Made by a program: the position numbers and the translations under genes
Source: Salinicola peritrichatus
Lineage (GTDB): Bacteria; Pseudomonadota; Gammaproteobacteria; Pseudomonadales; Halomonadaceae
Length of the DNA stretch: 41,428 nucleotides
Assembly: GCF_003206715.1 (NCBI RefSeq)
Contig: NZ_PZJU01000030.1
Span: 10,151 to 51,578, forward strand
Reading direction: 5' to 3'
The notes under the pieces: generated by a model
What the model was told of the DNA's origin: nothing
Database searches by the model: none
Seen by the model: only the letters and a program-made list of their open reading frames with translations
Shown: positions 1 to 41,428 of the stretch, piece by piece
Layout: every line of letters starts with the position of its first letter
Position numbering within the stretch: position 1 is the first letter of the stretch

Positions 1-92
1 GGTATAGGTGAGGATTCCGACCGGGCTGGCGCTCCAGCACCGCGCAACGCAGCGATTCGCCTGCGCAGCCATTTAGATTAGACAGTGTTTCC

Positions 93-1493
93 TTAGCCTT
101 TCAGGTCACCGCTACGCGTCAACTCATCGGTCACCTTGTCGACGGCTCGCTTGGCGCGGGCAATCACTTCGTCGACCTGGCCGCGATCGATCACCAGAGG
201 CGGCGCGAAGCCGAGAATGTCGCCGTTGGGCATGGCGCGGGCGATCAGGTTTTCCTCCAGCGCCGCGGCGGCAACGCGCGCACCGACCTTCAGCGCGGGA
301 TCGAACGGTGCGTACTCCCCCTTGCTCGGGGCGAACTCCAGCGCCGCCATCAGGCCCTGGCCGCGCACGTCGCCGACCAGCGGATGTTCGCCGAAGACCT
401 GCTTCAGTCGAGCGTTGAAGTAGGCGCCGGTCTCCGCCGCGTTGCCGACCAGACCTTCGCGCTCGATGATGTCGAGGTTGGCCATGGCGGCGGCGGCACC
501 CAACGGATGACCGGAGTAGGTCCAGCCGTGGCCGATCGGGCCATATTCGCCGGTACCATCCTCCAGCGCTTTCCACACGCGTTCGCCGACGATCACCCCG
601 GAGAGCGGCTGGTAGGCACTGGTCAGACCCTTGGCGATAGTCACCAGGTCGGGCTCGATTCCGTAGTGCTGGAAGCCGAATTCGCTGCCCAGTCGGCCGA
701 AGCCGGTCACCACTTCATCGCAGATCAGCAGGATGTCGTGGCGCTTGAGCACCGCCTGGATCGCTTCCCAGTAACCTTCGGGCGGTGGAATGATGCCCCC
801 CGTACCGAGCACCGGCTCGCCGATGAAGGCGCCGATCGTTTCCGGTCCTTCACGCTGGATCAGCGCCTCGAGCTGTTCGGCGCAGTAAGCGGAGAACTCG
901 CGCTCGTTCATGTCGCCACGCTCGCGCCGGTAGTAGTATGGCGCTTTCGTGTGCAGCACGCCCTCGATCGGCAGATCGAAGTTCTGGTGGAAGGATGGCA
1001 ATCCGGTCAACGAACCGGCGGCGATGCTGGAACCGTGATAGCCACGCTGGCGTGCAATGATCTTTTTCTTCTTCGGCTGACCGGTGACGTTGTGGTAGTA
1101 ACGCACCAGCTTGATCTGGGTCTCGTTGGCGTCACTGCCGGAAAGGCCGTAGTAGACCTTGTTCAAGCCGTTGCCGGCGAGCTTGGCGATACGCTCGGAG
1201 AGTGCGATCAGCGGCTCGTTGGAGTGACCGACGTAGGTGTGGTAATACGCCAGCTCCTTGGCCTGGGCATAGATCGCCTCGGCGATCTCGCTGCGTCCGT
1301 AGCCGATGTTGACGCAGTAGAGTCCGGCGAACGCATCGATCAGCTCGCAGCCATCACGATCGACGATCGAAATGCCCTTGCCACCGGTGATGACACGCCC
1401 CGGCGCATCGCCATGGGCGTAGTCGCGCAGATGGGTGGACGCGTGAAAGACGTGGCGACGGTCGTTGTCGATCAGGCTACGAGTATCGGTCAT
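93..1493 (-). CDS. doeD: DoeD, diaminobutyrate transaminase (class III, PLP)
   Basis: Class III PLP aminotransferase, 466 residues. In ectoine breakdown DoeD moves the amino group of L-2,4-diaminobutyrate to an acceptor, giving aspartate semialdehyde. The fold-type I features are visible: a GSDANE segment, the [13 protein letters not shown] motif holding the PLP-contacting Asp, and Lys288 in IAKGLTS as the Schiff-base lysine. The reading frame is open further upstream, but the ATG at 1493 is preferred because it has an AAGGAA ribosome site at good spacing and the protein then starts MTDTRSL. It lies last in the minus-strand doe series, 265 bases downstream of doeC, so it may have its own promoter. 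Class III enzymes share these motifs with GABA and putrescine aminotransferases; the assignment rests on the doeA, doeB and doeC neighbours. Confidence 0.85.
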
Positions 1494-1758
1494 GGCATTT
1501 TCCTTACCGGATGGAGGATCGCCGCTTTCGGTCCAGCGGCGATCCGTGGCGGGCGCAGCGGTCACGTTGACCCTTGATAAATACCCACCTGGAGAAACCG
1601 TACAAACTGCTGCGCTCGGTCATACGGCGTTGAAAATTGGCTCAAGCTACTCATTTACGACAGTAAACTCCGCTCTTTCGCCAATTTCCGCCTGGTCTGA
1701 CCATCGCTCGCGACGTTCCTCCATCATTTAAATTCTAAAAACTACGCATTCGGTTCAA

Positions 1759-3222
1759 TCAGGAAGAACTCGCGGACGGCATATTGCCGAGGCAGTAATA
1801 CTTCGTATCGAGATACTCTTCGAGCCCCTGGGCGCCGCCTTCACGGCCCAGCCCGGATTGCTTGACGCCACCGAAGGGAATCGGCGCGCCGGTCATCTTG
1901 ACGCTGTTGACGCTGACCATGCCGTACTCGAGCCCGCGCATCAGCTTCCAGATCCGGCGTACGTCATGGGTATAGACGTAGGCGGCCAGGCCGTATTCGG
2001 TATCGTTGGCGAGCCGGATGACTTCCTCGTCGTCATCGAACGCACACACACCCGCCACCGGCGAGAAGGTCTCCTCGCGGAACACGCGCATCTCCGGCGT
2101 GATATCCGCCAGCAGCGTCGGCAGGAAGAAGTTGGCGCCGGGTGCCTGGCCCTCGCCGCCCAGTTGGCGCGCGCCCTTGCTGACGCCGTCTTCGACGATG
2201 CCCTTGGCCATCTCCACCGCCCGCTGGTGAATCAGCGGGCCGATGTCGTTGTCTTCCAGGCCGTTGCCCACCGTCAGCGCCTGCATATGGACGATGAAAC
2301 GCTCGACGAAGGCGTCGTAGATACCGCGCTGGACGAAGATTCGGTTGGCGGCGAGACAGTCCTGGCCAGCGGTTTGAAACTTGGCCGCGACGGCTTCCTG
2401 GGCGGCGACGTCCGGGTCCATGTCGTCGCAGACGATGAACGGTGCGTTACCGCCCAACTCCAGCGACATTCGCTTGACGCTGGAGGCACTCTGGCGCATC
2501 AGCAGCTTGCCGACGCGGGTCGAGCCGGTGAACGAGATATTGCGAATGCGGTTGTCGTTGCACAGCACCTCGGAGACGGTCGCCGGATCGCCGGTGACGA
2601 CGTTGAACACGCCGGCCGGAATACCGGCGCGCTCGGCCAGTTCGGCCAGCGCCAACGCAGAATAGGGAGTCTCGTTGGCCGGCTTGACGATCACCGGGCA
2701 ACCGGCGGCCAGCGCCGCGCCGGCCTTGCGGGTGATCATCGCCAGCGGGAAATTCCACGGCGTGAACATCGCCGCCACGCCGACCGGCTCCTTGATCGTG
2801 CCCAGCGCCGCGTCGGGGATATGGCTCGGGATGGTCATGCCGTAGGCACGCTTGGCCTCCTCGGCAAACCACTGGATGAAGCTCGCGCCGTAATCGATCT
2901 CGCCACGGGCATCCTTGAGCGGCTTGCCCTGCTCGCGGGTCATCAGATAGGCGAGATCTTCCTTGTGCTCGTGCAGCAAGCGATACCAGGCGTGAAGCTT
3001 CTCGGCCCGCTCGTTGACGTTGAGTGCGCGCCAACCGGCTAAGGCGCGTTCGGCGGCGGCCACGGATTCGCTGACCTGGGCCGCCTCGAGCAGCGCGCAG
3101 TGGCCGATCGTCTCGTCGGTGGCGGGATCGATCACCGCTTCCTCGCGGCCCTCGCTGCCGTGGGTCCACTTTCCATCGATATAGGCGTACTGGCGGAACA
3201 GACGCGGATCGTCGAGTTTCAT
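1759..3222 (-). CDS. doeC: DoeC, aspartate-semialdehyde dehydrogenase (ALDH family)
   Basis: NAD(P)-dependent aldehyde dehydrogenase of 487 residues, closest in style to succinate-semialdehyde dehydrogenases. In the doe pathway DoeC oxidises aspartate semialdehyde to aspartate, the last step of ectoine use. Visible landmarks are the PWNFP cofactor and oxyanion segment, Glu255 in LELGGNAPF and the catalytic Cys289 in AGQDCLA. The start at 3222 has a strong GGAGG site eight to nine bases upstream; a longer in-frame ATG at 3264 lacks one. Without the doe neighbours it would simply be called GabD-like, so the substrate is inferred from context. It is divergent from the aldo/keto reductase gene at 3492. 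Confidence 0.85.
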   Translation of the reverse strand: MKLDDPRLFRQYAYIDGKWTHGSEGREEAVIDPATDETIGHCALLEAAQVSESVAAAERALAGWRALNVNERAEKLHAWYRLLHEHKEDLAYLMTREQGKPLKDARGEIDYGASFIQWFAEEAKRAYGMTIPSHIPDAALGTIKEPVGVAAMFTPWNFPLAMITRKAGAALAAGCPVIVKPANETPYSALALAELAERAGIPAGVFNVVTGDPATVSEVLCNDNRIRNISFTGSTRVGKLLMRQSASSVKRMSLELGGNAPFIVCDDMDPDVAAQEAVAAKFQTAGQDCLAANRIFVQRGIYDAFVERFIVHMQALTVGNGLEDNDIGPLIHQRAVEMAKGIVEDGVSKGARQLGGEGQAPGANFFLPTLLADITPEMRVFREETFSPVAGVCAFDDDEEVIRLANDTEYGLAAYVYTHDVRRIWKLMRGLEYGMVSVNSVKMTGAPIPFGGVKQSGLGREGGAQGLEEYLDTKYYCLGNMPSASSS

Positions 3223-3491
3223 GTCGCCTCCTGCAGTGCTGTCGGCGGAAATCGTAGGCAGCACCGCGAGGCCCTGCCGAGGACCTTCAGCTTAGGGGCA
3301 TTGGCCCGTCGATACTTTTCGTCTCACGCTCGCCCGGGTTGCGATTTTTTTCGAAAGCGGTCGTGAGAGTGGGCATTTTTTCGGCATCATAAGAGCACGA
3401 ATTCGTTTGACAGCTAACGGCTTTATGCTGTGCTTATACGGTTTCCAGAGACTATCACTCAGCGCCCACCTGCAAGGAAAAGGAGATCACC

Positions 3492-4445
3492 ATGAAAATG
3501 CGCTCTCTCGGTCATCCCGACATCGAGACCGCCCCGATCGTCTTCGGCGGCAACGTCTTCGGCTGGACTCTCGACGAGAAGCAATCCTTCGCCATGATCG
3601 ATGCCTGGCTGGATGCCGGCTTCAATGCCATCGATACCGCCGACGTCTACTCGCGCTGGGTGGCAGGCAACGTCGGCGGCGAATCCGAAACGATATTGGG
3701 CAAATGGTTCAAGCAAAGCGGACGCCGCGACGAGGTCGTGCTGGCCAGCAAGGTCGGTTCGGATCTCGGCGACGGCAAGAAAGGGCTATCGAAAGTCTAC
3801 ATCCCGCAGGCAGTGGAGGACTCGCTGCGTCGGCTGCAGACCGATTATCTCGATGTCTACTTCTCGCATCAGGACGATCCCGACACGCCGCTGGAAGAGA
3901 CGCTCGAGGCCTACGACCGTCTGATCGAGCAGGGCAAGGTGCGCATGATCGCCGCCTCCAACTACAGCGGCGCCCGGCTGACGGAAGCGCTCGAGGTCAG
4001 CCAGCAGAAAGGGCTACCCGCCTACCGCTGCCTGCAGCCGTTCTACAACCTGTACGACCGCGAGGATTTCGAGCGTGACCTGGCCCCGGTCTGCCGCGAT
4101 CACGATATCGCCGTGGTGCCCTACTTCTCGCTTGCCAGTGGCTTTCTGACCGGCAAGTATCGCTCCCGCGAGGACGCCAGGGGTCAGGCTCGCGCCGACT
4201 TCATCGGCAAGTATTTCGATGCCAAAGGCATACGCATTCTCGATGCTCTGGATAGCGTCTCGAAACGCTACGATACCCAACCCGCCGCCGTGGCGCTTGC
4301 CTGGCTGATGGCCCAGCCGACGATCACCGCCCCGATCGCCAGCGCCAGCAAGCCGCATCACCTCGACGCGCTGAAAGCCGCCTGCGAACTCGAACTCGAT
4401 GAAGAGGCACTGAGGACACTGGACGAAGCGAGTCGCGCCGCCTGA
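3492..4445 (+). CDS. Aldo/keto reductase
   Basis: Soluble NADPH-dependent reductase of the aldo/keto reductase superfamily, 317 residues in a TIM barrel. It shows the N-terminal GGNVFGW strand, the Asp and Tyr of the active site in DTADVY, a Lys in LASKVG and the DYLDVYFSHQ segment where the catalytic His sits. The ribosome site AAGGAG lies seven bases from the ATG. It is divergent from doeC and is followed after 173 bases by the TPP enzyme gene on the same strand. The substrate cannot be read from the sequence. Reduction of an aldehyde or ketone linked to the surrounding pathway is possible but unproven. Confidence 0.8.
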   Translation: MKMRSLGHPDIETAPIVFGGNVFGWTLDEKQSFAMIDAWLDAGFNAIDTADVYSRWVAGNVGGESETILGKWFKQSGRRDEVVLASKVGSDLGDGKKGLSKVYIPQAVEDSLRRLQTDYLDVYFSHQDDPDTPLEETLEAYDRLIEQGKVRMIAASNYSGARLTEALEVSQQKGLPAYRCLQPFYNLYDREDFERDLAPVCRDHDIAVVPYFSLASGFLTGKYRSREDARGQARADFIGKYFDAKGIRILDALDSVSKRYDTQPAAVALAWLMAQPTITAPIASASKPHHLDALKAACELELDEEALRTLDEASRAA

Positions 4446-4618
4446 ACGGCTCGTGATGATGGCAAATCCGAATTGTGGATAATGGCTATACTTCTTTCAT
4501 TACAGCCGAGAGTGAACGAGGCACATGATGCTGAGCTCTCCCGCCCCTGAGGGCTTGTGTCGCCAGACCTGCGGATTGGGAATCAGCACCATCGGCTTGT
4601 TCGGGAGAAGATTGTCCA

Positions 4619-6337
4619 ATGCAAAACGTTCAGAAAACCGATCTGTCGTCAGTTCACGGCACGGACAGGGTCCATACCGGTGCCGATCTCGTGATCGACA
4701 CGTTGGTCGGATTGGGCGCGGAGAAGGTCTTCAATATCGTCGGCCTCGGGATGCTCGGACTTGGCCGAGCCTTCCTGAATCGGCGCAATGAGATCGGCTA
4801 TGTCGGCCATCTCAACGAAACCAACCTGAGCCTGATGGCGCAGGGTTATGCGCGGCAGACCGGGAAGCCGACTTTCTGCATCGTGTATCACTCCTCGGGT
4901 ACGGCGCTGGCCATGATGTCGCTCACGACGGCCTGGGCCGACAACGTACCGATGGTGCTTTTGTCGACCACCGGTGCGCGCATGACGAGCGGTCGCGACC
5001 AGTATGCCGCGACGCCACGTTCATTGACCGAGATAAGCACGCAATATACCAAGTGGAATTACGACATCACCACACCGGAGCGCATCCCTGAAATTCTGGC
5101 GCGAGCTTGGGAAATCGCTTCGACGCCCCCGATGGGGCCGGTGCATATCTCGATCCCCTCGGATCTCTATGAGACCGAACTTAGCGGGCCGTTACCGCGA
5201 GAAGGCTTTGCACGGCTATACCGCTATTCCAATCCCTGCGCGGATGAGACCGGGCTTTCCGAAGCTGCCGCGCTCCTGCGCAACGCGCGGCGTCCGGTTC
5301 TGCTCTGTGGAAGCGAAGTGGGTCGGCTGCGCGCCGTGGACGAAATGATCACTCTGGCAGAGGCGCTTGGCACGCCGGTGATCTCGGAGCAGGACCCCTC
5401 CTGTCTCGGTTTCCCGACCAGCCACGCGCAATATGTCGGAACACCGTCGGCAAACAAAGCGCTTCTGCAAGAAGCCGACGTCGTGCTCGCCGTCGGTTTC
5501 GAATTCACCGAAAAAGGGGATTTCGGCGAAACCTCTATCTTGCCTCGGTCGGCTCGCCTCGCAACCTTATCGTCGGACCCAATGCTGCTTGCCAAGCAGC
5601 TTTGGCCCGATCTCGCGCTGCACGGGCATCCGCAACCGAGTTTGCGGCGTCTGGCGGAGCTGCTGGAGAAACAACCAGTCGCAGCGGCAACGAAGACACA
5701 ACATCTCGAACGTTGCTCGGCTCAGCGCAAAATACGGGTGGCGGCAATTGCAGAGGCTGACGCGATCCCCGGCGATCAGTCTCCCGTGCCGCAGAAAAAG
5801 CTCCTGCGGGAGGTTTACAGCCATTACGGCAAGGACTGGATCGTCATCCAGGCGGGCAGCACGCTCGGTTGGCATGTCGATACAATGTACGAATTCGACG
5901 ATCCGCTGAATTTCCATGCCGTTTCCGGCAAGGCCAGCGCACAGGGCTGGGGCGCGCCGGCGGCCATGGGAGTCCAGATGGGTGCGCCGGGTCGCCGTGT
6001 GGTGGCCTTGCTTGGCGACGGAAACCTGATGTTCAGCGCCACCTGCATCTGGGGGGCCGTGCAGCAGGATCTGCCGGTGGTGTTCGTGGTCAACAACAAT
6101 CAAGGTTGGGCCTGTATTCCCGACGGGATTGACGCGACCTATGACACCCGCACAGAGACATCCGCAAGTGAGGCCATGGCCTGGACCTGGGGAAGCGCCC
6201 CTATCGACTACACCGGCTTCGCGCGAAGCCTCGGACTCGAGGCGGAGCGGGTAACGACCGCGAACGAACTCGGCGTTTGCCTGGAAAAGGCCAAGGCCAG
6301 CAACCGGCCCTGGCTGATCGAAGTGATCGGGGAATAA
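4619..6337 (+). CDS. TPP-dependent enzyme, acetolactate synthase/benzoylformate decarboxylase-like
   Basis: Thiamine-diphosphate enzyme of 572 residues with the three-domain POX/ALS layout: an N-terminal PYR domain, a central domain, and a C-terminal PP domain. The PYR domain carries the activating Glu in GHLNETNLSLMAQGYAR. The PP domain carries the metal and TPP motif GDGNLMF...NNNQGW. The start is the ATG at 4619 behind GGGAGAAG. It is not a confident acetolactate synthase: nothing here identifies a FAD site, and no regulatory subunit is nearby. The gene sits between doeC and doeX on the opposite strand, converging on doeX with a gap of only 21 bases, so it and the aldo/keto reductase look inserted into an otherwise co-directional doe cluster. 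The substrate is unknown; a 2-oxo acid or 2-hydroxyacyl compound is likely. Confidence 0.75.
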   Translation: MQNVQKTDLSSVHGTDRVHTGADLVIDTLVGLGAEKVFNIVGLGMLGLGRAFLNRRNEIGYVGHLNETNLSLMAQGYARQTGKPTFCIVYHSSGTALAMMSLTTAWADNVPMVLLSTTGARMTSGRDQYAATPRSLTEISTQYTKWNYDITTPERIPEILARAWEIASTPPMGPVHISIPSDLYETELSGPLPREGFARLYRYSNPCADETGLSEAAALLRNARRPVLLCGSEVGRLRAVDEMITLAEALGTPVISEQDPSCLGFPTSHAQYVGTPSANKALLQEADVVLAVGFEFTEKGDFGETSILPRSARLATLSSDPMLLAKQLWPDLALHGHPQPSLRRLAELLEKQPVAAATKTQHLERCSAQRKIRVAAIAEADAIPGDQSPVPQKKLLREVYSHYGKDWIVIQAGSTLGWHVDTMYEFDDPLNFHAVSGKASAQGWGAPAAMGVQMGAPGRRVVALLGDGNLMFSATCIWGAVQQDLPVVFVVNNNQGWACIPDGIDATYDTRTETSASEAMAWTWGSAPIDYTGFARSLGLEAERVTTANELGVCLEKAKASNRPWLIEVIGE

Positions 6338-6358
6338 ATCGGCGGTGGGTGGTTCTCT

Positions 6359-6835
6359 TTAGCTCTCCATTGAGGAGAGTATTGGCGGCATTCCCCGGCG
6401 TTTCACCGTCTTGGTGACGATGTAGGTGAAGTAGCGCTCGATACCGAGATCGGAGACCAGCCAGGCGTCGATCAGGCGCTGGTAGGCATCGATGTCGTCG
6501 GTCTCGATCTTGACCAGGTAATCCATGCCGCCACCGATGGCGAAGCACTCCGCCACCGCTTCGGTCTCGGCGGCCATGCGTTCGAAGCGGATGAAGCTTT
6601 CGGCATTGTGCTGCTTGAGTTCGATCTGCACCCACACCGGCGTGCGCTTGACGATGGCGTCGGGGTTGATCCGGGCGCTGTAACCCTCGATGACACCTGC
6701 CTTCTCGAGCCGCTTGACCCGCTCCCAGCACGGGCTGACGGAGAGGTTGATCGCCTCCGCCAGCCGCGATTTGGTGATGCGGCCGTCGCGACTCAGTATT
6801 TCCAGTATCTTGAGATCGTAGCGATCTAATCTCAT
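6359..6835 (-). CDS. doeX: DoeX, Lrp/AsnC-family regulator
   Basis: Small DNA-binding regulator of 158 residues. Residues 1-60 form the Lrp-type helix-turn-helix (LDRYDLKILEIL...ITKSRLAEAINLS...CWERVKRLEKAGVI) and residues about 65-150 the effector-sensing AsnC/RAM domain. Its ATG overlaps the doeB stop codon by four bases (ATGA), which implies translational coupling and a shared transcript with doeB. In Halomonas elongata a protein of this type, DoeX, is encoded with doeA and doeB. The ligand is presumably an ectoine-derived intermediate, which is inference. A small inverted repeat at 6363-6379 lies inside its 3' end. Confidence 0.88.
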   Translation of the reverse strand: MRLDRYDLKILEILSRDGRITKSRLAEAINLSVSPCWERVKRLEKAGVIEGYSARINPDAIVKRTPVWVQIELKQHNAESFIRFERMAAETEAVAECFAIGGGMDYLVKIETDDIDAYQRLIDAWLVSDLGIERYFTYIVTKTVKRRGMPPILSSMES

Positions 6836-7884
6836 TCGGCCGGCTCCGGGGCCGATAAAGCGCCACGCTCCAGCGACTCGACCACTTCCGCCACCACCGC
6901 GATGGTGTCGCCCATGCCGACCTTGGCCGGGAAGCGCCGGGCGATCAGCACACCATCTCGCTGAGCATGATAGGCGACCGGTTCGGCACCGGTGCGGGTC
7001 ATGTCGAAGACCCGCGCAATCACGTCGCCTTCCTCGACCCTCTCGCCCAGCGCCACGGTCAGTTCCAGCAGACCGGAATGTTCGCTCTGGATGTAGCAAC
7101 TGGCGTCAGGCATGTCGACATAGATCATCGGCTCGTCGGGTGTCTCGACTTCGCCTTCCAGCAGGCCATAGTGAATCAGGAAGTTGCGCACACCGCGCTC
7201 GGTGATTGCCAGGCTCTGCGGGGTGGAGGTGCCGCCGCCGCCGAGTTCGGTGGTGACGAAGGTCTTGCCCTGGGATTCGACGGCGGTGTCGTAGAGCTTG
7301 GTGGCGTCGAGTTCGAACATCATCATCGCGTAGGGCGCGCCGAAAGCCACCGCGCCGGAAAGGCTCGCGTTCTCCTGGGCGAGATCGTCGAGGCGATGCG
7401 CGGCGGCGAACGGCACGATATCCAGCGTGCGGCCACCGGAGTGCAGATCCAGCGCCACGTCGCACATCGGCACCAGCACGCGATTGAAGTAATCGGCGAT
7501 CTGCGCGGTCACGCCGCCGTTAGGGTCGCCGGGAAAGCTTCGATTGAGGTTGCCGCCATCCAGCGGCGAAGTACGCTTGCCGGCCATCGCCGCCGCCGTG
7601 TTCATCATCGGCACGACGATCACCCGGCCACGCACCTCTTCCGCCTGGAGCGTGTTCGCCAGCTTGAGCAGCGCGGTGATGCCTTCGTATTCGTCGCCGT
7701 GGTTGCCGCCGGTCAGCAATGCGGTCGGCCCCTCGCCGTTGGCGATGACGGTGATCGGAATCATCACCGCGCCCCAGGCCGACTCGTCGACCGAGATCGG
7801 CAACTTGAGAAAGCCATGCTGTACGCCCTGGGCATCGAAGTCGACGGTGGCACTGATCGGGCTGGGACGCAGGTTGGCGGACAT
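6832..7884 (-). CDS. doeB: DoeB, N-acetyl-L-2,4-diaminobutyrate deacetylase
   Basis: Zinc-dependent amidohydrolase of the succinylglutamate desuccinylase/aspartoacylase family, 350 residues. It removes the acetyl group from the product of ectoine hydrolysis, giving L-2,4-diaminobutyrate. The zinc site is readable: His62 and Glu65 in GGNHGDE and His148 in LDLHSGG. The C-terminal third has the barrel-like extension usual in this family. The start has AAGGAG upstream with nine-base spacing. It is downstream of doeA with a 125-base gap that contains a hairpin, and is coupled to doeX by a four-base overlap. DoeA and DoeB are known to act in sequence, and a hydrolase-deacetylase complex has been described for this pair. 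Confidence 0.9.
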   Translation of the reverse strand: MSANLRPSPISATVDFDAQGVQHGFLKLPISVDESAWGAVMIPITVIANGEGPTALLTGGNHGDEYEGITALLKLANTLQAEEVRGRVIVVPMMNTAAAMAGKRTSPLDGGNLNRSFPGDPNGGVTAQIADYFNRVLVPMCDVALDLHSGGRTLDIVPFAAAHRLDDLAQENASLSGAVAFGAPYAMMMFELDATKLYDTAVESQGKTFVTTELGGGGTSTPQSLAITERGVRNFLIHYGLLEGEVETPDEPMIYVDMPDASCYIQSEHSGLLELTVALGERVEEGDVIARVFDMTRTGAEPVAYHAQRDGVLIARRFPAKVGMGDTIAVVAEVVESLERGALSAPEPAE

Positions 7885-7967
7885 GGTGTTGCTCTCCTTA
7901 TCAATTTCCGGCCTTACAAACCCTTCTGGTCCTACAGATCTTCCTGCAAGGCAGGCCGGAGGTGCCT

Positions 7968-7995
7968 CGTCGGCTCACGGGCCGTGATGCCGACG
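7968..7995 (-). other. Hairpin between doeA and doeB
   Basis: Arms CGTCGG (7968-7973) and CCGACG (7990-7995), with an inner CACG/CGTG stem and a three-base loop. There is no run of U after it in the direction of transcription, so it looks more like an mRNA processing or stability element between two cistrons than a simple terminator. Confidence 0.35.
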
Positions 7996-8009
7996 GGCTG
8001 AATCGTGGG

Positions 8010-9209
8010 TTATTTGACGAACAGTTGGCGCGGGAACTGGCACAGCGGCTCGGCGCCGTTCTCGGTAATCAGGATGCTTTCGGTGATCTCGAGCCCCCAG
8101 TCGTCCATCCACATGCCGGGCATGAAGTGGAAGGTCATGCCGGGTTCGAGAATCGTCTCGTCGGAGGGGCGCAGGCTCATGGTGCGCTCGCCCCAGTCCG
8201 GCGGATAGCTGATCCCGATCGGATAGCCGCAGCGGGCGCCGCCGCGGTCGAAGCCGTACTTGTCCATCGCCGCGCCCAGCGCCAGGGCGATGTCGGCGCA
8301 GCGGTTGCCCGGCTTGGCCACCGCCAGCCCGTTCTCGATCCCTTCAAGCAGCGCCGATTCGCCGCGGATGAAGTCCTTCGGCGGTTTGCCCAGGAACACG
8401 GTGCGCGACAGCGGCGCATGATAGCGCTTGTAGCAGCCGGCGATCTCGAAAAACGTCCCCTCGCCTTCGCGGAATGGCGTGTCGTCCCAGGTCAGGTGCG
8501 GCGCTGCGGCATCGCTGCCGGTGGGCAGCAGCGGCACGATCGCCGGATAGTCGCCGCCGTGAACCACGCCATGCCCGTCGGTCCAGCCCTCGGTGCCGAC
8601 ACGGTAGATCTCGGAAACCAGCTTGCTCTTGGCCAGGCCCGGCTCGATCATCTCGAGGATGCGCGTATGCATGCACTCGACGATCCGCGCCGCGGTACGC
8701 ATGTAGGCGATCTCCTGCGGCGACTTGATCGCCCGGCACCAGTTCACCAGCGCCGTGGCATCGACGAGTTGGGCGTGCGGCAACTCCTTGGCCAGGCTGG
8801 TGTAGGCCTTGGCCGAGAAGTAGTAGTTGTCCATCTCCAGACCGACGTTGCCGGTGTGCCAGCCATACTCCGGCAATACCGACTGCGCCAGGTACTCCAT
8901 CGGATGCATGTCCGGGTTCTGGACGTAGTAATCCGGGTAGTAGCGCACCCGTTCGGCATCCATCCAGCAGGTCCGCCAGGCACCGTTGGCGTCCTGTCGG
9001 CGGCCATACCACACCGGCTCCCCTTCCAGCCCCAGCAGCACGCACTGGTGAACGTAGAACGACCAGCCATCGTAACCGGTCAGCCACGCCATGTTGGACG
9101 GGTCGCTGACCACCAGCACATCGATACCGCGGCTCGCCATGGAGAGACGCACTTTGTGTAAACGACTGGCGTACTCTTCGCGCGGGAAAGGCAAGGAAAC
9201 CTGGAACAT
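8010..9209 (-). CDS. doeA: DoeA, ectoine hydrolase (M24/creatinase-like)
   Basis: Ring-opening hydrolase of 399 residues with the creatinase/prolidase (M24, pita-bread) fold. It opens the ectoine ring to N-acetyl-L-2,4-diaminobutyrate, the first step of ectoine use as carbon and nitrogen source. The N-terminal domain (about 1-155) is followed by the catalytic domain with segments EGWTDGHGVVHGGDYP, GEGTFFEIAGCYKRYHAP and DDWGLEITESILI, which match the spacing of M24 enzymes although not every classical metal ligand is evident. The start at 9209 has only a weak GAGTGG ribosome site. It is the first gene of the doeA-doeB-doeX unit and is divergent from the MocR-type regulator at 9406 across a 196-base region carrying an inverted repeat. 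Confidence 0.9.
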   Translation of the reverse strand: MFQVSLPFPREEYASRLHKVRLSMASRGIDVLVVSDPSNMAWLTGYDGWSFYVHQCVLLGLEGEPVWYGRRQDANGAWRTCWMDAERVRYYPDYYVQNPDMHPMEYLAQSVLPEYGWHTGNVGLEMDNYYFSAKAYTSLAKELPHAQLVDATALVNWCRAIKSPQEIAYMRTAARIVECMHTRILEMIEPGLAKSKLVSEIYRVGTEGWTDGHGVVHGGDYPAIVPLLPTGSDAAAPHLTWDDTPFREGEGTFFEIAGCYKRYHAPLSRTVFLGKPPKDFIRGESALLEGIENGLAVAKPGNRCADIALALGAAMDKYGFDRGGARCGYPIGISYPPDWGERTMSLRPSDETILEPGMTFHFMPGMWMDDWGLEITESILITENGAEPLCQFPRQLFVK

Positions 9210-9300
9210 GAGCCACTCGACTAACGGGACCTAATTATTGAGACATCGGCATTCGAGGGGGTCGAGCCGGATGTCCTGCCGCTTGCCGACCGGGTGTGAA

Positions 9301-9336
9301 ATTGTCATGATGCACTCTCACTAAACTCATGACAAT
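9301..9336. promoter_or_regulatory. Inverted repeat operator in the doeA/MocR promoter region
   Basis: ATTGTCATGA at 9301-9310 and its exact reverse complement TCATGACAAT at 9327-9336 face each other across 16 bases. A third copy of the same decamer lies at 9404-9413, over the start codon of the MocR-type gene. This layout suggests a regulator binding site controlling both doeA and the divergent regulator gene. MocR-family proteins usually bind paired half-sites, so the product of the 9406 gene is the first candidate; DoeX is the alternative. Confidence 0.6.
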
Positions 9337-9403
9337 TATCGGTCAATGCATCGAGGTCGATAGTAGCATCGTCGCGCGTCCCGCCGTCAAAGGCTTTATT
9401 GCA

Positions 9404-9413
9404 TCATGACAAT
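9404..9413. promoter_or_regulatory. Third copy of the decamer, over the MocR start codon
   Basis: TCATGACAAT overlaps the ATG at 9406. With the three bases before it, the 13-base stretch 9401-9413 is the exact reverse complement of 9301-9313. Binding here could block initiation or elongation of the regulator gene, consistent with negative autoregulation. Confidence 0.5.
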
Positions 9414-10812
9414 CGATCTGACTCCCTATCTCTCGTCCCACGGCCCCAAATACCTGTCGATCGCCCGCGCCCTGGCCGAAGCGATGCGGCACGGCGCGCT
9501 GCCCCCCGGCACTCGCCTACCCACCCATCGCGAGCTGGCCGAAACGCTCGGCGTCAGCGTGCAGACGGTCTCACGCGCTTACGACCAAGCCGAAAAAAGC
9601 GGCCTGGTGCAGGCGCGTGTCGGCAGCGGTACCTGGATTCGCGATGCCGACGGCGACTCGGAGAATGAGTACCTTCGCGCCCCGGCGGCCCTGACCGATG
9701 ACAGTCTGATCGATCTCTCGATTGCCCATCCGGTGTGCCCGCCATCGCACCATCTGCGCTTCCGCCAGGCGCTGGCGGAACTGGCCGATGTCGCGCATGC
9801 CGACGTGATCGGGGCGTGTCGCCCGATTGCCGGGCTGGTGCATCAGCGTGAACGCGCCAATGCCTGGCTGAACGAGCGCCTCAAGGTGCCGGGCGAGGTC
9901 GACGATCGCCTGCTCTGCAACGGTGCCGCCCACGGCCTGATGCTGGCGATCGCCACGGTGGTCCAGCACGGCGACATCGTGCTGACGGAGAGCCTGACCG
10001 ATCACGGCCTGATCTCGTTGTCGCGCACGCTGGGCTTTCAACTTCGCGGCGTGGCGATCGACGAGCAGGGCGTGATCCCCGAAGCGCTGGAGGCCGCCCT
10101 CGTGCGCTTTCAGCCCCGCGCGGTCTGCCTGACGCCGACCCAGCTCAACCCCACCGGCGCGACGATGGAGAACGCGCGCCGCGACGTCGTGGCCGAGATT
10201 CTTCAGCGCCACGACGTGTGGCTGATCGAGGACGACGTGCATGCCCTGCTCGAGCCACCGGGGCTGATCCCGCTGACGGCGCGATTGCCACAGCAGAGCT
10301 TTCATGTCACCAGCCTGACCAAGGCCACCGTGCCCGGGTTGCGCGCCGGCTATCTGAGCGTGCCCCGAGGGCAGATGCATCACACTCTGCCGCGCCTGCG
10401 TGCCACTAGCTGGATGGCGACACCGCTGATCTTCGAACTCGCCGACTACTGGCTCGCCAGCGGCATGATCGACACCCTGGCCCACGAGCAGCGCCAACTG
10501 CTGGCCGAGCGCCAGTCCATCGCCGCCAGGCGTCTGGCCGGCCATGCCATCGGCGCACGCCCGAGCAGCCTGCACCTGTGGCTGGCACTGCCGGAACCCT
10601 GGCGCGCGGAGGAACTCCAGCAGCAGGCGCGCCAGGAAGGGGTCGCGATCACCACCGCGCAGCCGTTTCTGGTCGAGCAGTCGGCTCCACCGCGGCGTAT
10701 TCGTGTCAGCCTGGGTGCGGAAAGCGATCTCGAGCGACTCGAAAGCGGCCTGGAGATTCTGGCCCAACTGCTGGGGGAATCGCCGCCGCCAATGCTGCAG
10801 ATCGTGTACTGA
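9406..10812 (+). CDS. MocR-type PLP-dependent regulator (EnuR-like)
   Basis: Chimeric regulator of 468 residues. Residues about 10-75 are a GntR-type winged helix (PPGTRLPTHRELAETLGVS...TVSRAYDQAEKSGLV). The rest is an aminotransferase-like fold type I domain with TPTQLNPTGATM, the IEDDVH aspartate and Lys306 in TSLTKATVPGLRAGY as the PLP lysine. MocR proteins use PLP-bound ligands as signals rather than catalysing transamination. EnuR, of this family, controls ectoine uptake and catabolism in marine bacteria and senses ectoine-derived amines. The divergent position next to doeA supports the same role here, but identity with EnuR is inferred from position. The start lies within a copy of the proposed operator. 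Confidence 0.8.
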   Translation: MTIDLTPYLSSHGPKYLSIARALAEAMRHGALPPGTRLPTHRELAETLGVSVQTVSRAYDQAEKSGLVQARVGSGTWIRDADGDSENEYLRAPAALTDDSLIDLSIAHPVCPPSHHLRFRQALAELADVAHADVIGACRPIAGLVHQRERANAWLNERLKVPGEVDDRLLCNGAAHGLMLAIATVVQHGDIVLTESLTDHGLISLSRTLGFQLRGVAIDEQGVIPEALEAALVRFQPRAVCLTPTQLNPTGATMENARRDVVAEILQRHDVWLIEDDVHALLEPPGLIPLTARLPQQSFHVTSLTKATVPGLRAGYLSVPRGQMHHTLPRLRATSWMATPLIFELADYWLASGMIDTLAHEQRQLLAERQSIAARRLAGHAIGARPSSLHLWLALPEPWRAEELQQQARQEGVAITTAQPFLVEQSAPPRRIRVSLGAESDLERLESGLEILAQLLGESPPPMLQIVY

Positions 10813-10938
10813 ACGCTGCAGGCTGCAAGCATCAGTATTGACGGTCAGAATATGCCGGGCGGTACGCGGCGATTTCTTTCGCCGCGCATAACCTGCGATG
10901 ATAACGAGCTCCAACAATACAACGACGACGGAACCACG

Positions 10939-11868
10939 ATGCGTGTCTTGATCTACCACAACGCTGCCGAACAATGGCGCAACATCCTCCAACGGCGTCT
11001 GCCGGATGCCGACCATGTCATCGCCGCCGATTCGGGCAATCCGCAGGCGGATTATCTGGTCGCCTGGAAGCCGCCCGCCTCGCTGTTCGATGAGCAGACC
11101 GCGCTGAAGGGCATCGTCAACCTGGGCGCCGGCGTCGATTCGTTGTTGAAGAATCCTTCACTGCCCCGCGATATTCCCATCGTCAAGCTGCGCGACGCCG
11201 GCATGGGCGAGCTGATCGGTGACTACGCGCGTTACGGCGTGCTGCACTTCCAGCGCGATTTCGACCGCTACCGGCGCCAGCAGAGTCGGCATGAGTGGCG
11301 GGAAATTGCGGTCGTCGACAAGCCCGACTGGGGTGTCGGCGTGCTCGGTCTCGGTGCCATCGGCACCCGTGTCGCGCAGATGCTCGCCACCGACGGTTAT
11401 CCGGTACACGGCTGGAGCCGCTCGCCCAAGACGATCGACGGCATCACCTGCCATCACGGCGACGACGGCCTGGATGCGCTGCTCGGTCAGGTGATGACCT
11501 TGGTGACGCTACTGCCGGACACCCCGGCCACGCGCCACATCATCAATCGCGAGACGCTCGCCAGACTGCCGGCGGGTGCCAGCCTGATCAATCCGGGACG
11601 CGGCACCCTGATCGACGAAGCCGCACTGCTCGAAGCGCTCGGCGACGAAGACAGCGAAGGCCACCTGCGCGGCGCGCTGCTGGACGCCTTCCCCGAAGAA
11701 CCGCTGGCGGCGGACAGCCCGCTGTGGCGCCACCCACGTATCCTCATCACCCCCCACATGGCCGGCCCCACCCCGATCGGCGCCGCCGCCGATCAGGTCG
11801 CCGAAGTGCTGGGCGCGATGGCAAAAGGCGAACCGGTCGAGACCATCGATCCCGAAGCGGGGTATTGA
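10939..11868 (+). CDS. ghrA: GhrA-like glyoxylate/hydroxypyruvate reductase
   Basis: D-2-hydroxyacid dehydrogenase of 309 residues, close to the usual 312 of GhrA. It would reduce glyoxylate and hydroxypyruvate with NADPH in the cytoplasm. The Rossmann motif is GVGVLGLGAIGTRVAQ, the substrate Arg lies in INPGRGTLID, the Glu in AFPEEPL, and the catalytic His in ITPHMAGPT. An in-frame upstream extension is open from 10852, but the ATG at 10939 gives the normal family N-terminus (MRVLIYHNA) and has a purine-rich site before it. It is co-directional with the MocR gene and is the last gene before the defence island, so 11868 marks the left border of the accessory DNA. Confidence 0.85.
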   Translation: MRVLIYHNAAEQWRNILQRRLPDADHVIAADSGNPQADYLVAWKPPASLFDEQTALKGIVNLGAGVDSLLKNPSLPRDIPIVKLRDAGMGELIGDYARYGVLHFQRDFDRYRRQQSRHEWREIAVVDKPDWGVGVLGLGAIGTRVAQMLATDGYPVHGWSRSPKTIDGITCHHGDDGLDALLGQVMTLVTLLPDTPATRHIINRETLARLPAGASLINPGRGTLIDEAALLEALGDEDSEGHLRGALLDAFPEEPLAADSPLWRHPRILITPHMAGPTPIGAAADQVAEVLGAMAKGEPVETIDPEAGY

Positions 11869-11958
11869 GAAATTCGAGGGCTGGGATGATAACCTCTGTA
11901 TCAAAATGTAAAGTCGGAATTGGAAAACTGGCTGGGTCATTCGTCTGCGGGGAATGCG

Positions 11959-14388
11959 GTGAACAAGAAGACGCTTACCGAACGCGATATCTGTACCAAG
12001 TTCATCACACCGGCCCTCGAGCAGGCCGGATGGGACATTCAGACCCAGGTACGCGAGGAAGTCTCGTTCACCAACGGTCGCATCATCGTGCGCGGGCGGA
12101 TGCACACTCGCGGTAAAAGACGCCGAGCCGACTATGTGCTCAGCTATCAAAAAAACCAACCCATCGCGGTTATCGAGGCCAAGGACAACAAGCACAGTCT
12201 TGGCGACGGCATGCAGCAGGGCCTGGCCTATGGCGATGCACTGGACGTTCCGTTCGTGTTCTCCAGCAATGGCGACGGCTTTCTGTTCCACGACCGAACC
12301 GGACTAAGCGATCAGACCGAAACCGCGCTGACACTCGACGAGTTTCCTTCTCCGGCGACCTTGTGGGAGCGCTACTGCCAGTACAAAGGCATCCCCAACG
12401 ACACCCGCGCGGTGGTCGAACAGCCCTATTACGACGACGGCAGCGGCCGCACGCCCCGCTACTACCAGACCGTCGCGATCAATCGTACGGTCGAAGCGGT
12501 TGCGCGAGGGCAGGACCGCATTCTACTGGTCATGGCGACAGGCACCGGCAAGACCTTCACGGCCTTTCAGATCATCTGGCGGCTGTGGAAATCGAAACGG
12601 AAGCAGCGAATTCTGTTCCTCGCCGATCGCAATATCCTGGTCGACCAGACTAAGAACAACGACTTCAAACCCTTCGGGCAGGCGATGACCAAGGTCACCA
12701 ACCGCACGGCCGACCCGTCTTACGAAATCTATCTGTCGCTCTATCAGGCCGTTACCGGCCACGAGGAAGAGCAAAACATCTACAAGCAGTTCTCGCCGGA
12801 ATTCTTCGATCTCGTCGTCATCGATGAGTGCCATCGCGGTAGCGCCGCCGAGGATTCTGCCTGGCGCCGGATACTAGACTACTTCAGCAGCGCCACGCAT
12901 ATCGGCCTGACCGCCACGCCCAAGGAGACCAGGGAGGTTTCCAACATCGATTATTTTGGCGAGCCGGTTTACACCTACTCGCTCAAGCAAGGCATCGAGG
13001 ATGGCTTTCTGGCGCCTTACAAGGTGGTCCGGGTCGATATCGACAGGGACCTTCAGGGGTGGCGCCCGAGCCAGGGGCAGGTCGACGTCCTGGGCCAGGA
13101 AATCGAGGACCGCATCTACAACCAGCGCGACTTCGACAAGCAGTTGGTACTCAATCGGCGCACCGAGCTGGTAGCGCGCAAGGCCACCGAGTTTCTGGAA
13201 AGTACCGACCCATACCAGAAGACCATTGTCTTCTGCGAGAATATCGACCACGCCGAGCGCATGCGTCAGACGCTGGTCAATCTCAATCCCCAGCGGGTCG
13301 CCGAAAACCGCAAATACGTGATGCGCGTCACCGGCGACGAGAACGAAGGCAAGGCCGAGCTGGACAACTTCATCGACCCGGAATCACGCTATCCGGTGAT
13401 CGCCACCACCAGCAAGTTGATGACCACTGGCGTCGATGCCCAGACCTGCAAGCTGATCGTGCTGGATCAACGCATCCAGTCGATGACCGAATTCAAGCAG
13501 ATCATCGGCCGCGGCACGCGCATCAACGAGGAGTACCACAAGCACTGGTTCACCATCATCGATTTCAAGAAGGCCACTGAGCTGTTCGCCGACCCGGACT
13601 TCGACGGCGACCCGGTTCAGGTCTACGAGCCGAGCGGCGATGACCCCATCGCGCCCGACGATGAAACGGACGACAACAGCGATCCGGCTGACAGCTTTGA
13701 TACGACAAGCGCCGAAGACGTGGCAGAACCCCACGGCGGTTATGAAGTCGAGGACGGCGCCACGTGGGAATCCGACGATACCGGCATGCCCGAACCGCCA
13801 CCGGAACCGCGACGCAAATATGTCGTGGACGACATCGAAGTCAGCATCGTTGCCGAGCGCATCCAGTTCCTAGGGCCGGACGGCAAACTGATCACCGAAA
13901 GCCTGCGCGACTACACCCGAAAGCAGCTCCAGGCCCAGTTTGCCTCGCTGGACGACTTCCTGCGCCAATGGAATAACGCCGACCGCAAGCAGGTCATTCT
14001 CGACGAGTTGGCGGAGCAAGGCATCTTCTGGGAAGCGCTCGAGGAAGAGCTGGGCAAGGATTGGGGCGACACGCCCGACCCCTTCGACGTGATCTGCCAC
14101 ATCGCCTTCGACCGCCCGCCACTGACGCGCCGCGAGCGGGCGGAGCAGGTCAGAAAGCGCGATATCTTCACGCGGTATGAGGGCCAGGCCCGGCGGGTGC
14201 TGGACTCTCTCGTCGACAAATATGCCGACGCCGGTATCGAGCCCATCGAAAACCTCAAGGTTCTGACGCTTTCCCCCTTCCGCGAGTACGGCGCGCCGAT
14301 GGAGTTGGTCAACGCCTTTGGCGGCAAGCCGGGCTACCAGCAAGCACTCAACGAACTGGAAGAGGCGCTCTATCGCCCCATTGCCTGA
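11959..14388 (+). CDS. hsdR: Type I restriction enzyme R subunit (HsdR)
   Basis: Motor and nuclease subunit of a type I restriction-modification complex, about 809 residues. The N-terminal nuclease domain shows the PD-(D/E)XK pattern: Asp in RRRADYVL and Glu-Ala-Lys in VIEAKDN. The SF2 translocase follows, with Walker A MATGTGKT (from residue 192), the DECH box (Asp289), GLTATPKE and the IGRGTRI motif VI. The C-terminal part after an acidic linker (about 540-620) should contact the methylase. The GTG at 11959 has GGGGA six bases upstream and is chosen over a TTG at 11920 with no ribosome site. Gene order here is R-M-S; hsdM follows after 131 bases that contain a terminator-like hairpin. Confidence 0.92.
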
Positions 14389-14471
14389 CGAGGCTGCTAT
14401 CCTGCCGCCCTTTTCATGACTCGATCACGATCGCTTTTCAGTCACGACAGCTTTTTATTCACATAGTCATC

Positions 14472-14505
14472 CGACCCGTCGCGAATCGCGCTGGGTCGAT
14501 TTTTT
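14472..14505 (+). terminator. Terminator-like hairpin directly before hsdM
   Basis: Outer arms CGACCC (14472-14477) and GGGTCG (14493-14498), inner arms CGCG/CGCG with an AAT loop, then ATTTTTT. This is the shape of an intrinsic terminator. It ends only 15 bases before the hsdM ATG, so any hsdM transcript starting further upstream must read through it. It may act as an attenuator. Confidence 0.65.
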
Positions 14506-14519
14506 GGACAAAGAATTCT

Positions 14520-16013
14520 ATGGCAATTTCCACCACGATCAAATCCATCCAGGACATCATGCGCAAGGACGTGGGCGTCGACGGCGATGCCCAGCGCATC
14601 GGCCAGTTGGTCTGGATGCTGTTTCTGAAGATCTTCGACGACCGCGAGCGGGAATGGGAGATGTTCAACGACGCTTACCGCTCCCCTATCCCCGAGCGGT
14701 TGCGCTGGCGCCATTGGGCAGCAGATGCCGAAGGCCCGACCGGCGACGAGCTCAAATCGTTCATCGACAACGAACTCTTCCCCGGCCTGCAGCAGTTGCA
14801 ACCCACGGGCGACGATGCCCGTGCCGTGGTCATCCGCAACGTGTTCGAAGACGCCTACAACTACATGAAATCCGGCCAGTTGCTACGGCAGGTGATCAAC
14901 AAGCTGCAGGATGGCATCGACTTCAACACCCAGGCCGACCGTCACCAGCTCGGCGACATGTACGAGCAGGTTCTCAAGGACCTGCAGAGCGCAGGTAACG
15001 CCGGTGAGTTTTACACGCCCCGCGCCGTGACCGAATTCATGGTCAATCGCGCCGACCCGAAGCTCATCGAGACCGTGCTGGACCCGGCCTGCGGCACCGG
15101 CGGCTTCCTCACCTGCGCCATCGAGCATAAGCGCACCCACTACGTCTCCACGCCGGATGACGAGCAGACACTCCAGCGCAGCATCTTCGGCTGGGAGAAA
15201 AAGCCTCTGCCGCACCTGCTGGCAACGACCAACATGATCCTTCACGGAATTGAGGTGCCCAGCCAGATCCGCCACGACAATACTCTGAATCGCCCGTATC
15301 GCGACTGGGGCCGCAGCGAAAGGGTCGACGTGATCGTTGCCAACCCACCCTTCGGCGGCACCGAGGAAGACGGCATCGAGAACAACTTCCCCGCCGAGCT
15401 TCGCACGCGCGAAACGGCGGATCTGTTCATGGCGCTGTTCATTCGTCTGCTGAAGGATGGCGGCCGCGCCGCCGTGGTGCTGCCGGACGGCTTTCTGTTC
15501 GGCGAGGGCATGAAGACGCGGCTCAAGGAACGGCTGCTGAGCGAGTGCAACCTGCACACCATCGTTCGCCTGCCCAACGGCGTGTTCAACCCTTACACCG
15601 GCATCAAGACCAACCTGCTGTTCTTCACCAAGGGCCAACCGACCGAAAACGTCTGGTACTACGAACACCCCTACCCCGAAGGCTACAAGAGCTATAGCAA
15701 GACCAAACCGATGAAGTTTGCCGAGTTCGCCACCGAGGTCGCGTGGTGGGGAGACGAACGTGACGGCTTTGCCAGCCGCGTCGAGACCGAACAGGCGTGG
15801 AAGGTCGGCATCGACGAGATCAAGGCGCGCCAGTACAACCTGGACATCAAGAACCCGCACCAGGCCGAACGGGTCAACCATGACCCGGACGAACTGCTGG
15901 CACAGTACGCTCAGCAGCAGATCGAGATTCAAAAAATCCGCGACCAGCTCAAGGGAATTCTCGGCGAAGCGCTGAACCGGAACGGCTCGGAAAACCCGGA
16001 GAGCCAGGCATGA
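14520..16013 (+). CDS. hsdM: Type I DNA methyltransferase subunit (HsdM)
   Basis: N6-adenine methyltransferase subunit of the type I complex, 497 residues. The N-terminal helical domain (1-150, starting with TTIKSIQDIMRKDV) precedes the SAM-binding domain with motif I DPACGTGGFL (Asp188) and catalytic motif IV NPPF (Asn275). It methylates the host recognition site together with HsdS and forms the restriction complex with HsdR. The ribosome site is weak (GGACAAAG) and partly abuts the T-run of the upstream hairpin, hinting that expression is held low or conditional. The stop overlaps the hsdS start by four bases (ATGA), so M and S are translationally coupled. Confidence 0.93.
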   Translation: MAISTTIKSIQDIMRKDVGVDGDAQRIGQLVWMLFLKIFDDREREWEMFNDAYRSPIPERLRWRHWAADAEGPTGDELKSFIDNELFPGLQQLQPTGDDARAVVIRNVFEDAYNYMKSGQLLRQVINKLQDGIDFNTQADRHQLGDMYEQVLKDLQSAGNAGEFYTPRAVTEFMVNRADPKLIETVLDPACGTGGFLTCAIEHKRTHYVSTPDDEQTLQRSIFGWEKKPLPHLLATTNMILHGIEVPSQIRHDNTLNRPYRDWGRSERVDVIVANPPFGGTEEDGIENNFPAELRTRETADLFMALFIRLLKDGGRAAVVLPDGFLFGEGMKTRLKERLLSECNLHTIVRLPNGVFNPYTGIKTNLLFFTKGQPTENVWYYEHPYPEGYKSYSKTKPMKFAEFATEVAWWGDERDGFASRVETEQAWKVGIDEIKARQYNLDIKNPHQAERVNHDPDELLAQYAQQQIEIQKIRDQLKGILGEALNRNGSENPESQA

Positions 16014-17779
16014 GTGTTCAGGAATTAATCACCGACCATCTTGATCTCTGGACCGGCGCCGTCACCCACAAGCGCAGCGCTGGAAGAGGCTTATCGGGAA
16101 AGAGCGGAAAAGTGGAACTGACTGGTATCAAGAAACTGCGCGAACTGATTCTGGAGCTGGCCGTGCGCGGCAAGCTGGTCGAGCAGGACCCGACCGATGA
16201 ACCCGCCAGCGTGTTACTGGAGAAGATCGCCGAGGAGAAGGCCCGGCTGGTCAAGGAAGGGAAGATCAAGAAATCAAAGAAGCTGCCAGGAATTGATGAG
16301 GAGGAGGTCATAACGGAGCTTCCAACAATATGGTCATGGGCTCGCCTTGGCGAAATCACAAACTATGGTGTAACTGACAAGGCTGAACCTGGCGAAGTTG
16401 AAGACACCTCATGGGTGCTTGAGCTAGAAGATATCGAAAAGGAAAGCTCACGACTTATCCAGCGAGTCACATACAAGGAACGACCTTTTAAAAGCTCAAA
16501 GAATAGGTTCCAACAGGATGACGTGCTATATGGAAAGCTGCGTCCATATCTCGACAAAGTTCTTGTTGCCGATAGGCCTGGCGTTTGCACAACTGAAATC
16601 ATACCAGTACGAGGCTTCTCAGGAATAACCTCTTCATATCTAAGGCTCTCATTGAAGTCACCTGCTTTCAAGATCTATGCGAATGATTCAACTCACGGCA
16701 TGAATCTACCCAGATTGGGTACTGACAAAGCGAGACTTGCCCTGATTCCTGTGCCCCCAACGGAGGAACAGAACCGCATCGTCGAAAAAGTCGACGAACT
16801 GTTGACCCTCTGCGACCGGCTGGAACAACAGATTGGCGATCAGTTGGAAGCTCACGAAGTGCTGGTCGATACCCTTCTCGATGCCCTCACCCGATCCGTC
16901 GACGCCGCGGAAGTGGCCGAGAATTGGGCCCGCCTTGCCGAGAATTTCGATACTCTTTTCACCACTGAAGCCAGCATCGACAAGCTCAAGCAGGCCATTC
17001 TGCAACTCGCGGTCATGGGGAAGTTGGTGGAGCAGGACCCGACCGACGAGCCGGCTAGCGCGTTGCTGGAAAAGATCGCTGATGAGAAGGCTCGTCTGGT
17101 CAAGGAAGGGAAGATTAAGAAGTCGAAGAAACCATGGGAAGTGGCAAAAGATAGGCTTACCCAACTTCCAGAAACTTGGAGGTGGGTAGCGCTTGGCGAG
17201 CTAGTGAGCATCATGGATGCCGGCTGGAGTCCTGCTTGCCCTCCAGAGCCTGCAGGAGAGAGTGAATGGGGAGTTCTGAAAACAACATCCGTTCAAGTAA
17301 TGAGCTACTTCCAACAAGAGAACAAGCGACTACCAGAAGGTAAGAAACCCAAGCGCCAATATGAGGTTAACAGCGGTGACATACTGATCACTCGCGCTGG
17401 CCCTAAGAACCGAGTCGGGATTTCATGTTGGGTAGACAAAACACGTCCAAGGCTGATGATCTCAGATAAAATTATCAGGTTTCATCTCATTGATGCTGCG
17501 ATGTCCGAGCCTTTCATTTGCCTCTGCCTCAATGCCGGCCTGACCAGTCAATGCCTAGAAAATGCCAAGTCAGGCATGGCTGAAAGCCAGATGAATATCT
17601 CACAAGACAAGCTAAAAGCAGCCCCAATCCCTTTATGTCCAGCAAATGAACAACACCGCATCGTCGCCAAAGTCGACGAGCTGATGGCCCTCTGCGACCG
17701 GCTCAAGGCTCGCCTGGCCGAGGCTGGCAAAACCTGCACTCGGCTGGCCGAGGCGGTGGTGGAAAAGGGGATTCATTGA
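16010..17779 (+). CDS. hsdS: Type I specificity subunit (HsdS)
   Basis: DNA-recognition subunit of 589 residues with two target recognition domains. Each TRD is preceded by a nearly identical conserved block: residues 40-91 and 323-374, both containing GKLVEQDPTDEPAS and EKARLVKEGKIKKSKK. Each TRD is followed by a helical spacer with KVDELxxLCDRL. The variable parts (about residues 92-260 and 375-540) are visibly richer in A+T than the conserved blocks and than hsdM, the usual mark of TRDs acquired by recombination. It is longer than the common 400-460 residues because of the N-terminal conserved extension. The stop overlaps the Abi gene start by one base, so all four genes may be one operon. 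The recognition site cannot be predicted. Confidence 0.92.
   Translation: MSVQELITDHLDLWTGAVTHKRSAGRGLSGKSGKVELTGIKKLRELILELAVRGKLVEQDPTDEPASVLLEKIAEEKARLVKEGKIKKSKKLPGIDEEEVITELPTIWSWARLGEITNYGVTDKAEPGEVEDTSWVLELEDIEKESSRLIQRVTYKERPFKSSKNRFQQDDVLYGKLRPYLDKVLVADRPGVCTTEIIPVRGFSGITSSYLRLSLKSPAFKIYANDSTHGMNLPRLGTDKARLALIPVPPTEEQNRIVEKVDELLTLCDRLEQQIGDQLEAHEVLVDTLLDALTRSVDAAEVAENWARLAENFDTLFTTEASIDKLKQAILQLAVMGKLVEQDPTDEPASALLEKIADEKARLVKEGKIKKSKKPWEVAKDRLTQLPETWRWVALGELVSIMDAGWSPACPPEPAGESEWGVLKTTSVQVMSYFQQENKRLPEGKKPKRQYEVNSGDILITRAGPKNRVGISCWVDKTRPRLMISDKIIRFHLIDAAMSEPFICLCLNAGLTSQCLENAKSGMAESQMNISQDKLKAAPIPLCPANEQHRIVAKVDELMALCDRLKARLAEAGKTCTRLAEAVVEKGIH
16127..16282 (+). repeat. Conserved block 1 of hsdS (internal direct repeat)
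   Basis: 156 bases encoding residues 40-91, matching the block at 16976-17131 in 45 or so of 52 codons at protein level and including the shared stretch CTGGTCAAGGAAGGGAAGAT. Such repeats allow recombination between the two halves of hsdS. Confidence 0.75.
16976..17131 (+). repeat. Conserved block 2 of hsdS (internal direct repeat)
   Basis: Second copy of the block at 16127-16282, in the same frame and orientation, encoding residues 323-374. It precedes the second target recognition domain. Confidence 0.75.
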
Positions 17780-18759
17780 TGGCGTATGATCGTCCGTGGC
17801 AGTCCTTCGAGCAGCAACTGGATCGCCTGAAGGCGCGCGGCATGACGGTTACTGACGATGCAGCTGCGCTCAGCTATCTGGAACGTATCGGCTACTACCG
17901 TCTTAGCGCCTACTGGTACCCCTTTCGCCGATTTGAGATCACACAAGATCCAGACACCGGGCGCCTGTCCAGCCAGGCCATGGACGAATTTCATCCCGAT
18001 ACCCAATTTGTGGATGCCGTCTCACTCTACCTGTTCGACAAGAAGCTGCGTCTGCTGTTGATCGATGCGCTGGAACGTATCGAGATTTCGCTGCGGGTGG
18101 ATATAGCCTATCTGCTAGGGAAGCGCAGCGCCTTCGCGCATATTGAAAACACCAAGGCTGATTTCCACCCCGGCTTCTCGAGCCGCTCTTTTCGTAACGG
18201 CGACCCAAGAACCCGTTTCGATGTCTGGCTGGAGAAATATCGTGGTTTGGTCGCGCGGTCCAAGGAGGACTTCGTTCGGCATTATCACAATCGACATGGC
18301 GATGAGCTGCCGATCTGGGTTGCCGTCGAAGTATTCGACTTTGGCGCCATTTCGCAGTTGATCAGCATGATGCACGTAGCGGATCAGACCACCATCGCTA
18401 CGCGATATGGCGTATCGGACTGGCGGGTCTTCGGTAGTTGGCTCTTTGGCCTGAGTTACCTGCGCAATCTGGTAGCTCACCACAGCAGACTCTGGAATCG
18501 CAACATCACAACCAAGCCGAAACTGCCTAAGCGTGGAGAAATCGATTGGTGTGATGCGTTTTTGACCGGCGATGACATGCGTGCCAAACCGTTCGTTCTG
18601 ATCGCGATCACTCGTATGCTGATCAAGGCGATCTGCCCGAATACGCAGTGGCACCAACGTTTGCAGGAACATCTCGACGCCTTCCCCGCTCAGCATTCAG
18701 CCAGACAACTGAAAGTGAAAAGCATGGGGATCCCGGAAAATTGGCGGGAATGGTGGTAG
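17779..18759 (+). CDS. Abi_2 family abortive-infection protein (AbiD/AbiF-like, HEPN)
   Basis: Predicted phage-defence protein of 326 residues of the Abi_2 family. The family signature YLERIGYYRLSAYWYPFR is near residue 40, and a HEPN-type RNase motif is visible as R229-N-x3-H234 in YLRNLVAHHSRLW. HEPN domains with R-x4-6-H are typically metal-independent RNases, and Abi_2/AbiF proteins are regarded as relatives of the HEPN part of Cas13. The ATG at 17779 shares one base with the hsdS stop, so it belongs to the restriction operon. Co-transcription would pair DNA restriction with an RNA-level, growth-arresting back-up. Whether it needs a partner RNA is not shown, but the next 148 bases are rich in hairpins. 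Confidence 0.85.
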   Translation: MAYDRPWQSFEQQLDRLKARGMTVTDDAAALSYLERIGYYRLSAYWYPFRRFEITQDPDTGRLSSQAMDEFHPDTQFVDAVSLYLFDKKLRLLLIDALERIEISLRVDIAYLLGKRSAFAHIENTKADFHPGFSSRSFRNGDPRTRFDVWLEKYRGLVARSKEDFVRHYHNRHGDELPIWVAVEVFDFGAISQLISMMHVADQTTIATRYGVSDWRVFGSWLFGLSYLRNLVAHHSRLWNRNITTKPKLPKRGEIDWCDAFLTGDDMRAKPFVLIAITRMLIKAICPNTQWHQRLQEHLDAFPAQHSARQLKVKSMGIPENWREWW

Positions 18760-18907
18760 CCGCCTATCACCAACCCAATCACGTTGGTTAAAACAAGAAC
18801 CCCAGCGTAGGTTGCAAGCAACCAAGAGGCCGGGGTCGTGTTGGCCTTAATATTAGGACACTGGCTTCATCGGTACAAGACTTACTTGTGGCTAAGGGAG
18901 AGATCAC
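18760..18907 (+). ncRNA. Candidate structured RNA downstream of the Abi gene
   Basis: Three hairpins in 148 bases. The first pairs ACCAAC (18769-18774) with GTTGGT (18783-18788). The second has outer arms ACCCC/GGGGT (18799-18803 and 18832-18836) around GGTTG/CAACC (18810-18814 and 18819-18823). The third pairs ACAAG with CTTGT (18875-18879 and 18885-18889). The CAACC and GGTTG elements of the first two can also pair across. AbiF-type HEPN proteins have been reported with adjacent structured RNAs. This may instead be an ordinary intergenic region with a leader for the next gene. Confidence 0.35.
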
Positions 18908-20026
18908 GTGGCGATCGAACAAGGCATCTGGAAGCTGGCCAACGGCGCCAGCGAACAGCCACAGCGGCTACGCCCAGCCGGGCTCGCCGACGAAGGGCTG
19001 CTGGAAGCACAAATCATGCAGGATGTCTCGATCCTTAACCGGGATTGGCTGCTGATCGGCCGGCAGGTGCGCACGGCCTTCGACAAGCTGATCGACCTGC
19101 TGGCGATCGATGCCAACGGCACGGTGATCATCATCGAACTCAAGCGGGACAAGACACCCAGAGAGGTCGTCGCCCAGACCATCGACTACGCCTCGTGGAT
19201 CGCGAGCCTGGGCGACAGCGACATCGTCGATATCTATCTTGATTTCGCCAAACGCTATTCATGCCCGCACGCGACGCTGGACGAGGCATTTCAGGCCAAG
19301 TTCGGTGTCGCGCTGTCGGACGTCCCGGTCAACGAACAGCATCAGATGGTAGTGGTCGCGACCAAACTGGATGCCAGCACCGAGCGCATCATTACCTATC
19401 TCAACGACTACGCGCAGATTTCCATCAACGCTCTGTTCTTCGCAGCTTTCGAGGATGGCGGCAACCGCTACCTGAGTCGCGCCTGGATGATCGACCCGGA
19501 CGAGAGCCAGGAACGCGCCATTACCAAAGGGCGCAAGGAGCCCTGGAACGGTGAATTCTACGCCTCGTTCGGTGACGATCGGCCATGGTCATTGGCAAGG
19601 CGGCTGGGCTTTATCGCTGGCGGCGGCGCCGCCTGGTACTCGAAGACGTTATCCATGCTCTCCGAGGGTGATCGGGTGTGGGTCAATATTCCCAAAACGG
19701 GCTATGTCGGCGTTGGTGTCGTGACCGGTGAACGCTGCCGGGCCGATGAATACCGGTTTGCGAATGAAGGCGACAGAACCTTGCCAGAGATCGTTTCCCA
19801 AGACGATGACCTCTCGCGCGAATCGTATCCGCATCTTTTTCAAACCCTGGCGGATGAAGAAGAAGCGGAATACCTCGTGCCCGTACGCTGGATTCATACG
19901 GTGGCGCGAAGCGAGGCGTTCAGCGAGGTCGGGCTATTCGGTAACCAGAACACCGTCTGCAAACCGACGGCACCGAAGTGGCAGCACACGATAGATCGGC
20001 TCGACAAGGTCTGGCCTGTTACCTGA
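18908..20026 (+). CDS. NucS-like PD-(D/E)XK nuclease-domain protein
   Basis: Cytoplasmic protein of 372 residues. Residues about 45-130 form an endonuclease NucS/DUF91-like PD-(D/E)XK core: FDKLIDLLAID followed by VIIIELKRDKTPREVVAQTIDYASWI, giving the Asp, the Glu-x-Lys and a downstream Gln-Thr-x2-Tyr helix. The C-terminal part has a beta-rich segment (DRVWVNIPKTGYVGVGVV). The start is GTG with AAGGGAGA seven bases upstream. It sits after the Abi gene in the same orientation and closes the island, so a defence role is likely but unproven. It could also act in DNA repair. The next gene, DUF3108, marks the return to ordinary chromosome. Confidence 0.75.
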   Translation: MAIEQGIWKLANGASEQPQRLRPAGLADEGLLEAQIMQDVSILNRDWLLIGRQVRTAFDKLIDLLAIDANGTVIIIELKRDKTPREVVAQTIDYASWIASLGDSDIVDIYLDFAKRYSCPHATLDEAFQAKFGVALSDVPVNEQHQMVVVATKLDASTERIITYLNDYAQISINALFFAAFEDGGNRYLSRAWMIDPDESQERAITKGRKEPWNGEFYASFGDDRPWSLARRLGFIAGGGAAWYSKTLSMLSEGDRVWVNIPKTGYVGVGVVTGERCRADEYRFANEGDRTLPEIVSQDDDLSRESYPHLFQTLADEEEAEYLVPVRWIHTVARSEAFSEVGLFGNQNTVCKPTAPKWQHTIDRLDKVWPVT

Positions 20027-20106
20027 TCCGTCACTGCCGTCAGGAACACATGCAACGAATCGGCGTCTGATGGCGGTAGATTGCCGATTCACCGTCGAGG
20101 AGAGCC

Positions 20107-20793
20107 ATGCCGTTCACGTCCCGCGCTGTCGTCAAAAGCGCCGCCGCTCTGCTGTTCACCTGCGTCAGCACGCTGGCGGTAGCTGCGCCGACCCCCTTTA
20201 CCGCGCACTATCGGCTCGATATCAGCGGCTGGCCGAATGCCACGATCACCCACCGCCTGTCCCACCAGGGCGATACCTGGGAGAGCGACATGAAAGCCAG
20301 CATCAAGGTCGCCAGTGGCGAGGAGCGCGGGCGTTTCCGGCTCGATGGCAACTCGCTACAGGCGCTCGATTACACCAGTGCCTATTCGCTGCTGGGGATC
20401 GGTGACGATTACCATCTCGACCAGGAACAGCTCAGCGAACTGCCGGACCGCCAGACGGCGCTGTTCGAGCTGTCCCGGAAGGCACCTACGGCCCGTTGCG
20501 CCAATCCCCAGGTCTCGCCGTGCGAACTGAAGTATCAGGACCACAAGGAACGCGATGAGACGCTCTATTACCGCATCACCGATCGCGGCGACATCGAGAC
20601 GCCCGCCGGCACCTTCCCGGGCGTGACGGTGGATACCTGGGATCCGGAAAAGCGCGACCGCCATCTCTATTTCACCTTTCATCGGGAAATTCCCGGGCTG
20701 CTGCTGAAGACGCGCTACGTTCGCGATGGCGAGGAACGAAGTCATTTGACCCTGATCGATCTGAAATTGACGGAAAACGCCAGCCAGCAATAA
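20107..20793 (+). CDS. DUF3108 periplasmic protein
   Basis: Exported protein of 228 residues. An N-terminal signal peptide (charged MPFTSRAVVKS, hydrophobic LLFTCVSTLAVA, cleavage near AVA-AP at about residue 26) is followed by a beta-rich domain with FTAHYRLDISGWPNATITHRL and a C-terminal GTFPGVTVDTW...LYFTFHREIPGLLLKTRY typical of DUF3108. The ribosome site is GAGGAGA. Function is unknown; family members are envelope proteins. A strong terminator follows at 20851. Confidence 0.8.
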   Translation: MPFTSRAVVKSAAALLFTCVSTLAVAAPTPFTAHYRLDISGWPNATITHRLSHQGDTWESDMKASIKVASGEERGRFRLDGNSLQALDYTSAYSLLGIGDDYHLDQEQLSELPDRQTALFELSRKAPTARCANPQVSPCELKYQDHKERDETLYYRITDRGDIETPAGTFPGVTVDTWDPEKRDRHLYFTFHREIPGLLLKTRYVRDGEERSHLTLIDLKLTENASQQ

Positions 20794-20850
20794 GTCGTCG
20801 GTCGATCTTCCCTCTTCCGCAGACATCCTCTAGAGTCTTCCACTCATTCA

Positions 20851-20881
20851 CGGACGCCGACATGCTCGGCGTCCGTTTTTT
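20851..20881 (+). terminator. Intrinsic terminator after DUF3108
   Basis: Perfect ten-base stem CGGACGCCGA / TCGGCGTCCG with a five-base loop, followed by TTTTTT. It separates the DUF3108 gene from the exporter gene, which starts 33 bases later. Confidence 0.9.
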
Positions 20882-20913
20882 CGTGCCGTCGTTCGTCTCA
20901 TGTTGGGAATGCC

Positions 20914-21843
20914 ATGCTGCTTGGACTGCTGTGGATTCTGTTGCCATTGATCCTGGGCTACCTGATCCCGATCCGGCACGCGACCATCCAGCGGGGCATC
21001 GATCGCGGCGTCAACGCTTCGGTCTATGTGATCCTATTGCTGATGGGCCTTAGCCTGGGCGGGCTGGACGATCTGCTCGGCCAGCTCTCCCGCATCGGCA
21101 CGACGGCATTGATCCTGTTCGCGGTGATCTCGCCGATCAATCTGCTGGCATTGTGGTGGCTGTCGCAACGACGACTGGCACGCCTGGAGCGTGTCGAAGG
21201 CGAGGATACCGCTCTCCCGCCGATGGGCAAATTGAAGGCGATGATCGGCTCGCTGCAACTGGCCGGCGTGGTGTTGGCCGGCGTATTGATCGGCGCGGGC
21301 GTCGTGCGACTCGGCTGGCATCCGGCCGCGCTGGCCGAAACCCTGGCCGCTTGGACACTTTATGCCCTGCTCAGCCTGATCGGCTGTCAGTTGCGCAACT
21401 CCGGTCTCGGACTGCGCCAGATTCTGCTCAATCGGCTGGGACTCGCCATCGCCGTCACCGTCTTCCTGAGCTCGATGTTGGCAGGGTTGATTGCCGCGCC
21501 ACTGCTCGACCTGCCCTGGAACCAGGGCATGGCGCTGGCGGCCGGGTTCGGCTGGTACTCGCTATCCGGCATCCTGATCGGCGACCAACTGGGACCGGTA
21601 CTCGGCGGCGCGGCCTTCTTCAACGACCTGGCCCGCGAACTCGTCGCCTTTCTGCTGGTACCACTGTTCATCCGCCGCGCCGTGCCCCTGGCGATCGGCT
21701 ACAGCGGCGCGACGGCAATGGACTTCACCCTGCCGGTAATCCAGCAGCACGGCGGCATCACCTGCGTTCCCGTCGCCATCGTCAGCGGCTTCCTGCTCTC
21801 GTTGCTCTCGCCGCCGTTGACGCTGTTGTTGCTGTCGCTGTGA
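20914..21843 (+). CDS. lysO: LysO-family lysine exporter
   Basis: Inner-membrane protein of 309 residues with about eight hydrophobic segments, close to the length of LysO (YbjE, DUF340). LysO exports lysine and lysine analogues. Family features visible are the N-terminal hairpin LLGLLWILLPLILGYLIP, the polar GWYSLSGILIGDQLGP segment and FFNDLARELVAFLLVPL with charged residues inside a membrane stretch (Asn-Asp and Arg-Glu), which are conserved in the family. Its transcript must begin between the terminator at 20851 and the start codon, or by read-through. Substrate specificity is taken from the family. Confidence 0.85.
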   Translation: MLLGLLWILLPLILGYLIPIRHATIQRGIDRGVNASVYVILLLMGLSLGGLDDLLGQLSRIGTTALILFAVISPINLLALWWLSQRRLARLERVEGEDTALPPMGKLKAMIGSLQLAGVVLAGVLIGAGVVRLGWHPAALAETLAAWTLYALLSLIGCQLRNSGLGLRQILLNRLGLAIAVTVFLSSMLAGLIAAPLLDLPWNQGMALAAGFGWYSLSGILIGDQLGPVLGGAAFFNDLARELVAFLLVPLFIRRAVPLAIGYSGATAMDFTLPVIQQHGGITCVPVAIVSGFLLSLLSPPLTLLLLSL

Positions 21844-21912
21844 ATGGCGCCGACGGCATACGACCATGGCCCAAGGGCGCGGGCAGCCTCGGGCATGCTA
21901 GTCTTTGCTGAA

Positions 21913-21924
21913 GTTACCGGTAAC
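21913..21924. promoter_or_regulatory. GntR operator upstream of gntR
   Basis: Palindrome GTTACCGGTAAC, 32 bases before the gntR ATG. It matches the core of the GntR site known from Escherichia coli (TGTTACCGGTAACA) and the site before gntP at 23601, so gntR is probably autoregulated. Confidence 0.85.
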
Positions 21925-21955
21925 AAGCGAATAAAAGTCAGTCTCGGGGATCGTT

Positions 21956-22963
21956 ATGCCGCGTCGTTCGTCGGGGCGTGTCACGCTGCAGGATATTGCC
22001 GATCGGGTCGGCGTCACCAAGATCACGGTCTCGCGCGCGCTACGCGAACCGCACAGGGTCTCGGCCGCCCTCAGGCTGCGGATCGAAGAGGCAATCGACG
22101 AACTCGGCTACATTCCCAACCATTCGGCCGGTGCGCTGGCCAGCGGCCGCAGCCATAGCGTCGCGCTGCTGATCCCTTCGCTCTCCAATTCGGTGTTCTC
22201 GGAGATCCAGCGCGGCATCGAGGAGGGCCTGCGTGCCGGTGGTTACCGGGTGCTGATCGGGCATACCGGCTACTCGATGCTGGAAGAGGAAAGGCTGATC
22301 GACACCTATCTGAGCTACGGTGTCGACGCCCTGATCCTGCCGGGCACGCGCCATACCGAACATGCCCTGCGCCTGCTCGAACGGGCGCGCGTCCCCGTCG
22401 TCGAGACGCTGGAGCTGACCGACACGCCGCTGGACATCAACGTCGGCCTCGACCAGCACGCGGCGGGCGTCGCCATGACCCAGGCATTCCTCGACCGGGG
22501 CTATCGTCGCCTCGGCTTCCTGGGGGCGCGCATGGATTATCGTGCCCAACTGCGCATGGCGGGGTGGGAAACCAGAATGAAACAGGCAGGACTGTCGACC
22601 GAACGCTGCCTGACCACACCACATCCTTCTTCGTACCGGCTCGGTGGCGAGATGCTGGCGTCGATGCTGGAACGCTGGCCAGACCTGGAGGGGATCTTCT
22701 GCGGCAACGACGACCTCGCCGCGGGAGCGCTGTTCGAATGTCAGCGCCAGCGCCTGGAGGTACCGGAACGCATGGCGCTGGCGGGGTTCAATGGATTGGA
22801 CATCACCGAGGCAACGACGCCGCCGCTGGCGACCGTCGTCACGCCACGCCGGCGTATCGGAGATCTCATCGCAGTCAAGTTGAGAGAGAGACTGGCAGGA
22901 GCGCCGCTGTCACCTTATCGCGAAGACGTGGGGTTCGAAGTGCAATGTCGCGGGAGCCTATGA
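21956..22963 (+). CDS. gntR: GntR, LacI-family repressor of gluconate genes
   Basis: LacI/GalR-type repressor of 335 residues. The N-terminal helix-turn-helix reads VTLQDIADRVGVTKITVSRALREP, followed by the hinge helix (SAGALASGRS) and a periplasmic-binding-protein-like sensor domain (VALLIPSLSNSVFSEIQRGIEEGL onward). In gluconate operons the repressor leaves DNA when gluconate or 6-phosphogluconate binds. Two palindromic GntR sites in this window, one before its own start and one between gntK and gntP, identify the regulon. The 3' end overlaps the convergent gntK 3' end by six bases. Confidence 0.92.
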   Translation: MPRRSSGRVTLQDIADRVGVTKITVSRALREPHRVSAALRLRIEEAIDELGYIPNHSAGALASGRSHSVALLIPSLSNSVFSEIQRGIEEGLRAGGYRVLIGHTGYSMLEEERLIDTYLSYGVDALILPGTRHTEHALRLLERARVPVVETLELTDTPLDINVGLDQHAAGVAMTQAFLDRGYRRLGFLGARMDYRAQLRMAGWETRMKQAGLSTERCLTTPHPSSYRLGGEMLASMLERWPDLEGIFCGNDDLAAGALFECQRQRLEVPERMALAGFNGLDITEATTPPLATVVTPRRRIGDLIAVKLRERLAGAPLSPYREDVGFEVQCRGSL

Positions 22964-23503
22964 AGGGACGTCGGCGTCCAGCCGCCGGTAACGATGCTCC
23001 AACGCCGCCCGGGCTTCGGCCACGACCTGCTCCAACGTACCTGCGATATCCACTGTCACGGCCTCATCCTCGCCCGGTGGCTCCAGCGTCGCCAACTGGC
23101 TGTCGAGCATGTCTTCGCCCTTGAAGAAGTGATCCTGACGCGCCTGGATGCGCTGCAACAGCAATTCCCGGCTGCCGGAAAGATGGACGAACGTCAAGGT
23201 GCCGTCACCGCGACGCAGGGTATCGCGATAGCGCCGCTTGAGCGCGGAGCAGCCGACCACCAGCGTTTCCCCTTTCTCCCTGGCCTCGGCGATGAACTCC
23301 GCCAGGCGGGCCAGCCAGCCGGCACGATCCTCGTCGTCGAGAGGTTCTCCATGCGACATCTTGGCGACGCTTTCGGGCGAGTGATAGTCGTCGCCATCCA
23401 GAAACCGTCCCCCCAGGACAGCCGCGAGACGTTGCCCGACCTCGGTCTTGCCGCAGCTCGATACGCCCATCACGACGATGCGTCGTCCTACTGTTGCATT
23501 CAT
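22958..23503 (-). CDS. gntK: Gluconokinase
   Basis: ATP-dependent gluconate kinase of 181 residues, the normal size for GntK. It phosphorylates gluconate to 6-phosphogluconate for the Entner-Doudoroff or pentose phosphate route. The P-loop is GVSSCGKT (residues 13-20), with the substrate segment FLDGDDYHSPESVAKMSHGEPLDDEDR and the CSALKRRYRDTLR motif, all diagnostic. It is divergent from gntP across 204 bases that contain the GntR operator. AAGG precedes the ATG by about ten bases. Confidence 0.95.
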   Translation of the reverse strand: MNATVGRRIVVMGVSSCGKTEVGQRLAAVLGGRFLDGDDYHSPESVAKMSHGEPLDDEDRAGWLARLAEFIAEAREKGETLVVGCSALKRRYRDTLRRGDGTLTFVHLSGSRELLLQRIQARQDHFFKGEDMLDSQLATLEPPGEDEAVTVDIAGTLEQVVAEARAALEHRYRRLDADVPS

Positions 23504-23600
23504 AGCATTGCCTTTTGACTCGATGTCCCTTCGAGTTACCGGCCTAGACCGATTTCTCGACGATGTCTCTACGCCTTTCGGCGCATTGTTGATTCCACCT

Positions 23601-23614
23601 TGTTACCGGTAACA
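23601..23614. promoter_or_regulatory. GntR operator between gntK and gntP
   Basis: Perfect 14-base palindrome TGTTACCGGTAACA in the divergent promoter region, 94 bases before gntP and 98 bases before gntK. One site could repress both genes. Confidence 0.9.
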
Positions 23615-23707
23615 TCCATTTTCTCCAACTCTACCCCGACGCACAACGCCACCAAAGACGTATATCGCTCTCTTTGGTGCCGTGCCTTCACAAAGGATTT
23701 CGCCGCT

Positions 23708-25054
23708 ATGGACAGTCCTACGTCATTGATACTCGCCGCCCTGGGAAGCATCGTCGTCCTGCTCTATCTGGTCATGAAGCTGCGCCTGCATGCCTTCGTG
23801 GCACTGCTCGTGGTCAGCGGCCTGGTAGGCCTGGCAACCGGCATGAGCGTCGACGACTTGCTCGACACGATAGAGAAAGGCATGGGCGGTACGCTCGGCT
23901 TCGTCGCCACCGTGGTCGGCCTCGGCGCGATGTTCGGCAAGATGCTCGAGGTCTCCGGCGGTGTCGATCGTCTGGCCAGCACCTTGCTCGACCGTTTCGG
24001 CGAGAATCGGTCGCAGTGGGCCATGGGCATCACCGGTTTCCTGGTCGCGATTCCGGTCTTTTTGGATGTCGCCTTCATCATTCTGGTGCCGCTGATCTAC
24101 GCCCTGACCCGGCGCACCGGGCGCTCGCTGCTCTATTACGGTATTCCGCTGCTGGCGGGTCTGGCGGTAACTCATTCGTTCATTCCGCCGACGCCGGGAC
24201 CGATCGCCGTGGCCAAACTGATCGGCGCCGATCTCGGCTACGTGATCCTGTTCGGCGCCATCTGCGGCCTGCCGGCGATGATCATTGCCGGCCCGCTGTT
24301 CGGGCGCTGGATCGGCAAGCGCATCGACGCCCAGATACCGGACTACATGGAACTGCCGCGTGAGAAACGCGACAGCCAGGGCCTGCCGAGCTTCAAGCTG
24401 ATTCTGTCGATCATCCTGCTGCCGCTGGCGCTGATCGTGCTCAATACCGTCTCCGGCGTGCTGTTGCCGGAAGACAGCCCGGTACTGGCCGCGCTGACCT
24501 TCCTCGGCCACCCCTTCGTCGCGCTGACGCTGGCGACCCTGCTCGCCTTCACCCTGCTGGGAACCCGCCGTGGCATGAGCCGCGAGCAGGTGATGGAAGT
24601 CGCTACCAAGGCGCTGGAACCGGCCGGCATCATCATTCTGGTGACCGGTGCCGGCGGTGTATTCAAGCAGGTGCTGATCGACTCCGGCGTGGGCGACGTC
24701 ATGGGCGACATCATGGCCAACAGCGCCCTGCCGCCGATCCTGCTGGCGTTCTTGATCTCGACCGCGGTGCGCATCATCCAGGGCTCGGCGACCGTCGCCA
24801 TGATCACCGCCGCCGGCCTGATGGCACCGGTCATTTCGACACTCGATCTGGATGGACCGGTACTGGGACTGATCGTGATCGCCATCGCCTCCGGCGCCAC
24901 GGTGCTGAGCCACGTCAACGACTCCGGTTTCTGGCTGGTCAACCGCTACTTCGGCCTGACCGAGACCCAGACACTGAAGAGCTGGACGGTGATGGAAACG
25001 ATCATCGGCGTCACCGGACTGGTCATGGCGATGATCATCGGGCTGTTCGTCTGA
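23708..25054 (+). CDS. gntP: GntP-family gluconate:proton symporter
   Basis: Inner-membrane transporter of 448 residues with about 12-14 hydrophobic segments. Family signatures include the pore region IPVFLDVAFIILVPL, SFIPPTPGPIAVAKLIGADLG and GSATVAMITAAGL. It imports gluconate for GntK. The frame is open from 23600, but the ATG at 23708 gives the normal N-terminus (MDSPTSLILAALGS) and leaves the operator at 23601-23614 in untranslated DNA. AAAGGA lies ten bases before the ATG. Escherichia coli has several paralogues (GntP, GntT, GntU, IdnT) and the exact orthology is not resolved here. Confidence 0.92.
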   Translation: MDSPTSLILAALGSIVVLLYLVMKLRLHAFVALLVVSGLVGLATGMSVDDLLDTIEKGMGGTLGFVATVVGLGAMFGKMLEVSGGVDRLASTLLDRFGENRSQWAMGITGFLVAIPVFLDVAFIILVPLIYALTRRTGRSLLYYGIPLLAGLAVTHSFIPPTPGPIAVAKLIGADLGYVILFGAICGLPAMIIAGPLFGRWIGKRIDAQIPDYMELPREKRDSQGLPSFKLILSIILLPLALIVLNTVSGVLLPEDSPVLAALTFLGHPFVALTLATLLAFTLLGTRRGMSREQVMEVATKALEPAGIIILVTGAGGVFKQVLIDSGVGDVMGDIMANSALPPILLAFLISTAVRIIQGSATVAMITAAGLMAPVISTLDLDGPVLGLIVIAIASGATVLSHVNDSGFWLVNRYFGLTETQTLKSWTVMETIIGVTGLVMAMIIGLFV

Positions 25055-25077
25055 CCGAAGGCACGCTCGATACCAGA

Positions 25078-25109
25078 ACGCCCGCTGCGTGGCCTCACGC
25101 AGCGGGCGT
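25078..25109. terminator. Bidirectional terminator between gntP and cca
   Basis: Fourteen-base perfect stem, arms 25078-25091 and 25096-25109, with the loop GCCT, placed between two convergent genes. The flanking T content is modest, so termination strength is uncertain. Confidence 0.6.
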
Positions 25110-25159
25110 CGTCGTTCAAGTATCCGTGCCACGCCCGGTACCTTTTAGTAGTGTTTCCC

Positions 25160-26320
25160 TTATAGCGTTTCCAGCGCCTCGCGGATGGTCTCCTCCCGCC
25201 GCCGCGCCAGCTCTTGTCCCAACTGCGGGCCGCGAAATCCCTCATCCAGCAACGCTTGAGGCAAGATCTGCGCGGCCAGCCGCCAACCCAGTGCCAGATC
25301 GTCGGCCAGGCCGCCGTCATCGTGCGCGATCAGCGCCAATAACGGCGCCACCCGCTCGGGCCGACGCCAGGCATCGATGGCGTCGAGCCAGGCCATGATG
25401 GCGCTGGCGCGATCCATGTCAACGTCGGGCCGCTCATCGCCAAGAACCTGGCGCAGCTGGCGCGACAGCGCCGCCAGACGCATGGCATCGCGATAGGCGT
25501 TGGGCGCCTTGACCCGGCCGTTGAGGGCGGCCTGCCCGTCGTCGTCGAGATGCTCGCCCAGCCGCGCCCAGCGCCACAGCGCCGGCTCATCCATCTCCGG
25601 CAGGGCATCGAGGCGCGCCAACGCTTGCGGCAGCGCCTCCGTCGCCAGTGGTGGCATCAGCACGGCCAAGGCCCCGCAGTCGTTCAGCGTTTCGAAATAA
25701 GCGGCGGGATCGATCTCGCCCAGGGCCTTTTGCGTCTCCGTCCAGACACGCTCGGCAACCAGATAGCCGATCTCGCCAGCCTCGGTCAGTTGGCGCATCA
25801 GCCTTTGGGTTTCGGGAGCGATGGCAAACCCCAGGTGACGATAGCGGGCCAGGAAGCGGGCCGCACGCAGCACCCGCAAGGGATCTTCGATGAACGCCGA
25901 CGAAACATGCTTGAGCTGTCTGGCCTCGAGATCCGCGGCCCCGCCGTACGGGTCGATCAGCTCGCCCGCCGGCGTCTCGGCCATGGCATTGATCGTGAAG
26001 TCGCGCCGCGCCAGGTCCTCCTCGAGGGTGACGTCGGGACTGGCGTGAATCTCGAACCCGGTGTAGCCGTGCCCCTGCTTGCGCTCGGTGCGGGCCAGCG
26101 CGTACTCCTCGTGCGTGTCGGGATGCAGGAAGACCGGAAAGTCCCGCCCCACCGGCTTGAACCCGCGCTGGCGCATCGCCTCGGGCGTGGCGCCGACGAC
26201 GACCCAGTCACGATCGCCGACGGGCCACCCCAGCCGAGCGTCGCGCACGGCGCCGCCGACGAGGTAGACCTGCAGGCCATCGAGCCGGGGATCAAAACGG
26301 AAATCGGATCGCGAGTTCAT
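25160..26320 (-). CDS. cca: CCA tRNA nucleotidyltransferase
   Basis: Adds or repairs the 3' CCA end of tRNAs; class II nucleotidyltransferase of 386 residues. Signature motifs are [13 protein letters not shown] (residues 19-30), the metal-binding Asp36 and Asp38 in GDRDW, and [10 protein letters not shown] in the neck region. Residues 130-170 carry the [11 protein letters not shown] motif. The Escherichia coli enzyme has a C-terminal HD phosphohydrolase domain; no HD motif is apparent here, so this is the shorter form. The ATG at 26320 starts MNSRSDFRF; the open frame upstream runs through glpE and is spurious. It is 13 bases downstream of glpE on the same strand. Confidence 0.92.
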
Positions 26321-26333
26321 GAGCGGCGTCCAC

Positions 26334-26660
26334 TCACTGCGCGACGTGGTCGGGGTGCCGATGCGACCAGTCGACGAAACCGCCATCCAGGCTGTAGACC
26401 TCGTCGAATCCCTGGCCGGCCAGCCAGGCCGCCGCCTGCTGACTGGAGTGACCGTGGTAGCAGACCACCACCAGCGGCGTATCGCCCGGCGTCTTCTCCA
26501 CCAGCTCGGCAACGTTGGTGTTGTCGAGATGGCGGCTACCGGGGATGTGTCCTTGGGAGAAACTCAGCGGATCGCGAATGTCGATCAGTTGCAGCGTGCG
26601 CCCCTCGCGCAGCCACTGCGCCAGCGTGACCGGATCGAGGTGTTGGAAAGATTGAGACAT
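26334..26660 (-). CDS. glpE: GlpE-type rhodanese
   Basis: Single-domain thiosulfate:cyanide sulfurtransferase of 108 residues. The active-site loop is [11 protein letters not shown] with Cys67, matching the CxxGxSS-type loop of GlpE. Other rhodanese marks are [21 protein letters not shown] and the C-terminal [15 protein letters not shown]. The ATG at 26660 is chosen because AAGGAGC precedes it at good spacing. Cytoplasmic. It is packed with cca and apaH on the minus strand and probably shares their transcript. Confidence 0.9.
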
Positions 26661-26746
26661 TGGCTCGCTCCTTGGGGAAACACCGCATAAATGCCCGCGA
26701 GGCATTCATTCAGCGTTTCCCTGGCATTCAGTGTCGGGATTGGCGT

Positions 26747-27568
26747 TCAGCGTCGGGGCTGGCGCGACGGTTCGACAATGCGCTCGCCGCTGTCGAGATT
26801 CAGCGCGGTCAGCGAGCCGCCCCAGACACAGCCGGTATCGAGCGCCTCGGCGCGGACCCGCGCGCCCGGCGTGCGCCCTTCCAGCGCCGCCCAATGCCCG
26901 AACAACAAGGTGGCGTCGTCATCACGCGGCCAGGTGAACCAGGGCGCGAAGCCGTCGGGGGCGCTGTCGAGCCCCTCCTTGGCGGCGAAGTCGAGGGTAC
27001 CGTCGGCAGCGATGAAGCGCATTCGCGTGAACACGTTGACGATCGCCCGAATACGCTCTTCCCCGGTGAGCGCCGGCTCCCAGCGTGCCGGCCGGTTGCC
27101 GTACATCACCGCCAGGAAATCATCCACGCCGTCGCCGCGCAATACGGCCTCGGCCTCCCCGGCCAGTGCCGCGGCCTGATCCAGGGACCATTGCGGCAAT
27201 ATCCCGGCATGCGTCATGACGCAGTTACGCTGTCGATCCGCGATCAGCAGCGGTTGTCGACGCAACCACTCCATCATCGCCTCGCAGTCGGGCGCGGCCA
27301 GGATCGCCTCCAGCGTATCGGCGCGCTTGAGCTTGCCGTGGCCACGCGCCACGGCGAGCAGATGCAGGTCATGATTGCCCAGTACCACGCTGACCGCACC
27401 ATCCAGCTCGATGCTCTTGCGCAGACAGGCCAACGACCGGGGGCCACGGTTGACGAGATCGCCGGCCAACCACAGCCGATCGCGGGACGGCGAAAAATCG
27501 AGTCGTGCCAGCAGCGCCTCGAATTCAGCGTAGCAGCCTTGGAGATCGCCGATTGCGTATGTCGCCAT
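26747..27568 (-). CDS. apaH: Diadenosine tetraphosphatase (ApaH)
   Basis: Symmetrical Ap4A hydrolase of 273 residues, splitting Ap4A to two ADP; it also affects RNA cap removal in enterics. The metallophosphatase motifs are all present: GDLQGC, GDLVNRGP, GNHD and THAG, with a late GHWA. The ATG at 27568 (MATYAIGDLQG) has AAGG eight bases upstream and fits the family N-terminus; a longer in-frame ATG at 27619 is less likely. The order rsmA-apaG-apaH is the classic gammaproteobacterial operon. Confidence 0.95.
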   Translation of the reverse strand: MATYAIGDLQGCYAEFEALLARLDFSPSRDRLWLAGDLVNRGPRSLACLRKSIELDGAVSVVLGNHDLHLLAVARGHGKLKRADTLEAILAAPDCEAMMEWLRRQPLLIADRQRNCVMTHAGILPQWSLDQAAALAGEAEAVLRGDGVDDFLAVMYGNRPARWEPALTGEERIRAIVNVFTRMRFIAADGTLDFAAKEGLDSAPDGFAPWFTWPRDDDATLLFGHWAALEGRTPGARVRAEALDTGCVWGGSLTALNLDSGERIVEPSRQPRR

Positions 27569-27631
27569 TGTCTTTACCTTGTCGGGCGAACGGATGACAC
27601 GAAGGCATCGCTCGCTCATGAACCTGCCGGT

Positions 27632-28015
27632 TCAGTGAACCTGATTGGGGCTCGCCAGGCGAAACGGCGCGATGGCGACGTCGAACGACTGCCGTGTGGA
27701 TAGGTCGACACAGGTATAGCTGCCCTGCATCACGCCGACCGGGCATTCGAGCACGGCGCGGCTGGTGTAGCGGAAGCTGTGCCCGGCGGCGATGGTCGGC
27801 TGCTTGCCGACGACGCCGTTGCCACGCACTTCCTGCACCTTGCCGTGCCCCTGAGTGATCTTCCAATAGCGTGACAGCAGCTGGATATTGCTGTCCGAAT
27901 GGTTGTACACGGTGACCGTGTAGCTGAACACGTAACGCTTGTCGCCCGGAGACGACTCGTCCGTGCGGTAGTCGGGCTCGACGGCGACCGTCATGGCCGG
28001 AGCTTCTTCACTCAT
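27632..28015 (-). CDS. apaG: ApaG
   Basis: Small FN3-like beta-sandwich protein of 127 residues (125 in Escherichia coli). Typical segments are YVFSYTVTVYNHSDSNIQLLSRYWKITQ, VRGNGVVGKQPTIAAGHSFRYTS and GVMQGSYTCVD. Function is uncertain; the protein is conserved with rsmA and apaH, which flank it here, and a role linked to nucleotide or cation homeostasis has been proposed. It starts 30 bases after rsmA. Confidence 0.93.
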   Translation of the reverse strand: MSEEAPAMTVAVEPDYRTDESSPGDKRYVFSYTVTVYNHSDSNIQLLSRYWKITQGHGKVQEVRGNGVVGKQPTIAAGHSFRYTSRAVLECPVGVMQGSYTCVDLSTRQSFDVAIAPFRLASPNQVH

Positions 28016-28045
28016 ACAACCTTCTCGCTCATAAAACCCTCTGGC

Positions 28046-28855
28046 TCACTCCGTCAAATGGTTGCTGATCGAGACCAGCTCCTCGACGCGAAGCGTCTGT
28101 GGGCGTCGGCCGGGGTCAATGCCCAGCGACTCCAGCATCTCGGCGTCGATCACCCCCTTGAGATTGTTGCGCAGCGTCTTGCGACGCTGGCCGAATGCCA
28201 CCCGCACCACGTCGGCGAAATGGGCCTCGTCCTGAGCGGGCGACGGCAGCTCGGCATAGGGCGTCAATCGCACGATCGCCGAGTCCACCTTGGGCTGGGG
28301 CACGAAGGCGCCGGGCGGCACGATGAACAGCGATTCGACCGCGCAGTGATACTGGGTCATCACCGACAGTCGCCCCCAGTCCGGCCCGCCGGGTTCGGCG
28401 GCGAGGCGCTCGACGACCTCCTTCTGCAGCATGAAGTGCATATCCAGGATGGCGCCGCGCGCGGCCAGCAGATGGAAGATCAGCGGCGTGGAGATGTTGT
28501 AGGGCAGATTGCCCACTACCCGCAACGGTCTGCCATCCTGCTGCGACAGCTCGTGGAAATCGAACTTGAGCGCGTCGCCTTCGTGAATCTTGAAATCAGG
28601 GTAGTCGTAAAACTGTACCCGCAGCCCGGGAATCAGGTCGCGATCGAGCTCGATCACTTCCAGCGCACCGGCCGCTTCGAGGATCGGGCCGGTCAACGCG
28701 CCCTGGCCGGGGCCGATTTCGATCAGGCGATCGCCGCCACGCGGGCCGATGGCATGTACGATGCGCGAGATCACTCCACCATCACGGAGGAAATTCTGGC
28801 CAAAACGCTTCCGGGCACGCGGCATCGGAGAACGGTCGGAGGAGCGTGTAGACAT
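28046..28855 (-). CDS. rsmA: 16S rRNA dimethyladenosine transferase (RsmA/KsgA)
   Basis: Dimethylates two adjacent adenines in the 3' terminal helix of 16S rRNA during small-subunit maturation. 269 residues. It has the family N-terminal RKRFGQNFLRD, SAM motif I EIGPGQGALT, the acidic VIELDRDL and the catalytic NLPYNIS motif. The start at 28855 gives the residues MSTRSSDRSPMPRA before the core; an internal ATG at 28825 is also possible. It lies 15 bases downstream of pdxA. Confidence 0.95.
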   Translation of the reverse strand: MSTRSSDRSPMPRARKRFGQNFLRDGGVISRIVHAIGPRGGDRLIEIGPGQGALTGPILEAAGALEVIELDRDLIPGLRVQFYDYPDFKIHEGDALKFDFHELSQQDGRPLRVVGNLPYNISTPLIFHLLAARGAILDMHFMLQKEVVERLAAEPGGPDWGRLSVMTQYHCAVESLFIVPPGAFVPQPKVDSAIVRLTPYAELPSPAQDEAHFADVVRVAFGQRRKTLRNNLKGVIDAEMLESLGIDPGRRPQTLRVEELVSISNHLTE

Positions 28856-28870
28856 GAAAAGCGAATTCCT

Positions 28871-29878
28871 TCAGTGAACGCGGGCCGTCATCTGGCGGGC
28901 CACCTGCAATGCCACCCGGAGGCTACCCGCGTCGGCCAGACCGGTGCCGGCAAGGTCGAGCGCAGTGCCGTGATCGACGGAGGTCCGTACCATGCCCAGC
29001 CCCAGCGTGATATTGGCGGCCTGCCCGAATCCGGCATACTTGAGCACCGGCAGGCCCTGGTCGTGATACATCGCCAGCACCGCATCGGCGTGAGCGAGAT
29101 GGCGCGGCGTGAACAGCGTATCCGCCGGCAGCGGGCCGATGACGTCGATCCCCATCGCCCGCAGACGTTCCAGCGCAGGATTGATAACGTCCAGCTCTTC
29201 CCGGCCAAGGTGGCCATCCTCGCCGGCATGCGGGTTGAGTCCGCACACCACGATGCGCGGCGCGGGTATGGCGAAGCATCGGGTCAATTCCTCGGCCAGG
29301 ATGATGGTGACGCGCATCAGCCCGTCGGTGGTAATCGCGCCGGCGACCTCGGCGAGGGGAAGATGCGTGGTCGCCAGCGCCACCCGCAGGGGCCGCGCGG
29401 TGCGGTCGGTGGCCAGCATCATCACCACCTCGTCGACCCCGCAGGCATCGCGCAGATACTCGGTGTGGCCGGTAAAGCCCGGATGCCCGCCCTCGATGAT
29501 CGCGCCCTTGTGCAGCGGCGCGGTGACCATGGCATCGGCGGCGCCACGACGACAGGCGTCGATGGCGACATCGAGCGTGGCCAGCACGTAGCCGGCATTG
29601 GCGGGATCCAGCCGTCCGGGAATCGAGCGCCGTGCGAGCGGGACCGGCCAGACCGGCAGATGATCGTCCCGTATCGGCGGTAACGGTTCATCGGGCCGGC
29701 AAGCCACTACCTCGACCGGCCATCCCAGCGCCCTGGCACGTTCGGCAAGCATATCGGGATCGCCGACGGCGACTACCTCGGCTTCGAGTCCGTCCCACCG
29801 CCGAGCAGCGGCCAGCACCAGTTCGGGACCGATACCGGCCGGCTCACCGGTAGTCAGCGCCAGTAGCGGCCGCGTCAT
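28871..29878 (-). CDS. pdxA: 4-hydroxythreonine-4-phosphate dehydrogenase (PdxA)
   Basis: NAD-dependent oxidation of 4-phosphohydroxy-L-threonine in the DXP-dependent pyridoxal phosphate pathway; 335 residues. Hallmarks are LALTTGEPAGIGPEL, the metal-binding His in GHTEYLRD, CGLNPHAGEDGHLG and AMYHDQGLPVLKY. The PLP made through this enzyme is the cofactor of DoeD and the MocR regulator elsewhere in the window, a general link only. The ATG overlaps the surA stop by four bases, the usual surA-pdxA coupling. Confidence 0.95.
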   Translation of the reverse strand: MTRPLLALTTGEPAGIGPELVLAAARRWDGLEAEVVAVGDPDMLAERARALGWPVEVVACRPDEPLPPIRDDHLPVWPVPLARRSIPGRLDPANAGYVLATLDVAIDACRRGAADAMVTAPLHKGAIIEGGHPGFTGHTEYLRDACGVDEVVMMLATDRTARPLRVALATTHLPLAEVAGAITTDGLMRVTIILAEELTRCFAIPAPRIVVCGLNPHAGEDGHLGREELDVINPALERLRAMGIDVIGPLPADTLFTPRHLAHADAVLAMYHDQGLPVLKYAGFGQAANITLGLGMVRTSVDHGTALDLAGTGLADAGSLRVALQVARQMTARVH

Positions 29879-30855
29879 CCGTTATCGTCGAGACGATTGT
29901 CGATATAGGCGCTGGCACGGATCTCCTGCGTCCAGGCCTCGAGCTCGTCGTTGACCTTGCGCTGGAAGATCGCCTGGCTGGCCTGCTCGCGGCTCATCTG
30001 GCCACCGGAGCCACCGCGGGTATCGATCAGCTTGACCAGGTGGAAACCGCTGGGGCTGCGGATTGGTTCGCTGACCTCGCCCCGGGACAGTTCGGGAATG
30101 ACCTCGGCGAAGATCGAAGGAATCTGCGCCGCCGGACGCCAGCCGAGATCACCGCCCTGCAGTGCCTGGGCGTCGTCCGATTCGGCAACGGCCAGCTGCT
30201 GGAAGTCGGCGCCATCTTGCAATTGCCGGTAGATATCCTGTGCCTTGGCCTGGGCCTGGCTGACCTGATCCGGCGTCGGTGACTGCGGCACGGCAATCAG
30301 AATCTGCGCCAGATGATAGGAGACATCGCTGTTCTGGCCGGCCTGCGCGAGGAAGCGGTCGACCTCGCGATCGGAGACGGTGACCTTGCTCGCCACCTGG
30401 CTCTGTTGCACCTGGCGGATCAGCAGCTCGCGGCGCACCTGCTCGCGCACCTCGGCCAACGTCTGGCCCTGCTGCTCCAGGGTGTTGGCGAACTCGTCCA
30501 GGCTCATGCCGTTATTCTGGGCGATACCGCGCATGGTGCTGTTGAGCTGGGTCTCGTCGACGCTCAGCTTGGCGTTTTCCGCCATCTGCAGCTCGATCTG
30601 CTCGGTGATCATGCGATCCAGCACCTGGCGCTCGAGCGCCTGCTCCGGCGGCATCGGAATATTGTTGGCCTGCAGCTGGCTGCGCGCCTGTGCCACGCGG
30701 CGTTCGAGCTGGCTGTGCATGATGGCGTCATCGTTGACCACGGCGACGATACGATCCAGCGGCACCACTTCCGCCATTGCCGACAGCGGTGACAGCAGCA
30801 CGACCAGCGCCAGGGGGATCCACATTCGATTTTTCGGACAAAGCCTGAGACGCAT
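29875..30855 (-). CDS. surA: SurA periplasmic chaperone, single-parvulin form
   Basis: Periplasmic chaperone that brings outer-membrane proteins to the BAM complex. 326 residues: signal peptide (cleavage near AMA-EVV, residue 28), the N-terminal SurA chaperone domain (VPLDRIVAVVNDDAIMHSQLE... to about residue 165), then one parvulin PPIase domain (about 180-280, ending SPSGFHLVKLID) and a C-terminal helix. Escherichia coli SurA is 428 residues with two parvulin domains, so one is missing here. The chaperone activity of SurA resides mainly in the N and C parts, so function is likely kept. Upstream lptD is a well-known SurA client. Confidence 0.92.
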   Translation of the reverse strand: MRLRLCPKNRMWIPLALVVLLSPLSAMAEVVPLDRIVAVVNDDAIMHSQLERRVAQARSQLQANNIPMPPEQALERQVLDRMITEQIELQMAENAKLSVDETQLNSTMRGIAQNNGMSLDEFANTLEQQGQTLAEVREQVRRELLIRQVQQSQVASKVTVSDREVDRFLAQAGQNSDVSYHLAQILIAVPQSPTPDQVSQAQAKAQDIYRQLQDGADFQQLAVAESDDAQALQGGDLGWRPAAQIPSIFAEVIPELSRGEVSEPIRSPSGFHLVKLIDTRGGSGGQMSREQASQAIFQRKVNDELEAWTQEIRASAYIDNRLDDNG

Positions 30856-30950
30856 GCCTACCTCTTCCTTACTTGATGTCTTGCTTTAAGCGCACCGCCG
30901 GCACGCGCGATACGTGTCCCGACAATGGCATGATTCAACCCGGCTTCCGG

Positions 30951-33413
30951 TCAGAATTCGGTGGCTCGGTAACCGGGCACGGCATTCGCAAAATAACTAT
31001 CGGCCTGCTGACCGACACCGCCCAGCCCCTTGAACACGAAACGCAGGAACAGGCCGCGATCGGTGTAGTCGTCGTCGGTGGTATAGGCGGTGTCGTTGTC
31101 GTCGACCCACTCGCGCCACACCACCTGCACCGCGCTACAGCAACTGTTGAACTGCACCCCGGCCAGGGTTTCCAGATCGCGCTTGTTGGTGTTGTCGTAC
31201 AGATAACGGCCGATCAGATCCAGCGCCGGCGTCGCCTTGTAGGCGAACGATACATCGAAGTCTTCGCGGTTGTATCCCAACTGATCCTCCTCGTCGCCGG
31301 ACGGATCGAACCCTTGGAGTTGCCAACGATAGCCAAGGTTCAATACGTGCCCCGCCGGACTCAGGTATTGCGCGTAGGCGGAAGCCTTCTCGGTCCGGGA
31401 ACGGTCGGCATCGTAGAACCACTCGTAGCGGGTGCGCCACTGATCGTTGATGCGCCAGTCGAGTTGGGTGACGACCGGGGAGCGATCGCGGTGCATGCGA
31501 TAGTCGTAATAACGCCGCTGTTCCGCCGTCAGCGCGCCGGGATCATCGATCAACGTGACATGGCGGTCGTCGAAATAGGCACTCTGCCCCACCGACAGCG
31601 CCAGCCGCTCGCGACCGCTGTCGTCCTCGAGGAAACGGGTCGAGGCACCGTAGGAGAGCTTGTTGACGTCACCCACGCGATCGGCGCCGGTGAAACGATA
31701 CGGCGACCATAACTGGCTCCAGGAGAGCGGCCGCTCGTCGGTATCGAAGTCCGGGAATTCCGACTGATCGCGCTCGGGCACGTAGGCGTAATAGAGGCGC
31801 GGCTCGAAGGTCTGTTTCCAGCCACGATCGAACAGCGACACGTTGCGCTCGAAGATCAGGCCGGAGTCGACCGAATAGACCGGTACGGTGCGCGACAGGC
31901 TTTCGTCGCGGTCGGTTTGGCGGTTGCCGTAGTCGAGATCGTAATTGGTCTGCCACAACTGGAAACGCGGCTCCAGAAAGCCCCAACTGGGTTGGCCCCG
32001 CCAGCCGATCGCCGGCGTCAGGTTGACGCGCGAACCGTTGGCCGCCTCGCGCAGGCGGATCTGACGGGTGTCGCCGCTCTCCTCGTCGATCCACTCGCCG
32101 TCGCTATCGACTCCATGCAGGTCACGCCAGAAGTAGGTGGCGTTGGAGTTCCACTCCTGATAGAAGCCGCTGTCCTGATCCCAGCGCGCATTGGCGGTCA
32201 GGCTCGGCAGCTTGTAATAGGGACGGTCGTCTTCGTCGAGCGGATAGTCCAGGCGCTGATAGCCCTGGGCGCGGGCGTCCAGATTCCAGGTCGTGCCGGC
32301 GTAGCTCAGACGCGCCAGCCGTTCGAGGTACTCGGTGTCCTGTTCGGCGAAATCGCGGCCGAAGTCGTCGAAGTAGCGGCCGTCGCTCGCCGCGCCATAG
32401 CGCAGCGCATAGTCCAGGCGGTCGCTGAAATAGCCTTGGTGCCGATAGTCGATATACCAGCGATCCTCGCCGTCGAAGGCGTCGTCGGGATCGTTGGGAT
32501 TCTCGCTGTCGCTGCCATTGTCGTTGGGCAGATAGGCACCCTCGATCGAGCCCTGGTCGCTGCCGAACAGATAACGGAATTCGCCGCCCAGCATGAAGCC
32601 ATGGTCGGAAATGATTCGCGGAGCGATCGTGGCGTCGTAGTTGGGCGCCAGATTGAGGTAATAAGGCTGGGTGTAATCCAGCCCATCGCTCGATACGCCC
32701 ACGGTCGGCCACAGGAAACCGCTCTGGCGACGGTCGTCGATGGGAAAGCGTATCCACGGCCAGTAGAAGACCGGTACATCGCCCATTTCCAGACGGGCAT
32801 TGGTTGCAGTGCCGAAGCCTTGTTCACGATCGATGAGGACGTCCTCGCCGATCACCCGCCACAGCCGGCTGTCCGGCGCGCAGGTGGTGAAGCTCGCCTC
32901 GCGCATGCGGTAACGGCCATCGGCGAGCCGTTGCATTGCCTGTGCGTCGCCGCGCACGCGCTGGTCATGCAGTACGTAGTGAGCGTTGTCGATGCGCGCG
33001 GCATCGCTATCGAGCGATACCTGGCCATCGTCGCCGCGTACCAGCAGCCCTGGATAACGGATCGTCAGCGGGCCATCGGCAAAGGCGGTATCGCGGGCCG
33101 CGTTGACGCGAACCCGTGGCGATTCGAGCTGGCTGTCGCCGCGCCGCAGCACGACCTCGCCGCCCAGGATGGTCTCGCCGTTATCGCCGTATTCGGCCGA
33201 TGCCGAGTCGGACAACACTTCTTCGGGGGTCTGGCCCTCGGGCAACAGGTAGCCCGGTTCGACATAGCGCCCGCCGCACAGTGCACCGGCCGGCGCCTGA
33301 TCGCCCCAGGGAGCCCAGTCCAGTTGATCCGCGGGTAAGGGTGCGGGGGGAGCCGCCTGAACCGTCGAAGAGATCAGGCCAGTGAGGGCAGTCCAGACCA
33401 GTCGCTTGCCCAT
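30951..33413 (-). CDS. lptD: LPS-assembly protein LptD
   Basis: Outer-membrane beta-barrel that inserts lipopolysaccharide into the outer leaflet with LptE. 820 residues: signal peptide 1-22, an OstA-like periplasmic domain (about 60-200, with GEVVLRRGDSQLESPRV) and a C-terminal barrel. The four cysteines needed for the two inter-domain disulfides are in the expected places: Cys46, Cys178 and the pair Cys758-Cys759. The ATG at 33413 has AGAGGAC at good spacing and a TATAAT box 31 bases upstream. First gene of the lptD-surA-pdxA-rsmA-apaG-apaH series. Confidence 0.95.
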   Translation of the reverse strand: MGKRLVWTALTGLISSTVQAAPPAPLPADQLDWAPWGDQAPAGALCGGRYVEPGYLLPEGQTPEEVLSDSASAEYGDNGETILGGEVVLRRGDSQLESPRVRVNAARDTAFADGPLTIRYPGLLVRGDDGQVSLDSDAARIDNAHYVLHDQRVRGDAQAMQRLADGRYRMREASFTTCAPDSRLWRVIGEDVLIDREQGFGTATNARLEMGDVPVFYWPWIRFPIDDRRQSGFLWPTVGVSSDGLDYTQPYYLNLAPNYDATIAPRIISDHGFMLGGEFRYLFGSDQGSIEGAYLPNDNGSDSENPNDPDDAFDGEDRWYIDYRHQGYFSDRLDYALRYGAASDGRYFDDFGRDFAEQDTEYLERLARLSYAGTTWNLDARAQGYQRLDYPLDEDDRPYYKLPSLTANARWDQDSGFYQEWNSNATYFWRDLHGVDSDGEWIDEESGDTRQIRLREAANGSRVNLTPAIGWRGQPSWGFLEPRFQLWQTNYDLDYGNRQTDRDESLSRTVPVYSVDSGLIFERNVSLFDRGWKQTFEPRLYYAYVPERDQSEFPDFDTDERPLSWSQLWSPYRFTGADRVGDVNKLSYGASTRFLEDDSGRERLALSVGQSAYFDDRHVTLIDDPGALTAEQRRYYDYRMHRDRSPVVTQLDWRINDQWRTRYEWFYDADRSRTEKASAYAQYLSPAGHVLNLGYRWQLQGFDPSGDEEDQLGYNREDFDVSFAYKATPALDLIGRYLYDNTNKRDLETLAGVQFNSCCSAVQVVWREWVDDNDTAYTTDDDYTDRGLFLRFVFKGLGGVGQQADSYFANAVPGYRATEF

Positions 33414-33444
33414 GTCCTCTGTGTCCTTGCCGAGTGGAGTCGGT

Positions 33445-33450
33445 ATTATA
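33445..33450 (-). promoter_or_regulatory. Likely -10 box of the lptD promoter
   Basis: On the minus strand this reads TATAAT, a perfect sigma-70 -10 hexamer, 31 bases before the lptD start codon. The matching -35 position (ACGGCA) is poor, so the promoter may need an activator or another sigma factor. Confidence 0.5.
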
Positions 33451-33676
33451 CAGACCTCGACGTCCATTGCCGTGAGGCCGTTCCCTGTGCGTTCGCCTTG
33501 ACTCGATCCGATCGGTCCGATTTGGCGAGTCCGGTCAAACACGGCACACTATCGCCGTTCCGTGGAGCCGCGCCCCGGCATGGTAACCGATACGGCCGAT
33601 CGACAGCGGTTCCAGCATGCGGCGCCATCCCCGGCCCGTCAACTCGATGCCACGACTCGTCTCAACGGAAACCCGA

Positions 33677-34708
33677 ATGACTCTGCGCCTTGCCGATCTC
33701 CGTACCTGGATCGCACGCCAGCACGACCTGCCGCCCGACGCCTGCCGGCTCGAGACCGTCGCGGGCGATGCCAGTTTCCGTGGCTATTGCCGCGTCACCC
33801 TTCCCAATGCCTCGACCCGTATCGTCATGGATGCGCCGCCCGAGCTGGAAGACAGCCGCCCCTTCGTGGAGATCGGACATCAGTGGCGCCAGGCCGGTCT
33901 CCCGGTCCCGGCGATTCATGCCGTTGACCTCGCGCGCGGCTTCATCGAGCTCGACGATCTCGGCGACGACAGCCTGCATCACCATTTCGTCACCGAAGCC
34001 GGCGCACGGGACGGCACCGCCCGCGCCCTGGCGCTGCTGGACGAGATTCAGCAGCGCGCGCCGAGCGCTTCGCTGCCACGCTACGATCCGGGTTTTCTCG
34101 AAGAGGAGATGGATCGCTTTCCCGACTGGGGCCTGACCCGCTGGCTCGGGATCGAGACGCCGCCCTCGTGGCCCGAGGTCAAACGTCATCTGCTCGCGCA
34201 CATCGAAACGCTGCCGACCGTAGCGGTTCATCGCGACTTCGACGCCATGAACCTGATGCTCCACGGCGACCGGCTGTGGATCATCGACTTCCAGGGCGCC
34301 CTGGCCGGACCGCTCGGTTACGACCTGATCTCGCTGCTGCGCGGCCGCTATCATCGCTGGTCCCGCGACGACATGGACGTCTGGATAGAAGGATTCCGCC
34401 GGCGCTCGCTCGCCGCCGGAAAACTGGCTAGCGAACACGCCGCCGCCGCCTTCCGTGCCGCCGTCGAGGCGATCGGCGCCCAGCGCCAGCTCAAGATTCT
34501 CGGCCAGTTCTGCCGGCTCTGCCTGCGCGACGGCAAACCACGCTACCTCGATTGGCTGCCGCATTTCTACGCCCACCTCGACGAAGGCCTTTCCGCCCTG
34601 CCGGCACTCGCCGAGTTCCATGCCTGGCTGCGCGATCGCTACCGCCCGGCCATGGAGGCGCGCCTGGCCGAGCACCGCGCCGAAGCTGCCGCGGGGAGAA
34701 AGAGATGA
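33677..34708 (+). CDS. amgK: AmgK, N-acetylmuramate/N-acetylglucosamine anomeric kinase
   Basis: Phosphotransferase of the aminoglycoside kinase fold, 343 residues. AmgK phosphorylates MurNAc (and GlcNAc) at the anomeric carbon in the cell-wall recycling bypass that avoids de novo UDP-MurNAc synthesis and the fosfomycin target. Catalytic motifs are [12 protein letters not shown] and the metal-binding [17 protein letters not shown]. The ATG at 33677 ([11 protein letters not shown]) is preferred; upstream in-frame ATGs at 33617 and 33647 are possible. The stop overlaps the murU start by four bases, and amgK-murU is divergent from lptD as in pseudomonads. Confidence 0.92.
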
Positions 34709-35370
34709 AGGCCATGATCCTCGCCGCCGGGCTCGGCACCCGCATGCGCCCGCTGACCGACCATTGCCCCAAGCCGCTGCTGCCGGTCGCCGGCAAGCCG
34801 CTGATCGTGCACCATCTCGAACGCCTGGCGGCGGCCGGTTTCCGCGAAGTGGTGATCAACGTCAGCTACCGCGCCGGGCAGATCGTCGAGGCACTGGGCG
34901 ACGGCAGCCGCTACGGCGTTTCGCTCGCCTTCAGCGTCGAGGAGACCCCGCTGGAAACCGCCGGCGGTCTGCGCCATGCCCTGCCACTGCTGGGCGATGC
35001 GCCCTTCGTGCTGCTCAATGGCGATGTCTGGAGCGACTTCCCGCTCACGCGACTTCGACTCGCCGATGGCGATCTGGCTTCGCTGGTCATGGTCGATACC
35101 ACCGACTTCCATCGCCGTGGCGATTTCCATCTCGATGCCAACGGCCGGCTGCACGCCGAAGGCGAGCCGCGTCTGATCTATGCCGGTCTTGGCGTCGTCC
35201 ACCCCGCACTGATCGCCGAATTGCCGGATGGTGAGCCGATCAAGCTGGCGCCGCTGCTGGTCGAGGCCATGCGGGCAGGCCGCGTCGGCGGCTGGCACCA
35301 TCGTGGTGACTGGATCGATGTCGGCACCCCCGAACGTCTGGCCGAACTGGAAGCCAGGCTCCGGTCATGA
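34705..35370 (+). CDS. murU: MurU, MurNAc-alpha-1-phosphate uridylyltransferase
   Basis: Nucleotidyltransferase of 221 residues that makes UDP-MurNAc from the AmgK product. The signature is [28 protein letters not shown] at the N-terminus, then [10 protein letters not shown] for metal binding and the C-terminal [12 protein letters not shown]. The start is coupled to amgK by an ATGA overlap with GGGAGAAAGAG just upstream. Confidence 0.94.
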
Positions 35371-35401
35371 CGGCGCGAGCATCACCAGCGAGCACCGGGA
35401 A

Positions 35402-35410
35402 TGTTATCCT
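35402..35410 (+). promoter_or_regulatory. Possible extended -10 promoter of the OsmC gene
   Basis: TG-T-TATCCT about 57 bases before the ATG at 35467. No clear -35 element, which is acceptable for an extended -10 promoter. Confidence 0.35.
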
Positions 35411-35466
35411 GCCCGCATCGATCAACACGTGATTCGGTAACGAATCCCCAGCAAGGAACCCCGCTC

Positions 35467-35886
35467 ATGAAAGCCACAGTCAAATGGACCGACGGCCGCC
35501 AGTTCGTCACCGAATCCGGCAGCGGCCACAGCGTCGTGATCGACGGCAACCCCGACCACGGCGGCCGCAACACCGGCCCGCGGCCGATGGAAATGGTGCT
35601 GATGGGTCTCGGCGGCTGCACCTCCTTCGACGTGATCCAGATTCTCGAAAAGGCCCGCGCCGAGGTCACCGACTGCGTCGCCACCCTCGAAGCCGAACGC
35701 TTCGACGGCACGCCCAGCGTCTTCACCAAGATCCACGTCCACTTCACCGTCACCGGCAAGAACCTGAAGGACGCCCAGGTCAAACGCGCCGTCGACCTCT
35801 CCGCCGAGAAGTACTGCAGCGCCTCGCTGATGCTCAGCAAGGGCGGCGTCGAGATCACCCACTCCTACGAGATTGTCGTGGCTTAA
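35467..35886 (+). CDS. OsmC-family protein (YhfA-like)
   Basis: OsmC/Ohr-fold protein of 139 residues. Two conserved cysteines, Cys51 in GLGGCTSFDV and Cys117 in AEKYCSASLML, sit where the peroxide-reducing pair of the family lies; the GPRPMEMVLMGLGGC segment is typical of the YhfA branch. It may reduce organic peroxides, though YhfA-type members are not well characterised. The ATG has AAGGAA upstream. A tandem heptamer array begins at the base after the TAA stop. Confidence 0.88.
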   Translation: MKATVKWTDGRQFVTESGSGHSVVIDGNPDHGGRNTGPRPMEMVLMGLGGCTSFDVIQILEKARAEVTDCVATLEAERFDGTPSVFTKIHVHFTVTGKNLKDAQVKRAVDLSAEKYCSASLMLSKGGVEITHSYEIVVA

Positions 35887-35963
35887 GCCGCGAGCCGCGA
35901 GCCGCGAGCCGCGAGCCGCGAGCCGCGAGCCGCGAGCCGCGAGCCGCGAGCCGCGAGCCGCGA
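35887..35963. repeat. Tandem array of GCCGCGA, 11 copies
   Basis: Eleven perfect head-to-tail copies of a seven-base unit, starting immediately after the OsmC stop codon. There is no divergence between units, which suggests recent expansion by slippage. It lies 24 bases before a terminator hairpin, so it would be in the 3' untranslated part of the OsmC mRNA. Confidence 0.97.
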
Positions 35964-35987
35964 AAAGCAGACTCCTACCTTGAGCGA

Positions 35988-36018
35988 AAAATGCCAGCGA
36001 CATCATCGCTGGCATTTT
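35988..36018. terminator. Bidirectional intrinsic terminator after the OsmC gene
   Basis: Thirteen-base perfect stem AAAATGCCAGCGA / TCGCTGGCATTTT with a five-base loop. The A-run before and T-run after make it work in both directions. It isolates the core genes from the accessory island to the right. Confidence 0.9.
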
Positions 36019-36134
36019 GCGTTATACGCATCCCGGCCCCCTCTAGCCCACTAATTTCTCCCCAATTTTTTCCGTTACCCTCCATTTACAATTGCATCGG
36101 CCGATAGTTCGAAAGGAGCTGTTCTCGCCATAGC

Positions 36135-36151
36135 GCGACAGGATTTGTCGC
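36135..36151. promoter_or_regulatory. Inverted repeat operator upstream of the WYL gene
   Basis: GCGACA (36135-36140), five bases, TGTCGC (36146-36151). The same repeat, with the same spacing and flanking bases, occurs at 41289-41305. A possible extended -10 (TG-C-TAGCGT, 36159-36167) follows it, so bound protein would cover the promoter. Confidence 0.65.
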
Positions 36152-36203
36152 CCCCTCTTGCTAGCGTGAGATGACTTTCAATTACGAATCGAAAGGTCTG
36201 TGC

Positions 36204-37241
36204 GTGTCACAAGCTAAAGATACCGTCGCCCGTCTGCTGATGTTGCTACGCCACATTCCGCGTGCGCCCGGCTATATCGCCACGACCACCTTGCTGGAAA
36301 AGTTGCGCAACCGTGGCTTTTCAGTCGACATGCGTACCGTGCAGCGCGACCTCAACCGGCTCTCCGGCCCGTTCTCGTTACTCTGCGACGACAGCATTAC
36401 TCCTTACCGCTGGAGCTTCACCAAGGATGCCCCGCTGGATCTGCGCGACATGGAGACGCCCACCGCGCTGGCGCTCTATCTCGCCGAAAGCCACCTGAAA
36501 TCGCTGCTACCACAAAGCGTGCTCGACCTGATGGCGCCGCAGTTTCGCCGGGCGCGCGACTACCTCGATGCTCTTGAAAAGAACGGCCTGGCCGACTGGG
36601 CGCGCCGGGTACGCACCAGGCCCAACGGCAAGGCGCTGTTACCGGCACAGGTGGATAGCGCCGTCTGGCAAGCCGTATCGACGGCACTGCTGGAACGCAA
36701 ATGCCTGAAAGTCAGCTACCTCAGCCGCAGCAAGGAAGCGCTCAAGGAACTGGTCATCCACCCCGACGGCTTCGTCTCCCGCCACTCCATCAGCTACCTG
36801 ATCGGCACCGTCAAAGGCTACGACGACCCGCGCCAATTCGCCCTGCACCGCATCCAATGGGCTGAATGCCTCGATACATCGGCGCAGGAGCACGGCACCT
36901 TCGATATCGACGAATTTCTGGACAGTGGATTCAACGCCCTCGCCCCGATAAAGGAAGTCGACTTGGTTGCCGATATCTCTCCACAGATAGTTTGGCTGCT
37001 AAGAGAAACCCCATTGAGCATTGAACAACGGCTGGAAGCCCTGCCAGACAGCGACTGGTATCGGCTGCACGCCAAGGTGCCGGACGATCAGGAAACCCTG
37101 TGGTGGGTGTTTGGGTTGAACAGCAATATTCGGGTGCATGAGCCGGTGGGTTGGGTGGAGGAGATTCGCACAAAGCTGGCATGGCTGAGCAGCCATTATT
37201 CATCTTCAACCTCTACCCATCATCACTCAGCGAGGCGATGA
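36204..37241 (+). CDS. WYL-domain transcriptional regulator (BrxR/CapW-like)
   Basis: Winged-helix plus WYL regulator of about 345 residues. The N-terminal part (LLMLLRHIPRAPGYIATTTLLEKLRNRGFSVDMRTVQRDLNRL) is the helix-turn-helix type seen in defence-associated WYL repressors. The WYL core follows with LKVSYLSR...KELVIHPDGFVSRHSISYLIGTV and LHRIQWAECL, and a WCX-like C-terminal extension ends the protein. WYL domains sense nucleic acid or small ligands, and relatives repress BREX, CBASS and similar systems until infection. The frame opens at ATG 36171, but GTG 36204 has AAAGG seven bases before it and fits a promoter at 36159-36167, whose transcript would begin after 36171. The SMI1 gene follows after one base. 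Confidence 0.85.
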   Translation: MSQAKDTVARLLMLLRHIPRAPGYIATTTLLEKLRNRGFSVDMRTVQRDLNRLSGPFSLLCDDSITPYRWSFTKDAPLDLRDMETPTALALYLAESHLKSLLPQSVLDLMAPQFRRARDYLDALEKNGLADWARRVRTRPNGKALLPAQVDSAVWQAVSTALLERKCLKVSYLSRSKEALKELVIHPDGFVSRHSISYLIGTVKGYDDPRQFALHRIQWAECLDTSAQEHGTFDIDEFLDSGFNALAPIKEVDLVADISPQIVWLLRETPLSIEQRLEALPDSDWYRLHAKVPDDQETLWWVFGLNSNIRVHEPVGWVEEIRTKLAWLSSHYSSSTSTHHHSARR

Positions 37242-37242
37242 C

Positions 37243-37752
37243 ATGAACGATCTATGGAAAAAACTGGAAGCCTGGTTGGCGGCCAACGATCCCCTCCGCT
37301 TAACCAATCTCAAGCAACCTGCTAGCGATACCGAACTGGACAAGCTTGAACAGACTCTTGGCCTGTCTTTGCCAGAAGACTTCAAGGAGTTCCTGAAAAT
37401 TCATAATGGACAGCCTGGTACTGGACCAAGCTTATTTGAGCAGGGACGTCTGCTCGGTACTACCGACATTCTCATCGAATGGCAAACCTGGAATGAATTG
37501 CTGCAATCAGGGGAGTTCGATGAAAACCATTCCACTCCTAGTGCGGAAATAAAAGCAGGCTGGTGGAGACCGGGATGGATGCCTTTCCTATCGAATGGAC
37601 GAGGCGATCATTTGTGCCTGGATATGGATCCATCAACATCCGGCACCCGTGGACAGGTGATTGAAGTCCTGCACGACTTCGAGTCACGGCAGCGATTGGC
37701 GACAGGACTTACAGAGTGGCTTGAAATGACGATCAAGAGAAACGAAGCATGA
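37243..37752 (+). CDS. SMI1/KNR4 (SUKH) family protein
   Basis: Protein of 169 residues with the SUKH fold: the N-terminal ASDTELDKLEQTLGLSLPEDFKEFLKIHNGQ motif is diagnostic, followed by WWRPGWMPFLSNGRGDHLCLDMDP. SUKH proteins are best known as immunity proteins that neutralise nuclease toxins of polymorphic toxin systems. It starts one base after the WYL stop and its own stop overlaps the next start by four bases, so it is co-translated with the split HNH gene. That pairing fits an immunity or control role, as inference. The gene is poorer in G+C than the core genes. Confidence 0.85.
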   Translation: MNDLWKKLEAWLAANDPLRLTNLKQPASDTELDKLEQTLGLSLPEDFKEFLKIHNGQPGTGPSLFEQGRLLGTTDILIEWQTWNELLQSGEFDENHSTPSAEIKAGWWRPGWMPFLSNGRGDHLCLDMDPSTSGTRGQVIEVLHDFESRQRLATGLTEWLEMTIKRNEA

Positions 37753-38090
37753 ATGATAAAACCACTACCACTCTCAGGGAACAGCGACTTCAGAAACTGT
37801 TCGACGACTGCCAGCAGCAGGTCATTTCTCAAATCATGGGGCCCTTCGGCTTGTCACCCGCCATGTTCAAGGACGTGGACAAAAACGGTGGAAATGTCAC
37901 TACGCTGCACAATTTTAGCCACGAGGATGACAATTATATCGCAACAGAGGACGACAGGATCCTCCACCAGCATGCGCATACGCAATATAGCAAAAAGGTG
38001 AGAGATAAATACGTAGTCGACGATTGGAGTGATAGGCGGGACAAGCGAATCGCAAGGTATCGACGAATACACCGGCTACAAAGTCGATAG
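37749..38090 (+). CDS. N-terminal fragment of the split HNH gene
   Basis: 113 codons starting at an ATG that overlaps the SMI1 stop (ATGA). The first about 98 residues (MNDKTTTTLREQRLQKLF... to DRRDKRIA) look like a genuine hydrophilic N-terminal domain with the segment GGNVTTLHNFSHEDDNYIATEDD. The last 15 residues (RYRRIHRLQSR) are basic, low in content and probably a frameshift tail. I do not recognise a family for this domain alone. Confidence 0.55.
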   Translation: MNDKTTTTLREQRLQKLFDDCQQQVISQIMGPFGLSPAMFKDVDKNGGNVTTLHNFSHEDDNYIATEDDRILHQHAHTQYSKKVRDKYVVDDWSDRRDKRIARYRRIHRLQSR

Positions 38091-38781
38091 CGACGGAAAG
38101 GTTCACATGCCGGATGGAAGCCTGAAGCCAGCAGAGCTTGACCATATTGACTCCATTAAAGCCATTCACAGTAATAAAAAAGTTCAACTAGGTGTTGGAA
38201 AAGTCAAGAATGGAGAGGTGGATGTCGAGGCTATCAGAAATATCATTAATGATGACAAAAATCTTTCTTTGACCAACAAACCTATCAATGCTTCCAAAGG
38301 GGAGCATGATCTAAAAGAGTGGCAGAATCGGGAAAGTACCAAAGGTGATGGCAGCACAAACGCCGAGCATTACGGCCTCGCCCCTGAAAGAAGTGATGAA
38401 AAGTACGAAACCACCCGTAAGCATATCGACAGTACGGCAAACCGGGAGCTGTTCAAGAAACAAGCGACTGAATTGCTTGCCACAGGCGGAAAGCAGGCTG
38501 CACTCATGGGGGCCCGCCAGGCCATGGGCGTACTGCTAACCGAGCTGGTCAATGCTCTATTCAATGAAGTGAAAGCGCTCATCCGTCACGGTATCGAAGC
38601 CGGAAAGAACCTGATCGACGAAATTGGCCAGCGCCTGAAACGTGTCGCAGAGCGAGTTGCCCATAAGGCGCCGGAAGCCCTTTCACAGATGATACAGGGT
38701 GGTGTCAGTGGGTTTGTCAGCAATCTGCTCACATTTCTAATCAATAACTTCTGTCCACCGCGAAACGGCTCGTTACCATGA
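38029..38781 (+). CDS. HNH-nuclease core fragment of the split gene
   Basis: Up to 250 codons from a GTG at 38029 with no usable ribosome site, which is why I treat it as the continuation of the previous frame. It has an HNH-type core: DEYTGYKVD, then LDHI (Asp38-His39), NLSLT (Asn78) and INASKG (Asn87, Lys90), the pattern of HNH nucleases that lack zinc cysteines. Residues about 150-245 are helical and increasingly hydrophobic (GVSGFVSNLLTFLINNF). The final CPPRNGSLP is probably out of the true frame. Confidence 0.6.
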   Translation: MIGGTSESQGIDEYTGYKVDSDGKVHMPDGSLKPAELDHIDSIKAIHSNKKVQLGVGKVKNGEVDVEAIRNIINDDKNLSLTNKPINASKGEHDLKEWQNRESTKGDGSTNAEHYGLAPERSDEKYETTRKHIDSTANRELFKKQATELLATGGKQAALMGARQAMGVLLTELVNALFNEVKALIRHGIEAGKNLIDEIGQRLKRVAERVAHKAPEALSQMIQGGVSGFVSNLLTFLINNFCPPRNGSLP

Positions 38782-39371
38782 TCCGCGAGGGGCTTCTCGG
38801 CCTATTCCGTGCGACCAAGATGCTCCTCTTTCCTCCCAAAAATATGACGAAGGAACAAGCTCTGCAGGAAGGCCTTAAGCTACTTGGCACTGTCATTATC
38901 AGTTCGGTTGGGATTCTACTCGAAGAAAGCGTCTCAGCCTTCATGGCCGCCGTGCCGTTTCTTAAGCCTTTCTCGGACCTGTTGACTCCTGTCTTGATCG
39001 GCATCATCAGTGGCCTACTGTCGGCTTTTCTTGCCTACCAGGTCGACTGCTGGTTCGACCGCAATCAACGCAAGGAACGCTTACTGGACGAACTGTCCTC
39101 CAGCGCCAAACAGCGGGCAGCATTTGCCACAGAACTGGCGACACTTTCTGAGTCTTCACTCGGCAATGTCGAACGCTACACTCAATCTATAGAATCGTAC
39201 CGCCAGACTAGCGCCTCCCTAGGGAACGCTGGCCGGAAATCATCCATGGCCCTTAACCATCTAAAAAATACCGTCTCCAGAACTCGACATCAGGTAGAAA
39301 AAAGCCAAAATATGACCGACTACATAAACGAAATCCAAGCAGAAATCGACGCTTTTCTCAACAAGCTATAA
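38778..39371 (+). CDS. Membrane and coiled-coil C-terminal fragment of the split gene
   Basis: 197 codons from an ATG that overlaps the previous stop (ATGA), so it might also be translated by re-initiation. Two membrane segments are visible (about residues 34-50 and 68-90, the latter LLTPVLIGIISGLLSAFLAYQV), followed by a hydrophilic, likely coiled-coil tail (about 95-197). The nine codons just before the ATG, in its frame, read sensibly as LSTAKRLVT, which supports a larger ancestral protein. Family not recognised. Confidence 0.65.
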   Translation: MIREGLLGLFRATKMLLFPPKNMTKEQALQEGLKLLGTVIISSVGILLEESVSAFMAAVPFLKPFSDLLTPVLIGIISGLLSAFLAYQVDCWFDRNQRKERLLDELSSSAKQRAAFATELATLSESSLGNVERYTQSIESYRQTSASLGNAGRKSSMALNHLKNTVSRTRHQVEKSQNMTDYINEIQAEIDAFLNKL

Positions 39372-39389
39372 TATGGCTTAAGGGCTTCC

Positions 39390-40538
39390 ATGAGCACTCA
39401 AGAACAGCAGATCGTCCAAGCATTCTCAAGTATCAACATACCCAACAGAATCTTTCGTGAAAGCAAAGTTAAAGAACTTATTCACGACATTAATACTGAA
39501 AGCAAAAATACGCAAAGTAAAAATCAGCGTTTGAAAAGGCTTCGCAAGGAAAAGTCAGATGGAAACTTTGTTAGCAATTGGTGGAATGGACAAGACGACA
39601 AAATCCAAGAAGCCCAGCTCGATCTTAGTGCTACTATCGGCAAATTGACCCAAAAATCATCCCAGCTACTCGTGGTCAACACTGCTATTTCCAAGGTGCT
39701 TAGCGATCAACAGAATCTCTTGCTACAACAGCAGGCTATGTTGAAGCAACAAGCGGATAAGTTGGAAAGCCAAAACCAGCAGATTCTTGACCAACAAATT
39801 CAATTGGGACAACAACAAGAAGCTATCAACGCAGCCAACAAAGGGCTCATGGAAGCCAAAGGATTGACACAGGAGCAGGCTCTACAACTGGTTGGATGTG
39901 TGAAGCGCGTAACCGAAGCCGAAGAACGCATGGACGCTGCCAATCAAGCACTTCGCGATGATATTGAGCAAAATCTGATCGAGGCCAGTAGGGAGTTCCA
40001 GGTACGTCTATCATCAGGTTTCGACGAGTTGCATCAGCAACAAAAGAAGAACGAAAAGATTCTCACTGATGCCTTCTCTACCCAATCAAAACATAATCAA
40101 AGTCAATTAGCACAATTTTCCGCTAGTAACGACGCCTTCCAGACAGAAATCACGCAGACATTGCAGCAGCAAAACGATTCTCTACAGGAGCGCACATTTC
40201 TTCAGAATGACCGAATTTCAAAACTTGCCGCCGAAAGCGGTGGATTCAAAATAGAAATGGAGCGGCAGCACCAAGCCTACACCCAGGCGACACAGGAACG
40301 GCTGGATACTCATGAGAGGAGCCTTCAACAACAGATGGAAGAGTTATCTACCACATTGCATACAGCTCTCAATATGCAAGTCGGGAATGTCAGCCTTGGC
40401 CTTGAGCAGCAACTGACTACCGTGACAACCAATAACAATAAGCGCCTCGGCAGGCAACGCCTCGCTATCGCAGGCACCGCTCTCTTGGCACTGGGCTCTC
40501 TAGGCCTGCAAGCCGCCATACATTGGGCACTTATTTGA
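39390..40538 (+). CDS. Gln-rich coiled-coil protein with C-terminal membrane anchor
   Basis: 382 residues. Residues about 75-345 are a long coiled coil, very rich in Gln (LLLQQQAMLKQQADKLESQNQ and similar). The last 26 residues (LAIAGTALLALGSLGLQAAIHWALI) form one membrane helix, so the protein is probably tail-anchored with its body in the cytoplasm. The DNA is clearly richer in A+T than the core genes. It starts 18 bases after the split gene and likely belongs to the same operon; a long membrane-tethered coiled coil next to a membrane-anchored nuclease suggests a shared complex. Function is unknown. Confidence 0.75.
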   Translation: MSTQEQQIVQAFSSINIPNRIFRESKVKELIHDINTESKNTQSKNQRLKRLRKEKSDGNFVSNWWNGQDDKIQEAQLDLSATIGKLTQKSSQLLVVNTAISKVLSDQQNLLLQQQAMLKQQADKLESQNQQILDQQIQLGQQQEAINAANKGLMEAKGLTQEQALQLVGCVKRVTEAEERMDAANQALRDDIEQNLIEASREFQVRLSSGFDELHQQQKKNEKILTDAFSTQSKHNQSQLAQFSASNDAFQTEITQTLQQQNDSLQERTFLQNDRISKLAAESGGFKIEMERQHQAYTQATQERLDTHERSLQQQMEELSTTLHTALNMQVGNVSLGLEQQLTTVTTNNNKRLGRQRLAIAGTALLALGSLGLQAAIHWALI

Positions 40539-40551
40539 TATTCCCCGCCTA

Positions 40552-41199
40552 TCAATCCACCACCGGATAACACGCATCGCCCCACAGGGCATGCGGGTTA
40601 TCCATCATCACCGTAATCACCAGCGGTACGAGCAGGCTCATGAGTTTGACGCAATCGCGTAGCTGATCCCGGTTGACGGCGCCATTCCAGGTGGCGCCGC
40701 CATGAATCAGTTGGTTGCGCAAGGTGTAGATGCGGTTGAAGACGACGCCGAGCAGTTCAGGCGTGTTGCCGCTGGCAAGTGCTTGGTGGGCGCGCTGCTT
40801 GCCCTCCGTGAAGCGCTTCTGCCATTCGGCTTCGTCGATTTTGCCACTGTGGAAATCCCAGAAACTCTGGAAGACGTAAGGGTTATCCAGCAGTACGCGA
40901 ATGGCTCCTGGAAATGTCTGCCAGATCAGATCACCCAAGCATTGGCTGGTGTCGAGATCGCAGAGTTTTTTCAAGAACTCCCTGAAAGTCGCCTGTTCGG
41001 AAAGGCGGTAGCGCTCATCGATTTCCGTGGCATAGGCGGCATTGAAGGCGATCCACAAGAAAATGAAACGCCCGTCGTCATCCTCGGCCTGTTCGGCGCG
41101 GTTGAGCCAGCTCAATGCACGATGCAATCGCAGGCTGAGATTCACGGGCTGGCTATCCCGTTCCTGGCGGTGGCGCTGTTTCAGGGTCGCGTGTTGCAT
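40552..41199 (-). CDS. HEPN-domain protein, putative RNase
   Basis: All-helical protein of 215 residues. The HEPN motif R161-N-x3-H166 (LRNQLIHGGATW) is intact, and the upstream FIFLWIAFNAAYA helix is typical of Apea-like HEPN proteins. Such proteins are often RNases in toxin-antitoxin or defence settings, but some are non-catalytic. The ATG at 41199 has AAGGAG seven bases upstream and is preferred to the ATG at 41214. It converges on the coiled-coil gene, 13 bases apart, and the inverted repeat at 41289 lies 90 bases upstream of its start. The DNA is GC-rich, unlike the neighbouring operon. Confidence 0.75.
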   Translation of the reverse strand: MQHATLKQRHRQERDSQPVNLSLRLHRALSWLNRAEQAEDDDGRFIFLWIAFNAAYATEIDERYRLSEQATFREFLKKLCDLDTSQCLGDLIWQTFPGAIRVLLDNPYVFQSFWDFHSGKIDEAEWQKRFTEGKQRAHQALASGNTPELLGVVFNRIYTLRNQLIHGGATWNGAVNRDQLRDCVKLMSLLVPLVITVMMDNPHALWGDACYPVVD

Positions 41200-41288
41200 G
41201 TGACGCTCCTTCACGAAGAGTCACACAACGATATCAAAGAATAGACGATCAGGCGGTTTTTCCGAGGATCGGAATGTCCCCGATTCAC

Positions 41289-41305
41289 GCGACACAGTTT
41301 GTCGC
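41289..41305. promoter_or_regulatory. Second copy of the GCGACA-N5-TGTCGC repeat
   Basis: GCGACA (41289-41294), five bases, TGTCGC (41300-41305). It agrees with the copy at 36135-36151 at 17 of 20 positions including flanks, differing only in the three central bases. It sits between the HEPN gene (minus) and a partial plus-strand gene, and is followed by a possible extended -10 (TG-G-CATAGT, 41313-41321). Confidence 0.65.
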
Positions 41306-41353
41306 CCTGCGTTGGCATAGTGGCTGTCGAACCGGCAACCAGAGCGGAAAATC

Positions 41354-41428
41354 ATGCCTATCCCTGCCAAGCCAATCCACTTCTCTTGCCCCGCCTGCGA
41401 GTGGGAGAAAACCACCCGGCCTTCCAGC
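41354..41428 (+). CDS. Partial gene, zinc-ribbon N-terminus
   Basis: Starts at ATG 41354 and runs off the window. The 25 visible codons read MPIPAKPIHFSCPACEWEKT, with a Cys-x2-Cys knuckle typical of small zinc-ribbon proteins. The predicted promoter at 41313-41321 gives a start of transcription about 26 bases before the ATG. Function is unknown. Confidence 0.5.
   Translation, partial: MPIPAKPIHFSCPACEWEKTTRPSS

What the first reader, a model, noticed from the sequence alone, without database searches (positions are those of the whole stretch)
36204..40538. Candidate undescribed defence or conflict system: WYL + SUKH + membrane HNH + tail-anchored coiled coil
Genes are packed with gaps of 1 to 18 bases or four-base overlaps, and base composition drops sharply against both flanks, indicating transfer as a unit. 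The parts make sense together: a defence-type repressor, an immunity-fold protein, a nuclease attached to the membrane, and a long membrane-anchored coiled coil that could be a sensor or scaffold. I know of no named system with this exact set.
Basis: inference. Interest (0 to 1): 0.75.

Follow-up and report, generated by a model that had tools for sequence, protein, structure and literature searches.

The report
Broken copy of candidate phage-defence operon
A bacterial chromosome carries, behind a switch-like regulator gene, a foreign set of genes matching an already catalogued but untested candidate phage-defence system built around a membrane-held DNA-cutting protein, and here the gene for that protein is broken.

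Summary
The genes are there, but the system is not undescribed and this copy looks inactive. SUKH (37243-37752), membrane HNH and coiled coil (39390-40538) match all three parts of the PADLOC candidate PDC-M40; a library search for that name found no paper. The nuclease gene lies in three reading frames (37749-39371), whereas relatives have one intact ORF; 16 of 16 other window genes compared are unbroken. The same four genes, same order, recur in five Stutzerimonas-type loci. The WYL gene is separable, though: same-genus G077 keeps WYL and the gene after the operon, with other cargo between. A palindrome, GCGACA-N5-TGTCGC, stands before WYL and before the convergent HEPN-like gene; the genome has three copies, the third inside an ORF, and 17 of 27 WYL loci examined have it upstream, two with one mismatch. 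Best reading: an exchangeable WYL-controlled cassette in an island between osmC and coq7, now carrying a membrane-held nuclease that would cut phage DNA at entry, with SUKH as self-protection. Anatomy is shown; defence, immunity and repression are inferred.

The parts
36135..36151 (.). perfect palindrome GCGACA-N5-TGTCGC, proposed WYL operator, 52 bases before the likely GTG start at 36204
36204..37241 (+). WYL-WCX regulator (the ORF can be read from ATG 36171; the G077 relative starts at the equivalent of GTG 36204)
37243..37752 (+). SUKH (SMI1/KNR4) protein, PDC-M40A
   Evidence: SMI1_KNR4 1.2e-24; PDC-M40A 5.6e-64
37749..38090 (+). broken nuclease gene, piece 1: conserved N-terminal GPFGLS..GGNVTT.HN motif (PDC-M40B positions 2-105)
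38029..38781 (+). broken nuclease gene, piece 2: HNH motif region (PDC-M40B positions 106-339)
38778..39371 (+). broken nuclease gene, piece 3: two hydrophobic segments (PDC-M40B positions 349-546)
39390..40538 (+). coiled coil with C-terminal hydrophobic tail, PDC-M40C
   Evidence: 4.6e-111
40552..41214 (-). convergent HEPN-like gene (RNQLIHG stretch, motif recalled; Pfam HEPN only below cut-off), the right neighbour of the cargo in G000 and G077
41289..41305 (.). second perfect palindrome GCGACA-N5-TGTCGC, 74 bases before the HEPN-like gene's start

Best explanation
The stretch is a WYL-headed defence cassette inside an island between osmC and coq7. Its present cargo is a copy of the PADLOC candidate system PDC-M40: a SUKH protein, a membrane HNH nuclease and a tail-anchored coiled coil. 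Proposed working of an intact copy: (1) the WYL repressor sits on the palindrome before its own gene and on the one before the HEPN-like gene, keeping both transcription units low until a signal lifts it (sites shown, binding and repression inferred). (2) The nuclease is held at the inner membrane by its C-terminal hydrophobic hairpin with the HNH domain in the cytoplasm (hydrophobic segments and HNH motif shown, topology inferred). (3) The coiled coil, anchored by its tail beside it, senses or gathers phage DNA or the injection apparatus (inferred). (4) The nuclease cuts incoming phage DNA at the membrane, as SNIPE does with a different nuclease domain (inferred by analogy). (5) SUKH binds the nuclease and protects the host chromosome (inferred from the SUKH family). 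In this strain the nuclease gene is split into three frames, so this copy is probably dead, while WYL, SUKH and coiled coil remain readable.
For: PADLOC matches for all three cargo proteins. Complete SUKH-nuclease-coiled coil in 9 of 12 loci from one scan of named genomes: five Stutzerimonas-type (four near copies, the fifth's nuclease 98% identical), P. kuykendallii, Pseudomonas Kh13, Kosakonia, Paraburkholderia; also in the one Klebsiella plasmid read in full. WYL-SUKH-nuclease-coiled coil in that order in the five Stutzerimonas-type loci. Empty site: osmC next to coq7 in 15 of 18 genomes of the genus, one unresolved, two with an island. Other cargo between WYL and the HEPN-like gene in G077. 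Palindrome: 2 in the window against 0 in 100 shuffles; 3 places in the whole genome, reversed control 0; perfect within 400 bases before 10 of 27 WYL genes examined, one mismatch before 2 more, perfect 0.7-0.95 kb before 5 more. HNH core D-H, N, N, K invariant in 12 aligned rows, the window included. Two hydrophobic segments in the nuclease, one in the coiled-coil tail. SNIPE as analogue (PMC13190303, passages). SUKH as immunity to HNH-fold toxins (PMC3482391, passages). Half-sites 5 bases apart for Acinetobacter BrxR (PMC9122589, passages).
Against: No experiment. HNH rests on a motif: no Pfam model over cut-off and the best PDB profile match, 7p9k, is only E=0.24. The predicted structure of an intact relative is useless (mean pLDDT 42). 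SUKH is absent from the Shewanella, Providencia, E. coli plasmid and four same-family relatives that keep nuclease and coiled coil, so it is not needed in every version, and it marks a single clade. The palindrome is missing (two or more mismatches) before 10 of 27 WYL genes, including both Stutzerimonas loci tested and Paraburkholderia; three same-genus genomes without the island still hold 0, 1 and 2 copies by chance, with 0-1 control matches. A promoter scan found nothing at either palindrome. PADLOC matched 3 of 10 flanking proteins tested in 5 relatives' loci: two type I restriction-type proteins beside L063, and one in L060 that matches only the ATPase/HTH part of a regulator model and is probably not defence. 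PADLOC lists PDC-M40 as a candidate only.
Confidence: 0.55

Rival explanations
1. Toxin-immunity or abortive-infection module: the HNH protein cuts host DNA when released from SUKH, killing the infected cell, rather than cutting phage DNA at entry.
For: SUKH proteins are listed as immunity to HNH-fold toxins (PMC3482391 passages). The nuclease is also found in pieces in P. aeruginosa plasmid pF022 and truncated in K. pneumoniae pER18167, as a costly gene might be.
Against: Pfam shows no secretion, repeat or leader domain in the window pieces or in 10 intact relatives. Nuclease and coiled coil persist without SUKH in several lineages.
Confidence: 0.3
2. The four genes form one fixed system in which WYL is an integral part that moved together with the rest.
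For: Same order in five Stutzerimonas-type loci, with WYL 63-65% and nuclease pieces 58-72% identical to the window's.
Against: The WYL gene with other cargo in G077 (82%) and G097 (69%, followed by a GTPase-like ORF). M40 with no adjacent WYL relative in P. kuykendallii, Kh13, Kosakonia and the Klebsiella plasmid read. Composition edge after WYL.
Confidence: 0.1
3. The three-frame nuclease is a sequencing or assembly error and the copy is intact and active.
For: All three pieces keep protein-like conservation (aa identity 0.64, 0.65, 0.72; most changes at third positions). The assembly is in 109 contigs.
Against: 16 of 16 other window genes compared with G077 are single unbroken frames, so errors are not frequent, and two would be needed in one 1.6-kb gene.
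Confidence: 0.2
4. A programmed frameshift joins the three pieces.
For: The pieces overlap, and the first and third share a frame.
Against: No intact relative examined shares the arrangement: the 18 put in the tree are single ORFs (they were chosen as ORFs). Two opposite shifts would be needed.
Confidence: 0.03

Closest known systems
PADLOC PDC-M40 (phage defence candidate; models PDLC04629, PDLC04630, PDLC04631-04634)
   Same: All three proteins in the same order; an intact relative scores 9.5e-280 on the nuclease model.
   Different: WYL head and paired palindromes have no counterpart among the three M40 models; the nuclease is broken in the window.
SNIPE (membrane-bound nuclease, PMC13190303, passages read)
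   Same: Works-like: a nuclease tied to the inner membrane, here proposed to cut DNA at entry.
   Different: SNIPE is one protein with an N-terminal membrane segment, DUF4041 and GIY-YIG. Here: HNH motif, C-terminal hydrophobic pair, separate coiled-coil and SUKH partners. No shared Pfam domain was found.
BrxR / CapW WYL repressors (PMC9122601, PMC9122589, PMC9122588, passages read)
   Same: WYL-domain regulator at the head of a defence locus with a palindrome before its gene; 5-base spacing and a second site in the island are reported for BrxR.
   Different: The half-site letters were not found in the text of these three papers (figures not held). Different cargo.
DUF262-family restriction enzyme of PDB 7p9k (BrxU, by recall)
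   Same: Weak similarity of the HNH region (E=0.24).
   Different: Not significant; no DUF262 part was found here, and membrane segments stand instead.
Polymorphic-toxin SUKH immunity pairs (PMC3482391, passages read)
   Same: SUKH next to an HNH-type nuclease.
   Different: No export or repeat domains by Pfam; the nuclease has membrane segments and is paired with a coiled coil.

Membership tests
PADLOC PDC-M40 | M40A SUKH protein | tested here: met
   PDLC04629 5.6e-64, positions 1-167 of 169
PADLOC PDC-M40 | M40B membrane HNH protein, present and intact | tested here: not met
   Present: three pieces cover model positions 2-105, 106-339, 349-546. Not intact: three frames. A member by descent, not a working one as sequenced.
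PADLOC PDC-M40 | M40C coiled coil | tested here: met
   PDLC04634 4.6e-111, residues 2-381
PADLOC PDC-M40 | adjacent genes in order A-B-C | tested here: met
   37243-40538; same order in relatives. PADLOC's own system rule was not read.
PADLOC PDC-M40 | anti-phage activity | not testable with these tools
   no paper found naming PDC-M40
BrxR-like WYL repressors | WYL and WCX domains | tested here: met
   Pfam 4.6e-12 and 7.8e-10; the N-terminal winged helix was not matched or tested further
BrxR-like WYL repressors | palindromic operator before own gene | tested here: met
   36135-36151; binding not tested
BrxR-like WYL repressors | represses the defence genes | not testable with these tools
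   needs an experiment
SNIPE | GIY-YIG nuclease and DUF4041 | tested here: not met
   no such Pfam match up to E=1 in window pieces or 10 intact relatives
SNIPE | membrane-anchored nuclease | tested here: inconclusive
   hydrophobic segments by hydropathy only
HNH nucleases | D-H, N, N pattern of the metal-site motif (pattern recalled) | tested here: met
   invariant in 12 of 12 aligned rows
HNH nucleases | profile match to a curated HNH family | tested here: not met
   GmrSD_C 0.067 and 0.083 in 2 of 10 relatives, below cut-off

The most novel reading that the evidence does not exclude
One WYL repressor with paired operators marks out an exchange slot: the regulator and the convergent HEPN-like gene stay while whole defence systems between them are replaced, here by a multi-protein, membrane-held nuclease that guards against DNA entry. 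A repressor already in place would let each incoming, potentially self-toxic system be tolerated on arrival.
Probability: 0.3. Interest if true: 0.65.

Novelty: new member of a known kind. Interest (0 to 1): 0.45.

Why it matters
If the reading holds, PDC-M40 becomes a testable multi-protein counterpart of membrane nucleases that cut phage DNA at entry. The palindrome also gives a DNA handle to find, by pattern search, which genes this WYL family controls. The G077 comparison points to a defence regulator kept while its cargo is swapped, which bears on how cells accept new, potentially toxic defence genes. The broken nuclease warns that calling this copy an active system would be wrong.

Tried and rejected
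Structure route: an AlphaFold model of an intact relative (8 rows) gave mean pLDDT 42, so no fold search was run. PDB profile searches: HNH region E=0.24 to 7p9k; the whole nuclease matched only a 'Circular tendon repeat protein' (5.7e-07, no stretch passing on its own) and the coiled coil mostly apolipoproteins; both were taken as generic helix matches. SUKH as partner of one HNH subtype: SUKH-positive nucleases form one clade (95/99), so co-variation could not be tested independently. Of the SUKH relatives outside the window, none of the five stretches read holds a nuclease relative, but the one in G739 lies at a contig end, so its neighbour is unseen. Search of the N-terminal motif for other fusions: 4 of 398 genomes (own included) and 16 plasmids, all at places already known as this nuclease family. 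Phage and viral collections: no match at the sensitivity used. Attachment-site reading of the palindromes: rejected because they also stand before WYL genes of other genera and the exact palindrome has no copy on the G043 or G055 osmC contigs. Promoter scan: fewer promoter-like sites than in shuffles (1 against 3.8) and none at the palindromes. Third genome site C74:3090 lies inside an ORF; G003 and one G055 site lie in similar ORFs, so it was set aside; the G097 site at C13 was not followed. Frame control: the 16 genes were picked by eye as the best-matching frame at each place, 79% identity or more; two lower-scoring frames with two matches each, overlapping these genes on the other strand, were dropped.
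Full report
What is in the sequence. On the + strand there are a WYL-WCX protein (likely start GTG 36204, end 37241), a SUKH protein (37243-37752), three overlapping ORFs (37749-38090, 38029-38781, 38778-39371) and a coiled coil with a hydrophobic tail (39390-40538); a convergent gene follows at 40552-41214. Pfam, PHROGs and NCBIfam give nothing useful for nuclease or coiled coil. PADLOC does: SUKH is PDC-M40A (5.6e-64), the three ORFs together are PDC-M40B (positions 2-105, 106-339, 349-546 of 547) and the coiled coil is PDC-M40C (4.6e-111). PDC is spelt out as phage defense candidate in PMC12548924 (passages). No paper in the library holds the term PDC-M40, and combined-term searches found no description of such a set (one search listed one BREX paper, of which passages were seen). 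That a preprint defined the PDC set is recalled, not seen.

The nuclease gene is broken. The 18 relatives used for the tree are single ORFs of 512-577 aa, among them a Klebsiella plasmid (L044), Stutzerimonas-type L054, P. kuykendallii L058, Pseudomonas Kh13 L060, Kosakonia L061, Paraburkholderia L062, Providencia L063 and Shewanella L064. In the window the frame changes near 38045 and again near 38750. The three pieces are 58%, 63% and 71% identical to the Stutzerimonas-type protein, with most differences at third codon positions, so the break is recent or an artefact. As a control, 16 genes of the window aligned to their same-genus G077 counterparts were all single frames (16 of 16; picked by eye as the best-matching frame at each place). 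Elsewhere too the gene is damaged: P. aeruginosa pF022 carries SUKH, nuclease and coiled-coil relatives in pieces, and K. pneumoniae pER18167 has a truncated nuclease between insertion sequences.

How common and how constant. M40B matches occur in 10 of 201 same-family genomes and 7 of 398 in the phylum sample, the own genome included in each. In plasmids 30 of 72,556 records match the middle piece and 14 the coiled coil. The variant of E. coli plasmid pGD27-31 occurs in 2 of 5,426 E. coli genomes (near-identical DNA only). No phage record or viral contig matched. One scan of named genomes returned 12 loci. SUKH-nuclease-coiled coil is complete in 9, cut at a contig end in 1 (L065), and lacks SUKH in 2 (L063, L064). 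The same WYL relative stands directly before SUKH in the five complete Stutzerimonas-type loci (one, L054, is labelled Pseudomonas sp.) and in L065; L062 has a distant WYL (31%) about 0.45 kb ahead; L058, L060 and L061 have no adjacent WYL relative. So nuclease plus coiled coil is the core, SUKH belongs to one clade (95/99, 6 of 18 rows; other parts of that tree are weak and hold long branches), and WYL is optional.

The insertion and the cargo swap. In 15 of 18 genomes of the genus osmC stands next to coq7 (in one of them, G134, the coq7 match is in several frames); one genome is unresolved at a contig end; the window's genome and G077 carry an island. OsmC is a Pfam match; the name coq7 is recalled from its sequence, and its place in the window's genome was not found. 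In G077 the DNA matches the window from osmC through most of the WYL gene (up to window 37166), then stops. A match resumes at 40552, 14 bases after the coiled coil's stop codon, with the HEPN-like gene (95% identical). Between them G077 has a GTPase-like ORF (by eye, no model run), then, across two contig ends whose link is inferred, a helical 328-aa protein and a 282-aa protein with a hydrophobic tail (both by eye), a HerA/DUF87 ATPase (7.7e-09), a WHH/colicin-type DNase (1e-12) and a DUF6985 protein (4.1e-07). Both cargoes thus include a predicted HNH-fold nuclease. WYL relatives at E 1e-60 or better occur in 54 of 240 same-family genomes but only 2 of 18 of the genus, ahead of various genes (23 of those 54 genomes read; the chain caller is crude and found few or no downstream genes for several loci). 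That WYL stayed and cargo changed is the simplest reading of two genomes; direction and timing are unknown.

An operator. A perfect palindrome, GCGACA-N5-TGTCGC, lies at 36135-36151, 52 bases before the WYL start, and again at 41289-41305, 74 bases before the HEPN-like gene. It is absent from 100 shuffles of the window. In the 4.6-Mb genome it occurs at three places, with no match to the reversed control; the third is inside an ORF. As background, three same-genus genomes without a known island at osmC hold 0 (G043), 2 (G055) and 1 (G003, site unresolved) copies, and control matches 1, 0 and 1. G077 has it before WYL and before the leftward nuclease-like gene (PDDEXK_9 8.9e-05, just under the Pfam cut-off) at the island's other end, with a third copy elsewhere. 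G287 (L028), a WYL-nuclease-coiled coil locus from another family of the class, has it before WYL and again 84 bases after the coiled coil. Of 27 WYL loci examined (two duplicate rows dropped), 10 have a perfect site within 400 bases upstream, 2 a one-mismatch site there, 5 a perfect site 0.7-0.95 kb upstream and 10 none. The last group includes both Stutzerimonas loci tested, whose best sites have two mismatches, and Paraburkholderia. Relatives share ancestry, so these are not independent counts. Acinetobacter BrxR half-sites are also 5 bases apart (PMC9122589), and the E. fergusonii BrxR island holds two boxes (PMC9122601). The half-site letters do not occur in the text of these papers or of PMC9122588.

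The nuclease and the mechanism. Aligned HNH regions of 12 proteins keep G, D-H, L, N, N and K, the window included. The best solved relative by profile is 7p9k, not significant (E=0.24); a weak PADLOC match to HEC-05 (2.9e-4) was not interpreted. An N-terminal signature, GPFGLS..M..D..GGNVTT.HN, is strongly conserved and was found in no other architecture. Two hydrophobic segments follow near residues 390-441 of L054; in the window they fall in the third piece, cut off from the HNH piece. The coiled-coil tail is hydrophobic in 4 of 5 proteins scanned, the E. coli plasmid one staying under the threshold. SNIPE gives the working analogue: anchored at the inner membrane, it cuts phage DNA during injection and becomes toxic without its membrane segment (PMC13190303, passages). 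SUKH proteins are catalogued as immunity to many HNH-fold toxins (PMC3482391, passages). From this I infer a membrane-held nuclease restrained by SUKH and helped by the coiled coil, expressed under WYL control. None of these working steps is shown here.

Verdict. A real, foreign, defence-type locus, already catalogued as a candidate, with its key gene broken in this strain. The new points are the different cargo behind the same WYL gene and the paired palindromes.

Noticed in passing
40552-41214 (-): HEPN-like gene (RNQLIHG stretch, Pfam HEPN models only at 0.1), beside different cargo in G000 and G077, with its own copy of the palindrome in the window; could be a second effector.
   Followed up: partly
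35883-35965: Heptamer tandem repeat (about GCCGCGA) between osmC and the WYL gene, seen in the printed sequence.
   Followed up: no
L080 3449-end and L098 12454-18665: G077 cargo in the same slot: GTPase-like ORF, helical protein, protein with hydrophobic tail, HerA-type ATPase, WHH DNase, DUF6985; PADLOC matched only the ATPase well.
   Followed up: partly
L048 8053-10661 (P. aeruginosa plasmid pF022): SUKH, nuclease and coiled-coil relatives all in pieces.
   Followed up: partly
L046 8722-11459 (E. coli plasmid pGD27-31): SUKH-less nuclease and coiled-coil pair between insertion sequences and near Tn7-like genes, on a plasmid annotated with mcr-1.
   Followed up: partly
L028 6525-10314: WYL-nuclease-coiled coil locus without SUKH, with one palindrome at each end.
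   Followed up: partly
15500-19000: Another stretch of lower GC (0.51-0.57) in the window with long ORFs; possible second acquired region.
   Followed up: no
L047 258-4725 (Paraclostridium plasmid): A nuclease relative in a Gram-positive, beside a gene annotated glycine zipper family and near one annotated Sau3AI-type restriction endonuclease.
   Followed up: no
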